Below are positions 1 to 64,000 of a stretch of 64,000 nt of DNA, piece after piece (position 1 is the stretch's first letter; each line of letters opens with the position of its first letter). The position numbers were made by a program, and so were the translations under genes. Source of the DNA: Bradyrhizobium glycinis (GTDB lineage Bacteria > Pseudomonadota > Alphaproteobacteria > Rhizobiales > Xanthobacteraceae); assembly GCF_016031655.1 (NCBI RefSeq), contig NZ_JACCHQ010000006.1, forward strand, positions 1 to 64,000, read 5' to 3'. A model generated the notes under the pieces. It searched no databases. It saw only the letters and a list, made by a program, of their open reading frames with translations, and had not been told where the DNA came from.

Positions 1-945
1 GGTGACGGTCAGATCCGCACCTGTCGAGCTCCTCAGCGTGACGGCGCCGCCCACAACGGTCGAGGCGGTCTGGCCGACGCTCGTGGCGATCGTCGCAGCA
101 CCGGAGCTGATGGCAACTGTCTTGACGCCGCTGGCGAGATCGATCGCGGTGAACAGATCGTCGACGGTTGCAAGCGTTGCCGGCGTGCCGGTGCTACCGA
201 GATAGACGGTGGTGTTGCCGCTGCCGTCGGTGACGAGATGGCCGCTGACGCCCGAACCGGCGGGAACACCGGTCGCCGCCGGCGCGACGCCGGCGCGGAA
301 GGTGATGGTCTTGCCGTTCACGGTCAGGGTGTCGCCGTCGGCGGGCTGGGCGTTGCCGGCCAGACCGCTGGCGCTCGTGCCGTTGGTGGCGATCAGGGTG
401 ATGGTGCCTTCCAGGGTCGTGGTACCGCCGGCGCCGGTCGTTGCGCCAGTGCCTGCGAAGACGCCGATGCTGGCGCCGAGCGTGCTGGTGCCGGTCGCCG
501 CGGTGATGCCGCCGGCCGCGCCGCTATAGAGCACGTTGCTGCTCGCGGTGGCGCTGGCGAAGCTCGTCGTGCCACGCAGGTCGGCCGCCGTCGCTCCGGA
601 GATGGTGGCGGAGACGTTGGACTTGGTGGAATAGCCGACCGTGGTCTGCAGCGCCTGGTTGGCGATCGACTTGGCAGAGTCGATCAGCTTCTGCAGCGAG
701 GTGATGCCGGTGTTGGCAGCCTGCAGCACCTGCACGCCGTTGGCGATGCCGTCAAGCAGGTTGTTGATGTCGCTGGCGCGGTTGTCGAGCGACTGGGCGG
801 TGAAGAAGTTGGTGGGATTGTCCAGGGCCGAGTTGACGCTCTTGCCGGTCGACAGACGGTTCTGCGTGGTGGCGAGAAGGTCAGCGGTGGACTGGAGAGA
901 CAGCAGGTTCTGACGAACCGATGCGGAGAGGACGATACCGGACAT
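1..945 (-). CDS. fliC: Flagellin, N-terminal part (cut by window edge)
   Basis: Structural subunit of the flagellar filament, exported by the flagellar type III system. The visible 315 residues begin MSGIVLSASVRQNLLSLQ and continue with the flagellin D0/D1 coiled-coil signature (LLATTQNRLSTGKSVNSALD, then LDGIANGVQVLQAANTGI). After about residue 110 comes a low-complexity Gly/Ala/Thr region and an insert starting DTLTVNGKTITF. The C-terminal D0/D1 half lies beyond position 1, so this is a long flagellin (over 315 residues), which fits the thick-filament type of Bradyrhizobium better than a short lateral flagellin (inference). The start is the ATG at 945, preceded by an AAAGGTAA ribosome-binding site that sits in a small hairpin. 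It is divergent from flbT. Confidence 0.93.
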   Translation of the reverse strand, partial: MSGIVLSASVRQNLLSLQSTADLLATTQNRLSTGKSVNSALDNPTNFFTAQSLDNRASDINNLLDGIANGVQVLQAANTGITSLQKLIDSAKSIANQALQTTVGYSTKSNVSATISGATAADLRGTTSFASATASSNVLYSGAAGGITAATGTSTLGASIGVFAGTGATTGAGGTTTLEGTITLIATNGTSASGLAGNAQPADGDTLTVNGKTITFRAGVAPAATGVPAGSGVSGHLVTDGSGNTTVYLGSTGTPATLATVDDLFTAIDLASGVKTVAISSGAATIATSVGQTASTVVGGAVTLRSSTGADLTVT

Positions 946-1265
946 GACTCTGTTACCTTTCTGGTAAACGACGCTACTGTTACACGTCTGCTTGGATCGC
1001 GATGGACCCAGCGACGGCGGACCGTGGCGCCGAGACCTCTAACGAAACATGAAATGAAACCCGCGCTTTTGCCCGGTCACGCGTGATTCGGTCCCGGAAG
1101 CAACGCCCATGGCTGCACCGCCGCACGGAGCTCGCGCTTGAAAGCATTGAGCTTTTTGGCGCGAAAAGCCCAGATTTACAGCTCGTTAACTAGTTGCGAG
1201 CGAGAATCGCGTCCTGACAGGCCGCAACGAACGCTCGGTTACGAAAGCGTTGATGGAGAACAGGA
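946..1265. other. Divergent leader region between flagellin and flbT
   Basis: These 320 bases hold the 5' leaders of the divergent flagellin and flbT genes. I see no convincing gene here. In particular, no flaF-like frame is present, although flaF often lies next to flagellin and flbT in alphaproteobacteria. A GGAGAACAGG ribosome-binding site precedes the flbT ATG. I could not identify a clear sigma-28 or sigma-54 promoter. Confidence 0.5.
953..967 (-). promoter_or_regulatory. Hairpin covering the flagellin ribosome-binding site
   Basis: On the minus strand a perfect 5-bp stem (TTACC / GGTAA, 5-nt loop) lies 8-22 nt upstream of the flagellin ATG and contains the only plausible Shine-Dalgarno sequence. 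FlbT is known in Caulobacter to act on flagellin mRNA leaders, so this could be a translational control element. The stem is short, so the role is an inference. Confidence 0.35.
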
Positions 1266-1706
1266 ATGGCCCTCAAGGTCGAGCTCAAACCGCACGAACG
1301 CATCATCGTCGGCAATTCCGTGATCACCAACACCGACCAGCGGGCCCGTCTCCTGATCGATGGCGAGAACGTGCCGATCCTGCGCGAGCGCGACATCCTC
1401 ACGCCGGAGACCGCCAACACGCCTGCCAAGCTCGTCTATCTGGCGGTCCAGCTTATGTACATCTCCCCAGATCCGCAGACCCAGCACGGCACTTATTTCA
1501 ATCTGGTGCGGGACATCGTCACCGCGGTGCCGAGCTCCTGGCCGATCATCGAAGGCATCAACAACAATATCCTGAACGGCGACCTCTACCGGGCGCTGAA
1601 GGAAGCCCGCAAGCTGATCGCCTATGAGGAGAAGCTGCGCAACCAGTTCGAGGCCACTCATCCCAAGGCGGCAGCGGACAAGGACGACGTCAGCACCGCG
1701 GCCTAA
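1266..1706 (+). CDS. flbT: Flagellar biosynthesis repressor FlbT
   Basis: FlbT family (146 residues, usual length about 130-150). It is a cytoplasmic post-transcriptional regulator that couples flagellin translation to hook completion; in Caulobacter it represses flagellin mRNA, while in some rhizobia it acts positively. The N-terminus MALKVELKPHERIIVGNSVI and the central LLIDGENVPILRERDILTP followed by LAVQLMYI match the family closely. The ATG at 1266 has a GGAGA-type ribosome-binding site. The gene is divergent from the flagellin and closed by a strong hairpin, so it is probably monocistronic here. No flaF is adjacent. Confidence 0.93.
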   Translation: MALKVELKPHERIIVGNSVITNTDQRARLLIDGENVPILRERDILTPETANTPAKLVYLAVQLMYISPDPQTQHGTYFNLVRDIVTAVPSSWPIIEGINNNILNGDLYRALKEARKLIAYEEKLRNQFEATHPKAAADKDDVSTAA

Positions 1707-1722
1707 TACAGGCATTCGCGCC

Positions 1723-1766
1723 AACGACAACGGCCCCGGATCGCCTTCGGGGCCGTTGTCGTTTCA
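1723..1766. terminator. Strong hairpin terminator between flbT and the PLP decarboxylase
   Basis: A perfect 15-bp inverted repeat (1723-1737 against 1749-1763, 11-nt loop) follows the flbT stop by 16 nt and precedes the end of the convergent decarboxylase gene. The right arm ends in GTTGTCGTTTC on the plus strand. It probably terminates transcription from both sides. Confidence 0.8.
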
Positions 1767-1779
1767 GGCGTTCGTCAAG

Positions 1780-3276
1780 CTATTGCGCCGCAAGCGGCGG
1801 CGCGTCGACCTCGATCACTCCGCCGCTCCGCTGTCCACCGAACTGCAGCACGGCCGCGACCAGCGCATCGATGTCCGCCTCCTCTGTGCGGTGATTGACG
1901 ATCGCGGCGCGGATCGCGAACTTTCCGTCCAGCGTCGTGCTCGAGGGCGCGGCGATGCCGGACTCCTGGACGTCGGCGACGATCTCGCGATTGACCGCAT
2001 CGCCGCTGCGGTAGCGGAAGCAGACGATGTTGAGATTGACCGGCGCCAGCAATTCCAGCCGCGGTTCGGCCAGCACCCGGGCCTCTAGATATCTGGCGAG
2101 CGCGCAGCTTCGTGCGATTGCCCGGCCCAGCCGATCGGTGCCGAACGTCTTCAGCGTGAACCACGTCTTCAGCGCGCGAAAGCCGCGCGACAGATCGGGA
2201 CCGAGATCGCAAGGCCAGACCGCGCCCGCCGCAAGCCCCCTCGCCGCGCGACTGAGATAGGCCGCCGGCTGCGCGAAGGCCTGCCGATGCTGCTCGCCGT
2301 CGCGCACCAGCAGGAAGCCAGCGTCGTACGGAACCTGCCCCCATTTGTGGAAATCGAGTGCGATGGAATCCGCAAGCTCGATGCCGCCGAGCAGGGGCGC
2401 AAGCTCCGGCGACAGGATTGCGAGCGCACCGAAAGCGCCGTCGACGTGAAACCAGATTCCTTCCTCGCGGCATAGTGCAGCAATCGCCCTGAGGTCGTCG
2501 ATCGCCCCGATATCGACCGTGCCGGCGGATGCGACCACCAGGAAAGGCTTGAAGCCGACCTCGCAATCGACCGCGATCTGCGCGCGCAATGCGGCAACGT
2601 CGATGCGATGATCGGCATCGACTGCGATCTTGCGCAGCGCATCGGTGCCGAGCCCGGCAATGTCCATCGCCCTCGAGATGCAGCCATGCGCTGCCCGCGA
2701 CGTATAGGCCGTGAGCAGCGCACCGTCATTGCCGATGCCGTGCTGCCGCGCCAGCGTGCCGAGCGCGGTGGTGCGCGCCACCAGCACGGCCATCAGATTG
2801 GCCATCGACGTGCCCGTGACGAAGACGCCGCTTGCGCTCTCGGGAAAGAGGAACAGGCGGCGCATCCAGTCGACGATCTGGCGCTCCACCTCGATCGGCA
2901 TGTGGTCGCGTCCGCCGAGATTGGCGTTGAGGCCGGCGGCGAGCATCTCCGCGATCATGCCGACGGCGGTGCCGCCGCCATGCACCCAGCCCATGAAGCC
3001 GGGATGGACGTTGCCGGTCGCATAGGGCGCGACATGCTCGGAATATTCGCGATAGACCTCGGCGAGGTCGCTCGCCTCGCGCGGCACGTCCGACCTGAAT
3101 GCCGCGCGGACGTCATCTGGGATCGGCCGCCAGACGGGGCGCGCCCGGACGTTGGCGATGCCGTCGATCGTCTCGTCCAGCATGCGATGGGCCAGCGCGC
3201 GAAACTCGCTCCAGTCCTGCGGATCGAGCGGGGTATCCGTGACGGAGCTTTGCGTATTGCGGATGATCTCGTTCAT
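1780..3276 (-). CDS. PLP-dependent (group II-like) amino acid decarboxylase
   Basis: 498-residue fold-type I PLP enzyme of the pyridoxal-dependent decarboxylase family (aromatic-L-amino-acid, glutamate and 2,4-diaminobutyrate decarboxylase group). Visible catalytic residues: the ring-stacking His197 (SRAAHGC), cofactor-binding Asp279 (FHVDGAFGA) and Schiff-base Lys311 (LDFHKWGQVPYDAG). The early PGFMGWVHGGG stretch matches the substrate region of the family. All key residues are present, so it should be active; the substrate cannot be read from sequence. The ATG at 3276 overlaps the stop of the ATP-grasp gene in an ATGA, implying translational coupling. It is the last gene of a four-gene operon embedded in flagellar genes. 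Confidence 0.85.
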   Translation of the reverse strand: MNEIIRNTQSSVTDTPLDPQDWSEFRALAHRMLDETIDGIANVRARPVWRPIPDDVRAAFRSDVPREASDLAEVYREYSEHVAPYATGNVHPGFMGWVHGGGTAVGMIAEMLAAGLNANLGGRDHMPIEVERQIVDWMRRLFLFPESASGVFVTGTSMANLMAVLVARTTALGTLARQHGIGNDGALLTAYTSRAAHGCISRAMDIAGLGTDALRKIAVDADHRIDVAALRAQIAVDCEVGFKPFLVVASAGTVDIGAIDDLRAIAALCREEGIWFHVDGAFGALAILSPELAPLLGGIELADSIALDFHKWGQVPYDAGFLLVRDGEQHRQAFAQPAAYLSRAARGLAAGAVWPCDLGPDLSRGFRALKTWFTLKTFGTDRLGRAIARSCALARYLEARVLAEPRLELLAPVNLNIVCFRYRSGDAVNREIVADVQESGIAAPSSTTLDGKFAIRAAIVNHRTEEADIDALVAAVLQFGGQRSGGVIEVDAPPLAAQ

Positions 3277-4526
3277 GCTGCGCTTTCCCTGCCCGTCTTT
3301 GCGTGCCGCGACAGCATCGCCGTGAACGCGACAAAGATCTTGCGCATCTGCGGCGGCTTGTAGGGAAACACGACCGGCGAATCCATGTTGTGCACGACGG
3401 CGGTGTTGTCGGCCTCGAACACCAGAAGCTCGCCGGCCGCGTTCTCGGCGCAATCGACGATGAAATAGTCGAGGCCGACGCGCCGGCTCATCTCCTCCAG
3501 CGCGTTTCCGTGGCGCGCGCCGAAGGCATGGTCGAAGTCGCGCATGAAGACGGCTTCCTCGGCCCGCTTCTCTTCGCTGAAGGCCATGTACGCGTTGAGA
3601 TACCAGATGTCCCAACGGTCGGCGATCGCCATGTGGCACGCGTACGGCTTGCCGTCGACGATGGCGAGGCGATACTTGCGGTAGAGCCCGTCGGGGCTCA
3701 CATAATCGACGAAGCGTGCGACGAAGAAGTCCTGCTCTTTCCGTTCGGCGAGATAGGCCGCGATAGCTGCCGCATCGTCGAGCTTCGCGAGCCCGACGCC
3801 GGCATGCGAGCCGCGCGGCCGTGCGATCATCGGAAAGTGCAATTCGCCCGCAATGTCCTCGCATGCGATCCGCGCCTGCGCGAGATCCGATAATTGCGCG
3901 CGCGTTGCGTGGATGGTCGCGGGAATGTCGAGGCCGGGCACGTCCATCAGCAGCCGATACAGCTTGTCGCGATCGAGATTGCCGATGCGATCGGGGCGAT
4001 TGAGCAGCGGCCGCGGCCAGTGCGGCGCGGCCTCTTCGATCAGCGCGAGCGCCTCACGGCATTCCTCGGAATCGGACGCGACCACGATGGCCACGTCGTG
4101 CTCCGGCAAGGTCTCGGGCAAACCGACGCCCTTGATCACATAGAGGGTCAACAGCTCGACATCGGAGCCTTCGAGCAGGAAATCAATCGGCGTGTTGCCG
4201 CCCATGTCGATGTCGGCTGCAAGCGCGAGCAGGCGCAGGCCCGACTTCGGAGCCGCGCTAGGCGTTCGGAACAATTGATGGAAGGCCAGCACCTCGGATT
4301 GGATCGCAAGCCCCCGATCCTTGTCGCCCAGCAGCTGGGTGATCAACGACAGGTCCAGCCCCTCGCCCGCCAGCGCGGTCCCCGCCGCGATGCGCGCGAC
4401 GAGCTGGTCGCGCAACGGATGCAGATCGACGCCTTCGAAGGCCCGGCGCGTCAGCTCTGCAAAGCCGATGCGGTCGGCATAGTTCGCTGCGGCGAGGCCG
4501 ACCGGCGCGGAAACCGGATGCTGCAT
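3273..4526 (-). CDS. ATP-grasp domain protein, putative carboxylate-amine ligase
   Basis: 417-residue cytoplasmic protein. The C-terminal half looks like an ATP-grasp fold of RimK/glutathione-synthetase type: HFPMIARPRGSHAGVGLAKL (ATP-binding strand and loop), QDFFVARFVDY, a basic YRKYRLAIVDGKPY, and an acidic metal-binding end LLVFEADNTAVVHN. The N-terminal about 180 residues carry a Rossmann-like preATP-grasp region (LRLLALAADIDMGGNTPIDF). Such enzymes join a carboxylate to an amine using ATP. One base separates it from the upstream PLP gene and it overlaps the downstream decarboxylase by 4 nt, so the three are probably made together. The product is unknown; a peptide or amide of an amino acid or amine is a reasonable guess. 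Confidence 0.75.
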   Translation of the reverse strand: MQHPVSAPVGLAAANYADRIGFAELTRRAFEGVDLHPLRDQLVARIAAGTALAGEGLDLSLITQLLGDKDRGLAIQSEVLAFHQLFRTPSAAPKSGLRLLALAADIDMGGNTPIDFLLEGSDVELLTLYVIKGVGLPETLPEHDVAIVVASDSEECREALALIEEAAPHWPRPLLNRPDRIGNLDRDKLYRLLMDVPGLDIPATIHATRAQLSDLAQARIACEDIAGELHFPMIARPRGSHAGVGLAKLDDAAAIAAYLAERKEQDFFVARFVDYVSPDGLYRKYRLAIVDGKPYACHMAIADRWDIWYLNAYMAFSEEKRAEEAVFMRDFDHAFGARHGNALEEMSRRVGLDYFIVDCAENAAGELLVFEADNTAVVHNMDSPVVFPYKPPQMRKIFVAFTAMLSRHAKTGRESAA

Positions 4527-4527
4527 C

Positions 4528-6156
4528 TCACACCTCGAACGCGGACTTTACCGGCACGGCCGCCGCTGCGCCACCGGCGAGCAGCAGCTCGATCTTCACC
4601 AGGACGTGGGCGATCTGGTCGAGGAGGTGCTGCACATTGTGTTGCGCCTCCGCCCTGTCCGGCGACCAGGCCTCAGTCACGAGCCGCGCGCCGACGCAGA
4701 GGCGCAGCACGGCCTGCGGCGTCTCGTCCTGCCGCTCCAGCCGCACCGACTGGCCGATCAGGCAGCGCTGCGCGGCGACCTGACGGTCCTCCGCGCTGCC
4801 GTTGATCTCTTCGCTGACGTCACGCGCCAGCGCGCGATGAACAGAAGTGGTGTCGGCAATAGACACTGGCTTGCCGCCGCGCAGCAGCATGAACGGAAAG
4901 ATGGTCGGTTGCGCGAATTCCTCGTCGTCGATGCCGGCCACGTGGGTCGTGGCCGAAACAGCGCGCAACGACGGCGACAATGCGATCATGCTGTCGATGC
5001 CGGCAGCGAGCTCGGCGAGCATCCCGGCGCGGAAAGCCGCGGGCACGGCGTAGTAGCGGCCGATCTCGGCCAGCGCCGCCTCCCAGCGCAGCCATTGACC
5101 GAAATTCGGACGACGTTCGAAGCGCGAACGCAGCGCCGTCCAGGCCATCGGCCAGTCGCAGCGGCCGGCGTAGTCGAAGATGCCAGGCGCGATTCCCTCG
5201 ATGCGATCGATCGATCGCGAGAGGCCCTTCGGCACCAGCAGCGCACCGCTGAAGGCAGGTCCGCCGAAGAATTTTGAGCCGGTGATCAGCACCATATAGC
5301 CGCGGTCGAGATAGGAGCGCAGCCGCCGGCGGCCGAGCCGGGCCTGGCAGGCGTCGATGACGATCTGGACCTTGCGCGGCCAGCGTCGCGCGATGTCGTC
5401 GAGGCAGGCCGTGCTGGGTGCACGCCATCCGAGCTTGGAGCAATCCATGATCTGGAGCAGCACGGGCGCGCCTTGCGCGATCGTGGCCTCGACCGCATGC
5501 AGCACCGCTTCATCGGCATCGGCGCGCATCGCGATCCCGGCCCCCGGCGCGCGCAATGGCAGCGAGATGCTGGCGCCGGCCAGCCCCGCGACCGCGCCGT
5601 CCTTGCGAACCGCAAAGCCGCTCGCCGTCAGGGTGCTGAAATGATGTCCACGCGCGGTATGGGCCGTGCCGCTGCCGGTCTGGTCGGCGCCGACCACGAT
5701 CGTCACAGGCCGCGCGCCGAGCATCGTGCTCGCCAGGAAAAGGGCATGGAGCTGGGAGTCCGTGCCGGATGGCGAGAACACCACGTCGACGCGCGGCGAG
5801 AGCTGGAGATGACCGCGCAGCTCGTGGCGCATATCCTCGCAGCGTGCATCGAAAGCGAGCTCGACCTCGTCGAGCAGGCACTTGTGCATCAGCTCTTCGC
5901 ACGCCAGCGCGGCTCGGTCATAGGCCGCCTGCGAGATCGTCGACGCGGTCGAGGAGGCGAAATTCCAGACCTCCGGCTCCGGTGAAGCCGGGCAGCCATA
6001 GGCGTTGACGCGGCCCGTGGGATCGAGCGCCAGGCGCGGATCTCCGCCGGAAACGAGCAGCGTGTCGAGCGGCGTGAAGAGGTCGCGCAGGCGATAACGC
6101 GAGCCGCCGTCGGCGGCGCGTTGCATCTCAGGCCGAGGGGATGCGCCGCCGCTCAT
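4528..6156 (-). CDS. PLP-dependent fold-type I enzyme of unknown substrate
   Basis: About 542 residues from the ATG at 6156. The PLP sites are clear: SPSGTDSQLH (phosphate cup, about 128-137), IVIDACQARLG with Asp268 for the pyridine nitrogen, and ITGSKFFGGPAFSGALLVP with Lys295 as the Schiff base. The SK-FFGGP context resembles class V aminotransferase/lyase-like enzymes. Two PLP enzymes in one operon suggest a dedicated amino acid-derived product. The start is uncertain: an ATG at 6180 would overlap the upstream gene by 14 nt, and one at 6126 is also possible; none has a strong ribosome-binding site. The stop lies one base before the ATP-grasp start. Confidence 0.72.
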   Translation of the reverse strand: MSGGASPRPEMQRAADGGSRYRLRDLFTPLDTLLVSGGDPRLALDPTGRVNAYGCPASPEPEVWNFASSTASTISQAAYDRAALACEELMHKCLLDEVELAFDARCEDMRHELRGHLQLSPRVDVVFSPSGTDSQLHALFLASTMLGARPVTIVVGADQTGSGTAHTARGHHFSTLTASGFAVRKDGAVAGLAGASISLPLRAPGAGIAMRADADEAVLHAVEATIAQGAPVLLQIMDCSKLGWRAPSTACLDDIARRWPRKVQIVIDACQARLGRRRLRSYLDRGYMVLITGSKFFGGPAFSGALLVPKGLSRSIDRIEGIAPGIFDYAGRCDWPMAWTALRSRFERRPNFGQWLRWEAALAEIGRYYAVPAAFRAGMLAELAAGIDSMIALSPSLRAVSATTHVAGIDDEEFAQPTIFPFMLLRGGKPVSIADTTSVHRALARDVSEEINGSAEDRQVAAQRCLIGQSVRLERQDETPQAVLRLCVGARLVTEAWSPDRAEAQHNVQHLLDQIAHVLVKIELLLAGGAAAAVPVKSAFEV

Positions 6157-6166
6157 CCCGAAGGGC

Positions 6167-6952
6167 TCACGCCGCGGCATCGGCCGCCGCCGCAGGCGCG
6201 GCTGCGAATTGCGAGGCGACGTCGCCGTGGAACACCGACGGCCCGACGTGGTCGAGCGGGCTCTGAATGTCGGCCCAGATCTCGCCGCCGATGTCGGTCC
6301 AGCGCTTGCAGAAGGCGAAGTCCTCGGACAGATACGTGCCGGTCGCCGGATCGATGATACATTCGAACAGCGCGAACCGGTTCCGGCTCGCCGCCAGCGT
6401 ATCGTTCGAATGCTCGCGGAAGAATTGCAGGCTCGCATAGTCCGGGTGGCGGCACATCGCCTCCAGCACGTGACGCCGGATCATCAGGAAGCCGGTGCCG
6501 GCATAGCGCACGCGGGTGAATCCGTTGACCACCACGATGCGGTCGGGATCCTCGATCTCGAGCACGTAGTCGAGCGAGGCGGCCGGCACGTCGGCCCGAC
6601 CTGCCTGGATCGCCCGCGCGGCCTTGTCCCAGTTGACCCGCTTGATCGGATAGCAGCCGGCGACGACGTCCGCGCCGCATTCGATCAGGCGGAACACCTG
6701 CTCCGGCTTGAAGCCGATATCGGCATCGATGAACAGGAAATGCGTCGCCTTCGGATCGTCCAGAAACATCGCGGCCAGATTGGCGCGCGCACGGGTGATC
6801 AGCGCGTCGCCGTCCCGCAAGAGAACCTTGAGCTCGAGATTGGACATGCCGTGCACGGCCCGCTGCAGCGCGAAGATCGAGCTCGCATAGATGCTCGACA
6901 CCTGCCCGCCGAAGCAAGGCGTCGCCACCACCAGCTGCATCTTGTCCGACAT
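6167..6952 (-). CDS. Glycosyltransferase-like (GT-A) protein, first gene of the operon
   Basis: 261 residues. The N-terminus MQLVVATPCFGGQVSSIYAS resembles nucleotide-sugar glycosyltransferase starts, followed by ALITRARANLAAMFL and a DxD-type motif FLFIDADIGF (about residues 73-82), as in GT-A enzymes. Later YAGTGFLMIRR and YLSEDFAFCKRW could form the acceptor site, and the tail is Ala-rich. No signal peptide or membrane segment is visible, so it is probably cytoplasmic. The ATG at 6952 has a GGCGGAG ribosome-binding site. It opens the four-gene minus-strand operon and has a CtrA-type box just upstream. In a flagellar locus, flagellin or flagellar-part glycosylation is one possibility, but the donor and acceptor are unknown. 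Confidence 0.72.
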   Translation of the reverse strand: MSDKMQLVVATPCFGGQVSSIYASSIFALQRAVHGMSNLELKVLLRDGDALITRARANLAAMFLDDPKATHFLFIDADIGFKPEQVFRLIECGADVVAGCYPIKRVNWDKAARAIQAGRADVPAASLDYVLEIEDPDRIVVVNGFTRVRYAGTGFLMIRRHVLEAMCRHPDYASLQFFREHSNDTLAASRNRFALFECIIDPATGTYLSEDFAFCKRWTDIGGEIWADIQSPLDHVGPSVFHGDVASQFAAAPAAAADAAA

Positions 6953-7001
6953 CGATCGCTCCGCCCCGCCGCATTCCTCACCAAGAGGTAAACAGGCATG
7001 G

Positions 7002-7017
7002 TTAACGGCGTGTTAAC
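7002..7017 (-). promoter_or_regulatory. CtrA-type box (TTAA-N7-TTAAC)
   Basis: TTAA, seven bases, TTAAC: a perfect match to the CtrA consensus of alphaproteobacteria, and palindromic as GTTAAC-N5-GTTAAC. It lies about 50 bp upstream of the glycosyltransferase-like gene and just after the flgL stop, so it most likely controls the four-gene operon rather than flgL. Binding is inferred from sequence only. Confidence 0.6.
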
Positions 7018-7023
7018 GCCTCC

Positions 7024-8907
7024 TTACAGGAACTTGACGAGCGAGAGCTGCGCCAGGTTCGAGGTCACTTGGTAGGACGCCTGCAGAGCGTTCTGCAGCG
7101 CCAGGATCTCGCTCGCGACCTGGTCGGGCGACGCCGATTCCGCCTGGTCGATGACGGTCTGGAGCTGCGCCTTGGCCTGGGTCTGGCGCGTGCTTGCGTC
7201 CTTCATCGTGTTCTGGGCCATAGCGATGTCGGTCTGGATGTCCTCGATGCGCTGCTGTCCGGGCTGCTGGGTCAGCGCCTGGGTCACCCGCAAGCTCAGC
7301 GCCGAGACCTGCCCGCCCGAATATTGCCCGGTCGGCGAGGTCGAGAAGGTGCCGAACACCGCGATCGCCTGCAATTGCCGCCGGATCGCATCCTCATTCG
7401 CCTGGGCGCCGTACTGCACCGTCACGGCATCGTCGACCCGCGCCATCGCGGTCGAGCGCGGCGAGCCGGGCCCGTCATTGCCGAGGTACCACTTCACGGT
7501 GGTGGCCGAGCCGTTCACCAGCGTGGTCGCCGAGCTCGCCGGCGAGGAGCCGACGCGCAGCGGCGGCTGCGTGGCGGTCACCGGCGTCGAGCCGAACCCG
7601 AGCGCGCTCAGCGCGCCGGTGTTCGACGTCGTGATGTTGAGGCTCGCCGCATCGTCGGTGTTGATCGTGATCGAGCCGCCATGGACCGTCGAGGGCTTCG
7701 ACGTCCCGGTGATCGCGTCGACCTTGCTCAGCAGGGTCTGGATGCTGTCGGTGACGTTGAGCTGGTTGCCGGTCGCGCCCGAGGCCACGAAGGTCAGCGT
7801 GGTGCCGTTGACGGTGATGGTATCGCCCGCGACGAAGCCCGGCGAGATCGAGTCCGAGGGGCTCGCGCCCGACAGCGCCGTCGCGCCGGTGACCGGGGTC
7901 GCCGGCGCCGCCTGGTTGTTGACGGGGGTGCCGATCGCAGAGCTCGCGGTGTTGAAGAAGTTGTCGCCCGCAACGATCGCCGATGCCGCCACCAGCGAGG
8001 TGTTGGCGAGCTTCTGGATCGCGGTGTTGAGCGCCGTGTTGAGGTTCGTGGCGGTATTGTTCGGGTTGACGGGCGTGCTCGCATCGATCGCGAAGCTGCC
8101 GAGCGGCGTCGGCATCGCCGAGGACGCCGTCAGGTCGATCTGCTCGGTCGTGCCGTCCGGCAGGGTGAACTGAATGCTGAGCTTGTCGCCGTTGTTCGGA
8201 TTGACGCCGTTGAGATCGACCGAGAACGACACCGGCGAGCCGCTCGGGCCGGTGACGGTCGCGCCTGATAGCGTCGAGGACACCGCCTTGATCTTGAGGC
8301 CGAACGGCGACCCGGCGACGTCCTCCGACACCTGCACGGAGCTTGCCGTCGGCTGCGTCTGCACCAGGCGGCCCATGCCGCTGGCCCCTAAGTCCGCGGC
8401 CTGGCGCTCGGCCATGACGATCTTGAAGCCGGCCTGCGTCGTGGTGCCGTTGATGATGTCGCCGGCATTGGCCACCGACTGGGTGTTGACGGCCGTTCCG
8501 GAGAACAGATAGCGGTTGCCGGTCTGCGTGTTGAGGACGCCGACCATCGAGCCGAACTGAGCCGCCGCGGTGTTCTGCGCGATCGTCTGGCCGTTGACGT
8601 TGAGATCCTGCGCGGTGTTGGCGGAGCCCGTCTGCACCGTGCTGCGGATCTTGGTCAGCGATTGCAGCGCGGTGTTGGCGAGGTTGATGCTGACGTTGAC
8701 GTTGGTGATCGTGTCGGTATAGGCGGCGATGTTGGAGAGCTGCGCGCGGCCGGCGATCGCAAAGCCCTCGTTGGTGCCCATGCCGGAATAGTTCTGCGAC
8801 AGCTTGCCGGTCGAAAGCTGCGTCGAGAGGTCGGTGAGCTGCTGATTGATGTTGCGGATCTGGGCGCCGAGAATCGACGAGGAGTAGTTGATGCTGGCGA
8901 TCGACAT
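7024..8907 (-). CDS. flgL: Flagellar hook-filament junction protein FlgL
   Basis: 627-residue flagellin-like axial protein that joins hook and filament (HAP3). The N-terminus is of flagellin/FlgL type (ILGAQIRNINQQLTDLSTQL, then LSTGKLSQNYSGMG), with TGNRYLFSGTAVNTQ characteristic of FlgL. The C-terminus ends in the matching coiled coil (LQNALQASYQVTSNLAQLSL). The middle is a long Thr/Ser/Gly-rich insert, so it is much longer than enterobacterial FlgL (about 317). Residues around DTITVNGTTLTFVASG to ALSALGFGS form a module that is also present in FlgE of this window. It starts at an ATG 21 nt after the flgK stop and is probably co-transcribed with flgK and flgE. Confidence 0.88.
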   Translation of the reverse strand: MSIASINYSSSILGAQIRNINQQLTDLSTQLSTGKLSQNYSGMGTNEGFAIAGRAQLSNIAAYTDTITNVNVSINLANTALQSLTKIRSTVQTGSANTAQDLNVNGQTIAQNTAAAQFGSMVGVLNTQTGNRYLFSGTAVNTQSVANAGDIINGTTTQAGFKIVMAERQAADLGASGMGRLVQTQPTASSVQVSEDVAGSPFGLKIKAVSSTLSGATVTGPSGSPVSFSVDLNGVNPNNGDKLSIQFTLPDGTTEQIDLTASSAMPTPLGSFAIDASTPVNPNNTATNLNTALNTAIQKLANTSLVAASAIVAGDNFFNTASSAIGTPVNNQAAPATPVTGATALSGASPSDSISPGFVAGDTITVNGTTLTFVASGATGNQLNVTDSIQTLLSKVDAITGTSKPSTVHGGSITINTDDAASLNITTSNTGALSALGFGSTPVTATQPPLRVGSSPASSATTLVNGSATTVKWYLGNDGPGSPRSTAMARVDDAVTVQYGAQANEDAIRRQLQAIAVFGTFSTSPTGQYSGGQVSALSLRVTQALTQQPGQQRIEDIQTDIAMAQNTMKDASTRQTQAKAQLQTVIDQAESASPDQVASEILALQNALQASYQVTSNLAQLSLVKFL

Positions 8908-8928
8908 GTTTCAGAGCCCTGTTACTGT

Positions 8929-10812
8929 TTACAGTTGAGCCTGGATCAACGTGTTCATCATGCTCTGCACCACCGACATGACATGGGCGTTGGCGGCGTA
9001 GGCATTCTGCAGCTGGATCAGGTTCGACATCTCCGCGTCCAGGTTGACCTTGGAGGTCGAGTCGAACTTGGCCTGAAGCGTCGAGACCACCACGCTCTGG
9101 CCTTGCTGAAGCTGCGTCGCCTGGGTCGCGGCGTTGGCCTGCACGCTCAGGAACTGCTGGAGGAAGTTCGAGACGCTGCCGGTGAAGGGCTGGGTCGCCG
9201 AGCCGAGACCGCTCTGCGGCGAATAGGAGAACACCGCACTGGTGAGCTGGGAATAGAGATAGTCCGAACGCGTGGTGTCGCCCGCGGGCGTCACCGGCGA
9301 GGTGTTGTAGACCGACATCCTGGTCGGGTCGGCGACCAGCTGCGTGTTGACGGCGATGCGTCCGGCAAGGCCGGTCATCTGCGAGCCCGATGCCGTGATC
9401 GCGCCGGTGTAGAGCGCCTGCCCGCCGTCGGTGAATAGCGGCAGCTGCGGATTGCCCGAGGTCAGCGACGAGATCGTCTTGGTGGTCGAGGCCGAGTTGA
9501 TCTTAGCAAGACCGGTGTTGTCGTCGGTCACCCGCAACGTCGTCGCGGTCGCCGGCGACGGGGCGGCGGAGAACGACAGATGCGTGCCCGACAGCGCGGT
9601 GTTGAGCGCAGAGGCGATCGCGCCCATGCCGCCGGCGAAGTTGACGCCGATCCGCATCGGGTTGGCGTTCGTCGTGTTCTGAAGCGGCAGCGCCGCGGGG
9701 TCGGTGACGTTGACCAGCGTGATCTGGCGCTGCGTGTTGGTGGCCGTGTCCGTGTAGGTGATGTTGACGGTGTTGCCCGGCAACGCACCGGCAAGCTCCA
9801 GGTCGAAACCGGCCGGCGGGCCGGAGACGGTGCTGCCGGCCGTGGTCTTGTCGGACAAAGCGCTCGCCATCGTGGCGGCGAGCTGGTCGATCTGGTTCTG
9901 CGCCTGCACCAGCGTCTCGTCGCGCAACTTCAGATCGGCCGCGATCTGCCCCGACGAGACCACGTTGTTGGCGACGACGTCCACCTGCGAGCCGTTCGGC
10001 AGCTTGATGTTGAGCGCGCCGACGCCGGACTTGGCCGGGTCGATGTTGTAGAGCGAGGTCGCCGACAGCGCGCCGGCGGAGGCAAAGGAGAATTCCGAGG
10101 CGAGCCCCGCGCCGACCAGCTGAATGCCGGTCGTGGTGTAGATGTTGGTCTGGTTCGAGCCGTCGGTGGTGACGCGGACGTCGACATATTTCGACAGCGT
10201 ATTGATGGCCTGGTCGCGCTGATCCATCAGCGTGGCGGCCGAGGGATCGTTGGGCGACAGGCCCTGGAGCTTGGTGTTGATGGCGGCGATCTGCTGCATC
10301 GCCGCGTTGGCGGCCCGTGCCGAATTGCCGAGATCCTGCTCGACGTTGGAACGCAGCGACTGGATGCCCTTGGTGGTGACGTTGAGCTGCGTCGCGAGCG
10401 CCTGTGCCGCACCGAGGGCGACCGTTTGCGCCGACGACGCACCCGAGCTGGTCGACAGCGCCTGCAGCGCGGTGGTGAATTTGTTGAGCGCGGATTCGAG
10501 CGTGCCACTGTTGCCGGGCGTGCCATAGACATTCTGAAGCTGCTTCAGGATGTTGGCCATCTGGTCGGCGTAACCGCTGCCGCCGGTCTCGGTTCGCAAC
10601 TGGTTCAGCACATAGGCGTCGAGCTCGCGGCTGACGCCGGTCGTCATCGCGGTCGCGCCGAACTCGCCGGTGGTGACCTCGATCTGGTTCGGCGTCTGGA
10701 CGACGTAACCCGGCGTCTGCGCATTGGCGACGTTCGAGGAGACGATCGAGAGCGCGGCCTGGTTGGCACGCAGACCGCTCATCGCACTGGCGAGGGCTGA
10801 ACTCAAACCCAT
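8929..10812 (-). CDS. flgK: Flagellar hook-associated protein FlgK
   Basis: 627-residue HAP1, the first junction protein between hook and filament. The N-terminus MGLSSALASAMSGLRANQAA and SIVSSNVANAQTPGYV is the flagellar rod/hook motif (SSNxANxxTPGY). The C-terminus (VNLDAEMSNLIQLQNAYAAN, then AHVMSVVQSMMNTLI) is the conserved FlgK/FlgE coiled coil. Length is close to the family (about 550-650). The middle holds variable Thr/Ala-rich sequence (about residues 330-450). It lies between flgE (35-nt gap) and flgL (21-nt gap) on the minus strand, giving the order flgE-flgK-flgL, typical of alphaproteobacterial hook operons. Confidence 0.93.
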   Translation of the reverse strand: MGLSSALASAMSGLRANQAALSIVSSNVANAQTPGYVVQTPNQIEVTTGEFGATAMTTGVSRELDAYVLNQLRTETGGSGYADQMANILKQLQNVYGTPGNSGTLESALNKFTTALQALSTSSGASSAQTVALGAAQALATQLNVTTKGIQSLRSNVEQDLGNSARAANAAMQQIAAINTKLQGLSPNDPSAATLMDQRDQAINTLSKYVDVRVTTDGSNQTNIYTTTGIQLVGAGLASEFSFASAGALSATSLYNIDPAKSGVGALNIKLPNGSQVDVVANNVVSSGQIAADLKLRDETLVQAQNQIDQLAATMASALSDKTTAGSTVSGPPAGFDLELAGALPGNTVNITYTDTATNTQRQITLVNVTDPAALPLQNTTNANPMRIGVNFAGGMGAIASALNTALSGTHLSFSAAPSPATATTLRVTDDNTGLAKINSASTTKTISSLTSGNPQLPLFTDGGQALYTGAITASGSQMTGLAGRIAVNTQLVADPTRMSVYNTSPVTPAGDTTRSDYLYSQLTSAVFSYSPQSGLGSATQPFTGSVSNFLQQFLSVQANAATQATQLQQGQSVVVSTLQAKFDSTSKVNLDAEMSNLIQLQNAYAANAHVMSVVQSMMNTLIQAQL

Positions 10813-10847
10813 ATCACTGGCCCGCCTTTGGTTACGTCACGCGCCGA

Positions 10848-13109
10848 TCAGCGCAACACGTTGAGGAGATCCTGCACCATCGAATTCGCCGTCGTGATCA
10901 CTTTGGTGTTGGCCGAATAGGCCTGCTGGGTCACGATCAGCTTGGTGAATTCGTCGGCGATGTCGGTGTTGGATCCCTCCAGCGACGAACCGGCGATGGT
11001 GCCCGAAGCGCCGTCGATGGCGTCGCCCGATTGTTCGGTCGCGGCATAGGCGCCGCCGTCCATCGCCTTCAGATAGTTGGTGCCGTTGAAATGCGACAGC
11101 TGCACCTGGGCGAGGTTGAGGTTCTGGCCATTGGAGAAGGTGCCGACCACGGTGCCGTTGTTGTTGACGGCGACCGAGCGGAGCTGACCGGCGGCGTAGC
11201 CGTTCTGGGTGATGGTGTTGATCGTCACCGCGCCGCTGGTGCTGGCATATTGCGTCAGGCCGCCCGAGGAGATGTTGAAGGCGACCGAGCCGAGCGACTG
11301 GCCGCTGACGGTGACGTTGTTGATGGTGATGCCCGAGCCGCTCGGCGAGGTCAGCGAGCCGTCGGCGGCAAAGGTGAAGGTCTGGCCGGTGTTGACCCAG
11401 CCGACCGTGGTGCCGGTCGCGTTCGGGTCGGTCTGGTAGAACAGGTTCCAGCTGTCCGAATGACCCGCACCCAGCGAGGCACTGTCGGTCTTGGCCCAGC
11501 GCAATTGCAGGTTCACCGGCGTGCCGGCGGCGTTGTAGGCCGTCACCGCGCCGCCGCTGATCGATTCCTTGGTGAAGGTCGCGATGTCGTTGCCGATCAC
11601 GCCGCCGGTGCCGGCGGTGCCGCCACCGTCGCGATTCTTGGTGATGGTCGAGGTGAAGCCGAGTGCGGCGAAGGCGGCGCTGTTGGAGCTGGACACCACG
11701 AGGTTGGAGACGGTGCCGGTGTTGAGCGTGATCACGCCTCCGCTGCTGACCGACGACCCCGAGGCGCCCGAGAGCGCGTCGATCTTGCCGAGCAGGGTGG
11801 TGATGTTGTCGGTAATGTTGATCTGGTTCGGGCCCGAGGCACCCGAGGCGACGAAGGTCAGCGTCTGACCGTTGACGGTGATCGTGTCGGCGGGCGGGCC
11901 CGCCGAGAAGCCCGATGTGAGCACCTGGGCGCCGCCGGCGGTCGCCGTGCCGCTCAGCACCGTTGCGCCCGAGATCGGTGGCGAGGACAGCACGTTGCCG
12001 CCGCGCGTCACGCTGCTGATGCCAAGCGCGGTGGCGGCCGTACCGCTGCCGACCGCCACGTCGGTGCCGGTGCCGGTCGAGATCTGGATATTGCCGCTCA
12101 CCGAGAGCGAAGCGGTGACGCCAGCGCCGCCGGCAGTCTGGATCGCGTTCAGGATGTCGGCCACCGTCGCCGTGGTGCCGGCACCGAGACCGATCGTGGT
12201 GTTGCTGCCGACGGTCGAGACCGTGGTGCCGCCGTTGAACGTGATGGTGTTGCCGTTGATGGTCAGCGTCTGGCCGCTCAACGCAGTGAGGATGCTGGAG
12301 GCGAGATGCGTGCCCGCGGCGTTGTCGAGGGACGTGGTCGTCGAGGCGACTGCCGACGAATTGTTCTGGAGCGCAACCGTGCCCGTGGCCGTCGTCGACG
12401 AATAGGCCGAGCGGATGTTGCCGGTTGCAGCCGCGCCTGACACGGTCGCATTGGCGTAGGGCGCCGGCGGCGTGCCGACCGGCAGCGGGTTGGCGGCGAA
12501 ATCGGACGGGTTGAGTCCGCCGGCCGCGAGCAGCGTGCCGCTCGAGGCCGTGGTTTTCGCCACCGTGTTCGGCTGGGTCGGCAGGTTGGCCGCGTACTGG
12601 ATCGAGGTGGTCGCCTGCGCCGGAATGAAGTTGTTCTGGAATTGCAGAACGCTTGCCACGCTGCCGGTCGGGTTGCCGGTCTTCGGGTCGACCGTGACGC
12701 CCATCAAATAATAGCCGGCGCCGTTGACCAGGTTGCCGTTGGCATTGAGCTGGAAGTCGCCGCGCCGCGTGTAGTAGGTGACCCCGGTGAAGACAGGCAC
12801 GTTGTCGACGACGCCGCTCGCCTTCTGGATCGAGAAGAAGCCGTCGCCGGTGATCGCCATGTTGGTGGCGACGCTGGAGGACGAGATCGTGCCCTGGGTG
12901 GTGATGGTGGCCTTGGCGTTGGCCGTCACGCCGCCTGCCACCTGCTTACTCGGGACCGAGGAGTCCGGAATGAGGTCGACGAAGCTGGTGCCGATGCCCT
13001 TGTAACCGGTGGTGGATGAGTTCGCGATGTTGCCGGAAATGTTCTGCAGCGCGAAAGACTGCGCCTGCAGGCCACCCACCGAGGTGTTCATTGCATCGAA
13101 GATACCCAT
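10848..13109 (-). CDS. flgE: Flagellar hook protein FlgE
   Basis: 753-residue hook subunit. The N-terminus MGIFDAMNTSVGGLQAQSFA with LQNISGNIANSSTTGYKGIG is the rod/hook motif. Downstream come GDGFFSIQKASGVVDN and RRGDFQLNANGNLVNGAGYY, both FlgE signatures, and the C-terminus SNTDIADEFTKLIVTQQAYS with NSMVQDLLNVLR is diagnostic. The protein is nearly twice the enteric length because of two tandem Thr/Gly-rich inserts (about residues 290-520), each starting with an xTxTxNGxTxTF motif. The start at 13109 is chosen because it matches the family N-terminus and has a GGAGACAAAGTT ribosome-binding site; a longer upstream frame exists but lacks both. Confidence 0.92.
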   Translation of the reverse strand: MGIFDAMNTSVGGLQAQSFALQNISGNIANSSTTGYKGIGTSFVDLIPDSSVPSKQVAGGVTANAKATITTQGTISSSSVATNMAITGDGFFSIQKASGVVDNVPVFTGVTYYTRRGDFQLNANGNLVNGAGYYLMGVTVDPKTGNPTGSVASVLQFQNNFIPAQATTSIQYAANLPTQPNTVAKTTASSGTLLAAGGLNPSDFAANPLPVGTPPAPYANATVSGAAATGNIRSAYSSTTATGTVALQNNSSAVASTTTSLDNAAGTHLASSILTALSGQTLTINGNTITFNGGTTVSTVGSNTTIGLGAGTTATVADILNAIQTAGGAGVTASLSVSGNIQISTGTGTDVAVGSGTAATALGISSVTRGGNVLSSPPISGATVLSGTATAGGAQVLTSGFSAGPPADTITVNGQTLTFVASGASGPNQINITDNITTLLGKIDALSGASGSSVSSGGVITLNTGTVSNLVVSSSNSAAFAALGFTSTITKNRDGGGTAGTGGVIGNDIATFTKESISGGAVTAYNAAGTPVNLQLRWAKTDSASLGAGHSDSWNLFYQTDPNATGTTVGWVNTGQTFTFAADGSLTSPSGSGITINNVTVSGQSLGSVAFNISSGGLTQYASTSGAVTINTITQNGYAAGQLRSVAVNNNGTVVGTFSNGQNLNLAQVQLSHFNGTNYLKAMDGGAYAATEQSGDAIDGASGTIAGSSLEGSNTDIADEFTKLIVTQQAYSANTKVITTANSMVQDLLNVLR

Positions 13110-13223
13110 AACTTTGTCTCCAAATCCGATCTCGGCGGCCGGTCGACCATGTGGCCGCAATCGGGAGAGACGTCGCAAGGCCTATGCCAATGCGGGTAAT
13201 TTCAGGAAATCAATGACTTAATG

Positions 13224-13250
13224 AAAAAGCCCCGGCCTGACGACCGGGGC
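13224..13250 (-). terminator. Rho-independent terminator downstream of msrB
   Basis: GCCCCGG / CCGGGGC stem (13229-13235 with 13244-13250). On the minus strand the stem is followed by five T residues (AAAAA at 13224-13228 on plus). Its orientation fits termination of the minus-strand msrB transcript before flgE. Confidence 0.7.
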
Positions 13251-13287
13251 ACATTTGCCGGGACCGGCAACAATTGCCGGGGCGAGC

Positions 13288-13368
13288 GTCGTTCCGGAGC
13301 GATGCAAAGCATCGAATCCGGAACCTCGAGATTCCGGGTCTGGTCCTTCGGACCATCCCGGAATGACG
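13288..13368. repeat. Intergenic palindromic repeat (GTCATTCCGGGA-type)
   Basis: About 80 bp beginning GTCGTTCCGGAGCGATGC and ending in CATCCCGGAATGACG, forming an imperfect long hairpin. It belongs with the element at 60668-60767. Such GTCATTCCGGGA palindromes are common between genes in Bradyrhizobium-like genomes (established knowledge); function unknown. Confidence 0.6.
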
Positions 13369-13378
13369 GCTTGATTGT

Positions 13379-13891
13379 CTACGTCGCCGACGCCGCAGCC
13401 GGGTGGAAGACCAAGCCGAAACCGTCGATGCAATAGCGCAATCCGGTCGGCTTCGGGCCGTCGTCGAAGACATGGCCGAGATGGCCGCCGCAGCGCCGGC
13501 AATGCACCTCGGTGCGGACCATGCCATAGGTGCGGTCCTCGGTCTTGCCGACATTGCCCTCGATCGGCGCATAGAAGCTTGGCCAGCCCGTGCCGCTCTC
13601 GAACTTGGTCTCCGACGTAAACAGGGGCAGGTCGCAGCCGGCGCAGGCGAAGATGCCCTTGCGGTGCTCCTTCAACAGCGGGCTGGAGCCGGGCCGCTCA
13701 GTGCCGTGGTTGCGCAGGATCTCATATTGCTGCGGCGTGAGCTGGGCGCGCCATTCGGCCTCCGTCTTGGTGATCTCGAACTTTTGCGCGGCCTTCTCGC
13801 CGGCCTCGGCAGGTGTTCCTCTCAGCCAGCGGAAGGCCGAAAGGCCGAACAGGCCGGCGACAGTCGTGAGCAGGATGCGGCGGTCAAGCAT
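13379..13891 (-). CDS. msrB: Peptide-methionine (R)-S-oxide reductase MsrB, probably exported
   Basis: 170 residues. It reduces methionine-R-sulfoxide in proteins. All MsrB signatures are visible: the zinc cysteines in CAGCDLPLF and [12 protein letters not shown], the substrate motif SGTGWPSFY, and the catalytic Cys in [13 protein letters not shown] (usual motif RYCxNS, here CID). The first 30 residues ([20 protein letters not shown]) form a hydrophobic signal with an RR pair, suggesting Tat or Sec export to the periplasm, unlike the usual cytoplasmic MsrB. The start at 13891 is preferred over an ATG 27 nt upstream because of the GGAG ribosome-binding site at proper spacing and because it makes the signal N-terminal. 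A terminator follows at 13224-13250. Confidence 0.9.
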
Positions 13892-13978
13892 GTCATTCTC
13901 CGTGCGCGGGAAGTCCACGCCCTGAGATACGGGCTTCTGTCAGCCGAAGTTACACGTCCGGGCGGAATTTCTCTCAAC

Positions 13979-15436
13979 TTATTGCGAGACGCGGTCGTCG
14001 TGCACGACCGGTTCCGCAGCGCCGGCCGCAGCTTTCGGCGCTGGCGCCGGCCGAGGCTGCACGTCGGGCGGCGCACGGCGCGGACCGGTGCCGGCGGCAC
14101 GGTTGGCTTCGGCGAGGCGGGCCTCGCGTTGCCTGTCCTTGACCCTCGCGCGCTCGCGATAGCGGGCGAGCGCTCCGGCGGCGGCGGAGCTCGCCCTGCC
14201 CCAGATCCCGACCAGCTGCCCGGCGACGCGCCCCGTGGCGCCGCCCGCCCAGACCAGCTCGAACGGCGAGAACAGCTTCCAGCGCTCATCGCCCCACAAA
14301 ATGCTGCGCGCGATCATCTGTCCGGCCATGGCGGAGGTGTTCATGCCCTGGCGGCCGAACCCGCTCGCCACCCACAGGCCTTTGCGCAGCTGGCCGATCT
14401 GCGGCATGCCGTGCACGGTCTGGCCGGTGGCGCCGCCGAACGTCTCGGTGATCTCGACATTGCCGAGCTCGGGAAAGATCGTCCGGATCCGCCGCCCGAC
14501 GACGCCAGCGAAGCGCTGCGGACGCGCGGCCCAGGTGGTCTCCGGGCTCTCCCACATCAACCGGTCGCCGTCGACGATCCGGAAATGGTCGACACCGTCG
14601 GAATCCATCACCGATCCCTTGAAAGCGATAATCTCGTGCAGGCGCTCGCCGAGCGGCGCGGTCACGCCGGCATAGCGCCAGACCGGCAGCAACGTCTCCG
14701 ACAGGCGCTTCAACGGCGTGCCGAGATGAATGTTGCCGGCGAGCACGATGTGGCTCGCGCGCAGCCGCGCCGAGGGCGTGACGATGCGCTTGCGGACGCC
14801 GGAATGATCGATGCTGACGACCGGCGTATCCTCGAAGATGCGGGCGCCTGCCCGCCGTGCCAGCGCCGCAAGGCCGTGCACGTATTTCCGGCCGTCGACC
14901 TGGAACGCCTTTGGATAATACACGCCGTGGAAGTAACGATCGGTCTTGAGCGTCTCGCGCACGCGATCGACCTGCCAGCCCTCGACCTCGGTATCGAAAT
15001 CCTCGTTCAGCATCTGCAACCGGCTGATCAGCCGGTCGCCGGCATCGACGTTGGAGACCTCCAGCACGCCATCGCTGCGGCCGATCCCCGGCATGTTCTC
15101 TTCGCTCGCATTGGCCCGGACGAACTCGGCGCCCTCCTTCGACAGCGTCCACAATTCGCGGGCGTCCTCGAAGCCGATGCGCTCGATCAGGTCGTTGAGT
15201 GGCAGCGCGAAGCCCGGCATCACGGTGCCGAGCTGGTTGCCGGAGGCGTTCCAGCCGATATGCCGGCCCTCGAGCACCGCGACGCTGGCCCCGAGCCGGG
15301 CTGCTTCCAGCGCGATGGAAAGCCCGGCAAGCCCCGCCCCGATCACACAAATGTCGGCATCGAGATCGAACGACAGCCGCACGCGATCGCGAAAGCCGGC
15401 TTCTTCCTGGGACACGCTTGTGAAAGTCTCGCTCAT
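13979..15436 (-). CDS. FAD-dependent oxidoreductase of the DadA/PuuB type
   Basis: 485-residue DAO-family flavoenzyme that oxidises an amine or amino acid. The FAD-binding motif ADICVIGAGLAGLSIALEAA lies at about residues 27-46, then GRHIGWNASGNQLG, typical of gamma-glutamylputrescine oxidase/OrdL relatives. A C-terminal flavin motif (GLWVASGFGRQGMNTSAMAG) is present. The last about 60 residues are Pro/Ala/Arg-rich and unlike the rest of the family. The substrate cannot be assigned. It is divergent from the SixA gene and followed by the exported MsrB gene. Confidence 0.8.
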   Translation of the reverse strand: MSETFTSVSQEEAGFRDRVRLSFDLDADICVIGAGLAGLSIALEAARLGASVAVLEGRHIGWNASGNQLGTVMPGFALPLNDLIERIGFEDARELWTLSKEGAEFVRANASEENMPGIGRSDGVLEVSNVDAGDRLISRLQMLNEDFDTEVEGWQVDRVRETLKTDRYFHGVYYPKAFQVDGRKYVHGLAALARRAGARIFEDTPVVSIDHSGVRKRIVTPSARLRASHIVLAGNIHLGTPLKRLSETLLPVWRYAGVTAPLGERLHEIIAFKGSVMDSDGVDHFRIVDGDRLMWESPETTWAARPQRFAGVVGRRIRTIFPELGNVEITETFGGATGQTVHGMPQIGQLRKGLWVASGFGRQGMNTSAMAGQMIARSILWGDERWKLFSPFELVWAGGATGRVAGQLVGIWGRASSAAAGALARYRERARVKDRQREARLAEANRAAGTGPRRAPPDVQPRPAPAPKAAAGAAEPVVHDDRVSQ

Positions 15437-15528
15437 AGCGTTTCTTAAGATACCAACCGGGCGCCTGTCACCTTGTCCTCAACCGGCGCCTGTAGATTAT
15501 CCTGGACGTGGAACGATTCGAGAATGCC

Positions 15529-16065
15529 ATGCGCCGTTTGATGCTGCTGCGTCACGCCAAGACCGAGACCGACGCACCGAGCGGCCGTGACCAGGACCGC
15601 CGGCTCGACGACCGCGGCCACAAGGATGCCGCGCAGATGGGCGACTGGATCGCCGCCCATCCGCCCTTCCCCGATACCGTATTGGTGTCACACGCCGTAC
15701 GGGCCCGGCAGACCTGGGACATCGCCTGGCAGGCGATGAAGGACCGCGTCCCGGCGCCGCAGATTGAAGTCGTGCCGGAACTCTACGGCGCCGATCCCGC
15801 ACAGATCCTGGACACGATTCGCACGGCAACCGCCCCGGCCGATCCGAAGCGGTTGCTGCTGATTGGCCACAATCCCGGCATGCACGAGGTCGCCCTGATG
15901 CTGATCGGCGGCGGTGATCCCAATGGCGCCAAAGCACTCGGCCACAACCTGCCCACAGCAGGGCTTGCGATCTTCGACTTTGACGTCAAGGATTGGGATG
16001 ACGTGGCTTACCGCCGCGGCAAGCTGGTGCTGTTCGTCAGCCCCAAGCTGCTTCGATCGGGCTAG
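15529..16065 (+). CDS. SixA-family histidine phosphatase
   Basis: 178 residues, histidine phosphatase superfamily. The N-terminal RHG motif is LMLLRHAKTE (nucleophile His9). A second Arg/His appear in SHAVRARQTW and LIGHNPGMHEVAL, completing the catalytic set. SixA enzymes remove phosphate from histidine, for example from Hpt domains or PTS proteins; an Hpt-domain gene lies at 43.7-44.1 kb but a link is speculative. An in-frame GTG at 15508 would extend it by 7 residues; the ATG at 15529 is chosen because MRRLMLLRHAK is the usual family start. It is divergent from the DAO oxidase. Confidence 0.85.
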   Translation: MRRLMLLRHAKTETDAPSGRDQDRRLDDRGHKDAAQMGDWIAAHPPFPDTVLVSHAVRARQTWDIAWQAMKDRVPAPQIEVVPELYGADPAQILDTIRTATAPADPKRLLLIGHNPGMHEVALMLIGGGDPNGAKALGHNLPTAGLAIFDFDVKDWDDVAYRRGKLVLFVSPKLLRSG

Positions 16066-16111
16066 AGACGCGCGGGCGCCGTCTCGACCGTTGCTTCAGC
16101 TTGGTCACATC

Positions 16112-16214
16112 AGCGTTTTCGAGCGAAGTGGGGACCGGTTCGCGTAAAGAAAACGCGTCCAAATAGGAAGCTAGAGCCCCGTTCCGATTCCATCGGAACG
16201 GAAAGAACTCTAGA
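16112..16214. repeat. Mosaic intergenic repeat (AGCGTTTTCGAGCGAAGTGG type), copy 1
   Basis: Starts AGCGTTTTCGAGCGAAGTGG, continues with CGGTTCGCG and AAGAAAACGCGTC, and ends with a hairpin module CTAGAGCC...CGTTCCGATTC-CATCGGAACG...CTCTAGA. The same left module recurs at 35288, 43597 and 61817. It sits between the SixA and usp genes. Confidence 0.75.
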
Positions 16215-16242
16215 CTTCCTGACCGCAAGACCGGAGGCGCAG

Positions 16243-16668
16243 ATGTTCAAGTCCATCCTCGTGCCCATCGACCTCGCCGACACCGATCTCGCCAAGCCGG
16301 CGATCGCAACCGCAGCGACGTTGTCGCAGACCTGGAGCGGCAACGTGCGCCTGCTCAACGTGCTGCCGATGACGCCGGTGATGCTGGCCGAATACGTCCC
16401 GGCCGATTTCGACGAGCAGCAGCGCCAGACCTCGGAAGAGGCCCTCGCCATCGTCGCCCGCGAATCCGGCATCGAGCCTTCCCGCATCTCCAGCGTGGTG
16501 CGCCAGGGCGGCATCTATCACGAGATCCTGGAGGAAGCCGCGCAGATGAAGGCCGATCTGATCGTGATGACCTCGCACCGGCCGGCGATGCGCACCTATT
16601 TCCTCGGCTCCAACGCCGGCCACGTCGTGCGCTACGCCAAGTGCTCGGTGCTGGTGGTGAGGCATTGA
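16243..16668 (+). CDS. Universal stress protein (UspA family)
   Basis: 141 residues, single Usp domain, cytoplasmic. It begins MFKSILVPIDLADTDLAKPA and ends in AKCSVLVVRH, both typical. The ATP-binding loop FLGSNAGHVVRYAKCSVLV is present, but the upstream part of the G-2x-G-9x-G(S/T) motif reads SHRPAMRTYFLGS, so nucleotide binding may be modified. The ATG has a CCGGAGGCGCAG ribosome-binding site. It is monocistronic between repeats. A role in stress adaptation is inferred from the family. Confidence 0.9.
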   Translation: MFKSILVPIDLADTDLAKPAIATAATLSQTWSGNVRLLNVLPMTPVMLAEYVPADFDEQQRQTSEEALAIVARESGIEPSRISSVVRQGGIYHEILEEAAQMKADLIVMTSHRPAMRTYFLGSNAGHVVRYAKCSVLVVRH

Positions 16669-16682
16669 AGGGCAGCAGACTC

Positions 16683-16762
16683 CGTCATTGCGAACGCAGA
16701 GAAGCAATCCAGAATCTTTCCGCGGCGACAATCTGGATTGCTTCGCTGCGCTCGCAATGACG
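16683..16762. repeat. Palindromic repeat CGTCATTGCGAGCG type, copy 1
   Basis: About 80 bp: CGTCATTGCGAACGCAGAG, GAAGCAATCCAGA, then the complement TCTGGATTGCTTCGCTGCG and CTCGCAATGACG. The two arms form a long imperfect hairpin. Two more copies lie at 50250 and 57022. Confidence 0.8.
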
Positions 16763-16789
16763 AAGTGTACGCCAAACCCCACCAGTGCC

Positions 16790-16920
16790 TCGGACGCTGC
16801 GCAGCACGCAGTAATGCGCTGCAGAGCCGGGGCCTATGCATCAGCGAGTGTTATGGCCTGCTGGGTCCCGGCTCTGCGCAGCAACGCTAAGGGCGTTGCA
16901 GCGCGTCCGGGACACTGGAG
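16790..16920. repeat. Palindromic repeat with CTGCGCAG / GAGCCGGG modules
   Basis: Nested inverted repeats: GACGCTGCGCAGCACGC with GCAGAGCCGGGGCC, a central TGGCCTGCTGGG, then CCGGCTCTGCGCAGCAACGC and GTTGCAGCGCGTCC. It looks like a member of a dispersed Bradyrhizobium-type intergenic element (established knowledge, recalled). Only one copy is in the window. Confidence 0.5.
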
Positions 16921-16924
16921 TCGC

Positions 16925-17161
16925 TCACAGATACCGCGACAGCTCGGTCTTGAACTGCCCGTACACGGCATCTTCGATCTGGCTGCGGGTGATGCCGATG
17001 TCGCGCAGGGCGCGGTCGTCGAGCTCGTTCAGCGTCTTGACCGCGGAGCGGCGCTCCAGGCGATCGAAGAGCGCGGTGACGCCGCAGGCGAGTGCACTGA
17101 AAAATCCGCCCGACGAGGATGGGCGTAAAGTCCGCCCGGCAGTTTGCGAGATCGTGGTCAT
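16925..17161 (-). CDS. DUF1127 small protein
   Basis: 78 residues ending with the DUF1127 (YjiS-like) signature LNELDDRALRDIGITRSQIE. Members are small Arg-rich cytoplasmic proteins; some in Rhizobiales affect RNA turnover, phosphate or stress responses. The start at 17161 has a GGAGAAGAA ribosome-binding site and gives a normal-length protein; a longer upstream frame lacks family similarity. It is divergent from the MocR regulator (186-bp shared region), which makes it a plausible target of that regulator. Confidence 0.85.
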   Translation of the reverse strand: MTTISQTAGRTLRPSSSGGFFSALACGVTALFDRLERRSAVKTLNELDDRALRDIGITRSQIEDAVYGQFKTELSRYL

Positions 17162-17347
17162 TCTTCTTCTCCGGCCTATCGTCCCGCGCGGCGAAGCAGG
17201 TGCCGTTGGCGCGGGCGCTTGTGGGCGCCTGCACCTCAATTGCCGTCGGATTGCTCTAGCTCTCCTCGGCTCAATCGCGGAACTTGATGGAACCAAAATG
17301 CTCCAGTACACTCCTCGGAGCAAGCAAAACATTGCTCTCGGTGCAAT

Positions 17348-18691
17348 ATGTCCAAGTTCGAGTACGTGAAGCTCGCCGATGCCATTGCGGCCGATATCAC
17401 TAACGGCACGTTAAGGCCCGGCGACCGGCTGCCGCCGCAGCGCAATTTTGCCTATGACCGCGGCATCGCGGTCTCGACCGCGAGCCGGGTTTATACGGAA
17501 TTGCTCCGCCGCGGCCTTGTGGTCGGCGAGGTCGGGCGCGGCACGTTCATCTCCGGCGACGTCAGGCGTGAAGTCGAGACCATGCGCGAGCCGGCCGACG
17601 TGCGCATCAATCTCGAGGTCAATTACCCGCTATTGCCGCAGCAATGGGCGATGATCGCCAAGAGCCTCGCGGGGCTCGAGCGCATCGACGCGCTCGAATC
17701 CGCGCTGCGGGTTTCGACCAGCACCGGCACCAAGAGTGCGCGCGTTGCCGCCGCTGGCTATCTCGCACGCAAGGATTTTGCGCCGCAGCCCGAGCAGATC
17801 TTCTTCACTGCCAACGGCAAGCAATCGCTCGCGGCCGCGCTTGCCGCGCTCGTGCCCACCGGCGGCCGCTGCGGCGTCGAGGCGCTGACCTATCCTTACG
17901 TCAAGAGCATCGCCGCGCGGCTAGGTGTGACCCTGGTCCCGATCCCCATGGACGAGTTCGGCGCGCGGCCCGACGCCATCCAGAAGGCCCACCGCGAGGC
18001 GCATTTGTCGGCGCTGTATCTGCAGCCCATCATCCAGAACCCGCTCGGCGTCACCATGAACGCGACGCGGCGCGCCGACATCATGCGCGTCGCCGAGAAG
18101 CTCGATCTCACCATCATCGAGGACGCGGTCTACGGCTTTCTCGCCGACGACACGCCGCTGGCGGCGCTCGGGCCCGACCGCTGCTTCGTGATCGACAGCC
18201 TGTCCAAGAAGGTCGCGCCGGGGCTCGCGCTCGGCATGCTGGTAGCGCCGCCTCACATGCGCGAAAGCGTGATGGGCGCGGTGCGCACCGGGGGCTGGAT
18301 CGCTTCGGGCTACGCGCTCGCGGCCGGGCAGCGGCTGATGGCCGATGGCACCGTCGCCGAACTGACCCGGCTGAAACGCATCGACGCCGCGCGCCGCCAG
18401 CAGACCGCCGCACGTATACTCGCCGGCTACCAGCTCGCCGCCGATCCGCGCTCCTATCATCTCTGGCTGACGCTGCCGCCGCACTGGCGCTCGCAGACCT
18501 TCGTCGCCGCAGCAGCAAGGCGCGGCATCGCGCTGACGCCGTCCTCGACCTTCGCGATCGCGCACGGTCATGCGCCGAATGCGGTGCGGCTCGCGCTCGC
18601 CCCGCCCTCGCCCGAGCAGCTCGATGCCGGCCTGCGCACCATTGTCTCGCTGCTCGGCACCAAGGAGGACGATTTCGATTCGACGGAGTAG
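17348..18691 (+). CDS. MocR/PdxR-family regulator (GntR HTH + aminotransferase domain)
   Basis: 447 residues. The N-terminal winged helix (about 1-75) reads LADAIAADITNGTLRPGDRL and PPQRNFAYDRGIAVSTASRV with VVGEVGRGTFIS, the GntR pattern. The rest is a fold-type I aminotransferase domain with FFTANGKQSLAAALAAL, LYLQPIIQNPLGVTMNATRR and a PLP lysine in VIDSLSKKVAPGLALGML. These regulators sense PLP or amino compounds and often control a divergent gene; here that is the DUF1127 gene. The ATG at 17348 lacks a strong ribosome-binding site. The stop is 3 nt from the end of the convergent YdcF gene. Confidence 0.9.
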   Translation: MSKFEYVKLADAIAADITNGTLRPGDRLPPQRNFAYDRGIAVSTASRVYTELLRRGLVVGEVGRGTFISGDVRREVETMREPADVRINLEVNYPLLPQQWAMIAKSLAGLERIDALESALRVSTSTGTKSARVAAAGYLARKDFAPQPEQIFFTANGKQSLAAALAALVPTGGRCGVEALTYPYVKSIAARLGVTLVPIPMDEFGARPDAIQKAHREAHLSALYLQPIIQNPLGVTMNATRRADIMRVAEKLDLTIIEDAVYGFLADDTPLAALGPDRCFVIDSLSKKVAPGLALGMLVAPPHMRESVMGAVRTGGWIASGYALAAGQRLMADGTVAELTRLKRIDAARRQQTAARILAGYQLAADPRSYHLWLTLPPHWRSQTFVAAAARRGIALTPSSTFAIAHGHAPNAVRLALAPPSPEQLDAGLRTIVSLLGTKEDDFDSTE

Positions 18692-18694
18692 GGC

Positions 18695-19294
18695 TCAGGC
18701 CTCCGGCCAGTCCGCGATAAAGCCTCTCGCCTTGTAAGGTTCGATCTTGTCCCATTCGTGCAGCATGCGGCGGCGAAATTCGGCGTCGGTATGCCAGAGT
18801 GCACGCGGTGTCGCGAAACTGTCGACCGTGACCAGCATCTTCTCGACCGCCGGCCAATGCCGATGCAGCGTCATGGGGTAACGCCGCGCGGTCCAGGTGT
18901 TGCCGAGGCAGATCACAGTGCGGATATTCTGGAGCCCGAGCGCCGCATCGATGATCGGAAGCGAGAAGATGACGTTCTCGCCGGTGTTCATCGCGCGATG
19001 CTCCTCGAGGATGAGGTCCGCCGGAATGCCCGCCGCAACCATCGCGGCCTTGATGATGCTGCACTCGGATTGCTCCGAGCCCGGCGTCACACCGCCGCTG
19101 ACAATCGACCAGCGAAACAGGCCCTCGCGCCACAGCCTTGCGGCGGTGTCGGCACGCAGACCAGCGTCCTCGCGGGTGCCGAACACGAACAGCAGGTCGG
19201 CTGGCCGAAGCGGCGTGTCGATCATATGCGTGCGGTTGATTCTGGCGATCTCATCTGCCGTTGGCAGACGGGTGCTGCGGTCCATGGCTGACAT
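18695..19294 (-). CDS. YdcF/DUF218 family protein
   Basis: 199 residues, Rossmann-like DUF218 domain (YdcF/SanA family). Signatures: ADLLFVFGTREDAGLRADTA, WSIVSGGVTPGSEQSECSII, LILEEHRAMNTGENVIFSLP and VICLGNTWTARRYPMTLHRH. The family is linked to envelope or nucleotide-cofactor functions, but no reaction is firm; no membrane anchor is present here, so it is probably cytoplasmic like E. coli YdcF. ATG at 19294; an in-frame GTG at 19300 is equally possible. It converges with the MocR gene. Confidence 0.8.
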   Translation of the reverse strand: MSAMDRSTRLPTADEIARINRTHMIDTPLRPADLLFVFGTREDAGLRADTAARLWREGLFRWSIVSGGVTPGSEQSECSIIKAAMVAAGIPADLILEEHRAMNTGENVIFSLPIIDAALGLQNIRTVICLGNTWTARRYPMTLHRHWPAVEKMLVTVDSFATPRALWHTDAEFRRRMLHEWDKIEPYKARGFIADWPEA

Positions 19295-19356
19295 GACCAC
19301 AAGATGCGACGACGACAGTGGGACGCGAAGTCACGTTTGATTGCGGCCGATTGCAC

Positions 19357-19956
19357 CTAGGGCAAGAGGGCCTTCGGCACGCGATCGAAACTGTAGCTCT
19401 GCGGCCGGTTGCGCCGGACGAAGCCGCCGACCTGCCAGGCGAACAGCGCGGCGAAGCCGAGGATGAACAGCACGCCGGCGAACTCGCCAGTCAGAAGCGC
19501 GCGGATCAGGAGTCCCGCCATCGCCACGGCGAGCACGGCCAGGAACGCCAGCACCGCCGCATAGGTCTTGCGACCGAGCCCCGCGGTCAATTCGGCGCGG
19601 CTGCCCGCTTTCGCCATCCGCGCATGCAGCTCGATCAGGAAATCGCGAAAGCCGTTGTCCTGCGGCGCCATCAGGGCCGCGGTCTGCCAGCTCGTCGACA
19701 GGATCGCGATGCGGCCGCCGCCAGTGCGGCTGATATCGGCGCGGAAGCGGTGCTGCTGCATCGACACCGGGCGGAACGACAGCCGGATCGCCGAGATCTC
19801 GTCATAGTGCCACAGCGAGGAGCGGCCGGCGATGTGCCAGGACAGCCCCTGCTCCGTCAGCTCGAAGCGATGCGCCGAGCCGATCAGCGAGGCCTTGTAG
19901 GCATAGCTCGTGGCCGAACCCGCTTCAGCTCCCGGCATGTCGATCAACGATCCCAT
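19357..19956 (-). CDS. Hypothetical membrane protein with two TM segments
   Basis: About 199 residues. The N-terminal about 130 residues are a soluble beta-rich region resembling a PH-like domain (FELTEQGLSWHIAGRSSLWH, then YDEISAIRLSFRP). Two membrane segments follow (AAVLAFLAVLAVAMAGLLI and AGVLFILGFAALFAWQVGGF). I do not recognise a named family. It is divergent from the membrane protein at 20004. The start is uncertain: ATGs at 19989, 19956 and 19938 are all in frame; 19989 would leave only 14 nt to the divergent start. Confidence 0.6.
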   Translation of the reverse strand: MGSLIDMPGAEAGSATSYAYKASLIGSAHRFELTEQGLSWHIAGRSSLWHYDEISAIRLSFRPVSMQQHRFRADISRTGGGRIAILSTSWQTAALMAPQDNGFRDFLIELHARMAKAGSRAELTAGLGRKTYAAVLAFLAVLAVAMAGLLIRALLTGEFAGVLFILGFAALFAWQVGGFVRRNRPQSYSFDRVPKALLP

Positions 19957-20003
19957 CGGCGATCGGCTTGCGCGATCGCCCTCGGCCATCCTACAAGCGA
20001 GGC

Positions 20004-20438
20004 ATGGCTGAGACGACCTTTTTTCCGCGCCACCTGATTCTCGGCGCCGCAATGATCTCCGGTGTGTTGCTCGCGCTCGCGGTACACATGCTGGGCGCGC
20101 GCTACGGTCTCGATCTTGGCGGCCTCTGGCGCTCCGACACGCACGAGTTCATTCCGGCGGGCGCCGCGATCGCCTGGTGGCTGATCGCAACCGTCGGCTT
20201 CTCGGGCGGCTACTTCACGGCGAGCCTGATGCAGAGCGTCGTCTCCGGACAAATCCCCCAGCGGATGCGGCAATTCCTGATCGCGGTCGGCGTGCTCCTG
20301 CTTGCGGGAGCGGGCCAGGCGGCGTCGGCGCCGAGCCCGATCCCGACCGTCTCGGGCGTGCTCGCCGGGCTTGCCGCCTTGTGTCTCGGCGCCGTGATGG
20401 CGTTCTGCGGCGCGCATTTCGCGCTGCGCCGAAGCTGA
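20004..20438 (+). CDS. Hypothetical integral membrane protein
   Basis: 144 residues with four likely membrane segments: LILGAAMISGVLLALAVHML, AAIAWWLIATVGFSGGYFTA, QFLIAVGVLLLAGAGQAAS and SGVLAGLAALCLGAVMAFC. No catalytic motif is visible and I do not recognise the family. The ATG at 20004 has an AGCGAGG ribosome-binding site; an upstream in-frame start would overlap the divergent gene. Its stop lies 4 nt from the end of the convergent GGDEF-EAL gene. Confidence 0.65.
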   Translation: MAETTFFPRHLILGAAMISGVLLALAVHMLGARYGLDLGGLWRSDTHEFIPAGAAIAWWLIATVGFSGGYFTASLMQSVVSGQIPQRMRQFLIAVGVLLLAGAGQAASAPSPIPTVSGVLAGLAALCLGAVMAFCGAHFALRRS

Positions 20439-20442
20439 CCTG

Positions 20443-22832
20443 TCAAGCCGACGCGCGCAGTCGCGGCCGCTCCAGCATCATCGCGACATCCGAGGCGGGC
20501 CGCGGCTTGCTGAACAGATAACCCTGCGCCTGGGTGCAGCCCTCGCGCCGGAGCAGCTCGAGCTGGGCGTCGTTCTCGACGCCTTCCGCCGTGGTGACGA
20601 TGCCGAGGCTGCGGCCGAGGCCGGTCACGGCGCGAATGATCGCCATGGAATCTTCGCGCGTCGCCAACTCCGACACGAAGGAGCGGTCGATCTTGATCTT
20701 GTCGAACGGGAAGCTGCGCAGATAGCTCAGCGACGAATACCCGGTGCCGAAATCATCGAGCGAGATCCGCACGCCCATGGCACGCAGCTCGTGCAACGTC
20801 GTCAGCGTCGCCTCACTGTTCTGGAGCAGGACGGATTCGGTGATCTCGAGCTCGAGACGGCGCGCACCCAGTCCCGAGGCGGCCAACGCCTCCGTCACGG
20901 ATGCGATCAGGTTCGGGCTCTTGAACTGCACCGGCGACAAATTGACGGCGACGTCGACATCGTCCGGCCAGGTGGCCGCGTCGGTGCAGGCGGAGCGCAG
21001 CACGAACTCGCCGAGATGAACGATGAGCCCGGTCTCCTCGGCGAGCGGGATGAAGCTGATGGGGGCGATCAGCCCGCGCTGCGGATGATTCCAGCGGAGC
21101 AGCGCCTCGAAGGCGACCACGCGACCGCTGGCGACCTCACGGATCGGCTGGTAATAGACCTGAAACTCGTCGCGTTGCAGCGCCGCGCGCAGATCCATTT
21201 CCAGAAGGCGCCGCGCCTGCGCGCGCGCATCCATGCCGGTCTCGAAGAAGCGATAGGTACCGCGGCCGTCCGCCTTGGCGCGGTAGAGCGCCAGGTCCGC
21301 GTTCTTCAACAGCTCGTCCGGATTGCTGCCGTCCTGCGGCGACAGCGAGATGCCGATCGAGACGCCGATCACGATCTGATGGTCGTCGATCTGGTAAGGC
21401 GCAGAGATCACCTCGACGAGGCGCCCGGCAAGCGATCGCGCGGCGATCTCCTCAGAGCGTCCGGTCTGGACCACCGCGAACTCGTCGCCGCCGAGCCGCG
21501 CCACGGTGTCCTGTTCGCCGACCGTGGCCTCGAGCCTGCGGCCGACCTCCTTGAGCAGCGCATCGCCGACGGGATGGCCGAGCGAGTCGTTGATGTCCTT
21601 GAAGTGATCGAGATCGAGGCAAAGCACCGCGAGCTGGTCGCCCGACCTGGTCTGGCGCAGCCCCTGCTCGAGCTGTTCGTGGAACAGCACCCGGTTCGGC
21701 AGGCTGGTCAGCGCGCCATGTGCGAGATCTTGGCCTGCGCCTCCAGCCATTCGGTGATGTCCTCGAACGTCGCGACCCAGCCGCCGCCCTGCATCGGCTG
21801 ATTGACGACCCGGATCGAGCGGCCGAACCGGTTGACGACGTCGGTCGTGGTGCGGCCCTCGCGGGCGTCGGCGACGAGGCGGGCGAAGAATTCGTCCGCA
21901 TCGCCCTGCCACAGGCCCTTGGCCTGCTCTTCCCTGAGCACGTCGACCAGCAAGCGGCCGGTGAGCGGCACGTCGGTACGACGGAGCATCGCCGCATAGC
22001 GCTCGTTGAACAGGATGATCTTGCCGTCGGCGTCGAACATGCACAGCCCCTGCGACATGTTCTCCAGCGCGCTGTCGAGCACGATCTGCTGACGGCCCAG
22101 TTCGCCCTTGGCGCGGCGGTCGAGCAGCGCGGCGACCAATGCGATCACGATGATCGCAGCCGCGGCGCTCGCGGTCAGAACCGACAGCGTCGTGGTCGGG
22201 ATCGACAGCCCGCTCACCGCCAGGGTCGGATCCGGCGTCAGCTGCACCGCTCCCATCGCCGTGAAATGATGCGACACGATGGCGACCGTCAGCAACACCG
22301 CAGCGCCGAGTGCGCCGGACAAGTTGCCACGCCGTTCAGCGACATGGAGCGCGAGGGCGCCAAAAACCACCCCGAGCAGAATCGATGTGGCGACCGTGCC
22401 CGGCGCCCAGCTGACGCGTGCGGGGATCTCGAGTGCCATCATGCCAGTGTAGTGCATCGCCGCCACGCCGCCGCCGACGACCGCCCCGCCAAGGGCAACG
22501 AGGCCCGACCGCATGGTCGAGACCGCAACGCTCAAGCCGACAAAGGTGACGGCGATGGCGAAGATCAACGATAACAGCGTCACCGGGACATTATAGGCGC
22601 CGCTGGCACCGGGTCCGTAGGCCAGCATTGCGATGAAGTGCGTCGCCCAGATACCGCAGCCGGCGACGACTGCATCAAGCGCCAGCCAGACCAGGCGCGC
22701 CGATCCCAGCGTCGCGCGCGCCCGGTGAAACAGGCTGATCGCGGCTGTGCTGGCGAGCAGGCACACCGCGCCACCAAGTACGACCAGTCGCCAGTCATGT
22801 TCGTCAGTGAGACAATAAAGCACCTGGTACAT
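20443..22832 (-). pseudogene. MHYT-PAS-GGDEF-EAL cyclic-di-GMP protein, broken by a frameshift
   Basis: Two frames that together make one bifunctional diguanylate cyclase/phosphodiesterase. Frame 1 (22832 to 21708, 374 residues) has a seven-helix MHYT sensor (THFIAMLAY, MHYTGMMAL, SHHFTAMGAV) and a PAS domain (SALENMSQGLCMFDADGKII), then stops at KISHMAR-stop. Frame 2 continues at ALTSLPNRVLFHEQ with an intact GGDEF (ARLGGDEFAVV) and EAL domain (FEALLRWNHP, then LDDFGTGYSSLSYL) to 20443. Relatives normally read SHMARHDALTGLPNR across this point, so about 10 nt appear to be missing between GCGC repeats near 21715. No canonical slippery heptamer is seen. The second half has no obvious start of its own. 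Mutation or assembly error are both possible. Confidence 0.85.
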
Positions 22833-23101
22833 AAGCTTTCCCCAAACCTGCCATCACCAGAGCGGTGAAGTGGTGGATTTTGGGTAACGAAGGAAGACGG
22901 GCTTGTCGGATGGTGAACAGGTGCTTCCAAAATCAACCGATTGTTGCCGACGGGACGGCGTTCGCTCTCGTATTTCAACGAGGGATGAGGCCCTCCCCTA
23001 AATATCAATCTTGACGCGCGCGCATGCCAGCCGCGCCGGGTGCACAGGGAACGAGGATGATTCCTTCGAGTTGGCCGCGGGACTACATCCAGAGGTTAAG
23101 T

Positions 23102-24322
23102 ATGGCAACGAAGCACTACTCCATTCCATCGCACAGTGGGTCCGAGTTCGCCAAGCAGGCTACGCTTGCAATCGTCGCCGGCCTGATCGGCGTGCTGTTC
23201 GCGGGCAGCACCCTGGTGACGCCGCTTTATGTGATCTACGAGCGACAGTTCGGCTTTTCGCAGATCACCCTGACCCTGATCTACGCGGCCTATGTGATCG
23301 GCAATCTGGCCGCGCTGCTGGTGTTCGGGCGCGTCTCGGACCAGATTGGACGCCGCCGGACAGCGCTCACTGCAACGGTCGTCGCCATCATCGGCGCGCT
23401 GGTGTTCCTGTTTGCGCACGGCGTCGCCGCGCTCTATGTCGGGCGGGTGCTGAGCGGGCTCGCGATCGGCATTGGCGCCGGAACCGGCACGGCGTGGATT
23501 TCGGAGCTGATTGGCGAGACGGACAAATCCCGAGCCACCGTCCTTGCGACGGCTGCAAACTTCGCCGGCCTCGGGATCGGCGCCCTGATCGCGGGGCTGC
23601 TCGCCGAGTACGCGCCGCATCCGCTGAGGATGCCCTTCATTGTCTATGTGACGGCGTTGCTGCTGATCGCCATCGCGCTTGCTTTCGCCAGGGAGACGGT
23701 TCTCCGGCCGCTTGATGCGCTGCTGCGGATCTCGCTCCGTCCGCGCGCGGCCGTGCCTGCCGCTGTTCGCACGGCATTCGTCGCGCCGGCGGTGACGGGC
23801 TTCGGCGCAATGGCGCTGGTGGCGTTCTTTGCCGCGCTGGTGCCGAGCATGCTCGCCAACGAGCTGCACCAGACCAGCCACGCCGTGGCCGGGGCAGTCT
23901 TCCTCGAGCTGGCCGCAGTGGTGGCCATCGTTATCGCGCTGACGCGCTCGCTGTCGAACCGCGCGGCCATGCTGTGCTCCCTCGGCCTCATGCTCCCGAG
24001 CGTAGCGCTGATCGTCGCCGCACAATTTCGGGCCTCGATGGCCCTGATGATCGCGGCAACTATGCTATGCGCAGTTGCGGTGGGGCTGGGTTATCGCGGC
24101 AGCCTTCAGGTGGTGAACCAGATCGCGCCGGAGGATCGTCGCGCGGAAATCGTCTCGGCCTATTTCATCTGCTGCTTTCTCGGCAACGCGCTGCCGGTGA
24201 TCGGCATCGGCGTGATCTCGACGCTGGCAAGCCCGCGCCTCGCGAGTCTCGTCTTCGCCGCGATGATCGCGGCCTTTGCCGTGGTCGCGCTCGGCTTCGG
24301 GCTCAAATATACGGACCGCTGA
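23102..24322 (+). CDS. MFS transporter
   Basis: 406 residues with about 12 predicted membrane helices in the inner membrane. The MFS loop 2-3 signature is FGRVSDQIGRRRTAL. Further helices include LIGVLFAGSTLVTPLYVI, VGRVLSGLAIGIGAGTGTAW and MIAATMLCAVAVGLGYRG. The substrate is unknown; an exporter role is suggested by the short drug-efflux-like architecture (weak). The start at 23102 is chosen for the AGAGGTTAAGT ribosome-binding site; upstream in-frame ATGs add a polar stretch not expected before TM1. A hairpin terminator follows. Confidence 0.8.
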   Translation: MATKHYSIPSHSGSEFAKQATLAIVAGLIGVLFAGSTLVTPLYVIYERQFGFSQITLTLIYAAYVIGNLAALLVFGRVSDQIGRRRTALTATVVAIIGALVFLFAHGVAALYVGRVLSGLAIGIGAGTGTAWISELIGETDKSRATVLATAANFAGLGIGALIAGLLAEYAPHPLRMPFIVYVTALLLIAIALAFARETVLRPLDALLRISLRPRAAVPAAVRTAFVAPAVTGFGAMALVAFFAALVPSMLANELHQTSHAVAGAVFLELAAVVAIVIALTRSLSNRAAMLCSLGLMLPSVALIVAAQFRASMALMIAATMLCAVAVGLGYRGSLQVVNQIAPEDRRAEIVSAYFICCFLGNALPVIGIGVISTLASPRLASLVFAAMIAAFAVVALGFGLKYTDR

Positions 24323-24327
24323 ATCAT

Positions 24328-24354
24328 GAACGCCGCGCTCACGGCGCGGCGTTC
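24328..24354. terminator. Hairpin between the convergent MFS and DUF892 genes
   Basis: Perfect 11-bp inverted repeat GAACGCCGCGC / GCGCGGCGTTC with a 5-nt loop, 5 nt after the MFS stop and 20 nt before the end of the convergent gene. There is no clear T-tract, so it is a likely but unproven bidirectional terminator. Confidence 0.6.
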
Positions 24355-24374
24355 TCGGCATCGGTCAGCTGGGC

Positions 24375-24881
24375 TCAGCTCGCCGCGCGCAGGTTCACCT
24401 TGCTCTCGGCGAGCGTCGTCAGCTTCTTGTCGGTCGCCTTCTCCTCCTCGAGCGTCTTGGCGAGCACCGCCGCACAATCGTTGCGGCCGAGCTGCTTGGC
24501 CCAGGCGATCAGGCTGCCGTAGCGGGCGATCTCGTAGTGCTCCGCGGCCTGCGCCGCATTGATCAAGGCCGCGTCGAGCACCGCCTTGTCGGCGACTTCG
24601 CCGGCGGTCTCGTCGGCTTCCTCGATGATGCCGTCGATGGCCGGGCAATCGACCGCCTTCACCGCGACGCCGTGCATCTTGAACACCTCCTCGAGCCGCG
24701 CAATTTGCTGCTTGGTTTCCTCGAGGTGCGTCAAAAAGCCCTGTTTCAGCTGCGGATCAGTGGCCTTGCTCGCCATTTTCGGCAGCGCCTTCGTGAGCTG
24801 CTGCTCGGCGTAATAGATGTCCTGGAGCTGATGCACGAACAGGTCGTTCATGGTCTTGATGTCTTGTGTGAACAGTCCCAT
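24375..24881 (-). CDS. DUF892 (YciE/YciF) ferritin-like stress protein
   Basis: 168 residues, helical-bundle DUF892 family. It begins MGLFTQDIKTMNDLFVHQLQ with the family signature DIYYAEQQLTKALPKMASKA, then LKQGFLTHLEETKQQIARLE and HYEIARYGSLIAWAKQLG. Glu/His positions in a four-helix bundle resemble ferritins, but metal binding is not established. Such genes belong to the general stress response in many bacteria. The start at 24881 has a GAGAGGAT ribosome-binding site. An EcfG-type promoter 93 bp upstream (24974-24998) supports stress control. It converges with the MFS gene. Confidence 0.9.
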   Translation of the reverse strand: MGLFTQDIKTMNDLFVHQLQDIYYAEQQLTKALPKMASKATDPQLKQGFLTHLEETKQQIARLEEVFKMHGVAVKAVDCPAIDGIIEEADETAGEVADKAVLDAALINAAQAAEHYEIARYGSLIAWAKQLGRNDCAAVLAKTLEEEKATDKKLTTLAESKVNLRAAS

Positions 24882-24973
24882 TGTTCCGATCCTCTCGGGT
24901 CTTGGGAACACGGAGGCGCCGGCTCGCACGAAAAAGCCGCGTATTCCACCATGTTCGATTGCTGATGGAGCCT

Positions 24974-24998
24974 AACGACCACGCGGCATCGACGTTCC
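24974..24998 (-). promoter_or_regulatory. EcfG-type general-stress promoter of the DUF892 gene
   Basis: On the minus strand GGAAC (24998-24994), a 16-nt spacer and CGTT (24977-24974) match the alphaproteobacterial EcfG consensus GGAAC-N16/17-CGTT exactly. It lies about 93 bp upstream of a typical general-stress gene. Established for the sigma factor family; use here is inferred. Confidence 0.65.
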
Positions 24999-25308
24999 AA
25001 ACGCCGAGACGGCTTGCACTGGAACAACGCCGACAGCGCCAGGATTTGAGATCGTTCGGCACGATGAATGCGCGGACGGAGCCGGGTTTCGCGACTCATA
25101 TGCTTAACGCGCCGCCGATATGAACCGCGTATGACAGAGTTGCCGGCCGAACGCAGAACCTATTGTTGTCAAGGGCTGCACAAGCCGCTGATTTTGCCTT
25201 AAATGAGCCGGATCATTGCCTAGCGATCGGTGCCAGCCTTTTGGCCGTGATCGCACCCGACCGGCCAATGTCTGGCCCGATCGGTTTTGCCCCCCGCCGG
25301 GAGGATGA
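24999..25308. other. Intergenic stretch without a recognised gene
   Basis: Between the DUF892 promoter and the LPG-synthase-like gene. Short frames occur on both strands but none has a convincing start or family match. The last bases carry a GGGAGGATGA ribosome-binding site for the downstream ATG. I see no hairpin terminator or known RNA here. Confidence 0.5.
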
Positions 25309-26391
25309 ATGCACGGACTGCTGCCCGCGCTGAAACGCGGCTTCAAGAGATGGATCGGCTGGCGACGGCTCGGAGTCGCCGCGAGCATCTTCATCATCGC
25401 GTTTGCGATCACCACGCTGGTGCGGACCCTCAAGGGCATCGATACCGGGGTCATCCTGACCGCGTTGACGGAGATTCCCCGCGGCAACATCGGGCTGGCG
25501 GCGGTCTGCGTCTTCTTCGCGTTCTGTACGCTGACCTTCTACGACTTTTTTGCGCTGCGAACGATCGGTAAGAAGCACGTGCCCTATCGCATCGCGGCGC
25601 TGTCCAGCTTCACGTCCTATTCGATCGGCCACAACATCGGCGCCACGGTCTTCACCGGCGGCGCGATCCGTTTCCGGATCTATTCGGACTACGGACTGAA
25701 CGCGATCGACGTCGCGAAGATCTGCTTCCTGTCGGGCCTGACCTTCTGGCTCGGTAACATCTTCGTGCTCTCGATCGGCATGGCCATCCATCCGGATGCG
25801 GCCTCCTCGATGGATCAGCTGCCCTCCTCGCTCAACCGGTTGATCGCCCTTGGCGGCCTTGCATCGATCGGCGCGTATCTGGTCTGGCTCTGCATGGGCG
25901 AGAAGCGCCGCGAGCTCGGCCAGAAAGGCTGGAAGGTGGTGCTGCCCTCGGCGCCGCTGACCTTGGTGCAGATCCTGATCGGCGTCGTCGATCTCGGCTT
26001 CTGCGCCACCGCGATGTACCTCTTGATGCCGGCCAACCCGCCGATCGACTTCATGTCGCTCGCAGTCGTGTTCATCCTGGCGACCCTGATCGGCTTTGCC
26101 AGCCACGCGCCTGGCTCGATCGGCGTGTTCGATGCCGCCATGCTGGTGGCGCTGCCCCAGTTCAGCCGCGAGGAGCTTCTGGCGACGCTGCTGGTGTTCC
26201 GTATTCTCTATTTCGTGATCCCGTTCGGCCTTGCCATCTCCATCATGGGCACGCGCGAGCTCTGGATGAATGTGGTCGCGCCGTGGCAGGAGCGGCGGCG
26301 GCTGGCGGAAGCCTGCGCGCAGGCCAACCTGCCGAAGGAGGTGACGCCGATGGAGCGCGAACGGCTGCTGCGGCGGGTCAGCAAGCGCTGA
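25309..26391 (+). CDS. Lysylphosphatidylglycerol synthase TM-region (UPF0104/YbhN-like) protein
   Basis: 360 residues, polytopic inner-membrane protein with about eight helices. The LPG_synthase_TM pattern is visible: SYSIGHNIGATVFTGGAIRF with IYSDYGLNAIDVAKICF, and later FASHAPGSIGVFDAAMLVAL, the conserved PGG/PGS-type loop. It lacks the C-terminal soluble catalytic domain of MprF, so it resembles the flippase half only; aminoacyl-lipid or other lipid flipping is inferred. The ATG at 25309 has a GGGAGGATGA ribosome-binding site. It is followed after 98 nt by the secreted SGNH hydrolase on the same strand. Confidence 0.8.
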   Translation: MHGLLPALKRGFKRWIGWRRLGVAASIFIIAFAITTLVRTLKGIDTGVILTALTEIPRGNIGLAAVCVFFAFCTLTFYDFFALRTIGKKHVPYRIAALSSFTSYSIGHNIGATVFTGGAIRFRIYSDYGLNAIDVAKICFLSGLTFWLGNIFVLSIGMAIHPDAASSMDQLPSSLNRLIALGGLASIGAYLVWLCMGEKRRELGQKGWKVVLPSAPLTLVQILIGVVDLGFCATAMYLLMPANPPIDFMSLAVVFILATLIGFASHAPGSIGVFDAAMLVALPQFSREELLATLLVFRILYFVIPFGLAISIMGTRELWMNVVAPWQERRRLAEACAQANLPKEVTPMERERLLRRVSKR

Positions 26392-26489
26392 GACGCCGAA
26401 GGCACCTCGGAATCATCAGGCAAAGGTTGCAGGCCGGCGCGCAATCCTCTCTTATTTCCGCCTCAACTTTGCCGTTGAAGACGCGGGCC

Positions 26490-28436
26490 ATGATTTCCGT
26501 ATTCCTTCGCACCCTCTCGGCCGGCGCCGTGCTGCTTGCCGGCCTCCTCGCTTGGCCCGAGCGTGCCGCCGCGCAAGACGCCGGCACCATGCAGATCAGC
26601 TGGGAGGTGCGTAACCGCTTCCGGCTATTCCGCGAGGAGCGCGACTTCCTGCTCCATGTCGAGAACGCGCGTAACCGCAGCATTCTCGCCGCCGAGCAGT
26701 CCCTGGAGCTCCAGAGCGAGGGCCGCGGCTGGGCCCGCAACATGGTCAACCGGCTGTGCATCGACCTGCAGGGCAGGGTCAACCAGCCCTGCACTCGGGA
26801 CAATGTCAAAGAGAACTACCTCACGCCGATCGACCATCCGGTCACGGTGCGTCTGACCGGCGCGGTGCCGGTCGGCGCCACCTGCGCCTGGTCGTTCGAT
26901 GACGGCGACGGCCCGCAGACCTCGACCTTCGACTGCGCCGAGCCGATCAATTTGCGCGTCCGCTACGGCAAGCAGACGGTTGCGACCGTCGATGTCTCTG
27001 CCGGCTCGGATCCGACCCAGCGGGTCCAGACCGAGATCCAGGTCCGCGACATCTTCATCGCAGGTCTAGGCGACAGCATCGCCTCCGGCGAAGGCAACCC
27101 GGACCGGCCGCTGGCGCTGTCGGACGAAGGTTTTTGCTTCCGCTCCTATCTCGGCACCGCCGGCGCGCAGTACTACCGGCCGAGCCGCCACGGCTTCAAG
27201 GGCGGCCGCGCCTGCGAGGCGCCGGATACGCTCGCCAACTGGCAACGCTACAGCGCGCTCTGGTTCAATGCGCCCTGCCATCGCTCGCTCTATAGCTATC
27301 AGGCGCGCACCGCGCTGGCGCTCGCGGTGCGCTACACCCACGTCGCCGTGACCTTCCTGCCGCTCGCCTGTACCGGCGCCAGCATTGGCGACGGGCTGCT
27401 CGGCTCGCAGCGCGCCCGCGAATGTCCGCCTGGCAAGACCGGCGTCTGCAACACCAGCGTGAACGCGCAAGTCGCCGAGCTGCGGGAAGCCGTCACCGCG
27501 GCGAAGAAGCGCCAGCCCGATCGCACGCTCGATCTCGTGCTGCTCTCGGTCGGCGCCAACGACGTCTATTTCTCCGGTCTCGTCGCCGACGTCATCGTCG
27601 ACACCGCGACGGAGCGCGCGCTGTTCCGCCGCTCCGGCGTGATGGCGAGCGTCGACGATTCCCGCGATGCGCTCCAACGCGAGCTGCCGCAGAATTTCGT
27701 CAAGCTGCGCGAGGCGCTGAAGCCGCTGGTCGGCGGCGACCTCTCGCGCGTGGTCTATGTCTCCTACGCCAATCCTGCGCTCGCCGAAGGCGGCGCGCCC
27801 TGCCGCGGCGGCCGAGCCGGCTTCGACATCCACCCGTCCTTCAACACCGATCCGCAGCGTCTCGCCCGCGTCTCCGCCTTCGTCGACACCGAATTCCTGC
27901 CGCAGCTGAAGGGGCTCGCCACCTGCACCCGCGGTGCGCTGTGCCGCGATCCCGAAGCCGACCGCATGACCTTCGTCGACGCGCACCAGGCCGCGTTCGC
28001 CGACCACGGCTTCTGCGCCCGTTCCGGCAACGATCCCGAATTCGACCGCAGCTGCTTTGCCGAGAACGGCCAGAGCTTCGATCCCGATATTGTCAGCGCG
28101 GCGAGCCAGCCGATGCTGTGTGGCCGCGGCGCCTCGGAGTACCGCGCCTACCTGCCCCGCGCGCGCTGGGTCCGGGACGCCAATGACAGCTATTTCGCCG
28201 CCATGACTTATCCGCAGGGCCTGCCGGCCGCAAGCCAGCCGACCGACATCCACGACGCGACCTGGGGCGTGCTCTCCGCCGTCTATGGCGGCGCGGTGCA
28301 TCCGAGCGCCGAGGGCCATGCCGCGATGGCCGATGCCGCGCTGCCAGCGGCGAGCGCCGTGCTCGGGCTGGATGCCGTGCCGCCGAACGTGACGCGCGGA
28401 TTTTTGCCGCAGCTATTGCCGAGCGCGCAGCAGTAG
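26490..28436 (+). CDS. Secreted SGNH/GDSL-type hydrolase
   Basis: 648 residues with a signal peptide (MISVFLRTLSAGAVLLAGLL, likely cleaved after AAAQ). The SGNH blocks are visible: IFIAGLGDSIASGEGNPD (nucleophile Ser196), LLSVGANDVYFSG (block III with Asn) and GAVHPSAEGHAAM (catalytic His). Residues about 35-190 form an N-terminal region of unknown fold with paired Cys. Many extra cysteines suggest disulphides in the periplasm or outside. The ester substrate (lipid, polysaccharide or cell-wall acetyl group) is unknown. A longer frame extends upstream, but the ATG at 26490 places the signal peptide correctly. Confidence 0.8.
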   Translation: MISVFLRTLSAGAVLLAGLLAWPERAAAQDAGTMQISWEVRNRFRLFREERDFLLHVENARNRSILAAEQSLELQSEGRGWARNMVNRLCIDLQGRVNQPCTRDNVKENYLTPIDHPVTVRLTGAVPVGATCAWSFDDGDGPQTSTFDCAEPINLRVRYGKQTVATVDVSAGSDPTQRVQTEIQVRDIFIAGLGDSIASGEGNPDRPLALSDEGFCFRSYLGTAGAQYYRPSRHGFKGGRACEAPDTLANWQRYSALWFNAPCHRSLYSYQARTALALAVRYTHVAVTFLPLACTGASIGDGLLGSQRARECPPGKTGVCNTSVNAQVAELREAVTAAKKRQPDRTLDLVLLSVGANDVYFSGLVADVIVDTATERALFRRSGVMASVDDSRDALQRELPQNFVKLREALKPLVGGDLSRVVYVSYANPALAEGGAPCRGGRAGFDIHPSFNTDPQRLARVSAFVDTEFLPQLKGLATCTRGALCRDPEADRMTFVDAHQAAFADHGFCARSGNDPEFDRSCFAENGQSFDPDIVSAASQPMLCGRGASEYRAYLPRARWVRDANDSYFAAMTYPQGLPAASQPTDIHDATWGVLSAVYGGAVHPSAEGHAAMADAALPAASAVLGLDAVPPNVTRGFLPQLLPSAQQ

Positions 28437-28617
28437 AAGCAAACGCGGCCCTCTCCACGAGTTTGTGGCACGCGTGACCCACGCCCTCCCTGTCACCGCC
28501 GTTCCATCAATCCAAAAACGGCATCGATCGATGCTGCCTTGAACTTGGACACTTCGCCGCGCGCGCCTCTAGGACTCCTGTCAGGGAGACGGGAACGAGA
28601 TTTAGGAGAGGCGCGCA

Positions 28618-28698
28618 ATGAGCGCAGCGGTGTCCGCAGCGGACGCGAGGCGGTCTCGCATCAGGCTGTTCCTCCTGAGGGCTCCCACGGGAGCTTGA
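28618..28698 (+). CDS. Possible 26-residue leader peptide upstream of a terminator
   Basis: ATG preceded by TTTAGGAGAGGCGCGCA (a good ribosome-binding site), encoding MSAAVSAADARRSRIRLFLL then RAPTGA and TGA. Thirteen nt after the stop is a rho-independent terminator. Inside the last codons GCTCC-CACG-GGAGC can form a hairpin. The arrangement of small frame, internal hairpin and terminator resembles an attenuator or an independent small RNA with a short protein. Not a family I can name. Downstream is the LysR gene of the glucarate cluster. Confidence 0.4.
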   Translation: MSAAVSAADARRSRIRLFLLRAPTGA

Positions 28699-28710
28699 CC
28701 AGGCAACTCA

Positions 28711-28742
28711 ACGGCGGCCCACAAAGCCGCCGTCTTTGTTTT
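28711..28742 (+). terminator. Rho-independent terminator (possible attenuator)
   Basis: ACGGCGGC / GCCGCCGT stem with a 7-nt loop followed by CTTTGTTTT. It lies after the small frame and 60 nt before the LysR ATG. It could end the small transcript or regulate read-through into the LysR gene. Confidence 0.75.
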
Positions 28743-28801
28743 GGGGGTGATCGATGCTAGAAGTGCCAGCGAAACGCCTTATTCATCTAAGGCATGTATC
28801 G

Positions 28802-29707
28802 ATGTTCGACCTCAACCAGCTCCGCTGTTTCGTCACGGTGGCGGAGGAATTGCATTTCGGCCGCGCCGCCGTGCGGCTCAACATGACGCAGCCGCCGCTG
28901 TCCCGGCAGATCCAGGTGCTCGAGCACATCATCGATGCGCCGCTGCTCGAGCGCACCAGCCGCTCGGTGCGTCTCACCCCGGCTGGACGCAGTTTCCTGC
29001 CGGAGGCGCGCCGCATCCTCAAGCTTGCCGAAAGCGCCTCGCAGGTCGCCCGCCGCATCGCGCTCGGCAAGACCGGCTCGCTGAAGGTCGGCTTCACCGC
29101 GGCCGCGGCCTATGGCTTTCTGCCCGAGCTCATCGCCGCCTGCCGCGCCAAGCTGCCCGAGGTGGACTTCTCGCTGAAGGAGATGGTGTCGGGCGACCAA
29201 TTCGAGGCGCTGACCTCGGGCCAGATCGACGCCGGGCTGCTGCGGCCGCCGATCGCGCGGCCCGAGCTTGCCAGCCGCCGCGTCGTCGCCGAGCCCCTCC
29301 TCGCCGCGATCCCGAAGAAGCATCCGCTAGCGAACGCCGACGGCATCACCATCAAGGATTTCGACGACCAGCCCTTCGTGATGTATTCGCCCTATGAGAG
29401 CCGCTACTTCCACGACCTGCTGGTGGCGCTGTTCACCCGCGCCGACGTGCTGCCGCGCTACGTCCAGCATCTCAGCCAGATCCACTCGATCCTCGCCATG
29501 GTACGCGCCGGCCTCGGCCTTGCCATCGTACCGGCGGCGGCGGCGAGCCTGAAGATATCCGATGTGCGCCTGCGTCCCCTGAAGCTGCGCACCCGCGTGC
29601 CCGTCGAGCTGTTCATGGTGTGGCGGCGCGAGGACGAGAACCCGCTGCTGTCGGCGCTGGTCAAAATCGCCGGCGAATTGTCCTCCGCGGAGCTGGCTGA
29701 GGATTGA
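28802..29707 (+). CDS. LysR-family regulator of the glucarate/galactarate cluster
   Basis: 301 residues. The N-terminal HTH is MFDLNQLRCFVTVAEELHFG with AAVRLNMTQPPLSRQIQVLE, followed by the linker helix and a periplasmic-binding-protein-like effector domain (VDFSLKEMVSGDQFEALTSG, then MVRAGLGLAIVPAAAA). The start at 28802 gives the standard LysR N-terminus; an upstream frame start at 28754 is not family-like. It is co-directional with kdgD 123 nt downstream, so it probably controls this operon with glucarate or a pathway intermediate as effector (inference). Confidence 0.88.
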   Translation: MFDLNQLRCFVTVAEELHFGRAAVRLNMTQPPLSRQIQVLEHIIDAPLLERTSRSVRLTPAGRSFLPEARRILKLAESASQVARRIALGKTGSLKVGFTAAAAYGFLPELIAACRAKLPEVDFSLKEMVSGDQFEALTSGQIDAGLLRPPIARPELASRRVVAEPLLAAIPKKHPLANADGITIKDFDDQPFVMYSPYESRYFHDLLVALFTRADVLPRYVQHLSQIHSILAMVRAGLGLAIVPAAAASLKISDVRLRPLKLRTRVPVELFMVWRREDENPLLSALVKIAGELSSAELAED

Positions 29708-29830
29708 TGCTCAATCCGCATCGGTCGATATAGGCTTTGGCTTGGACGCGCATCGAACGGTCTCCTAAACCACGGCGCATGGACGCGCGACTTCTGCTTG
29801 CGTCCTCCGCAACACGAGAAGGGAGCGCCC

Positions 29831-30775
29831 ATGAGCAAGATGACCCCGCAGGAAATGGCCCAGAAGATCGGATCGGGCCTTTTGTCCTTCCCCGTCACGC
29901 CGTTCAGGGCTGACTACTCCTTCGACGAGGTGACCTATCGCGCCAACATGGACTGGCTGTGCGGTTATGAGGTCGCAGGTCTCTTCGCCGCCGGCGGCAC
30001 CGGCGAGTTCTTCTCGCTGACACCATCAGAGGTTCCTGAGGTCGTCAAGGTCGCGGTAGACGAGACCAAGGGCCGCGTGCCCGTGCTCGCCGGCACCGGC
30101 TACGGCACCGCGATCGCGCGCGAGATCGCGATCAGTGCGGAAAAGGCCGGCGCCGACGGCCTCCTGCTGCTGCCGCCCTACCTCACCCATTCCGAGCAGG
30201 AAGGCCTTGCCGCCCACGTCGAGGCGGTCTGCGCCGCCGTGAAGATCGGCGTCATCGTCTATAACCGCGACAATGCCATCCTCCAGCCCGACACGCTCGC
30301 GCGCCTTGCCGAGCGCTGCCCGAACCTCGTCGGCTACAAGGACGGCATCGGCGACATCGAGCTGATGACCCGCGTCTACACCAAGCTCGGCGACCGCCTC
30401 ACCTATGTCGGGGGCCTGCCGACCGCCGAGACCTTCGCACTGCCCTATCTCGACATGGGCGTGACGACCTATTCCTCGGCCGTGTTCAACTTCGTGCCGG
30501 AATTCGCCACCAACTTCTACGCGGCGGTGCGCAAGCGCGACCACGCCACGATCCAGTCCGGCCTGAAGGACTTCATCCTGCCGCTGATTGCGATCCGCAA
30601 CCGCAAGAAGGGTTACGCGGTCTCGATCATCAAGGCCGGCATGAAGGTGATCGGCCGCGATTCCGGCCCGGTCCGTCCGCCGCTGACCGATCTCACCGAG
30701 CAGGAGATGGCGGAGCTGACCGCGCTGGTGCACAAGCTGCCCGCCGCACGATCGTCACAACAGGCTGCAGAATAG
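29831..30775 (+). CDS. kdgD: 5-dehydro-4-deoxyglucarate dehydratase
   Basis: 314 residues, DapA/NAL-superfamily TIM barrel. It converts 5-dehydro-4-deoxy-D-glucarate to 2,5-dioxopentanoate, CO2 and water. The N-terminus [20 protein letters not shown] and [16 protein letters not shown] match KdgD; the Schiff-base lysine is Lys170 in [10 protein letters not shown] and the catalytic tyrosine is Tyr144 in VIVYNRDN. Length matches the family (about 303-315). ATG at 29831 with a GAAGGGAGCG ribosome-binding site. It is the first enzyme gene of the operon, 24 nt before gudD. Confidence 0.93.
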
Positions 30776-30799
30776 CAAGACAACAGGGAGGAGCCTGCG

Positions 30800-32158
30800 A
30801 TGGCCCAAACTGAGATTTCCGGCGCGTCAGTCGCCGGAGCACCTGTTATCACGGCGATGCAGGTCATTCCGGTTGCGGGCCGCGACAGCATGCTCCTCAA
30901 CCTGAGCGGCGCGCATGCGCCGTTCTTCACCCGCAACATCGTCATCCTCACCGACAATGCCGGCCACACCGGCGTCGGCGAGGTGCCGGGCGGGCAGAAG
31001 ATCTGGCAGACGCTGCAGGACGCCCGCGACCTCGTGATCGGCAAGACCGTCGGCGCGATGAACAACATCCTCGCCGACATCCGTACCGCCTTCGCCGACC
31101 GCGACGCCGGCGGGCGCGGCAAGCAGACTTTTGATCTTCGCGTCATGATCCACGCAGTCACCGCCGTTGAATCCGCGTTGCTCGACCTGCTCGGCCAGTA
31201 CCTTGGGCTGCCCGTCGCAGCCCTGCTCGGCGAAGGCCAGCAGCGCAACAGCGTCGAGACGCTCGGCTATCTCTTCTTCGTCGGCGACCGCCGCAAGTCG
31301 AAGCTCGACTATGTCACGGGCGAGACCGGCAAGCCCGACTGGTTCAACCTCCGCCACCAGGAGGCGATGACGCCCGAGACCGTGGTGCGGCTCGCGGAGG
31401 CCACCCACGACCATTACGGCTTCGCCGATTTCAAGCTCAAGGGCGGCGTCCTCCGCGGCGAGCAGGAGATCGAGGCCGTCACCGCGATTGCAAAGCGCTT
31501 TCCCAGCGCGCGCGTCACGCTGGACCCCAACGGCGCCTGGTCGCTGGATGAGGCGATCAGCCTCTGCAAGGGCATGCATGGCATCCTCGCCTATGCCGAG
31601 GACCCCTGCGGCGCCGAGGCCGGCTTCTCCGGCCGCGAGATCATGGCCGAGTTCCGCCGTGCAACTGGCCTGCCGACCGCCACCAACATGATCGCCACGG
31701 ACTGGCGGCAGCTCTCCCATGCGCTGCGGCTCGGGGCCGTGGACATCCCGCTGGCCGATCCCCATTTCTGGACGATGCAGGGCTCGGTGCGCGTGGCCCA
31801 GACCTGCCGTGACAACGGCCTGACCTGGGGCTCGCACTCCAACAACCATTTCGACATTTCTCTCGCCATGTTCACCCATGTCGGCGCCGCCGCTCCGGGG
31901 AAGGTCACCGCGATCGACACCCACTGGATCTGGCAGGACGGCCAGGCGCTGACGAAGGAGCCGCTCCAGATCAAGGGCGGCAAGATCGCCGTCCCGGACC
32001 GCCCCGGGCTCGGCATCGAGATCGACCGCGCCGCCATCGAGGCCGCGCACGAGCTCTACAAGAAGCATGGACTCGGCGGGCGGGATGACGCTATGGCCAT
32101 GCAGGACCTGATCCCCGGCTGGACGTTTGACGACAAGCGTCCTTGCCTCGTCCGTTAA
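30800..32158 (+). CDS. gudD: Glucarate dehydratase (enolase superfamily)
   Basis: 452 residues. It dehydrates D-glucarate (and L-idarate) to 5-dehydro-4-deoxy-D-glucarate with Mg2+. Catalytic features: KxK motif DFKLKGG (Lys212, Lys214), metal ligands in LDPNGAW (Asp242), YAEDPCG (Glu267) and ATNMIATDW (Asn296), and the general base in [10 protein letters not shown] (His350). The length and SNNH context are specific to GudD rather than other mandelate-racemase-group enzymes. An AGGGAGGAG ribosome-binding site precedes the ATG. It feeds KdgD. Confidence 0.94.
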
Positions 32159-32184
32159 TAAGAGCGTTCCCCTGGAGGAAAAAG

Positions 32185-33633
32185 ATGACAGCGATCCTGA
32201 AGAACTTCATCGGCGGCGAATGGGTCGACGGCTCCGGCGTCACCAAGAACATCAACCCCTCCAACACCAATGATCTCGTCGGCGAATACGCCAAGGCCGA
32301 CAAGGCGCAGACCGAAAAGGCGATCGCCGCCGCCAAGGCCGCCTTCCCCGCCTGGGCGCGCTCGACGCCGCAGGAGCGCTATGACGCCCTGAACAAGGTG
32401 TCCGCCGAGATCCTCTCCCGCAAGGAAGAGCTCGGCCGCCTGCTCGCCCGCGAGGAAGGCAAGACCCTGCCGGAAGGCATCGGCGAGGTCGCGCGCGCCG
32501 GCCAGATCTTCGCCTTCTTTGCCGGCGAGGCGCTGCGCCTGATCGGCGAGAAGGGCGCCTCGGTGCGTCCCGGCCTCGACGTCGAGCTCACCCGCGAGCC
32601 GGTCGGCGTCGTCGGCATGATCACGCCCTGGAATTTCCCGATCGCGATCCCCGCCTGGAAGATCGCGCCGGCGCTCTGCTACGGCAACACCGTGGTGTTC
32701 AAGCCCGCCGAGCTGGTGCCCGGCTCGGCGCATGCGCTGGCCGAAATCATCACCCGGTCCGGCATTCCCGCGGGCGTGTTCAACCTCGTCGTCGGCTCCG
32801 GCTCGGTGGTCGGCCAGACCCTGCTCGAGCATCCGGACGTCGCCGCGATCTCCTTCACCGGCTCGGTGCAGACGGGACGCAAGATCGCGCAGGCCTGCGT
32901 GCTGTCGAATCCCATGAAGAAGTTCCAGCTCGAGATGGGCGGCAAGAACCCGCTGGTCGTGCTCGACGACGCCGACCTCAAGACCGCCGTCGAGGTTGCC
33001 GTCAACGGCGCCTATTTCTCGACCGGCCAGCGCTGCACCGCCTCGTCCCGCCTGATCGTCACCGAGGGCATCCACGACCGCTTCGTCGCCGCCATGGCCG
33101 AGCGCCTGAACAGCCTGTCGGTCGACGATGCGCTCAAGGCCGGCGTGCATATCGGCCCCGTGGTGGACCAGAACCAGCTCGACCAGGATCTGCGCTACAT
33201 CAAGATCGGCCAGGACGAAGGCGCCAAGCTCGCCTTCGGCGGCGAGCTGCTGAAGCGCGAGAATCCCGGCCACTACCTGCAGCCGGCGCTGTTCACCGAG
33301 GCCAACAACAACATGCGCATCGCGCGCGAGGAGATTTTTGGCCCGGTCGCCGCCGTCATTCGTGCCAAGAATTACGAAGAGGCGCTCGCCATCTCCAACG
33401 ATACCGAGTTCGGCCTCGCCTCCGGCATCTGCACCACCAGCCTGAAATACGCCTCGCACTACAAGCGCAACAGCGAGTCCGGCATGGTGATGGTCAATCT
33501 GCCGACCGCCGGCGTCGACTATCACGTGCCGTTTGGCGGCCGGAAGGGCTCGAGCTATGGCGCCCGCGAGCAGGGCTCCTATGCGCGCGAGTTCTACACC
33601 ACGGTGAAGACGGCCTACACCAATCCGGGGTGA
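32185..33633 (+). CDS. 2,5-dioxovalerate (alpha-ketoglutarate semialdehyde) dehydrogenase
   Basis: 482-residue aldehyde dehydrogenase. Visible are the Rossmann motif GSVQTGRKIAQ, general base Glu250 in FQLEMGGKNPLVVLDDAD and nucleophile Cys284 in FSTGQRCTASSRL, with TPWNFPIAIPAWKIAPAL as the NAD(P) site. Position in the operon assigns the substrate: 2,5-dioxopentanoate from KdgD is oxidised to 2-oxoglutarate. The ATG at 32185 has a CTGGAGGAAAAAG ribosome-binding site. A palindromic repeat separates it from garD. Confidence 0.9.
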   Translation: MTAILKNFIGGEWVDGSGVTKNINPSNTNDLVGEYAKADKAQTEKAIAAAKAAFPAWARSTPQERYDALNKVSAEILSRKEELGRLLAREEGKTLPEGIGEVARAGQIFAFFAGEALRLIGEKGASVRPGLDVELTREPVGVVGMITPWNFPIAIPAWKIAPALCYGNTVVFKPAELVPGSAHALAEIITRSGIPAGVFNLVVGSGSVVGQTLLEHPDVAAISFTGSVQTGRKIAQACVLSNPMKKFQLEMGGKNPLVVLDDADLKTAVEVAVNGAYFSTGQRCTASSRLIVTEGIHDRFVAAMAERLNSLSVDDALKAGVHIGPVVDQNQLDQDLRYIKIGQDEGAKLAFGGELLKRENPGHYLQPALFTEANNNMRIAREEIFGPVAAVIRAKNYEEALAISNDTEFGLASGICTTSLKYASHYKRNSESGMVMVNLPTAGVDYHVPFGGRKGSSYGAREQGSYAREFYTTVKTAYTNPG

Positions 33634-33638
33634 GATAT

Positions 33639-33726
33639 CGTAGGGTGGGCAAGCGAAGCGTGCCCACCACTTACGTTCGGTGTGAAGACGGTGGGCACGG
33701 CGCGTTGCGCCTTTGCCCACCCTACG
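33639..33726. repeat. Palindromic repeat CGTAGGGTGGGCAA type
   Basis: CGTAGGGTGGGCAAGCGAAG with CGTGCCCACC, a central spacer, then GGTGGGCACGGCG and TTTGCCCACCCTACG. It forms a long imperfect hairpin inside the glucarate operon, between the dehydrogenase gene and garD, where it might attenuate or stabilise mRNA (inference). Confidence 0.75.
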
Positions 33727-33745
33727 ACTTCTGAGGCAAGCGCAG

Positions 33746-35287
33746 ATGGACCAGGACGTCGCCGCGAAAGAGCAGCCCCGCTACATCAAGCTCAACGAGC
33801 GCGACAATGTGGCGATCGTGGTGAATGATTTCGGGCTCCCCGCCGGCGCGCGCTTTGCCAGCGGCTTGACGCTGCGCGCCTTCGTCCCACAGGGACACAA
33901 GACGGCTTTGGTCGACATCGCCGAAGGCGAACCGATCATCCGTTACGGCGAGATCATCGGCTACGCGCTGTCGCCGATCCTGGCCGGCGAATGGGTGGAC
34001 GAGGCGCGCATCCGTATGCCGGAGGCCCCTGCCCTCGACAAGCTCGAAATCTCGACCGCAGTCCCCGCACCGCTGCCGCCCCTCGAAGGCTTCACCTTCG
34101 AGGGCTACCGCAATCCGGATGGTTCGGTCGGCACCAAGAACATCCTCGGCATCTCCTCCTCCGTGCAATGCGTCAAGGGCACGATGGAATATGCGGTGAA
34201 GCGCATCCGTGCCGAGCTGCTGCCGAAATATCCCAACGTCGACGACGTCGTGCCGTTGACGCACGCCTATGGCTGCGGTGTCGCGATCTCCGCGCCCGAC
34301 GCGGTGGTGCCGATCCGCACCCTGCAGAACCTCGCGCTCAATCCGAATTTCGGCGGCGAGATCCTCGTTGTCGGCCTTGGCTGCGAGAAGCTCGCGCCCG
34401 AGCGGCTGGTGCCGGAAGGCGTCGGTGACGCCATCGTGCGCATGCAGGATGAGGCTTTCGACGGCTTTGGTGCCATCGTCGAGGCGATCATGACCCAGGC
34501 CGAGGCGCGACTGAAGGTTCTCAACACCCGCAAGCGCGAGACCTGCCCTGCGTCCGATCTTGTCATCGGGCTGCAATGCGGCGGCAGCGATGCCTTCTCC
34601 GGCGTCACCGCCAATCCCGCCGTCGGCTTCGCCGCGGACCTCCTGGTGCGCGCCGGCGCCACTGTGATGTTCTCGGAGGTCACCGAGGTGCGCGACGCGA
34701 TCCAGCTCCTCACCCGCCGCGCCATCAACGAGGACGTCGGCCGCGCGCTGGTGCGCGAGATGGCCTGGTACGATTCCTATCTGGCCCGCGGCGGCGCCGA
34801 CCGCAGCGCCAACACCACGCCCGGCAACAAGAAGGGGGGCCTCGCCAACATCGTCGAGAAATCGCTCGGCTCCATCGTCAAGTCCGGCTCGAGCGCAATC
34901 ACAGGCGTGCTCTCGCCCGGCGAGAAGGCAACGCAGAAGGGCATGCTGTTCGCCGCGACGCCCGCCTCGGACTTCATCTGCGGCACGCTGCAGCTCGCCT
35001 CGGGCATGACGTTGCAAGTGTTCACCACCGGCCGCGGCACGCCTTACGGCCTTGCGGCAGCCCCCGTGATCAAGGTCGCGACGCGCAGCGAGCTCGCGCG
35101 GCGCTGGAAAGACCTGATCGACTTCGATGCCGGCAAGATCGCGACCGGCGAGAAGACCATCGAGGAGACCGGCTGGGACCTGTTCCGCCTGATCCTCGAC
35201 GTCGCCTCTGGCCGCATCAAACCCTGGTCGGACCGCTGGGGCATCCACAACGACCTCACGCTGTTCAATCCCGCGCCGGTGACCTGA
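33746..35287 (+). CDS. garD: Galactarate dehydratase (UxaA/GarD family)
   Basis: 513 residues, close to E. coli GarD (523). It dehydrates galactarate to 5-dehydro-4-deoxy-D-glucarate, entering at KdgD. It has an N-terminal SAF-like domain (about 1-90; [20 protein letters not shown]) and a UxaA-type core with [45 protein letters not shown] and [20 protein letters not shown], whose Cys/His residues bind the metal. The [20 protein letters not shown] stretch is typical of GarD. UxaA (altronate) is the alternative, but the flanking kdgD and gudD favour galactarate. The ATG at 33746 follows a TGAGGCAAG ribosome-binding site. Confidence 0.88.
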
Positions 35288-35342
35288 AGCGTTTTCGAGC
35301 GAAGTGGATCCCGGTTCGCGACAAGAAAACGCGTCAAAACAG
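35288..35342. repeat. Mosaic intergenic repeat (AGCGTTTTCGAGCGAAGTGG type), copy 2
   Basis: AGCGTTTTCGAGCGAAGTGG, CCCGGTTCGCG, AAGAAAACGCGTCAAAAC: the left module only, directly after the garD stop codon and before the end of the convergent gene. It probably doubles as the intergenic terminator region. Confidence 0.75.
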
Positions 35343-35347
35343 AACCG

Positions 35348-36088
35348 TCACTGGCCCTCGATCAGGTGCATGTCGCCCAGCGTGAGCGGCAGGCTGCGGA
35401 CGATGAGGTTCGCGATCGCTGCGCGCAGCCGCTCGCTCGAACCCGCACCCTCGAACGTCGCTTCGATCGGTCCGCTCGGGCCGGCGATCCGCACGGTTCC
35501 GGTGTTGTCGAGCGGCGCGGCCGCCCTCTTCTCGATCACGTCGAACGACTTGCCCTCGATGATGCGAACCTCATACAACGCGTGGATCAGTCCGTAGTCC
35601 GCAAGCAGCGTCCGATATTCGGCGAACCCGACGCCCTCGATGTTGCGGCCGTTTCCAAGCTTCGATCTCGCCCGGGTGATGACGATATACGCGTCCACTC
35701 CCTGCGGCGTGACATCGCTGCGAACCAGCTCCTTGAACGGGTCGCTCCGCAGCAGATTGACCGGCGCGACCGCCGAATCCCTGATCGCGGCGAAGGCCGC
35801 GCGCCGGTAGCTCACCGGTTGCACCTGAAACCGTCCGCTCAGCAGCTTCGTCGCCTCCTGGACGATCAGCTCGTCCAGCCCCCATGCGCTGATCGAGGCG
35901 GTCTGCGCGGCGTTGTCGAGCGCGGTCAGGCCGGCTCGCGTCAGGCTGATCTCCTCGCCAATGGCCGAGATGATGCCGACGGTCTTGATCGCCTGGAGCC
36001 GGCTCGCACGCGTCTCAAACGCCGCGGCGGCGCCGAGCGCGACGCAAGCGATCGCACAGGCGAGAATGAGGATGACCTTGCCGCGCAT
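35348..36088 (-). CDS. Hypothetical exported protein
   Basis: 246 residues. The N-terminus MRGKVILILACAIACVALGA followed by AAAFETRASR is a signal peptide or membrane anchor, so it is probably periplasmic. Later segments (VDAYIVITRARSKLGNGRNI and EVRIIEGKSFDVIEKRAA) suggest a globular alpha/beta domain; I do not recognise the family. It begins 3 nt after the stop of the MipA/OmpV gene, so the two form an operon, divergent from an OmpR-type two-component system. Confidence 0.7.
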   Translation of the reverse strand: MRGKVILILACAIACVALGAAAAFETRASRLQAIKTVGIISAIGEEISLTRAGLTALDNAAQTASISAWGLDELIVQEATKLLSGRFQVQPVSYRRAAFAAIRDSAVAPVNLLRSDPFKELVRSDVTPQGVDAYIVITRARSKLGNGRNIEGVGFAEYRTLLADYGLIHALYEVRIIEGKSFDVIEKRAAAPLDNTGTVRIAGPSGPIEATFEGAGSSERLRAAIANLIVRSLPLTLGDMHLIEGQ

Positions 36089-36091
36089 GAT

Positions 36092-36979
36092 CTATCGGAT
36101 CCTGAAATCGAACGAATAGGACGCACCGAGACCGACGGTGGTCTGGTTCGAGGATCCCCGCAGCTTCACCAGCGGGCTGTCCGCGGCATCGCCGAGTAGC
36201 TTCTCGTATTCGACATAGGCATGGACCTCCCACTGCGGATTGATGCGGTAGGAGATCTGGCTGCCGAAACCGACCGAGTGCGCACCGCCCCTGGCATCAT
36301 ATCTCGACAGCCCTGATGCCAGCGCCTGCACGTCATCGACGCCAAAATACGGCGCGGTGGCCTTGGTGCTCTTCCAGGTGAAGCGCGGGCCGGCGGAGAT
36401 CGTCAGCCTTTGAATCAGCGGCACGATGACGTCGGCAGAGACATCCGCCACGGTGCCGGTATGGCCGCCCATGGCCTGGCGCAATTCGCTGCGCAGGCGC
36501 AGCCAGTCGACCGGATAATATTCGACGAAGCCGCCGAGCTCGTAGGCAGCCTTGACGTCACCAAGGCCGGTCAGCTCCGCATATTTGCCGCTCTTGCGCG
36601 AGGATACGTATTTGAACGCAGGACCCGCGCGAAAATTGCCGACGTCGAGCAGCGCGATGCTGGCGCTGTCGCGCGGTCCGCGAAACTGGTCGACCGATCC
36701 GGCGCGGCGGATGGAGAAGATCGGGATCGGAACAAACCTTCCGTTGTTCGATCCGACGAACTCGGGCTTGTATTCGCCGCCGATGCCGACCATGACGGTC
36801 CAGTTTCCCGATGGCGAGGGCAGCATCGGCAGCTCGAACGGCGGCGCCGGCAGCGTGAACGCGGTCTGCGCCGATACTGATGGCGCAGTTGCCATGATCG
36901 CACCGAGCGTGGCGAGACAGGTGGTCGTCCGCCGCACAATCACCGTGAGGCGGAGAGCGGCTTCTTCGAAATCATTCAT
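36092..36979 (-). CDS. MipA/OmpV family outer-membrane protein
   Basis: 295 residues. It has a signal sequence (ATLGAIMATAPSVSAQ, cleaved near SAQ) then an MipA/OmpV beta barrel: NWTVMVGIGGEYKPEFVGSN, FVPIPIFSIRR, FRAGPAFKYVSSR and the terminal QTTVGLGASYSFDFRIR with the C-terminal aromatic pattern of outer-membrane proteins. Members scaffold peptidoglycan enzymes or respond to antimicrobial stress. The N-terminal residues before the hydrophobic core are unusually long, so the exact start is uncertain. Expression is probably controlled by the divergent OmpR-type regulator through direct repeats at 37055-37148. Confidence 0.85.
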   Translation of the reverse strand: MNDFEEAALRLTVIVRRTTTCLATLGAIMATAPSVSAQTAFTLPAPPFELPMLPSPSGNWTVMVGIGGEYKPEFVGSNNGRFVPIPIFSIRRAGSVDQFRGPRDSASIALLDVGNFRAGPAFKYVSSRKSGKYAELTGLGDVKAAYELGGFVEYYPVDWLRLRSELRQAMGGHTGTVADVSADVIVPLIQRLTISAGPRFTWKSTKATAPYFGVDDVQALASGLSRYDARGGAHSVGFGSQISYRINPQWEVHAYVEYEKLLGDAADSPLVKLRGSSNQTTVGLGASYSFDFRIR

Positions 36980-37054
36980 TGCAGGGGCCCCGGACCGGCC
37001 TTGCAGGCCGAGTCGACTGATGTGGTTCGGAGCCACAGCATCTGGTCCGGCAAA

Positions 37055-37148
37055 ATTGCCCCAAGATTGCAAGGTGCGATCCAATGCCTCGGGGATATGT
37101 CCGGTGCTGGCCAGGCGCGCCACCGGACCAACATTGCCCCAACATTGC
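37055..37148. promoter_or_regulatory. Two direct-repeat boxes, likely OmpR-type regulator sites
   Basis: ATTGCCCCAAGATTGC (37055-37070) and ATTGCCCCAACATTGC (37133-37148) are nearly identical. Each is a pair of ATTGC half-sites with 11-bp spacing, as expected for a dimer of an OmpR/PhoB-type regulator. The two boxes are 78 bp apart in the 352-bp region between the divergent mipA-like operon and the two-component genes. Autoregulation and control of the barrel gene are inferred. Nothing else is recognised in this stretch (36980-37331). Confidence 0.55.
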
Positions 37149-37331
37149 ACGGCCGCGATCACGCCCTCGAAACTTGACGGGCCATGCCCGCGAGCTCACC
37201 CGTTCCTGCCTTTTATTCGCCAAGCTCGCTGCCTTAATGGGACCCCTCGCGCACGAGCCGAAACGCCAGAATTCGGCCAGGGAGCGTCACGGTCAGGGTT
37301 TTGATGCCCCAGAGAGTCAAGGACGACCTAC

Positions 37332-38012
37332 GTGCGCTCCCTCGTGATCGAAGACGAACCACAGATCGGTGCCTATGTCAGCCGGCTGCTCGGGCAATTG
37401 CACGGCATCGTCGACCTCGTCGGCTCGATCGCCGATGCCCGCCAGGCGCTGGACAATTTCAAGTATGATCTGGCGATCGTCGACCGGATGCTGCCCGACG
37501 GAGATGCGCTCCAGGTGGTCACGGCCCTGAGCCAATCACCGGAACGGCCCGCAATCATCATGCTGACGTCCAAGGACGCCAAGGAGGATGTCGTCGAAGG
37601 ACTCAACGGCGGGGCCGACGACTATCTCGGCAAGCCGTTTGAGCCGCAGGAACTGATTGCGCGGGTGCGCGCGGTGCTGCGCCGGCCCCGGCTGCTCTCG
37701 CCATCGGTGCTGTCGCTCGGCAACGTCGAACTGCACCTCGGCAGCAACGAGGCGGTGGTCGCCGACACCAGGATCCTGTTGCGCCGGCGCGAGGCGCTGA
37801 TCCTGGGGGCGCTGCTGATGCGGCGCGACCGCGTCATCACCCGCGCCGCGCTGATCGAGGAGATCTACGGCTTCGACGACGAGATCGAGTCCAACACGCT
37901 CGAGGCACAGGTCTCGCGCCTGCGCAAGAAACTGGCCGAGCTCGGCGGCGACGTCGAGATCCGCAGCATGCGGGGGATCGGCTACATCCTGCGGCTGACA
38001 ACGCCGCGATGA
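37332..38012 (+). CDS. OmpR-family response regulator
   Basis: 226 residues. The receiver domain (1-115) has the acidic pair IEDEP, phospho-acceptor Asp51 (AIVDRML), Thr in IMLTSKDA and Lys101 (GKPFEPQ). The C-terminal winged helix (about 128-222) includes RRREALILGALLMRRDRVIT, SNTLEAQVSRLRKKL and RGIGYIL. It starts at GTG 37332; no ATG is near. It overlaps the sensor kinase by 4 nt (ATGA), so they are co-translated. Likely targets are the direct repeats just upstream. Confidence 0.92.
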   Translation: MRSLVIEDEPQIGAYVSRLLGQLHGIVDLVGSIADARQALDNFKYDLAIVDRMLPDGDALQVVTALSQSPERPAIIMLTSKDAKEDVVEGLNGGADDYLGKPFEPQELIARVRAVLRRPRLLSPSVLSLGNVELHLGSNEAVVADTRILLRRREALILGALLMRRDRVITRAALIEEIYGFDDEIESNTLEAQVSRLRKKLAELGGDVEIRSMRGIGYILRLTTPR

Positions 38013-39373
38013 GGTCGATCGCGCGAACCTTTGCTCTGTCGCTCGGCATCGCCGCGACGACGGTCTTCCTGATCATGGTCGCGATCTTCGTCTCGAAGTA
38101 TCCGATGGAGGAACGCGAGTTCAGAGCCTGCCGGGTCGTGGCTGCCATTCTCGATCGCGCCACTGATATCAATGGTCAAAACCTCACGGTACGCTCGACT
38201 CCCGCGCTCGAGGAATTGAAAGCGGACAGTCCGAACCTCTGGTACGTGGTGTCAGTGGGCGACCTTGTCAGCGAGTACGGAAGCGAGCACCGGCCGCCGC
38301 TTCCTTTCGCATTCCCCTATCGCGGGCCCGTCGGCTTGTCCGTCTTCAGCACCCAGGACCAGAACAGCACGTTCTGTCTCGCCGTTGCGCAACGGGGCCC
38401 CCTGCGGCTCACGACGATGGTCGGCGAGCCTCAGGTCCGCTTCGGCCGGATCGCAAGAAACTTCCTCGTCCGCAACACTTTTTCGATCGCCGTGGTGGCG
38501 CTGGCCTTTGCGACGACCGTTGCCGTTGGTTCAGCGCTTGCCGCACGTTTCGTCTCGCGCGGCATCGAACGGGTGGCACGCCGCGCGCTCGCGATCGATC
38601 CTTCGGCGCCGCAAGGCCTGATCTCCCTGTCCGAGGTCCCTCGCGAGCTGAAGCCACTGATCGAGGCGCTGAACCGCGCTTTCGGCGAGATCGACGCCTA
38701 TATCCGGATGCAGCGCCGCTTTCTCGGCAATGCCGCCCATCAGCTCCGCACGCCGCTGACGCTGCTGCGCGCCAAGATCGACGATGTGCCTGATCCAGCC
38801 CTGAAGGCCGAGCTGGTGCGCGACGTCCGCCGGCTGACCTCGCTGGTCTCGGCGATGCTGGACCTGGCGCGATTGCAAAATCATGCGAGCGAGAAGCGTC
38901 CGATCGATCTGGCCCAGATCACGCTGGACGTGCTGGCCGATTTCAGCCCGTCGGCGCTGGACGCCGGCATCGAGCTTGCGCTGGAGCACGATGGAGAAGG
39001 TCCATTCGTGGTGCAGGGCGTGGACGCCGCGATCCGAAGTGCGCTTGCCAATCTCGTCGGCAACGCGCTCATCCACGCCCATGGCGCGCGGCGCATCGTT
39101 GCCACGGTCAGCTGCGATGGCGTGTCGATTCACGATGATGGTGCGGGCCTGCCCGACGGCGCCGAACACAGGCTGACCGAGCCGTTTCAGACCGGGAGTG
39201 CCGCAGGTGAAGGCGCCGGTCTCGGCCTGTCGATCGTCCGCGAGATCATGGCGGCCCATGGCGGGGAGTTGCTCGTCGCTTCCGCGCCCGGCTGCGGCAC
39301 GACGATGCGCCTGCGCTTTGCCGCGGCCGCCGCGCCGGCGAGATCTCCGCAGCTCGATCTGCAAGAGCATTGA
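38009..39373 (+). CDS. Sensor histidine kinase, partner of the OmpR-type regulator
   Basis: 454 residues in the inner membrane. TM1 is about 7-28, a periplasmic sensor domain follows (about 30-155, with Cys41 and Cys123), and TM2 is about 158-180. A HAMP-like linker leads to HisKA with phospho-His244 (GNAAHQLRTPLTLLRAKID), then HATPase with the N box LVGNALIHAH and G boxes DDGAGLP and GAGLGLSIVREIM. All kinase residues are intact. The signal is unknown; control of an outer-membrane MipA-like protein suggests envelope sensing. Confidence 0.92.
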   Translation: MRSIARTFALSLGIAATTVFLIMVAIFVSKYPMEEREFRACRVVAAILDRATDINGQNLTVRSTPALEELKADSPNLWYVVSVGDLVSEYGSEHRPPLPFAFPYRGPVGLSVFSTQDQNSTFCLAVAQRGPLRLTTMVGEPQVRFGRIARNFLVRNTFSIAVVALAFATTVAVGSALAARFVSRGIERVARRALAIDPSAPQGLISLSEVPRELKPLIEALNRAFGEIDAYIRMQRRFLGNAAHQLRTPLTLLRAKIDDVPDPALKAELVRDVRRLTSLVSAMLDLARLQNHASEKRPIDLAQITLDVLADFSPSALDAGIELALEHDGEGPFVVQGVDAAIRSALANLVGNALIHAHGARRIVATVSCDGVSIHDDGAGLPDGAEHRLTEPFQTGSAAGEGAGLGLSIVREIMAAHGGELLVASAPGCGTTMRLRFAAAAAPARSPQLDLQEH

Positions 39374-39566
39374 GCGGTGCCCATCGGCGCCTTCTGCGAA
39401 ACCGTCCGGAAACATTGGCGCGGAAAACTTCTTCCGCGTTTCGTCCCTTCGCATCAAGCAATCAATATCTGCGCCGAAGACAACGGGAATGTTCGCGCAC
39501 GAGCGAACCTGTGCCGCCATCGCGGCGACCAAACCATCGATTGACATCTTCCACGGAGATTTTCCA

Positions 39567-39836
39567 ATGCGTGTTCTCTCGATGATTGCCGTTGCCGGTG
39601 CCATGATTGCGAGCTCGGCCGCCGCGTTCGCCAGCGAGCTTCCCTCCTACGAAGTGACGTCGTTTCCGATCACGACAACGCAAGTGCAGGTGCTCGGCGG
39701 CGCCGGCGTCGAGGAGCAGTCTGCGAGCCCTGCGATGATCGTCGCCGGCATGCCAGCCTCGCCCGTGCAGGTCTCCGTGCTGTCGCCGCGGATCAAGCAG
39801 CTCGCGAGCACGGGTTCGAATAACCAGGCGCACTAA
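39567..39836 (+). CDS. Small secreted protein
   Basis: 89 residues. MRVLSMIAVAGAMIASSAAA plus FASELPSY is a clear signal peptide, so the mature protein is about 64 residues in the periplasm. No domain is recognised; the sequence is Ser/Val/Gln-rich (VTSFPITTTQVQVLGG). The ATG at 39567 has a CACGGAGAT ribosome-binding site. It follows the sensor kinase by 193 nt and could share its regulon (inference). Confidence 0.7.
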   Translation: MRVLSMIAVAGAMIASSAAAFASELPSYEVTSFPITTTQVQVLGGAGVEEQSASPAMIVAGMPASPVQVSVLSPRIKQLASTGSNNQAH

Positions 39837-39889
39837 GCTTGGCTCGTCAAACGACAACGATCACTTCTTGCGCGCTGAATTTCCCACCA

Positions 39890-39975
39890 CGTCATGGCCG
39901 GGCTTGTCCCGGCCATCCACGTCTCACTCGGCGGCACCAAGAACGTGGATGCCCGGGACGAGCCCGGGCATGACG
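39890..39975. repeat. Palindromic repeat CGTCATGGCCGGGC type
   Basis: CGTCATGGCCGGGCTTGTCC and CGGCCATCCACGT, then ACGTGGATGCCCGGG and GAGCCCGGGCATGACG: the two arms pair almost perfectly over about 35 bp. It lies between convergent genes. Confidence 0.75.
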
Positions 39976-40006
39976 GCCTCTTCCACCTCACGCGAATGAC
40001 GCGCGT

Positions 40007-40360
40007 CTACGTCATGCTGCCCGGCATGAAGCAGCGCACGCGCGGATGGCCGTCGATATAGTGCTTCCACACCATGGTGCGGCCGATCTTGTTCGGCACG
40101 GTGATCACGGCGCCGTCGGGCACCACGACCCACTCGTCGTCGATGCGCACGCGGTAGCGACCGCGATCGGACTCCCAATCGACATCGGCGATGACGTAGC
40201 CGTCCGCATCCGAGCAGCATTGCCCGAACTCGCTACGCAGGCTCTCGAACCAGGGTTTCAGGGGCGAGTTGGCGAAGCGGCCGTCGTCGCGTGCCAGCGC
40301 GGAATGCGTCAGAACCGTCAGCCCCAGCAGCACGGCGGCACACTGTCTTGCAGGTTTCAT
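40007..40360 (-). CDS. Hypothetical secreted protein
   Basis: 117 residues with a signal peptide (MKPARQCAAVLLGLTVLTHS, then ALARDD). The mature part has a Cys pair and a conserved-looking core FGQCCSDADGYVIADVDWES, RYRVRIDDEWVVVPDGAVIT and HPRVRCFMPGS. Similar small secreted proteins are frequent in Bradyrhizobium, but no function is known to me. The start at 40360 is chosen because it begins the signal peptide; a longer frame to 40396 does not. Confidence 0.75.
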   Translation of the reverse strand: MKPARQCAAVLLGLTVLTHSALARDDGRFANSPLKPWFESLRSEFGQCCSDADGYVIADVDWESDRGRYRVRIDDEWVVVPDGAVITVPNKIGRTMVWKHYIDGHPRVRCFMPGSMT

Positions 40361-40621
40361 GTGATCTCCGCGGTCGAAGTGATCACCGCAGGGCAAACGC
40401 TGCCGTCCGCCGTCCGCATGGTGCGCGGCAGGCGTGGAGACGGCGACTCGCTCCCCCAGCAGCTTTGCCGGAAGCTATGCAAATCCAGCGCCAGCGCGCA
40501 TTCCGGGGAACTACTGGAGCAGGTCCGAGGCGCGTTTGCTCATCGGCGAAGATGGCCGCACAGGCTGGAGACCCTGCGCCAGGGCGAGAGCTTTTGAGGC
40601 AGCGCAGCGCGGCTTGCGCCC

Positions 40622-41215
40622 TTACTGCTTTGCCGGGGCCATCATCGCGCCGCCCTTCTTCGCCGCGGGCGCCGGTTGCTTGGCGGCTGCAGCCTGCGCG
40701 GGCAAGTATTTTGCGACGATGGCAGGATCGACCTGCGCGATGTAGGCATCGGGCAGGCGCGTCCAGGTCTCGTCCTTGCCGAGCAGGGCGATGCCGAGAT
40801 AGCCGCGCAGCGTCAGGGTCTGGCCGTCGGGGCTGACTCGCATGTTGGCCTTCCAGATCTGGCCGTCGCGCGGATTGAGCACGTTACCGCCTTCGTACTT
40901 CAATCCTTCGCGCTTCATGTTGCGGACGAAGGAGATGCCGAGCACCGGCGCGTTCTTGCGATCGTCGGTGCACTTCGAGCAGACCTCGTTCGGATCGTCG
41001 GCCGGCCGCGGGAAGGTTTTGGCGATCACGCCTTCGAAGACACCGTTGCGATCAATGAAGAGGAACCATCCGACCGTCCTGCCGTCTTCCACCTTCTGCC
41101 AGAGCCCCGCAGCCGTGGGCTCGGCGGTCTGCGCCGCACACGGCGTCACCGTCGCGAGCGACAATGCGAGCGCCAGGAAGGAGAGCAGCCGAAAGCTGGA
41201 AACGAGAGTCCGCAT
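40622..41215 (-). CDS. DUF2147 family secreted protein
   Basis: 197 residues. Signal peptide [20 protein letters not shown] ending at CAAQ. The DUF2147 core reads [33 protein letters not shown] and [20 protein letters not shown] with a final [17 protein letters not shown], matching the family (calycin-like barrel, periplasmic). The C-terminus is Ala/Lys/Pro-rich. The start is 41215, with AAGG 8 nt upstream; other in-frame ATG/GTG codons lie just upstream within a tandem repeat that carries this ribosome-binding site. Confidence 0.82.
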
Positions 41216-41221
41216 TATCAT

Positions 41222-41300
41222 CACCTTGCTGAGCCAATCACCTTGCGGAGCCAAGACCTTGCTGAGCCACACTTGCTAAGCCAAAAACCTGGCCAAGCCT
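41222..41300. repeat. Degenerate tandem repeat of about 17 bp upstream of the DUF2147 gene
   Basis: On the minus strand the unit GGCTCAGCAAGGTGAT recurs four to five times with decreasing fidelity (GGCTCCGCAAGG, GGCTCAGCAAGG, GGCTTAGCAAG). Each unit carries a CAAGG Shine-Dalgarno-like core; the last one serves the DUF2147 start. Confidence 0.6.
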
Positions 41301-41386
41301 ACGACCGGAATGGCCGCAGACTAAGGCGATTTCGCGAACGGTTCCAGCACCAGAAACATGGGGCATCGCCGCCCCGAGGGCTTCCG

Positions 41387-42424
<1,038 letters not shown>

Positions 42425-42597
42425 TTATCGATCGTTATCGGTTGGACGGCGCCCGTTGGGCAGAGGTGACCCTGCCTGTCTAGCCAACGGGGATGGAACA
42501 GGGAAGGCATAAAAGCGGGATCGCCCCGCAGCCGCGCCCACTTGCCGGGCCAAAATAACTGGGCTGTAACGAGGATGGATATGACGGAGATCAATCG

Positions 42598-43065
42598 GTG
42601 AACGCACCAGCCCGCCTCGACACGACCCCGCGCCTTGAGGACTTTCCGTTTCGCCTCAGCGACAACGTCCGGTTCGGCGACTTAGACCCGAACCAGCACG
42701 TCAACAACGCGGTCTACGCCACCTATTTCGAGACCGGCCGTGTCACGCTGATGAAGCTTCCCGAATACGGGCTGACCCCTCCGGGGCTCGCCTGGATCAT
42801 GGTGCGCCTCGACATGCATTTTCGCGCCGAGCTGCACTGGCCGGGCAAGATCGAGCTCGGCCTCGGCGTGGTCAAGCTCGGGCGAACGTCGGTGACATTC
42901 GAGCAGGTCGTGTTCTCGAACGGCACCTGCATCGCGTCGGCGACGTCCGTCGGCGTCCTGCTCGACGAGGCGACGCGGCGACCGGTGCCGCTCACCGCAG
43001 AGGTGATCGAGAAGCTCAGACCCTGGCACAAGCGCGGCATCGAGGTCGCGCCGCCGGGCATTTAG
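42598..43065 (+). CDS. Acyl-CoA thioesterase, 4HBT/hotdog family
   Basis: 155 residues, single hotdog domain. The catalytic region DNVRFGDLDPNQHVNNAVYA has the Asp of 4-hydroxybenzoyl-CoA-type thioesterases, followed by YFETGRVTLM and WIMVRLDMHFRAELHWPG. The substrate is unknown. It starts at GTG 42598. The stop codon TAG is the first three bases of a dispersed repeat (43063-43167), suggesting that the repeat defined the present C-terminus. It is divergent from the FNR gene. Confidence 0.85.
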   Translation: MNAPARLDTTPRLEDFPFRLSDNVRFGDLDPNQHVNNAVYATYFETGRVTLMKLPEYGLTPPGLAWIMVRLDMHFRAELHWPGKIELGLGVVKLGRTSVTFEQVVFSNGTCIASATSVGVLLDEATRRPVPLTAEVIEKLRPWHKRGIEVAPPGI

Positions 43066-43167
43066 AGCATGATCCGGAAAAAGTGTGTAGCGGTTTTCCG
43101 AAGAGATCATGCTCAAACAATAACCTAAAGCGCGATGACGATTCATCCCAATCGCATCGCGCTTTAG
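43063..43167. repeat. Dispersed repeat TAGAGCATGATCCGG type
   Basis: Left palindrome TAGAGCATGATCCGG with AGCGGTTTTCCG and GATCATGCTC, then AAACAATAACC and a right palindrome TAAAGCGCGATGACG to CATCGCGCTTTAG. It provides the stop codon of the thioesterase gene and probably a terminator between convergent genes. Confidence 0.7.
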
Positions 43168-43196
43168 TCGACTTGGATAGTCTACTTGAAGACGGA

Positions 43197-43517
43197 TCAG
43201 GCCTGACGCTCGGGCGTCGCCACGACGAGACCGTCGAGCTCGTCGGAGACCTTGATCTGGCAAGACAGGCGCGAATTCGGGCGCACGTCGAAGCCGAAGT
43301 CGAGCATGTCCTCTTCCATCGGCGTCGGGCTGCCGACCTTCTCGCGCCAGGCTTCGTCGACATAGACATGGCAGGTTGCGCAGGCGCAGGCGCCGCCGCA
43401 TTCGGCCTCGATGCCGGGAATGCTGTTGCGGATCGCAGCTTCCATCACGGTTGCGCCGTTCTCGATTTCCACCGTGCGGGTTTCGCCCTTGTGGTCGACA
43501 AAGTGAATCTTGGCCAT
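43197..43517 (-). CDS. [2Fe-2S] ferredoxin, adrenodoxin/putidaredoxin type
   Basis: 106 residues. The cluster ligands are Cys40, Cys46, Cys49 and Cys86 ([18 protein letters not shown] and RLSCQIKV), the C-x5-C-x2-C...C spacing of vertebrate-type ferredoxins that serve P450s, Fe-S assembly or ring hydroxylases. The C-terminal [11 protein letters not shown] is also typical. Cytoplasmic. The FNR at 41387-42415 is a natural electron donor in the neighbourhood, though on a separate transcript. ATG at 43517 with a weak ribosome-binding site. Confidence 0.92.
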
Positions 43518-43596
43518 GTGTGCTCGTGCTGCCGCGGTGCTTTGAATGAAGGAGGGTCCCGGCTGTCCTATAACGGGTCGGTCAGCCCGGCGCCAT

Positions 43597-43683
43597 AGCG
43601 TTTTGTGACGAATTGAATCCCTGCTTTGCAGGAAGAAAACGCGTCAAAACAAGCGACTAAAGCCTAGCTCCGGCCGTATCGGC
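43597..43683. repeat. Mosaic intergenic repeat (AGCGTTTT...GAAAACGCGTCAAAAC), diverged copy 3
   Basis: AGCGTTTTGTGACGAATTGA with a different centre (CCCTGCTTTGCAGG), then AAGAAAACGCGTCAAAACAA and a degenerate right hairpin. It runs up to the stop codon of the Hpt gene. Confidence 0.6.
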
Positions 43684-44058
43684 TCAACGCTTCAGCATCG
43701 CCGCGATGGCAGCGCGGGCCTCGGCCACCGCCTCTTTCAGCGCGGCGAAGGCGTGGGGCCGGCCATGGCCGGTCCGGATCGCAGTCTCCAGGCTGGCAGC
43801 GGCATCGGCCACCGCAAAGGCGCCGATCCCGCGCGCCGAGCCCTTGAGCTTGTGCGCGAGCGTGCCGGTCTCGGCGGGCGATGCCGTCATCGCCGCGAGC
43901 AGACGGGCCGCCTGCTCCGCGAACATGGCCAGCACTTCCTGCTCCAGCTCAGCGTCGCCGAGCGTCATCCGGGAGAGGTGATCGAGGTCGAGCGGGCTGT
44001 CGATGGGCGCAAGCGGGGGCGAAGGCATCCAGTCCATCCCTTGCAGTTCAGGCGTCAT
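43684..44058 (-). CDS. Hpt (histidine phosphotransfer) domain protein
   Basis: 124 residues, a single four-helix Hpt domain. Phospho-acceptor His69 sits in LAHKLKGSARGIGAFAVADA, the canonical HxxKGxA motif. Upstream DLDHLSRMTLGDAELEQEVL is the first helix of the domain. It would relay phosphate between a hybrid kinase and a response regulator; no partner is adjacent. A SixA-type phosphatase is encoded at 15.5 kb. Start at 44058 by first ATG; ATGs at residues 8 and 11 are alternatives. It is divergent from the giant GPR-like gene. Confidence 0.88.
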   Translation of the reverse strand: MTPELQGMDWMPSPPLAPIDSPLDLDHLSRMTLGDAELEQEVLAMFAEQAARLLAAMTASPAETGTLAHKLKGSARGIGAFAVADAAASLETAIRTGHGRPHAFAALKEAVAEARAAIAAMLKR

Positions 44059-44252
44059 GGCGCAGGCCCCGGCATCGCGCGACGGCCGCCGGTCCGGCGG
44101 GTCAGGTTCCCCTCACCCAAGCATGGAAATGGTTAACGAAATGTTTGGGGGATTTGACGTAGATCCGCCGGTTTATTGACGAAAAGTTGCCGCAATTGGC
44201 TTGGTCCGGCTGAGAATTGCGTTGATTGCTAAGGCGTTACGGCGCGATCCTG

Positions 44253-44277
44253 TTAACGATGATTAAGAATGTCTTAA
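44253..44277 (+). promoter_or_regulatory. CtrA-type boxes upstream of the GPR/RgsE-like gene
   Basis: TTAA-GAATGTC-TTAA (44263-44277) matches the CtrA spacing TTAA-N7-TTAA exactly; an overlapping TTAAC-N5-TTAA (44253-44266) extends it. It lies about 180 bp upstream of the giant gene's ATG and 195 bp upstream of the divergent Hpt start. Elsewhere in this 397-bp gap (44059-44455) I see only one further TTAAC (near 44134) and no gene. Confidence 0.6.
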
Positions 44278-44455
44278 TCGCGGGCATTTCATTCGCGACG
44301 CTCTGCCAATAGGATGTTGCAGAAATTGGCGGACAAGCCGTCCGGGTGGGGACGGCTCGGAGATCCGCGCAAGCGGCATGATCCGGTCTGTGGGCTTGCG
44401 CCGCGCGCAGGGCTCGCGGGGGGACGCGTACAAGTAACGAGGGCTCGGACTGAAC

Positions 44456-47400
44456 ATGGCGAACACTCCGAAAAAGGTCAAAGACCCTACAGAAGTTGCG
44501 CTTTCTGCGATTCAGGAAGCCCTGAACATCAGCGACACGGCGGCCGATACCAGCCGCAACGCCGCGATGCGCAACGAAGCGGCGCCCCCGGTGCCGCCGG
44601 CCGCGCCTCCCGTCTTCGACGAGCCGAGCTTCGAGCCGCGCCCCGCCGCCAATGAGCGGTCGACCGTGTTCGACCCGATCGAGGAGCCGCGCACCGCGCG
44701 CCGCGCCGCCAACGACGATCGCGAGACCATCGGCCAGTTGCTCCAGGCGCTGCAGAAGGGCCGCCCCGCCCGCAGCGTCTACACCTTCGCCACCATCTTC
44801 GCGGGCATCTGGCTCGCCGCCTGCGCCGCGCTGACCGTCGGCTTCCTGCCCTCGATCCAGGCCGCCATGGGCCAGAGCGGCGGCGTGCTCGTGATCGCCG
44901 GCCTCGTCGCGATGTTCTTCGCGCCGATCATGCTGTTCTACTTCCTCGCGAGCCTGGTCTGGCGCGGCCAGGAAATGCGCATGATCGCACAGGCGATGGC
45001 GCAGGTCGCGATCCGCTTCTCCGAGCCGGAAGGCTCGGCCTCCGATTCCATGGTCACCGTCGGCCAGGCCATCCGCCGCGAGGTTGCGGCGATGGGCGAC
45101 GGCATCGAGCGTGCGATCGCGCGCGCCGGCGAGCTCGAGACGCTGGTGGCCAACGAGGTCGCCGCGCTCGAACGCGCCTATTCCGACAACGAGGTGCGCA
45201 TCCGCGCTCTGCTCCAGGACATCGCGCATCAGCGCGACAACCTGGTCGGCCAGGCCGAGCAGGTCCGCAGCGCCATTTCCGGCGTGCAGATCGACCTGCG
45301 CCACGACATCGCGCTGATCTCGGACGCGATCGCCTCCCGCGTCGACGAGGTGGCCAAGTCCATCACCGGCGCTCTGGAAGAGCGCGGCGCCCACATCACC
45401 CAGGCGCTGAGCAATGCCGGCGACAACATGATCCTGGCGCTCGGCGAGCGCGGCGGTGACCTGCTCGACCGCCTCGAGGAAGCCAGCAACGAGACCACGC
45501 GCGCCGTGCTCGACGCCAGCGAGCGGCTGACCACCAGCCTCAACTTCAAGACCGGCCACGTCCACGACGAGTTCGTCGACCTCGCCGACCGCGTCCACGA
45601 GATGCTGAACGAGCGCATCGACCGCATCACCGGCGAGTTCGAGCAGCGTTCCGCCGCGATCGTCGACGGCATCTCCGAGCGCACCGAGCAGGTGCACGAT
45701 AGCCTGAAGAACTCGTCGGACTCGCTGCTGCTCGAGCTCGAGCTGCGGTCCAACGACATCTCCGCCAAGATCGACGACGCCGGCAACCGCCTCGCCGGCC
45801 AGATCATGACGAGCGGCGACAAGGCCAGCGAGGCGCTCGACGCCACCGTCAACGCCCTGGTCACCAAGGTGGTCAGCCAGACCGAGACCGCGCACGATTC
45901 GCTGTCGCTGCAGATGAGCGCGTTCGACGAGCTGGTGAGGAACCAGGGCACCGAGCTGGTCGAGAAGTTCGCCCGCGATTCCGGCACGCTGGGCGCTCTG
46001 ATCACCCGCCACATCTCCGAGTTCGACCGCACCGTGAAGACCTTCGGCGGCGAGATCGTCGAGCGCATGGGCCAGCGCACGCAGGACATCGCCGAGACGC
46101 TGAAGACCTATGTCGACGGTTTCGACACCCGCTTCACGTCGAACGGCGGCCAGATCACGGCGGTGCTCGACCAGCGCCTCGCGCAGTTCGAGACCACGAT
46201 CGGCGAACGCATCGGCAATATCGACGCCTCGCTGAACGGCAAGATCGCCAGCCTCGACGGCACCATCCAAGGCCACATCAGGACCTTCGACGAGCAGCTC
46301 GTCGGCCGCGTCGCCGCGCTCGAGCAGTCGTTCGACGGCCGCGCGAAGTCGATGACCGAAACGATCGACGGGCGCATCAACACGCTGGCGGCGTCGCTGA
46401 CCGACGGTGCCGCGCAGGCGATCCAGTCGATCGACTCCCGCCTCACCCACCTCACGACCTCGCTGACCGACGGCGCATCGCAGACCATCCAGACGATCGA
46501 TACGCGCCTGACGCACCTCACGACGACGCTGACGGGCAATGCGACGCAGGCACTCGAGTCCATCGACTCGCGCCTCACCTACCTGACTACGGCCGTGACC
46601 AACGGCGCATCCCAGGCCGTGCAGTCGATCGACACGCGCCTGACGCTGCTGACCTCGACGCTCACCGACGGCACCGCGCAGGCGATCGAGGCGGTCGACC
46701 GCCGCATTACCGGCGTCACCGAGGTCATCGACGGCCGCAGCACGCATCTGACCGACACGGTCACGGCACGCTTCCAGGAGATCCAGCAGGCCATCGAGAC
46801 CAAGGTCGGCTCGGTCGCCAGCGATATCGACGTGCGCGTGGCGCAGTTCGAGGACCTGCTCGGCTCGCGCGTCGAGGCCGTCGCCGGCCGCATCGAAAGC
46901 AGCGGTCGCCAGGCCAGCGAGGACATGATGTCCCGCGCCGAGATGATCTCGACCGCGATCCGCTCGCATGTCGAGGACGCCGAGCGCTCGCTCACCAACC
47001 TCGTCGTCAACACCAGCGAGACCATCCAGACCGGCGCGCGCACCGCTCAGCAGTCGCTGCTGACGGTCTCCTCCGACGTTAACGCCCAGCTCAAGATGAC
47101 CTCGGCCGAGGTCGAGCAGGCGCTGACCGCGGTCGGCACCGGTGCGGCGAACTCGATCCTGACCAGCGCACGCGAAGCGCAGTCGACGCTGGTCGCGGCC
47201 TCGGGCGAAGCCTCCACCCAGCTCAAGGGGCTCGCGGCCGACGTCGAGCGCACGCTTTCGGCGGCGGGCTCTGCCACCGCGGCCTCGATCCTGGCCGGCG
47301 CCCGCGAGGTGCAGACCACCCTCGTCACCACGTCCTCGGATGCGGCAAGCCAGGTCAAGACGCTCACCGCCGACGTGCAGCGCTCGCTGTCGATGGCCGG

Positions 47401-50092
47401 CACCGCCACGGCGGAGTCGATCACCGCCGGCGCCCGCGATGCGCAGAGCACGCTGATCGCCGCCTCGACCGAGACCGCCAACCAGATCAAGGCGCTGTCC
47501 TCGGACGTGCAGCGCTCGCTGACGATGGCGGGCACCTCGACGGCCGAGACCATCATGAGCGGCGCCCGCGAGGCCCAGAGCACGCTGGTGACGGCATCCT
47601 CGGATGCGGCGAGCCAGGTCAAGTCGCTCGCGGCCGAAGTGCATCGCTCGCTCTCGCAGGTCGGCCAGACCACTGCCGAGACGATCACCACCAGCGCCCG
47701 CGACGCCCAGACCACCCTGCTCGCGGTTTCGGCCGAGCAGACCAGCCAGGTCCGTTCGCTCGCGGCCGAGATGCAGCGCGCGCTGGCGACCGCCGGCGGC
47801 GCTACCATCGAGGCGCTCACCAGCGGCGTTCGCGAGGCCCAGGGCACGCTGATCTCCGCTTCGACCGATGCGGCGAGCCAGATCAAGTCGCTGACCACAG
47901 ACATCGAGCGCACGCTGACCGCGGTCGGCGCCGACACCGCCTCGACCATCCTCAACAGCGCGCGTGAGGCCCAGATCTCGCTAACCTCGACCTCGGCCGA
48001 CGCCGCGAGCCAGATCCGCACGATCTCGACCGAGATCGAGCGCACGCTGAGCGCGGCCACCGCCAACGCGACCAACGACATCCAGACCAGCGCGCTCAAC
48101 GCCCAGAACGCGCTGATCTCGGCCTCCAACGAGGCGAGCTCGCGCGTCAAGTCGAGCTCGGCCGACGTCGAGCGCTCGGTGCTCGCCGCCAGCTCCAGCT
48201 TCGGCCAGGCCATGACCGGCAAGACCGACGAGATCGTCACCTACGTGCAGCAGCAGGCCGACCGTCTGTCGAACATGATCGACGCCAAGCGCGGCGCGCT
48301 GGTGGACGCGATCGGCTCGAAGACCAGCCAGCTCACGCTCGACATCGACCGCGTCACCTCGGATGCGCTGAAGTCGATCGAGACGCGCGGCCAGGCGTTC
48401 TCGCAGACCATGATGGGCAACGGCTCGGAAGTCGCCCGCACCATCAACGCGGCGAGCGAGGTCGCCACCACCGCGGTAGCCAAGTCGCTCAAGGACCTCG
48501 AGCAGGCCTCGCGTTCGGCGATCGACCAGTCGCGCCAGGTCTCGATCGCGGCCGTCACTGAGATGCAGGAGACCAGCAAGATCCTGCGTACCGACACCGT
48601 CGCCCTGTTCGAGCGCCTGCGCGAAGGCAACATCCTGCTGCAGGAGGTGCTGACCGGTGCGCACGACAACCTCAACTCGCTCGAGCGGGCGCTGGTGACC
48701 CGCGTCGCCGACTTCGTCTCGGCGATGAACGACGTCACCTCGCGCAACGGCGCGGCGACGCAGAACCTGGAAGAGCAGCTCAACGTCTTCAACAGCAAGA
48801 CCACGAAGGCGCTGCAGGATCTCGGCGAGCTGTCGGTCCAGTTCGACAAGCACGGCCAGGCGCTGGTCGAGGCCGCGCAGGTCGTCGAGCAGAGCAACAA
48901 GAACACCACCGCCTCGCTCGCCGAGCGCAAGCAGGCGCTGGAATCGCTCGTCACCACGATCGACCTGCGCACGGCCGATCTCGACCAGCGGCTGTCGCGC
49001 TTCACCGGCCTGCTCGATGAATCGCTTGCCGCGGCCGAAGAGCGCGCCCGCGACATCGCGCGCGTCGTCGCCGAGACCGCCGGCGCAGGCTCGGCCGCGA
49101 TCACCCGTCAGTTCGAGGCGGTGCGCGCGGCGTCCGAAGAGGAGCACCGGCAGACCATCGAGGCGATGCACGACATCTACCGCCAGACCACGGATGAGGC
49201 GGATGCGATGTTCAAGCAGTCGACCGAGAAGTTCACCAACCTCGTCGCCAGCATGAAGCAGATGGCTCTCGAGATGCACAACGAGCTCGAAGCCACCCGC
49301 AACGAGCTGCGCCGCGGCGTGCTGGAAATGCCGCAGGAGGCCGCCGAGAGCACGGCGCAGATGCGCAAGGTGATCGTCGACCAGATCGAGGCGCTCGCCG
49401 AGCTCAACCGCATCGTGGCCCAGCACGGCCGCGGGCTCGACGTCACCACGGCGGGCCGCGCCAGCGTGCAGCGCCAGGACGAGCCGGTGCTGGCCGCCGT
49501 CGGCGGCCGCGCTCCCGAGACCCGCATGCGCGACATCGGCAGCGCCTCGACGCTGCCGCCGCCGGACCTCGGCATGCCGGCCGCACGCCGCACCGAAGCG
49601 CCACCGGTTGCGCCCGGAAACAACGACCAGGGCCGTGACGGCTGGCTGTCGGACCTGCTCAACCGCACCGACGCCAATCAGGGCGCGCCGGCCGGTCAGG
49701 CTCCCCGCGGCCGCGCGGCCCCCGCGCCGCAGCCGCAGGCCCCGCAAGCGAGCAGCAATCCGCTGGAATCGCTGTCGCTCGACATCGGCCGGCTGATGGA
49801 CCGCAACCTCGCGGCCGAGATGTGGGACCGCTACCAGCGCGGCGAGAACAAGGCCTTCACCAAGCGCCTCTACACGCCCGCCGGCCAGAAGGCCTTCGAC
49901 GAGGTCGCCCGCAAGTACCGCGCCGACCGCAACTTCAAGGGCACGGTCGACCGCTACGTCGCCGAGTTCGAGCGCCTGCTCGACGAAGTCGCCCGCGACG
50001 GCCGCGGCCCGCAGGAGCTGCGCAGCCACCTGATCTCGGAGACGGGTCTGGTGTACACGCTGCTGGCCCACGCGGCCGGCCGGCTGGGGTAA
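44456..50092 (+). CDS. Giant membrane-anchored coiled-coil protein, GPR/RgsE (growth pole ring) type
   Basis: 1878 residues. A Pro/Ala-rich cytoplasmic N-terminus, two membrane helices (about 109-131 and 143-168), then about 1400 residues of predicted helix with apolipoprotein-like repeats: five 22-residue units at about 648-757 (LTDGASQTIQTIDTRLTHLT) and about eight 44-residue units at about 905-1247 (AREAQSTLVTASSDAASQVK...). A Pro-rich linker (about 1680-1790) precedes a conserved C-terminal domain (MWDRYQRGENKAFTKRLYTP and LISETGLVYTLLAHAAGRLG). The architecture matches the growth-pole-ring protein GPR of Agrobacterium and RgsE of Sinorhizobium, which organise unipolar growth (established knowledge). 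CtrA-type boxes precede it and a strong terminator follows. Confidence 0.78.
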   Translation: MANTPKKVKDPTEVALSAIQEALNISDTAADTSRNAAMRNEAAPPVPPAAPPVFDEPSFEPRPAANERSTVFDPIEEPRTARRAANDDRETIGQLLQALQKGRPARSVYTFATIFAGIWLAACAALTVGFLPSIQAAMGQSGGVLVIAGLVAMFFAPIMLFYFLASLVWRGQEMRMIAQAMAQVAIRFSEPEGSASDSMVTVGQAIRREVAAMGDGIERAIARAGELETLVANEVAALERAYSDNEVRIRALLQDIAHQRDNLVGQAEQVRSAISGVQIDLRHDIALISDAIASRVDEVAKSITGALEERGAHITQALSNAGDNMILALGERGGDLLDRLEEASNETTRAVLDASERLTTSLNFKTGHVHDEFVDLADRVHEMLNERIDRITGEFEQRSAAIVDGISERTEQVHDSLKNSSDSLLLELELRSNDISAKIDDAGNRLAGQIMTSGDKASEALDATVNALVTKVVSQTETAHDSLSLQMSAFDELVRNQGTELVEKFARDSGTLGALITRHISEFDRTVKTFGGEIVERMGQRTQDIAETLKTYVDGFDTRFTSNGGQITAVLDQRLAQFETTIGERIGNIDASLNGKIASLDGTIQGHIRTFDEQLVGRVAALEQSFDGRAKSMTETIDGRINTLAASLTDGAAQAIQSIDSRLTHLTTSLTDGASQTIQTIDTRLTHLTTTLTGNATQALESIDSRLTYLTTAVTNGASQAVQSIDTRLTLLTSTLTDGTAQAIEAVDRRITGVTEVIDGRSTHLTDTVTARFQEIQQAIETKVGSVASDIDVRVAQFEDLLGSRVEAVAGRIESSGRQASEDMMSRAEMISTAIRSHVEDAERSLTNLVVNTSETIQTGARTAQQSLLTVSSDVNAQLKMTSAEVEQALTAVGTGAANSILTSAREAQSTLVAASGEASTQLKGLAADVERTLSAAGSATAASILAGAREVQTTLVTTSSDAASQVKTLTADVQRSLSMAGTATAESITAGARDAQSTLIAASTETANQIKALSSDVQRSLTMAGTSTAETIMSGAREAQSTLVTASSDAASQVKSLAAEVHRSLSQVGQTTAETITTSARDAQTTLLAVSAEQTSQVRSLAAEMQRALATAGGATIEALTSGVREAQGTLISASTDAASQIKSLTTDIERTLTAVGADTASTILNSAREAQISLTSTSADAASQIRTISTEIERTLSAATANATNDIQTSALNAQNALISASNEASSRVKSSSADVERSVLAASSSFGQAMTGKTDEIVTYVQQQADRLSNMIDAKRGALVDAIGSKTSQLTLDIDRVTSDALKSIETRGQAFSQTMMGNGSEVARTINAASEVATTAVAKSLKDLEQASRSAIDQSRQVSIAAVTEMQETSKILRTDTVALFERLREGNILLQEVLTGAHDNLNSLERALVTRVADFVSAMNDVTSRNGAATQNLEEQLNVFNSKTTKALQDLGELSVQFDKHGQALVEAAQVVEQSNKNTTASLAERKQALESLVTTIDLRTADLDQRLSRFTGLLDESLAAAEERARDIARVVAETAGAGSAAITRQFEAVRAASEEEHRQTIEAMHDIYRQTTDEADAMFKQSTEKFTNLVASMKQMALEMHNELEATRNELRRGVLEMPQEAAESTAQMRKVIVDQIEALAELNRIVAQHGRGLDVTTAGRASVQRQDEPVLAAVGGRAPETRMRDIGSASTLPPPDLGMPAARRTEAPPVAPGNNDQGRDGWLSDLLNRTDANQGAPAGQAPRGRAAPAPQPQAPQASSNPLESLSLDIGRLMDRNLAAEMWDRYQRGENKAFTKRLYTPAGQKAFDEVARKYRADRNFKGTVDRYVAEFERLLDEVARDGRGPQELRSHLISETGLVYTLLAHAAGRLG

Positions 50093-50119
50093 GCTGCGGA
50101 TAACAACGAACGACGAATG

Positions 50120-50147
50120 AAAACGGAGGCCTCACGGCCTCCGTTTT
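50120..50147 (+). terminator. Rho-independent terminator of the GPR/RgsE-like gene
   Basis: Perfect 12-bp stem AAAACGGAGGCC / GGCCTCCGTTTT with a 4-nt loop, followed by GTTT, 28 nt after the stop codon. Confidence 0.88.
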
Positions 50148-50158
50148 GTTTGGGCAAT

Positions 50159-50230
50159 CGTAGCCCGCATAGAGCGAAGCGGAATGCAGGGCAAGTTTCC
50201 TGGATTGCGCTTCGCTCCATCCGGGCTACG
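50159..50230. repeat. Palindromic repeat CGTAGCCCG type
   Basis: CGTAGCCCGCATAGAGCGAA, GCGGAATGCAGGGC, then CTGGATTGCGCTTCGCTCCA and TCCGGGCTACG form a long imperfect hairpin just after the terminator. Confidence 0.7.
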
Positions 50231-50249
50231 CAGCTGACTCCTACAAGTT

Positions 50250-50337
50250 CGTCATTGCGAGGAGCTCTTGCGACGAAGCAATCCAGACTGCTGCCGCAGA
50301 GACAAGTCTGGATTGCTTCGCTTCGCTCGCAATGACG
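50250..50337. repeat. Palindromic repeat CGTCATTGCGAGCG type, copy 2
   Basis: CGTCATTGCGAGGAGCTCTT, GACGAAGCAATCCAGAC, then GTCTGGATTGCTTCGCTTCG and CTCGCAATGACG. Same family as 16683 and 57022. Confidence 0.8.
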
Positions 50338-50388
50338 GATGGAGAGAGCATGAACACTCTCCCCTCTCGCGCGAACGCTCCCGCTTTC

Positions 50389-51255
50389 CTACCGCCTCGG
50401 CGCTGCCGCCGGCTTGGGCGGCTCGGGCGGCGGGGCTGCTTGCGACGAATTGCTGGCGCCGAACAGCACGCGGGTCGGGTTGCGGTCGAAATTGTTCACG
50501 GCGCGGCTGATGTCGCCGAGGGTGCGACGGCCATCGGCCATCAATGCGCCGGAGCGCTTGTCGAAATCCTCGGCGAGCTCGCGAATCGACTTCACCGCCT
50601 GGAACAGCTCGCCGCCGTCCTTGCCGCCGGCCAGCGTGTTGAGGCCGAGCATGAGGTTGTCGGCCTTGAGCATGACGCCGTCGACCTTGGCCATCACGGC
50701 GTCGATTTTCTCGGAATTGCGCGCCAGCGAGTTGGTGAAGGTCTCGAGGTTCTTCAGCGAGTTCTTCACCGATTCCTGATTGTCGGCGACGATCTTGTTG
50801 ACGTTCTGCAGCGTGGCGCGGATCGCCTCGGTGACGTCCTGGAGCTTGTTGGGGTCGGCCATGAGCGTCGGGATGCCGTCCTGGTCGAGTGGTGGCGGGG
50901 CCGCAGCCTCCTCGCCGCCCTTGAGCGAAATCGCGGCGACGCCCGTGAGGCCCTGGAATTCGAGGCCGACGAGCGTGTCCTTGCGGATCGGGGCGTTGTT
51001 CTCGATCATCGCGAGTGCGACAACCCGCCGCGGGTTGTCCAGCTTCACCGAGACCACCTCGCCCACCCTGATACCGTTGAAATTGACGCTGCCGCCGTTG
51101 CGCAGGCCCGCCGCCGGCCCTTCGAACACGACGCGCAGCGGGCTGCGCTGCTTGGTGGTGTGCAGCGACTGAAACCACAGCACGAAGCCGATCGCGGCGG
51201 CGATCACCGCCAGCGTGAACGAGCCGATCAATATGTAATTCGCCCGCGTTTCCAT
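50389..51255 (-). CDS. mlaD: MlaD-type MCE lipid-transport substrate-binding protein
   Basis: 288 residues. One N-terminal membrane anchor (NYILIGSFTLAVIAAAIGFV) and an MCE domain (about 40-115: LRVVFEGPAAGLRNGGSVNF, GIRVGEVVSVKLDNP, GLEFQGLTGVAAISLKGG), then a helical tail of about 150 residues and a Pro-rich end. It is a periplasmic lipid-binding ring subunit of the Mla phospholipid transporter. It is encoded last in mlaE-mlaF-mlaD, 29 nt after mlaF. ATG at 51255. Confidence 0.9.
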   Translation of the reverse strand: METRANYILIGSFTLAVIAAAIGFVLWFQSLHTTKQRSPLRVVFEGPAAGLRNGGSVNFNGIRVGEVVSVKLDNPRRVVALAMIENNAPIRKDTLVGLEFQGLTGVAAISLKGGEEAAAPPPLDQDGIPTLMADPNKLQDVTEAIRATLQNVNKIVADNQESVKNSLKNLETFTNSLARNSEKIDAVMAKVDGVMLKADNLMLGLNTLAGGKDGGELFQAVKSIRELAEDFDKRSGALMADGRRTLGDISRAVNNFDRNPTRVLFGASNSSQAAPPPEPPKPAAAPRR

Positions 51256-51284
51256 CAGGTGCTCCGGCTACTCGATCCAGCTAT

Positions 51285-52055
51285 TCAACCCATGACCGCG
51301 CGGGCGCGCTTGCCATGAAAATACTGCCTCAGCCAGGGATGCTGCGAGGCCTGCATGTCCGCGATCGACCCTGCCGCAATGATCTTACCGTTCCCTAAAA
51401 CGGCGATGCGGTCACATGCGGTGTAGAGGCTGTCGAGGTCGTGGGTTACCATGAAAACGGTCAGCCCCAAAGTGCGCTGGAGGGTCCGGACCAGCTCGTC
51501 GAAATCGCCGGCGCCGATCGGATCGAGACCCGACGTCGGCTCGTCGAGGAAGACGAGGTCGGGATCGAGCGACAGCGCGCGCGCCAGCGCCACGCGCTTG
51601 ATCATGCCGCCGGAGAGCTCGGACGGGAAACGCTCGGCGACCTCGGGCTTGAGGCCGACCATGGTGAGCTTGGCCATGGTGATCTCGTCCATCAGCCGTT
51701 GCGAGACGCGCAAATATTCGCGCATCGGAAACTGGATGTTCTGCCGCACGGTCAGGGAGGAGAACAGCGCGCCCTGCTGGAACAGGACGCCCCAGCGCCG
51801 CTCGACGTTGCGCCGCTGCGACGCACCGGAGGAATCGAGATCGACGCCGAACACTTCGATGGAGCCCGCGACCTTCGGCACGAGGCCGATGATTGTGCGC
51901 GTCAGCACCGACTTGCCCGCGCCGGAGGGACCGACGAAGCCCAGGATCTCGCCGCGCTTGACGTCGAGGTTGAGCCCGTCCAGCACGCGTGTAGCGCCGA
52001 ACTGCACGGTGATGTCGCGGACGCGGATGATGGGATTTTGAATCTCGCCAGCCAT
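51285..52055 (-). CDS. mlaF: Mla ABC transporter ATP-binding protein
   Basis: 256 residues. Walker A GFVGPSGAGKSVLTRTIIGL, signature LSGGMIKRVALARAL, Walker B LVFLDEPTSGLDPIGAGDF and switch His in FMVTHDLDSL are intact. SGGM-KR is typical of MlaF/Ttg2A rather than other ABC ATPases. It powers phospholipid movement with MlaE. The ATG at 52055 is preferred (GGGA 8 nt upstream); a GTG at 52061 overlapping the mlaE stop as GTGA is an alternative. Confidence 0.92.
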   Translation of the reverse strand: MAGEIQNPIIRVRDITVQFGATRVLDGLNLDVKRGEILGFVGPSGAGKSVLTRTIIGLVPKVAGSIEVFGVDLDSSGASQRRNVERRWGVLFQQGALFSSLTVRQNIQFPMREYLRVSQRLMDEITMAKLTMVGLKPEVAERFPSELSGGMIKRVALARALSLDPDLVFLDEPTSGLDPIGAGDFDELVRTLQRTLGLTVFMVTHDLDSLYTACDRIAVLGNGKIIAAGSIADMQASQHPWLRQYFHGKRARAVMG

Positions 52056-52057
52056 CG

Positions 52058-53191
52058 TCACATCCCGATCGAGGCGAAGAAGATGGCGAAGACGCCGTCC
52101 ATGACGATGACGAAGAAGATGCCTTTCACCACCGACGCGGTCGTGTGCTGCCCGAGCGATTCCGCGCTGCCCTGCACGGCGAGCCCTTCGACGCAGGCGA
52201 CGATGCCGATCACGGCGGCCATGACGGGCGCCTTGACGATGCCGACGATGAAATGGTCGATGGAGATGGCATCGCGCAGGCGCAGCAGGAAGGCCTCAGG
52301 CTGAACGCCGCCGTAGAGCCAGGCCACCAGACCGCCGCCATAGAGCGCGGCCATGGCGCCGAGAAATGCGAGGATCGGCAGCGCCAGCACCAGCGCCATC
52401 ATGCGCGGCAGCACCAGGACCTCGATCGGATCGAATCCCATCGTGCGCAGCGCGTCGATCTCCTCGCGCATCTTCATCGAGCCGAGCTCGGCGGTGTAGG
52501 CGCTGCCCGAGCGGCCCGCCACCATGATCGCGACCAGGAGCACGCCGATCTCGCGCAGCACCAGCACGCCGAGCATGTCGACGACGAAGATGTCGGCGCC
52601 GAATCTTCGGAAATGGAAGATGCCCTGCTGCGCGATGATGCAGCCGATCAGGAAGGTGATCAGCACGATGATCGGCACCGCGCGCCAGCAGACCTGCTCC
52701 ATGTGGTGCACGGTCGAGGTCAGGCGGAACGAGCGCGGATGGATCAGGACGCGAAACCACGCCGCGAGCACGGCGCCCAGCATGTCGACGAGGCCCGCCA
52801 CCGTGCCGGCGACGCCGGCCACGGCCCGTCCGATCTGCTCCAGCATGCCGGAGATGGTGATCGGGTTGCTGTCGACCACGGCCGTCGCCCTGACCCGCCG
52901 CACCTCGTCCACGAGGCTGGAATAATTGGCGGAGAGGCCCGCGATCTGCGCCTCGACGGGTCCCTTGGTCAGGCTGCGGCGCAGCCGCTCGATCAGCCAG
53001 GCGCCGAACGTGTCGAGCTGGGCGATCTCGGAGACGTCGATGAAGATGCTTTGCGGGGTGCCTGCGAGCTTCTCGGCCTCAGTCACCATCCGCTCCAGGA
53101 CCGGCGCAAAGCTCGCGGTCCAGGTGCCGGTGGCGCACAGTGCCAGCGCGTTGCCCCTGGCAATCCGTTCCAGCTTCGGATCGCCACTCAT
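52058..53191 (-). CDS. mlaE: Mla ABC transporter permease with N-terminal STAS domain
   Basis: 377 residues. Residues about 1-105 form a STAS-like domain (SIFIDVSEIAQLDTFGAWLI), which in E. coli is the separate protein MlaB; here it is fused, as in other Rhizobiales. The rest is the MlaE permease with five to six membrane helices (AVPIIVLITFLIGCIIAQQG, MREEIDALRTMGFDPIEVLV as the conserved EQ-type loop, LVLPRMMALVLALPILAFLG). It is the first gene of the operon, divergent from the epimerase gene. Confidence 0.9.
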   Translation of the reverse strand: MSGDPKLERIARGNALALCATGTWTASFAPVLERMVTEAEKLAGTPQSIFIDVSEIAQLDTFGAWLIERLRRSLTKGPVEAQIAGLSANYSSLVDEVRRVRATAVVDSNPITISGMLEQIGRAVAGVAGTVAGLVDMLGAVLAAWFRVLIHPRSFRLTSTVHHMEQVCWRAVPIIVLITFLIGCIIAQQGIFHFRRFGADIFVVDMLGVLVLREIGVLLVAIMVAGRSGSAYTAELGSMKMREEIDALRTMGFDPIEVLVLPRMMALVLALPILAFLGAMAALYGGGLVAWLYGGVQPEAFLLRLRDAISIDHFIVGIVKAPVMAAVIGIVACVEGLAVQGSAESLGQHTTASVVKGIFFVIVMDGVFAIFFASIGM

Positions 53192-53279
53192 GTCCGCTCC
53201 CGTGCCGAGGCGGAGAAAATCAGATGGTTGCGCACGCGCCCTTACCCAGAGAAGGTATCCCCAAGGGGTTAATGTTAGT

Positions 53280-53297
53280 TGCTAGAGGTAACTAGCA
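53280..53297. promoter_or_regulatory. Small palindrome between mlaE and the epimerase gene
   Basis: TGCTAG-AGGTAA-CTAGCA, a perfect 6-bp inverted repeat in the 131-bp divergent region. It could be an operator for either gene. Short, so weakly supported. Confidence 0.25.
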
Positions 53298-53322
53298 GGT
53301 TCAGATTTCGCCAGAGTTCAAA

Positions 53323-54318
53323 ATGACTTCCATGAAATTTGCAGCTTTGGCGGCGCGAATCGAGCGCTTCCCGATCGCCGGCAGTTTTACCATCAGTCGG
53401 GGCGCCAAGACCGAGGCCGTCGCGGTCGTGGCGGAGGTCAGCCGGGACGGCCTGACCGGCCGCGGCGAGTGCGTGCCCTATCCCCGCTACGGCGAGACGC
53501 CTGAGGCGACGCTGGCCGCGATCCAGGCCATGCAGGAGGCCGTCGCGGACGGGCTGACGCGAGAGGCCCTCCAGGCCGCCATGCCATCAGGCGCGGCCCG
53601 CAACGCCCTCGATTGCGCATTGATCGACCTCGAAGCCAAGGCGGCTGGCTTGCGCGCCTGGAAACTGCTGGGCCGCCCGGCGCCTCGGGAGCGCACCACG
53701 GCCTACACGATTTCGTTAGGCGATCCCGAGGCCATGGCCGCCGCGACCGCCAGGGCGGCACACCGTCCGCTGCTCAAGATCAAGCTCGGCGGCGACGGCG
53801 ATCCCGAGCGCATCGCGGCCGTGCGCAAGGCCGCGCCCGAATCCGAGCTGATCGTCGATGCCAACGAGGCCTGGACCGAGGCCAATCTGGAAGCCAATCT
53901 CGCCGCCTGCGCCGCTTCCGGCGCCACCCTGGTGGAGCAGCCGCTGCCGGCAGGCCGCGACGAGGCGCTGGCGCGCATCAGGCGCCCGCTCGCCGTCTGC
54001 GCGGACGAGAGCGTGCATGACCGCTCTTCCCTCGCGCCCTTGCGCGAACGCTACGACGCCGTGAACATCAAGCTCGACAAGACCGGCGGCCTCTCCGAGG
54101 CGCTGGCCATGGCCGATGCTGCCCAGGCGCTCGGCTTCGAGATCATGATCGGCTGCATGGTCGCGACCTCGTTGTCGATGGCGCCGGCGATGCTGGTGAC
54201 GCCGCAGGCGCGCTTCGTCGATCTCGACGGCCCCTTGCTGCTGGCGCGCGACCGCGACCATGGCCTGCGTTATGACGGCAGCCTGGTCTACCCGCCGGAC
54301 GCTTCGCTCTGGGGCTGA
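53323..54318 (+). CDS. Dipeptide (L-Ala-D/L-Glu type) epimerase
   Basis: 331-residue enolase-superfamily enzyme. The muconate-lactonising/dipeptide-epimerase pattern is visible: KxK in LLKIKLGG, metal ligands in IVDANEAWTEANL, LVEQPLP and VCADESVH, and the second base Lys in NIKLDKTGGLSEAL. The KxK...KxD arrangement is that of L-Ala-D/L-Glu epimerases (YcjG), which recycle murein peptides; other dipeptides are possible. ATG at 53323 (a second ATG is 9 nt downstream). The last 31 bp overlap the convergent MFS gene. Confidence 0.88.
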   Translation: MTSMKFAALAARIERFPIAGSFTISRGAKTEAVAVVAEVSRDGLTGRGECVPYPRYGETPEATLAAIQAMQEAVADGLTREALQAAMPSGAARNALDCALIDLEAKAAGLRAWKLLGRPAPRERTTAYTISLGDPEAMAAATARAAHRPLLKIKLGGDGDPERIAAVRKAAPESELIVDANEAWTEANLEANLAACAASGATLVEQPLPAGRDEALARIRRPLAVCADESVHDRSSLAPLRERYDAVNIKLDKTGGLSEALAMADAAQALGFEIMIGCMVATSLSMAPAMLVTPQARFVDLDGPLLLARDRDHGLRYDGSLVYPPDASLWG

Positions 54319-55484
54319 GCCGTGAGGCGATGCCGCGCCGACCAGATCAGGATGGCACCGGCAGCGGCCATCGCGGCCATGACGTGATAGATATTGTCGC
54401 CGATGCGGGCATAGATCGCGCCGGACGCGATCGAGGTCGCCGCGCCCAGGAGCCCGTTGCAGGCGGCGTAATAGCCCTGCCCGCGCGCGATCTGATGCGA
54501 AGACACGCGCTGCACCAGGAGGTTCATGGTGCCGAGGATGGTCATGCCGAAGCTAAAGCCGTGGCCGAGCTGGGCGATCGCGAGCAGCACGAGCGGCGGC
54601 TCGCTCGCGGTGATGATCCAGCGCAGCACGGCGATCACGCCGCCGATCGCCATCAGCGTGGACGGCTGCAGCGAAAAGCGCGGCGACAGCGCGAACACGA
54701 CGATCTCCGCCATCACGCCCAGCGTCCACAACACAGCGATGGTCAGCCCGCTGATGCCATGGAGCTGCCAGTCGATGGCCGAGAAGGTGTAGAAGGCGAT
54801 GTGACTGCTCTGGATCAGCGCCGCCGACGCGATCACGGCCCAGAAGCCGGCATCACGCAGCAGCGGCTTGCCGGCGTGCCGCTCCGGCGTCCTCCGCCTG
54901 AGATCGTCGAGCGGCTGCAGCAGCAGGCTGGCTGCGACCGCGACGACGGCCCAGGCTACGATGACCCAGATCAGCTCGCGCGGAGCGACGACGTCGACGA
55001 GATAGCCGCAGGCGAGCGAGCCGGCGGCAAACGCCGCCGACCCCCACAGCCGCAGGGGTCCGTAGTCGAGCCCGTAGCGGGCGACACCGCGCAGCGCATA
55101 GGCATCGGTCAGCGGCATCGTCGGCGTCCACATCATGCAGGTCAGCGCGTAGATCAGGAACAGCGCCAGCGGCTGCTGCTGCAGGCCGACCGCCGTAAAT
55201 CCGATCGCGGTTGCCAGCGCCGACACCATGATGGCGGCGCGAATGGCCTGTCGCTTTTCGGCAAAGGCGGTCACTTGCGGCAGCGTGGTGAAACGCGTGA
55301 TCGCCGGCAGCGCGTTGATGATGCCGATCCAGGCCGCGTCGATGCCGATCGCCTTCAGCCAGACCGGGAAGAACGGCATATGCGTGCCCAGAACCGCAAA
55401 GAAGGCCGAATAGAACACGGCGAGGCTCACGGCGAATCGCCGCTTGGTCGCTGCCGCGATGGGGATTTGTGATTCGGACTGCAT
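54288..55484 (-). CDS. MFS transporter, HcaT/phenylpropionate-permease type
   Basis: 398 residues with about 12 membrane helices. AFFAVLGTHMPFFPVWLKAI at TM1 and LRLWGSAAFAAGSLACGYLV are typical of the MFS_1-like/PPP transporter group, as are SSHIAFYTFSAIDWQLHGIS and GHGFSFGMTILGTMNLLVQR. The substrate is not identifiable. The start at 55484 is chosen because it places the short cytoplasmic N-terminus before TM1; a longer upstream frame runs over the divergent gene. It overlaps the epimerase gene by 31 bp, tail to tail. Confidence 0.85.
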   Translation of the reverse strand: MQSESQIPIAAATKRRFAVSLAVFYSAFFAVLGTHMPFFPVWLKAIGIDAAWIGIINALPAITRFTTLPQVTAFAEKRQAIRAAIMVSALATAIGFTAVGLQQQPLALFLIYALTCMMWTPTMPLTDAYALRGVARYGLDYGPLRLWGSAAFAAGSLACGYLVDVVAPRELIWVIVAWAVVAVAASLLLQPLDDLRRRTPERHAGKPLLRDAGFWAVIASAALIQSSHIAFYTFSAIDWQLHGISGLTIAVLWTLGVMAEIVVFALSPRFSLQPSTLMAIGGVIAVLRWIITASEPPLVLLAIAQLGHGFSFGMTILGTMNLLVQRVSSHQIARGQGYYAACNGLLGAATSIASGAIYARIGDNIYHVMAAMAAAGAILIWSARHRLTAQPQSEASGG

Positions 55485-55559
55485 CAAACCAATTGCGATT
55501 CGGTCGATATCGTGATGATCGTTACAGTAACGCGCACTGATTTGCGCGACGAGATTGTC

Positions 55560-56999
55560 ATGGCCAACGAAGCATTCGCCCTCTCGCCCATGTCTGCCCG
55601 CGCGGCCGCGCCGAACGAGCAGGATTACGAAGCGATCCGCGAAGCCTTCATGGAGACCGCGCGCGGCCGCTGGTTCCTCGGCGAGTATGCCAAGCGCAAC
55701 CGCAATGCCGACACAAGCATGGTGCTGGATGCGGTCGCCAGAATCGAGGAAACCCTTGCGGCACAGCGGCAACCGGTCGTCGAGGACCGCTTGCCCGAGG
55801 CGCTGGTCGAGATCCGCCGCGCCATCCGCGAGGCTGAGACGATCGCATTCGCTGCATTCGATCCCGGCGCGATCGAGGCTTGTCTCGCGCCGATCCCGCG
55901 CGGGGTGCGCATCATCAAGGAGATCTCATGGCGCTGGCGCGAGATCGGCGCCGACGGGCGAATCTGCGACCTCATTGATTCGCAGCTGGCTTCGATCGAG
56001 GCCGCCTGCGGGCAGATCTCGACCCTCGATCCCCGCGTCGAGCTCAAGGCTGCGTTCGATCTGTTGAAGGACCGCGTCGAGCAGCTCGACGGCGACGCAA
56101 CGCCGCAGGCCGCGCCCGCTGCGGCGCAGGAGGCGCCCTCATCGGTCGCAGAAGCCTCGCCCGTCGAGACGGCGCCTGCGGCGATGTCGGGCGATGCACC
56201 CGTGGCTTTTACGGAGACGCGCGAAGAGATCGCAGCAGCTCCGGAACTCGATGCAGCCGTCGAATCTGCGGCCGTCGCTGAAACCGCCGCCATGGCCGAG
56301 CAGGCGATCGACGCAGGCGCCGCACGGGAGATCGCGGCCGAAAGCCAGCTCCCTGCCGAAAGCGCGGTGCTCGAAAACGTCGCGTCTGATGATGCCGAGC
56401 TCGAAGCCGTCGCGTTTGAAGATCCGGCCGCTCAGCCGGAGGCCTTGACGGAAGCAAGCGATGAGTTCTCGCTCGATGCCGCTGCCGAGGCCGAGGACGA
56501 AGCCATCCTCGAGGCCATCGCGATGGAGATGGCCGCGCCCGATCCCCACTTCGACGAAATCATCGAGCCGGCGGAGATGGCAGCCGCGACGCCGGGGCCG
56601 GTGCCCTCGGATATCGTGACGCCGATTGCCACCGAGCATCCGGAGCCGGTCGCAGCCGAGCCGGTCGTCGCAGCCATCGCCGAAGAGCCCGCTGCGGACG
56701 CGCCGATCGCGCTGGACTCGCTCGCGCGCCTCACCGACGCCATCGCGGAAGCCGCCGCCGAAGTGATGGAGCAGCAGGCACCGGCCATGGCCGCGGCATC
56801 ATTGGCGGCAGCTCCGACCGCGACGCTGCCGATGCCCTCGCCCCTGCCCGCGTCCAAGTCCGCATCCATGTCCGACGCCTCGCTCGGCGCCACCATCCTC
56901 GCCAGCGGCATCCTGCAAAAACCCCGCACACCGGCCAACGACCCGCTCGCCCCGATCCGCCGCATGACCCAGGCCGAGAAGATTGCGTTCTTCTCGTAA
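55560..56999 (+). CDS. Conserved Rhizobiales hypothetical protein with acidic Ala/Glu-rich region
   Basis: 479 residues. An ordered N-terminal domain (about 15-195) reads YEAIREAFMETARGRWFLGE, RNADTSMVLDAVARIEETLA and IIKEISWRWREIGADGRICD, helical and possibly dimeric; the long middle (about 195-440) is Ala/Glu/Pro-rich and probably disordered, and the end RRMTQAEKIAFFS is conserved-looking. No enzyme motif or membrane segment. The N-terminal domain recalls small Rhizobiales proteins next to flagellar/chemotaxis genes, but I cannot name it. ATG at 55560 with a GACGAGA ribosome-binding site. It is followed by a CGTCATTGCG repeat. Confidence 0.7.
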   Translation: MANEAFALSPMSARAAAPNEQDYEAIREAFMETARGRWFLGEYAKRNRNADTSMVLDAVARIEETLAAQRQPVVEDRLPEALVEIRRAIREAETIAFAAFDPGAIEACLAPIPRGVRIIKEISWRWREIGADGRICDLIDSQLASIEAACGQISTLDPRVELKAAFDLLKDRVEQLDGDATPQAAPAAAQEAPSSVAEASPVETAPAAMSGDAPVAFTETREEIAAAPELDAAVESAAVAETAAMAEQAIDAGAAREIAAESQLPAESAVLENVASDDAELEAVAFEDPAAQPEALTEASDEFSLDAAAEAEDEAILEAIAMEMAAPDPHFDEIIEPAEMAAATPGPVPSDIVTPIATEHPEPVAAEPVVAAIAEEPAADAPIALDSLARLTDAIAEAAAEVMEQQAPAMAAASLAAAPTATLPMPSPLPASKSASMSDASLGATILASGILQKPRTPANDPLAPIRRMTQAEKIAFFS

Positions 57000-57021
57000 G
57001 GGGGCGCGCACGCTCCCACAC

Positions 57022-57101
57022 CGTCATTGCGAGCGCAGCGAAGCAATCCAGGCTGTGTCCGCGGAGGGATTCTGGATTGCTTCGCTGCGCTCGCAATGAC
57101 G
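57022..57101. repeat. Palindromic repeat CGTCATTGCGAGCG type, copy 3
   Basis: CGTCATTGCGAGCGCAGCGA, AGCAATCCAG, then TCTGGATTGCTTCGCTGCG and CTCGCAATGACG. This is the most symmetrical of the three copies (also 16683 and 50250). Confidence 0.82.
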
Positions 57102-57126
57102 ATGCTTGATCTTGGACCTCACGAAC

Positions 57127-57480
57127 ATGTTCCGCACCGAAGACACCCTCATCCTCTGGCGGCCCGTTGGTCCAAAAGAGCTGGAGCTAATCCAGCAATC
57201 CGGCATGCGCGCATTTCCGCCGCGCCTGCCGGACCAGCCGATCTTCTATCCGGTGCTGACCGAAGATTACGCCATCAAGATCGCGCGCGACTGGAATGTC
57301 CCGGCGAGTGGCGCGGGCTTCGTGACGCGCTTTGCCGTCAAACGCAGCTTCATCGAAAAATACGACGTGCAAGAAGCGGGCGGGCGCTCACATCTGGAAT
57401 ACTGGATTCCGGCCGAGGACCTCGATGCGTTCAACGGCGCAATTGTCGGCTTGATCGAGGTCGTCCGCAGGTTTCCCTGA
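57127..57480 (+). CDS. Conserved hypothetical protein
   Basis: 117 residues, cytoplasmic, no membrane segment. Landmarks: LILWRPVGPKELELIQQSGM, AFPPRLPDQPIFYPVLTEDY, GFVTRFAVKRSFIEKYDV and LEYWIPAEDLDAFNGAIVGL. The order of a short N-terminal strand, Arg/Pro-rich loop and EYWIPAEDL end recalls small ADP-ribosyltransferase-fold hypothetical proteins, but this is weak and no catalytic triad is clear. ATG at 57127; upstream in-frame non-ATG codons were not used. Confidence 0.7.
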   Translation: MFRTEDTLILWRPVGPKELELIQQSGMRAFPPRLPDQPIFYPVLTEDYAIKIARDWNVPASGAGFVTRFAVKRSFIEKYDVQEAGGRSHLEYWIPAEDLDAFNGAIVGLIEVVRRFP

Positions 57481-57490
57481 CCGCCGCGCC

Positions 57491-57850
57491 TCACCCGCAA
57501 TTCCAGATCGGACCGATCGGCGTGCGCGTCCAGCACGGGCCAAAACTGCCGCCGTTGTAGCGACCGCCGTTGAAGCCCGGGCGGCCGAAATAGTGCCACT
57601 CGCCGTCCCAGCGATAATATTGCGGAACCGGGTCGATGTACCAAGGGCGCCGGTCGGCGCGCGACAGGCGGCGCATCGCGTCTTTCTGCTTGTAGAGCGG
57701 AATGCTGTTGCTGAGCGGCTGCCGATAGCCCGGCAGAAAGCCGTAGCCCTTCCAGACCGGCTTGGCGCGCTTTTGCACGGGCTCGGCGGACGCGACAGCG
57801 GGCAGCAGCGACAGGACGACAGCAACAAAGAAACACAGAAGGCGAGACAT
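57491..57850 (-). CDS. Hypothetical secreted protein, aromatic/glycine-rich
   Basis: 119 residues with a signal peptide (MSRLLCFFVAVVLSLLPAVA, cleaved near SAE). The mature part is rich in Trp/Tyr/Gly (YYRWDGEWHYFGRPGFNGGR, then SFGPCWTRTPIGPIWNCG) with two Cys near the end that could form a disulphide. Such small aromatic secreted proteins are common in Bradyrhizobium; function unknown. It converges with the gene at 57127, 10 nt apart. Confidence 0.72.
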   Translation of the reverse strand: MSRLLCFFVAVVLSLLPAVASAEPVQKRAKPVWKGYGFLPGYRQPLSNSIPLYKQKDAMRRLSRADRRPWYIDPVPQYYRWDGEWHYFGRPGFNGGRYNGGSFGPCWTRTPIGPIWNCG

Positions 57851-57987
57851 GGATCGACGATAGACGCCCGCCTGCTCGAAGGCCACTCAAATTCGAGTGC
57901 TGGCAGATGGTCGCCGTGCGCGGGAGCATCGCACAGGATAACTCGGCGGCTCTGCATCAGGCGGTACGCCGATCGAACGCAGCTCCG

Positions 57988-58431
57988 CTAGCTGATCACG
58001 CCCTTGCGGATCAGGAAGCAGCCATAGCCCCTGCTGTCACCGACCTGCACCACGCCAAAGCCGGCCGCTGCCGCGCGATAGAAGTCGGGACGCGCGAGCT
58101 TGCCAGGTGCAACGGCGCGGCCAACAGCGCGCTCGATCTCCGCGAGCACCGCGCGCTGCACCACGGGCACGCGGTCGGGATCGTCGACCGGCATCATCAC
58201 ACGCACCGGATCGGGATCGAAATCGTCGAGCGGATAGACCGACATGATGGCGCGGATGGCGACCTCCATCGTCATGCCCGGCAATTGGATCAGGCGTTGC
58301 GACGAGGTGCTCTGCGCGATGCGGGTGGCGGGATGATTGGCATCGACGAAGACGAGGTCGTCGCCATGGCCCATCGCGGCGAGCAGCCAAAGCAAATCGG
58401 GGGTGAGGATCGGATCGATCGATTTCAGCAT
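57988..58431 (-). CDS. RbsD/FucU family sugar mutarotase
   Basis: 147 residues. The N-terminus MLKSIDPILTPDLLWLLAAM and GHGDDLVFVDANHPA are the RbsD/FucU signature (catalytic His and Asp in MGHGD and DANHPA); the C-terminus ends DSRGYGCFLIRKGVI, typical of FucU with the conserved Tyr. It interconverts sugar anomers (fucose or ribose). No sugar transporter or kinase is adjacent, so the sugar is unknown. ATG at 58431. Confidence 0.88.
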   Translation of the reverse strand: MLKSIDPILTPDLLWLLAAMGHGDDLVFVDANHPATRIAQSTSSQRLIQLPGMTMEVAIRAIMSVYPLDDFDPDPVRVMMPVDDPDRVPVVQRAVLAEIERAVGRAVAPGKLARPDFYRAAAAGFGVVQVGDSRGYGCFLIRKGVIS

Positions 58432-58597
58432 GTGACGGACTTCCCTCCCAATCGATCGCTCACCATAGCAGGTTCCGAGCGTGATTCAGATCACGGAGGC
58501 GACCATGGTGACAGGGATCACGGACCGCAAGGCTCGAACGCGGCCAAGCTTGCGCGCAACCAATCTCGCATCGAGATGAGTGCCAAAGGAGCACGCC

Positions 58598-60427
58598 ATG
58601 TTCCGCCTAAAGCCCTTCTTCATGACAGCGAGCCTGTTGGGAAGCCTGTTCGGCTTCGCCTGCGGGCCCGTTTCCGCGCAAGTTGCCCCGGTGCAGCCTG
58701 CCCCCACCGCGCTGCAAGGTCCGGAGCAGCGGGTGGCGCTGGTGATCGGCAATGCGAAGTACCAGAACGCGCCGCAGCTTGCGAACCCCGACGATGACGC
58801 GCAGTCAATGGCGCAGTTCCTGAACTCCGCCGGGTTCGAAGTGGTCGCCGCGACCGACTTGACCCAGAACGACATGCTCCGCGTCGTCCAGGACTTTTCC
58901 GCCAAGGTCGCCTCGCGCGGTCCGAACACGGTGGCGATGGTCTATTACGCCGGCCACGGCGTGCAGCTCGCCGGCGAGAACTATCTCGTTCCGGTCGACG
59001 CCAAGGTCTCGAGCCCGACCGAGCTCGTCAACAATTCGCTGCGCCTCGTCGACGTGATGTCGACGCTGGAGACGATCCCGAGCCGCATGCGCATCGTCAT
59101 CCTCGATGCCTGCCGCAACAACCCGTTCCCTGAAGTCAACGACGCCGGCCGAGGCCTTGCCATCGTAGATGCGCCGAACGGCTCGATCGTCGGCTACTCG
59201 ACCGCGCCGGGCACTGAGGCGCTCGACGGCACCAATGGTCACAGCCCCTACACGCAAGCGTTCCTGAACATCGCGCGCGAGCCCAACGTGCCGATCGAGC
59301 AGCTGTTCAAGCGCGTGCGTCTGCAGGTCAACCAGGCCACCAGCGGCGCGCAGATCCCGTGGGAGAGCTCGTCACTGACGAGCGACTTCACCTTCTTCGG
59401 CGACACTGCAATTGCCGCCACACGCGCGCCGGTGAATGCGCCGGTCGTGCAGATGGCTTCCAATCTGCCGAGCCGCTCGACGCGCCAGGCCTATGATTAC
59501 GTCGTGTCCGAAGGCCGTCCGGAATATTATCAGGAGTTCATCCAGATGTATCCGCACGACCCGCTGTGCGACCACATCCGCTGGCTGCTCAAGAACCTCC
59601 TGATCTCGCAGGCCTGGCACAAGGCGGTGCTCGCCAACTCGCCGCTCGCCTACAAGAGCTTCTATGACAGCTACGGCAACAGCCCCTATGCGCAGGTCGC
59701 GCTGAAGCTGCAGGCGCAGCCGAAGCAGATCCCCCTGATGCAGGCGACCAAGTTCCTGGCGCCGCAGAACATCGCTCCGACGATCAAGATCGGCAATCTC
59801 GGCCAGCCCAAATACATGCCGCTCATGCAGCAGGGCAACGGCGCGCAGGTGAACGGCAATCTGCCGCTCGTCCAGAAGCCGCTCGACGGCAACGTCATCG
59901 GCAAGCTCGGCAATGGCGGCCAGATCGTTACCCCGCCTGCCGGCAACAACCAGCCGAACCAGCAGAACGGCACGCCGTCGCAGCCCCCGGGCAAGATCGT
60001 CACCCTGCCCGCGCCGACCAATACCATCAACGGCAAGGTCGGCATCGGCAAGATCGTGACGCTGCCTGCGACCAACAATCCGCAGAACGGCGGCAACAAT
60101 ACCGGCACACCCAACGGTGTTCCGCCCAAAATCGTGAGCATGCCGGTGAATGTCGGTAAAGGCGGCGACAAGATCGACGTGAAGCCGATCAACGTTCAGA
60201 CGCAGAACCAGCCGATCCGCGTCAACAACGGCAACACCGGCATCGTGAAGCCCAACAATATCCCGATCAACAAGGTGCAAGTACAGACTAACGTGCAGAC
60301 CAACCGTCCGCAGCTCAACACGATGCCGAACCGCATGGTCAACAGCAACAACAGCTTCCGGCAGTCGATGAACCAGGCGCCCAGCATGAGCAATGGCGGC
60401 AACCGTCGCGGCGGCTTCATGCACTGA
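58598..60427 (+). CDS. Secreted caspase-like (peptidase C14) protein
   Basis: 609 residues. Signal peptide MFRLKPFFMTASLLGSLFGF ending near VSAQ. A caspase domain (about 44-275) has the catalytic dyad His120 (MVYYAGHGVQLAGENYLVP) and Cys172 (IVILDACRNNPFPEVNDAGR). A middle region (about 300-400) with helix-rich repeats follows, then a long Asn/Gln/Pro/Gly-rich tail with recurring KIVTLPA-like units (GKIVTLPAP, GKIVTLPAT, PKIVSMPVN). The order is that of bacterial orthocaspases; export suggests action in the envelope or outside. Targets unknown. ATG at 58598 with an AAAGGAGC ribosome-binding site. Confidence 0.9.
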   Translation: MFRLKPFFMTASLLGSLFGFACGPVSAQVAPVQPAPTALQGPEQRVALVIGNAKYQNAPQLANPDDDAQSMAQFLNSAGFEVVAATDLTQNDMLRVVQDFSAKVASRGPNTVAMVYYAGHGVQLAGENYLVPVDAKVSSPTELVNNSLRLVDVMSTLETIPSRMRIVILDACRNNPFPEVNDAGRGLAIVDAPNGSIVGYSTAPGTEALDGTNGHSPYTQAFLNIAREPNVPIEQLFKRVRLQVNQATSGAQIPWESSSLTSDFTFFGDTAIAATRAPVNAPVVQMASNLPSRSTRQAYDYVVSEGRPEYYQEFIQMYPHDPLCDHIRWLLKNLLISQAWHKAVLANSPLAYKSFYDSYGNSPYAQVALKLQAQPKQIPLMQATKFLAPQNIAPTIKIGNLGQPKYMPLMQQGNGAQVNGNLPLVQKPLDGNVIGKLGNGGQIVTPPAGNNQPNQQNGTPSQPPGKIVTLPAPTNTINGKVGIGKIVTLPATNNPQNGGNNTGTPNGVPPKIVSMPVNVGKGGDKIDVKPINVQTQNQPIRVNNGNTGIVKPNNIPINKVQVQTNVQTNRPQLNTMPNRMVNSNNSFRQSMNQAPSMSNGGNRRGGFMH

Positions 60428-60446
60428 TTGCCGCTAAGAAGGTGCG

Positions 60447-60568
60447 CTCCCTCCCCCGCTTGCGGGGGAGGGCTGGGGAGAGGGTCTCTCCACAACGGGA
60501 CAATCCCCAACAGGAAAAAGCCCTCACCCGGCACTGCGTGCCGACCTCTCCCGCAAGCGGGAGAGGTT
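60447..60568. repeat. Dispersed repeat with CCTCCCCCGCTTGCGGGGGAGG palindromes
   Basis: CTCCCTCCCCCGCTTGCGGG followed by GGAGGGCTGGGGAGAGGG, a spacer, then CCCTCACCCGGC and CTCTCCCGCAAGCGGGAGAG. Two palindromes in opposite orientation. It follows the caspase gene in the 341-bp gap before the dehydratase gene and may act as its terminator. Confidence 0.7.
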
Positions 60569-60667
60569 GCACCGAGCAAGCGTAGAGTTCGATCTCAAGA
60601 TCGACAAACACAAGAAGGGGCAGAAGCGATATTGCTCTCCCCCTTCTTCATGTCAGCTATTAGACGT

Positions 60668-60767
60668 CGTCATTCCGGGATGCGCCGTAAGGCGCAGGCC
60701 CGGAATCCATAATCCCAGGCTGTGGTTATGGATTCCGGGCCCACGCTACGCGTGCCACGGAATGACG
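60668..60767. repeat. Palindromic repeat CGTCATTCCGGGA type
   Basis: CGTCATTCCGGGATGCGCCG, GGCCCGGAATCCATAA, then TTATGGATTCCGGGCCC and GCCACGGAATGACG: a long near-perfect hairpin ending 1 nt before the dehydratase stop. Related to 13288-13368. Confidence 0.75.
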
Positions 60768-60768
60768 A

Positions 60769-61752
60769 CTAGGCCACCAGCTCGGCGAACAGGTCGGCAT
60801 CCACATTGCCGCCTGACAGCACGATGACGACGTTCTTGCCGGCCACATCAAGGCGGCCCGCAAGCAGCGCGGCGAGGCCAACGGCGCCGCCGGGCTCCAC
60901 CACGAGCTTCAGCTCACGATAGGCGAAGGCGACGGCCGCGCCGACTTCGGCATCGGAAGCCGTGATGCCGCGCGCGAGCAGCTTGCTGTTGATCGCAAAC
61001 GTCATCTCGCCGGGCATCAGAGCCATCAGCGCATCGCAGATGGTGCGGCCGGCCGGCGGATGCGGCTCGCGATGGCCTGCGCTGAGTGAAATGCCGTGAT
61101 CGTCGAACGCCTCGGGCTCGGCGACCACGATCTCGGCTTGCGGATAGCGCGCCTTCACCGCCGTGGCGACGCCCGCGATCAGGCCGCCGCCGGAGGCCGG
61201 CGCCACCACGATGTCCGGGCTGAGGCCGAGCGTTGCCATGTCCTCGGCGATCTCGCGGCCGGCGGTGCCCTGCCCTGCGATCACGAAGGGATCGTCGTAG
61301 GGCTTGACCAGCGTCGCGCCGCGCTTCTCGGCGATGCCGCGCGAAATCGCCTCGCGGTCGTCCTTGTCGCGGTCGTACAGCACGACCTCGGCGCCGTAGG
61401 ATTTTGTGCGCTCGCGCTTCGACAGCGGGGCGTCCGCCGGCATCACGATGGTGGCCTGCATGTCCAGGATCTTTGCCGCCGCCGCCACGCCCTGCGCGTG
61501 GTTGCCGGAGGAGAACGCAACGACGCCGCCGGCGCGCTTGTCCTGCGGGATCGAGAACACCTTGTTGAAGGCGCCGCGGAACTTGAACGAGCCGGTGCGC
61601 TGAAGCATCTCCGGCTTCAAGAACACTTTCGCACCGACGCGCTCGTTGAGCACGGGGAAGGATAACAGCGGGGTGCGGATGGCGTAAGGCGCGATCACGC
61701 GCGCTGCGGCATCGATGTCGGCAGGGCCGACCGGAAGGGCCTGTTCGGTCAT
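60769..61752 (-). CDS. Threonine/serine dehydratase (fold-type II PLP)
   Basis: 327 residues. PLP Lys57 lies in RTGSFKFRGAFNKV; the phosphate-binding glycine loop is PASGGGLIAG and the cofactor-side Ser is near the C-terminus in VIVLSGGNVDADLF. SSGNHAQGVAAAA is the substrate loop of threonine dehydratases and serine racemases. No C-terminal ACT regulatory domain is present, so it is the short catabolic type; substrate (Thr, Ser or a hydroxyaspartate) is not certain. ATG at 61752. Confidence 0.88.
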   Translation of the reverse strand: MTEQALPVGPADIDAAARVIAPYAIRTPLLSFPVLNERVGAKVFLKPEMLQRTGSFKFRGAFNKVFSIPQDKRAGGVVAFSSGNHAQGVAAAAKILDMQATIVMPADAPLSKRERTKSYGAEVVLYDRDKDDREAISRGIAEKRGATLVKPYDDPFVIAGQGTAGREIAEDMATLGLSPDIVVAPASGGGLIAGVATAVKARYPQAEIVVAEPEAFDDHGISLSAGHREPHPPAGRTICDALMALMPGEMTFAINSKLLARGITASDAEVGAAVAFAYRELKLVVEPGGAVGLAALLAGRLDVAGKNVVIVLSGGNVDADLFAELVA

Positions 61753-61816
61753 GGCGGAATGTTATCGCGGCCGATCAGGCCCCGGCAAGACACCTCCGCG
61801 AGAGGATTTCCCCCAT

Positions 61817-61913
61817 AGCGTTTCAAGCGAAGTGGATCCCGGTTCGCGTGAAGAAAACGCGTCAAAACAAGAATCTAGAGCTATTTCGATCCATCGGATC
61901 GAGATAGCTCTAG
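61817..61913. repeat. Mosaic intergenic repeat (AGCGTTTTCGAGCGAAGTGG type), copy 4
   Basis: AGCGTTTCAAGCGAAGTGGA, CCCGGTTCGCG, AAGAAAACGCGTCAAAACAA, then a near-perfect hairpin CTAGAGCTATTTCGATCC / GGATCGAGATAGCTCTAG. The last bases contain the stop codon of the glycosyltransferase gene (61912-61910). Confidence 0.8.
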
Positions 61914-62968
61914 GCGACCTCGCGCGGCTGTTCCGCGCCGGTCCGGCCGGGCAGCACCGCCCCGACCGCCAAAATGCTGTCGATAAAGAGCCGCGCCGAG
62001 GCTTCCCAGGTGTAATTGGCGGCAAAGGCAACGCAATCCTGCCGGGAGATGTCGAGCGCCGCGAAGCAGGCATCGCGCAGATCGTGATCGAGCGCGCCGA
62101 CCGGCGCATCGCCGATGACGTCGCGGGGACCCTTCACGGGGAAGGCCGCGACCGGCAGGCCGCTAGCCAGCGCCTCCAGCAGGACCAGACCGAAGGTGTC
62201 CGTCTTGCTCGGGAACACGAACACATCCGCGGCCGCGTAGATGGCCCCCAGTTCGTCGCCGTGCTTCTCGCCGAGGAAGATCGCATCGGGATAGGCTTCT
62301 TCCAGCGAGGCGCGCGCCGGGCCGTCGCCGACGACCACCTTGGTGCCGGGCAGGTCGAGGTCGAGGAACGCCTCGAGATTCTTCTCAACTGCGACGCGGC
62401 CGACCGACAGGAACACGGGCGCCGGCAGGCAGAGATCAACGACGCGGGGGTGGAACAACGTGGTGTCCACGCCGCGCGGCCACAGCACGACATTGTCGAA
62501 GCTGCGCTCGGTCAGTTCGCGTGCGAGCGCCGGCGTCGCGGCCATCACGGCGCGGCTGGCGCTGTGGAAGCGCCGCAGCGCCCGCCAGATCAGCGAGCCC
62601 GGCACCGGCACGCGGGCGCGGACATATTCGGGAAAGCGGGTATGGAAGCTGGTCGTGAACGGCAGCTTGCGCTGGCGGCAATAGCGGCGGACCATCAGGC
62701 CGATCGGCCCTTCGGTCGCGATGTGGATGCTGTCGGGACGCGCCTCCTCGATCAGCCTCGCGATTCGCGCCGGACGCGGCATGGCGAGGCGCACGTCGCG
62801 ATAGCTCGGCATCGCGAAGGTGCGGAACGATTGCGGCGTCAGGAACGTGAACTCGACGCCGAGCCCTTCAATGCTAAGCCCTTTTGCAGCGTCAGCCAGC
62901 TTGGTCAGCGTCCGAACCACACCGTTGACTTGCGGGTGCCAGGCGTCGGTCGCGACCAGAATGCGCAT
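61910..62968 (-). CDS. GT4-family glycosyltransferase, probably lipid-directed
   Basis: 352 residues, GT-B fold. N-terminus MRILVATDAWHPQVNGVVRT is typical of the MgtA/PimB-like glycosyltransferase group, followed by PDSIHIATEGPIGLMVRRYC and SFHTRFPEYVRARVPVP. The nucleotide-sugar site VFLSVGRVAVEKNLEAFLDL and the EX7E-like region FVFPSKTDTFGLVLLEALAS are intact. Relatives in Agrobacterium transfer sugars to diacylglycerol. It is translationally coupled (TGATG) to the upstream phosphoesterase gene. Its stop codon lies inside a dispersed repeat. Confidence 0.85.
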   Translation of the reverse strand: MRILVATDAWHPQVNGVVRTLTKLADAAKGLSIEGLGVEFTFLTPQSFRTFAMPSYRDVRLAMPRPARIARLIEEARPDSIHIATEGPIGLMVRRYCRQRKLPFTTSFHTRFPEYVRARVPVPGSLIWRALRRFHSASRAVMAATPALARELTERSFDNVVLWPRGVDTTLFHPRVVDLCLPAPVFLSVGRVAVEKNLEAFLDLDLPGTKVVVGDGPARASLEEAYPDAIFLGEKHGDELGAIYAAADVFVFPSKTDTFGLVLLEALASGLPVAAFPVKGPRDVIGDAPVGALDHDLRDACFAALDISRQDCVAFAANYTWEASARLFIDSILAVGAVLPGRTGAEQPREVA

Positions 62969-63780
62969 CAGGCCGCCCTTGCCGCGACCTGTGGCACCTG
63001 CTCCGGTTTCCGCAACTGATCCGCCCAGGTAATGATCTCGAAATGACCGTCGTCATGCTCGACCAGGGCGGTGCAGCTCTCCACCCAGTCGCCGCAATTC
63101 ATGTAGCGGATGCCGTCCTCGTCGCGGATCACGGCGTAGTGGATGTGGCCGCAGATCACGCCGTCGGCCTCGTGACGCCGTGCCTCGGCGGCGAGCGCCT
63201 GCTCGAACGCGCCGATATAGTTGACTGCGTTCTTGACCTTCTGCTTGGCCCATTGCGACAGCGACCAATAGGGCACGCCGAACAGCCGGCGGAAGAAGTT
63301 GACCAGGCGGTTCATCTGGATCGCGAAGTCGTAGGCCTTGTCGCCGAGATGGGCGAGCCAGCGCGCGTTCTGCACCACGAGATCGAAGATGTCGCCGTGA
63401 ATGACGAGATAGCGCTTGCCGTCGGCGCCGGTGTGAACCGTGTTCTCGACCACGTCGATGCCGCCGAAATGCGTGCCGTAATAGTTGCGCAGGAACTCGT
63501 CGTGATTGCCCGGAATGTAGATGATCTTGGCGCCCTTGCGCGCCTTGCGCAAAAGCTTCTGGACGAGATCGTTATGCGATTGCGGCCAGTGCCAGCTCGA
63601 TTTCAGCGCCCAACCGTCGACGATGTCGCCGACGAGATAGATCGTGTCGGCATCATGGTAGCGCAGGAAGTCGAGCAGAAGATCGGCTTGTGAACCGCGG
63701 GCTCCGAGATGGACGTCGGAGATGAACAACGTGCGAAAGCGCCGCTCCGGGCTCTCGTCACTCACATCGTAACTTCCCAT
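62968..63780 (-). CDS. Metallophosphoesterase, LpxH-like (UDP-2,3-diacylglucosamine hydrolase family)
   Basis: 270 residues. The calcineurin-like metal motifs are FISDVHLGARGS (Asp22, His24), YLVGDIVDGW, IYIPGNHDEFL, LVIHGDIFD and VICGHIHYAV. The spacing and HGDIFD motif resemble LpxH/LpxI-type lipid A or related glycolipid phosphatases. In Rhizobiales LpxI usually serves lipid A, so this enzyme may act on another phospholipid or glycolipid. It shares one base with the downstream GT4 gene, pointing to a common lipid pathway. No gene lies between its start and the window end; the last 40 bases contain a repeat. Confidence 0.82.
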   Translation of the reverse strand: MGSYDVSDESPERRFRTLFISDVHLGARGSQADLLLDFLRYHDADTIYLVGDIVDGWALKSSWHWPQSHNDLVQKLLRKARKGAKIIYIPGNHDEFLRNYYGTHFGGIDVVENTVHTGADGKRYLVIHGDIFDLVVQNARWLAHLGDKAYDFAIQMNRLVNFFRRLFGVPYWSLSQWAKQKVKNAVNYIGAFEQALAAEARRHEADGVICGHIHYAVIRDEDGIRYMNCGDWVESCTALVEHDDGHFEIITWADQLRKPEQVPQVAARAA

Positions 63781-63955
63781 GCGCCAGCCTGTAACAATGT
63801 CCCGTGACAGGGGGATGACCGATTGAACCCTTGAGGCACCTTCAAATACGAATCACGCCTTGCCTCGCCCTCCCGCGAATATCAGTCGCATGCGACAATC
63901 AGGCGACATGGCGCCGCAGGGGGCGCAAGACCCCAAAAAGGCCAAGTTGAACTCT

Positions 63956-63994
63956 TACCCTCCCCTGGAGGGGCCCTGGAGGGGGAGGGTGAAC
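63956..63994. repeat. Dispersed repeat TACCCTCCCCTGGAGGGG type
   Basis: TACCCTCCCCTGGAGGGGCC followed by CTGGAGGGGGAGGGTGAAC, an imperfect palindrome that runs toward the window edge. It is a common intergenic motif in this group of bacteria (established knowledge, recalled). Confidence 0.55.
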
Positions 63995-64000
63995 TAGCCC

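What the first reader, a model, noticed from the sequence alone, without database searches (positions are those of the whole stretch)
1780..6952. Uncharacterised four-gene biosynthetic operon inside the flagellar cluster
Seen: GT-A-like protein, PLP enzyme, ATP-grasp ligase and PLP decarboxylase are encoded back to back on the minus strand (gaps of 10 nt and 1 nt, then a 4-nt overlap), all with intact catalytic motifs, between flbT and flgL. Known: ATP-grasp enzymes link carboxylates to amines, PLP decarboxylases make amines, and GT-A proteins transfer sugars. Inference: the operon makes or attaches a small amino acid-derived or sugar group, perhaps a flagellin or flagellar-structure modification or a motility-linked metabolite. 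I know of no described pathway with this set.
Basis: partly seen in the sequence, partly recalled or inferred. Interest (0 to 1): 0.75.

Follow-up and report, generated by a model that had tools for sequence, protein, structure and literature searches.

The report
Flagellar-locus operon for amide-capped glycan
In many Bradyrhizobium, four uncharacterised enzyme genes (a sugar transferase, two vitamin-B6 enzymes and an amide-forming ligase) sit as one conserved operon between flagellar genes, and they most likely build and attach an amine-capped sugar on the flagellar filament, though this has yet to be tested.

Summary
In detail: GT (6167-6952), a PLP enzyme (PLPX, 4528-6156), an ATP-grasp ligase (ATPG, 3273-4526) and a PLP decarboxylase (DEC, 1780-3276) form a tight minus-strand operon between flgL and flbT. 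Of 80 named loci found through PLPX (mostly Bradyrhizobium), all hold ATPG and DEC, and 67 have exactly the window's flagellar gene order. In 36 of 60 same-genus genomes the ligase lies near flbT; in 15 of 17 inspected operon-free relatives flgL adjoins flbT. Catalytic residues are invariant in near-full-length copies and all four genes are under purifying selection. PLPX matches no Pfam or NCBIfam family; its model has a class-V-like PLP fold. Outside the genus, DEC and ATPG are adjacent in several families and fused into one 884-aa protein in one; two Rhizobium plasmids carry ATPG-PLPX-DEC without flagellar neighbours. The GT family recurs beside flagellar genes in other families, including Acetobacteraceae. 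Four relatives have an FlmG-like TPR-glycosyltransferase and no PLPX. Best reading: an amine-amide-capped flagellar glycan, by analogy with the taurine-containing cap of Clostridium difficile type B flagellin. Substrates and target are inferred, not shown. A free small metabolite is the main rival.

The parts
6167..6952 (-). GT: GT-A-like glycosyltransferase, 261 aa, DAD motif at 76-78
   Evidence: (PHROG_1574, 6.4e-32)
4528..6156 (-). PLPX: class-V-like (fold type I) PLP enzyme of a family absent from Pfam and NCBIfam, 542 aa; PLP lysine K295, D268, Q271, H172, R485 (roles by motif)
3273..4526 (-). ATPG: ATP-grasp ligase, 417 aa; metal-site residues D358, E371, D373/N374 by motif
1780..3276 (-). 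DEC: group II PLP decarboxylase, 498 aa; K311, D279, H310, H197
1723..1763 (.). strong hairpin between the convergent ends of DEC and flbT, probable two-way terminator (no T-run and not in the list of the terminator scan, so inferred)
7024..8907 (-). flgL, upstream neighbour (context)
1266..1706 (+). flbT, convergent downstream neighbour (context)
   Evidence: PF07378 1.1e-41
1..945 (-). flagellin gene, cut by the window edge (context)

Best explanation
The operon makes and attaches an amine-capped (amide-bearing) glycan on the subpolar flagellar filament. Proposed steps: (1) DEC decarboxylates an amino acid to a primary amine; (2) ATPG activates a carboxylate with ATP and couples it to that amine, forming an amide; (3) PLPX makes or tailors the second building block by a class-V PLP reaction such as amino transfer; (4) GT transfers the sugar part to flagellin or to a sugar already on it, in the cytoplasm before export. 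Shown: gene set, conservation, fold class of PLPX and (on a weak model) of GT, invariant catalytic residues, DEC-ATPG fusion in a relative, recurring flagellar context of GT. Inferred: that DEC and ATPG act in sequence, substrates, order, flagellin as target.
For: In 36 of 60 same-genus genomes (own included) an ATPG gene is found, and in 36 of 36 it lies within about 5 kb of flbT (coordinates). Of 80 named loci found through PLPX, 80 hold ATPG and DEC, 79 in the order PLPX-ATPG-DEC without another gene of the set between; 67 show the exact flgE-flgK-flgL-GT-PLPX-ATPG-DEC-flbT-fliC order. Near-full-length ORFs: GT 74, PLPX 79, ATPG 79, DEC 80 of 80. In G414, another family of the class, PLPX, flagellin, flbT, ATPG and DEC lie within 7 kb (L219). 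DEC and ATPG are one 884-aa protein in G431 (65% and 46% identity to the window's), next to PLPX. GT relatives lie beside flagellin or flbT in L173, L174, L199, L200, L209, L210 and, by a weak match, L217, and between fliJ and motB in 3 of 3 Acetobacteraceae plasmids fetched. One Bradyrhizobium has GT alone between flgL and flbT (L166). Six loci carry a TPR-glycosyltransferase of FlmG layout in the operon (L057, L059, L060, L062, L064; L156; Pfam of L057); FlmG modifies Caulobacter flagellins (PMC7591256 passages). Precedent: C. difficile mutants in a flagellin-locus ATP-grasp gene lack the terminal peptidylamido sugar (PMC5207246 passages); the cap is taurine, alanine and glycine (PMC5207245 abstract). 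Of 385 class genomes, 19 of 23 with an ATPG match have FliE against 196 of 362 without (Fisher p 0.006; 12 of 12 for matches below 1e-60, a cut chosen after seeing the list).
Against: ATPG-PLPX-DEC lies on R. tumorigenes and R. rhododendri plasmids with no flagellar gene seen within 8 kb; the G431 and G368 stretches also show no match to the flagellar queries used. PLPX relatives overlap NRPS or AMP-binding genes in the two annotated loci fetched. The operon was not found in 24 of 60 same-genus genomes although all 24 have an flbT match, 21 of them at 70% identity or more without a stop. GT is lost or truncated in some strains that keep the other three (L102, the same strain as L188; L110, L121, L123, L147), and PLPX or ATPG is broken in L143 and L089. 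12 of 18 GT stretches show no flagellar query match. Most ATPG relatives outside the genus (14 of 18 stretches) have no DEC beside them. The FliE link is confounded by phylogeny and genome size. No biochemical data.
Confidence: 0.5

Rival explanations
1. DEC, ATPG and PLPX make a free small molecule (an amine conjugate, signal or secreted metabolite). They sit in the flagellar locus for co-regulation with motility, and only GT acts on the flagellum.
For: Three-gene module on two Rhizobium plasmids without flagellar neighbours; PLPX relatives beside NRPS or AMP-binding genes; GT and the other three are separable: L166 has GT only, L188 and L123 have the three without an intact GT there.
Against: Flagellar linkage in 36 of 36 same-genus carriers; an FlmG-like gene sits in the same operon in six loci; G414 places the module around flagellin and flbT in another family.
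Confidence: 0.27
2. ATPG attaches the DEC-made amine directly to carboxylate side chains of flagellin or a hook-associated protein, guided by a TPR-like N-terminus, with GT making a separate modification.
For: Distant ATPG relatives are TPR-ATP-grasp fusions; a TPR-sulfotransferase (L065) or TPR-glycosyltransferase (L057 and kin) lies next to ATPG genes; the TPR part of FlmG binds flagellins; an R. tumorigenes homolog is annotated as TPR-containing.
Against: The N-terminus of ATPG itself was not recognised as TPR by Pfam or by profile A6 against the PDB, nor was that of the R. tumorigenes homolog by Pfam; similarity to the protein-modifying RimK family is weak (0.014).
Confidence: 0.12
3. The target is another flagellar or surface protein, for example the adjacent FlgL or FlgK, or an adhesin, not the flagellin.
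For: flgK and flgL are the upstream co-directional neighbours; in L174, L199 and L200 two GT relatives lie between flagellin and flgL genes; GT relatives elsewhere sit by a YadA-like adhesin (L183, named by eye), an autotransporter (L254) and a type I secretion system with a calcium-binding protein (L253).
Against: In L173, L209 and L210 the GT relatives abut flagellin genes, not hook genes.
Confidence: 0.08

Closest known systems
Clostridium difficile type B flagellin modification locus (GT1-GT3, CDR20291_0244-0247)
   Same: Enzymes near fliC: glycosyltransferases, an ATP-grasp carboxylate-amine ligase and an FdtB-like aminotransferase (a PLP enzyme by general knowledge); end product is a sugar with a cap of taurine, alanine and glycine (PMC5207246 passages, PMC5207245 abstract). 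Taurine is a decarboxylated amine (general knowledge).
   Different: There the ATP-grasp protein is PF13535, which Pfam does not find in ATPG; the word decarboxylase does not occur in the main text of PMC5207246; the Bradyrhizobium operon has a class-V-like PLP enzyme and one GT, and no FemAB-like or cyclodeaminase gene among its four.
FlmG system of Caulobacter (TPR + GT-B O-glycosyltransferase of flagellins)
   Same: Alphaproteobacterial cytoplasmic flagellin glycosylation; six variant Bradyrhizobium operons contain a TPR-glycosyltransferase of similar layout.
   Different: The window's GT is a small GT-A-like protein without TPR; the window operon has no TPR-GT; FlmG transfers pseudaminic acid (passages).
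Methanofuran/methylofuran start: MfnA decarboxylase + MfnD ligase
   Same: A PF00282-type PLP decarboxylase makes tyramine that a ligase couples to glutamate (PMC8141765 passages; that MfnD is ATP-grasp is from its stated similarity to MyfA and general knowledge).
   Different: DEC scores 87.1 against the MfnA model cut-off of 299.4; no GT; flagellar location.

Membership tests
Group II PLP decarboxylase (PF00282) | PF00282 above gathering score with PLP lysine and its aspartate | tested here: met
   219.9 bits against 27; K311, D279, H310, H197 in 108 of 108 near-full-length ORFs
A named decarboxylase subfamily (DABA, tyrosine, aspartate) | NCBIfam equivalog cut-off | tested here: not met
   best NF052646 176.5 against 900 bits; TIGR03812 87.1 against 299.4; substrate unknown
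ATP-grasp superfamily | profile similarity to a solved ATP-grasp enzyme and conserved acidic metal-site residues | tested here: met
   D-Ala-D-Ala ligase 1.7e-4 with profile A6; homolog L245 Synapsin_C 1.2e-4, 22.2 bits, just under its cut-off of 22.5; D358 and E371 in 112 of 112. Similarity is weak; the metal-site role is by motif, from general knowledge
Class-V PLP enzymes (fold type I) | fold match and PLP lysine, Asp, Gln, stacking His | tested here: met
   model pLDDT 79.9, pTM 0.84; Z 22.6, rmsd 3.6, 354 residues to NifS 5wt6, and class-V enzymes lead the VIA list; Foldseek ranks a carbon-sulfoxide lyase first and also lists group II decarboxylases high, so the class within fold type I is less sure than the fold; K295, D268, Q271, H172, R485 in 102 of 102
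Pfam Aminotran_5 sequence family | PF00266 match | tested here: not met
   no Pfam family for PLPX at E up to 1
GT-A glycosyltransferases | GT-A fold and DxD motif | tested here: met
   Z 9.4, rmsd 2.8, 131 residues to A197 (2c0n), glycosyltransferase entries in the ranks shown; D76 and D78 in 102 of 102. Weak model (pLDDT 58.5, pTM 0.62); in Foldseek only 3 matches at E up to 0.001, with nucleotidyltransferases and unrelated folds lower down
FlmG | N-terminal TPR plus C-terminal GT-B domain | tested here: not met
   window GT is 261 aa with no Pfam TPR; variant L057 11077-12696 has TPR plus Glyco_transf_9
C. difficile type B flagellin locus | GT plus ATP-grasp ligase near flagellin genes | tested here: met
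C. difficile type B flagellin locus | ATP-grasp protein of PF13535 | tested here: not met
   no Pfam family for ATPG at E up to 1
C. difficile type B flagellin locus | peptidylamido glycan on flagellin | not testable with these tools
   needs mass spectrometry
Methanofuran MfnA-MfnD | MfnD homology of ATPG | not tested
   no MfnD sequence compared

The most novel reading that the evidence does not exclude
DEC and ATPG (one fused protein in G431) form a new two-step protein-amidation module: an amino acid is decarboxylated and the amine is ligated straight onto flagellin carboxylates or its glycan, with TPR-ATP-grasp fusions in other bacteria being a wider, undescribed class of TPR-guided protein ligases.
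Probability: 0.12. Interest if true: 0.85.

Novelty: new variant of a known kind. Interest (0 to 1): 0.62.

Why it matters
If right, many Bradyrhizobium, legume symbionts among them, decorate their main swimming filament with a chemistry I found no description of in Alphaproteobacteria. That could bear on how plants see the flagellin, on flagellotropic phages and on filament stiffness. It would also give functions to a PLP enzyme family that Pfam and NCBIfam do not name and to a GT-A-like family left as 'hypothetical' in Acetobacteraceae flagellar clusters and of unknown function in phages (PHROG_1574).

Tried and rejected
Decayed or hitch-hiking genes: rejected for the operon as a whole by dN/dS 0.05-0.29 and invariant catalytic residues. 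PLPX is the least constrained (0.18-0.29), and single copies are lost or broken in some strains.

Anti-phage defence: PADLOC gives nothing for PLPX, ATPG and GT at E 0.01; only weak SspA/DndA matches for DEC, in the stretch shared by PLP enzymes.

Link to a flagellin length class: no clean split. With the operon there are flagellin ORFs of 414 aa (L058), about 510-536 aa and about 746-770 aa; without it 381-414, 507 and 749-752 aa. Many ORFs are cut by locus ends, and three of 812-904 aa (L057, L059, L167) may have an extended start.

Substrate of DEC from its nearest solved relatives: R. gnavus tryptophan decarboxylase 1.8e-62 (4obu, named so), Pseudomonas DOPA decarboxylase 4.6e-60, desferrioxamine decarboxylase DfoJ 6.9e-55, cysteine sulfinate decarboxylases 3.2e-35 and weaker. 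This leans away from taurine but decides nothing.

Sequence search of PLPX and GT against solved structures: nothing useful. Sigma-70 promoter scan: 0 sites; terminator scan: 4 sites against 5.2 expected by chance, none between flgL and GT.

Literature: no paper on this operon among those listed by searches for flagellin + ATP-grasp + decarboxylase (2 papers), Bradyrhizobium + flagellin + glycosylation (20 of 34 listed), Bradyrhizobium flagellar systems (20 listed), Bradyrhizobium + flagellin + post-translational modification (10 of 45 listed), five terms with PLP-dependent (0 papers), USDA 110 locus tags around bll5846, partly guessed from recall (3 papers), Acetobacter flagellar GT (6 of 15 listed) and (4 papers). 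PMC6406911 on Bradyrhizobium flagellar systems has no 'glycos', 'decarboxylase' or 'ATP-grasp' in its main text. Only open-licence papers are held, so this is not proof of absence.
Full report
What is there. Four minus-strand ORFs, GT 6167-6952, PLPX 4528-6156, ATPG 3273-4526 and DEC 1780-3276, follow flgL (7024-8907) and end against flbT (1266-1706, plus strand). A hairpin of -38.3 kcal/mol (z -6.07, 0 of 200 shuffles as good) separates DEC from flbT. The simple promoter and terminator scan found nothing between flgL and GT, so co-transcription with flgKL is possible but not shown.

What the proteins are. DEC is a PF00282 decarboxylase (5.6e-65), below every NCBIfam cut-off listed. PLPX has no Pfam or NCBIfam family; its model (pLDDT 79.9, pTM 0.84) matches NifS and class-V aminotransferases at Z 21.1-22.6 in the 50 rows shown, while Foldseek puts a carbon-sulfoxide lyase first and group II decarboxylases high as well. 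K295, D268, Q271 and R485 are invariant and H172 nearly so in a ten-sequence alignment with members down to 29-36% identity. ATPG has no Pfam family; a profile of 17 relatives matches D-Ala-D-Ala ligase at 1.7e-4, and a plasmid homolog matches Synapsin_C at 1.2e-4, just under its cut-off. GT has no Pfam family; its model is weak (pLDDT 58.5) but glycosyltransferases lead the matches (A197 Z 9.4, LH3, hyaluronan synthase) and its DAD motif is invariant. GT matches phage family PHROG_1574 (6.4e-32).

Conservation. ATPG matches in 37 of 100 relatives including the own genome: 36 of 60 of the same genus and one other. In 36 of 36 same-genus carriers a copy lies within about 5 kb of flbT (coordinates). 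In 28 such loci that I read with flanks, 20 have GT-PLPX-ATPG-DEC in window order; two (L058, L061) have PLPX before GT; L046 has a PLPX remnant; five are the TPR-GT variants below. The PLPX profile found 143 relatives in named genomes; the best 80 were kept, so PLPX is there by selection. All 80 also hold ATPG and DEC; in 79 the order PLPX-ATPG-DEC has nothing else of the set between (L156 has a TPR-GT, a GT and a second ATPG between). GT is next to PLPX in 78 of 80, but only as remnants in L102, L110, L121 and L147 and cut by the contig end in L149; L123 has none and L156 has it further on. Near-full-length ORFs exist for GT in 74, PLPX in 79, ATPG in 79 and DEC in 80 of 80. 67 of 80 show the exact window order. 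One record is labelled Frankia (L148) but has Bradyrhizobium-like genes and order. Of 24 same-genus genomes without an ATPG match, all have an flbT match, three (G023, G031, G052) only at 55-56% with a stop. I inspected 17 of these flbT loci (L157-L172, L190): in 15 flgL lies next to flbT with no operon gene between (in L161, L165 and L168 the flgL alignment stops about 555-620 nt short of flbT), L166 has GT alone between them, and in L167 no flgL match was seen beside flbT. dN/dS in eight comparisons is 0.05-0.11 for GT, 0.18-0.29 for PLPX, 0.15-0.22 for ATPG and 0.11-0.16 for DEC, against 0.05-0.21 for flgL, flgK and flbT.

Natural variants. Six loci carry a TPR-glycosyltransferase in the operon (L057, L059, L060, L062, L064, L156); PLPX is absent from four of these (L057, L059, L060, L064) and five have a second ATPG, not L064. 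Pfam finds TPR plus Glyco_transf_9 in the L057 copy, similar in layout to FlmG, whose TPR part binds flagellins (PMC7591256, passages). L046 keeps only 40 residues of PLPX; L188 keeps 54 residues of GT; L189 shows 27 residues of GT and no PLPX. So the parts can be uncoupled.

Outside the genus. In 385 genomes of the class (the own genome and a same-genus one included), ATPG matches in 23 and PLPX in 6. Twenty stretches were fetched; of 18 with an ATPG match DEC lies next to it in L219, L221 and L223 and is fused to it in L220; in the other 14 no DEC was seen, though L222 is cut by its contig end. L219 holds PLPX, flagellin, flbT, ATPG and DEC together (flagellin over the Pfam cut-off). L220 holds the 884-aa DEC-ATPG fusion and PLPX with no flagellar query match. 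Of six plasmid loci with ATPG fetched (of 7 records), two (R. tumorigenes L245, R. rhododendri L247) carry ATPG-PLPX-DEC with no flagellar gene nearby, and Paraburkholderia L241 pairs ATPG with a gene annotated serC. PLPX relatives are on 33 plasmid records; of five fetched, the two with annotation overlap an NRPS or AMP-binding gene by 4 nt (L239, L249).

The GT family and flagella. In 297 genomes of the order, GT matches in 27. Of 18 GT stretches fetched, six show flagellar genes within reach: L199, L200, L209, L210, L217 (a weak GT match, 4.8e-5) and the same-genus L218; twelve do not, with the limited set of flagellar queries used. L173 and L174 were found earlier. In three Acetobacteraceae plasmids the gene, annotated hypothetical, lies between fliJ and motB. 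Elsewhere it lies by a type I secretion system or an autotransporter. This points to a transferase for surface proteins, often flagellar.

Flagellated hosts. FliE is found in 215 of 385 class genomes; 19 of 23 with an ATPG match have it against 196 of 362 without (p 0.006); 12 of 12 for matches below 1e-60, a cut chosen after seeing the list; 6 of 6 for PLPX. Four ATPG-positive genomes lack it, all with weaker matches (G421, G432, G535, G616). Phylogeny and genome size were not controlled. Flagellin_N matched in 13 of 13 genomes asked, 12 above cut-off; these 13 are a chosen part of the carriers.

Mechanism. The fusion and tight adjacency of DEC and ATPG suggest that an amino acid is decarboxylated and the amine is then joined to a carboxylate through an acyl-phosphate. 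The chemistry resembles MfnA-MfnD in methanofuran synthesis (PMC8141765, passages). PLPX would supply or tailor another amino-bearing piece, and GT would place the product on the filament. The nearest described whole is C. difficile type B flagellin: mutants in GT3, the ATP-grasp gene 0245 and gene 0246 lack the terminal peptidylamido sugar (PMC5207246, passages), and the cap contains taurine, alanine and glycine (PMC5207245, abstract). ATPG is not of the same Pfam family as 0245, so this is likeness in logic, not membership. The subpolar filament of B. diazoefficiens is built of 68-kDa FliC1-4 (PMC4823718, passages); that this cluster serves that filament is my inference from flagellin size (746-763 aa in many loci) and flbT.

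Verdict. A real, conserved enzyme operon in the flagellar cluster that I found no study of. Flagellar glycan modification is the best reading at about one in two; a free metabolite is the main rival. New variant of a known kind.

Noticed in passing
L220 11124-13778 (G431): Natural 884-aa fusion of a PF00282 decarboxylase and the ATP-grasp ligase, next to a PLPX gene, with no flagellar gene seen nearby.
   Followed up: yes
L239 8992-10527 and L249 8992-10527: PLPX relatives overlap an NRPS or AMP-binding gene by 4 nt on Sinorhizobium medicae pSMED03 and a Rhizobium leguminosarum plasmid; 33 plasmid records carry a PLPX relative.
   Followed up: partly
L244 7974-8738, L251 5629-6402, L252 7938-8753: 'Hypothetical protein' between fliJ and motB in Komagataeibacter, Aristophania and Acetobacter belongs to the window's GT family.
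   Followed up: partly
PHROG_1574; hits H48-H62: Phage family of unknown function is homologous to GT; 65 phage records match, including Caulobacter phage Cr30 and Sinorhizobium phages.
   Followed up: no
L067 8183-9847 (-) and 10089-11648 (+), L068, L074: Divergent pairs of TPR-ATP-grasp fusion proteins with no flagellar query match nearby in Bradyrhizobium, function unknown.
   Followed up: partly
L065 7844-9079 and 9079-10860: TPR-sulfotransferase gene next to an ATPG gene (48% identity) in another family of the order.
   Followed up: no
G000:C12:51142-58978 (L215): Several large TPR proteins in tandem that match the TPR part of the variant TPR-glycosyltransferase, in the window's own genome on another contig.
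   Followed up: no
L148: Record titled Frankia sp. RB7 carries a Bradyrhizobium-type flagellar cluster; probably mislabelled.
   Followed up: no
G000:C7:1-3016 and window 1-945: Contigs C7 and C46 both end in near-identical flagellin sequence (100% over 239 bases), so the flagellin array looks split by the assembly.
   Followed up: no
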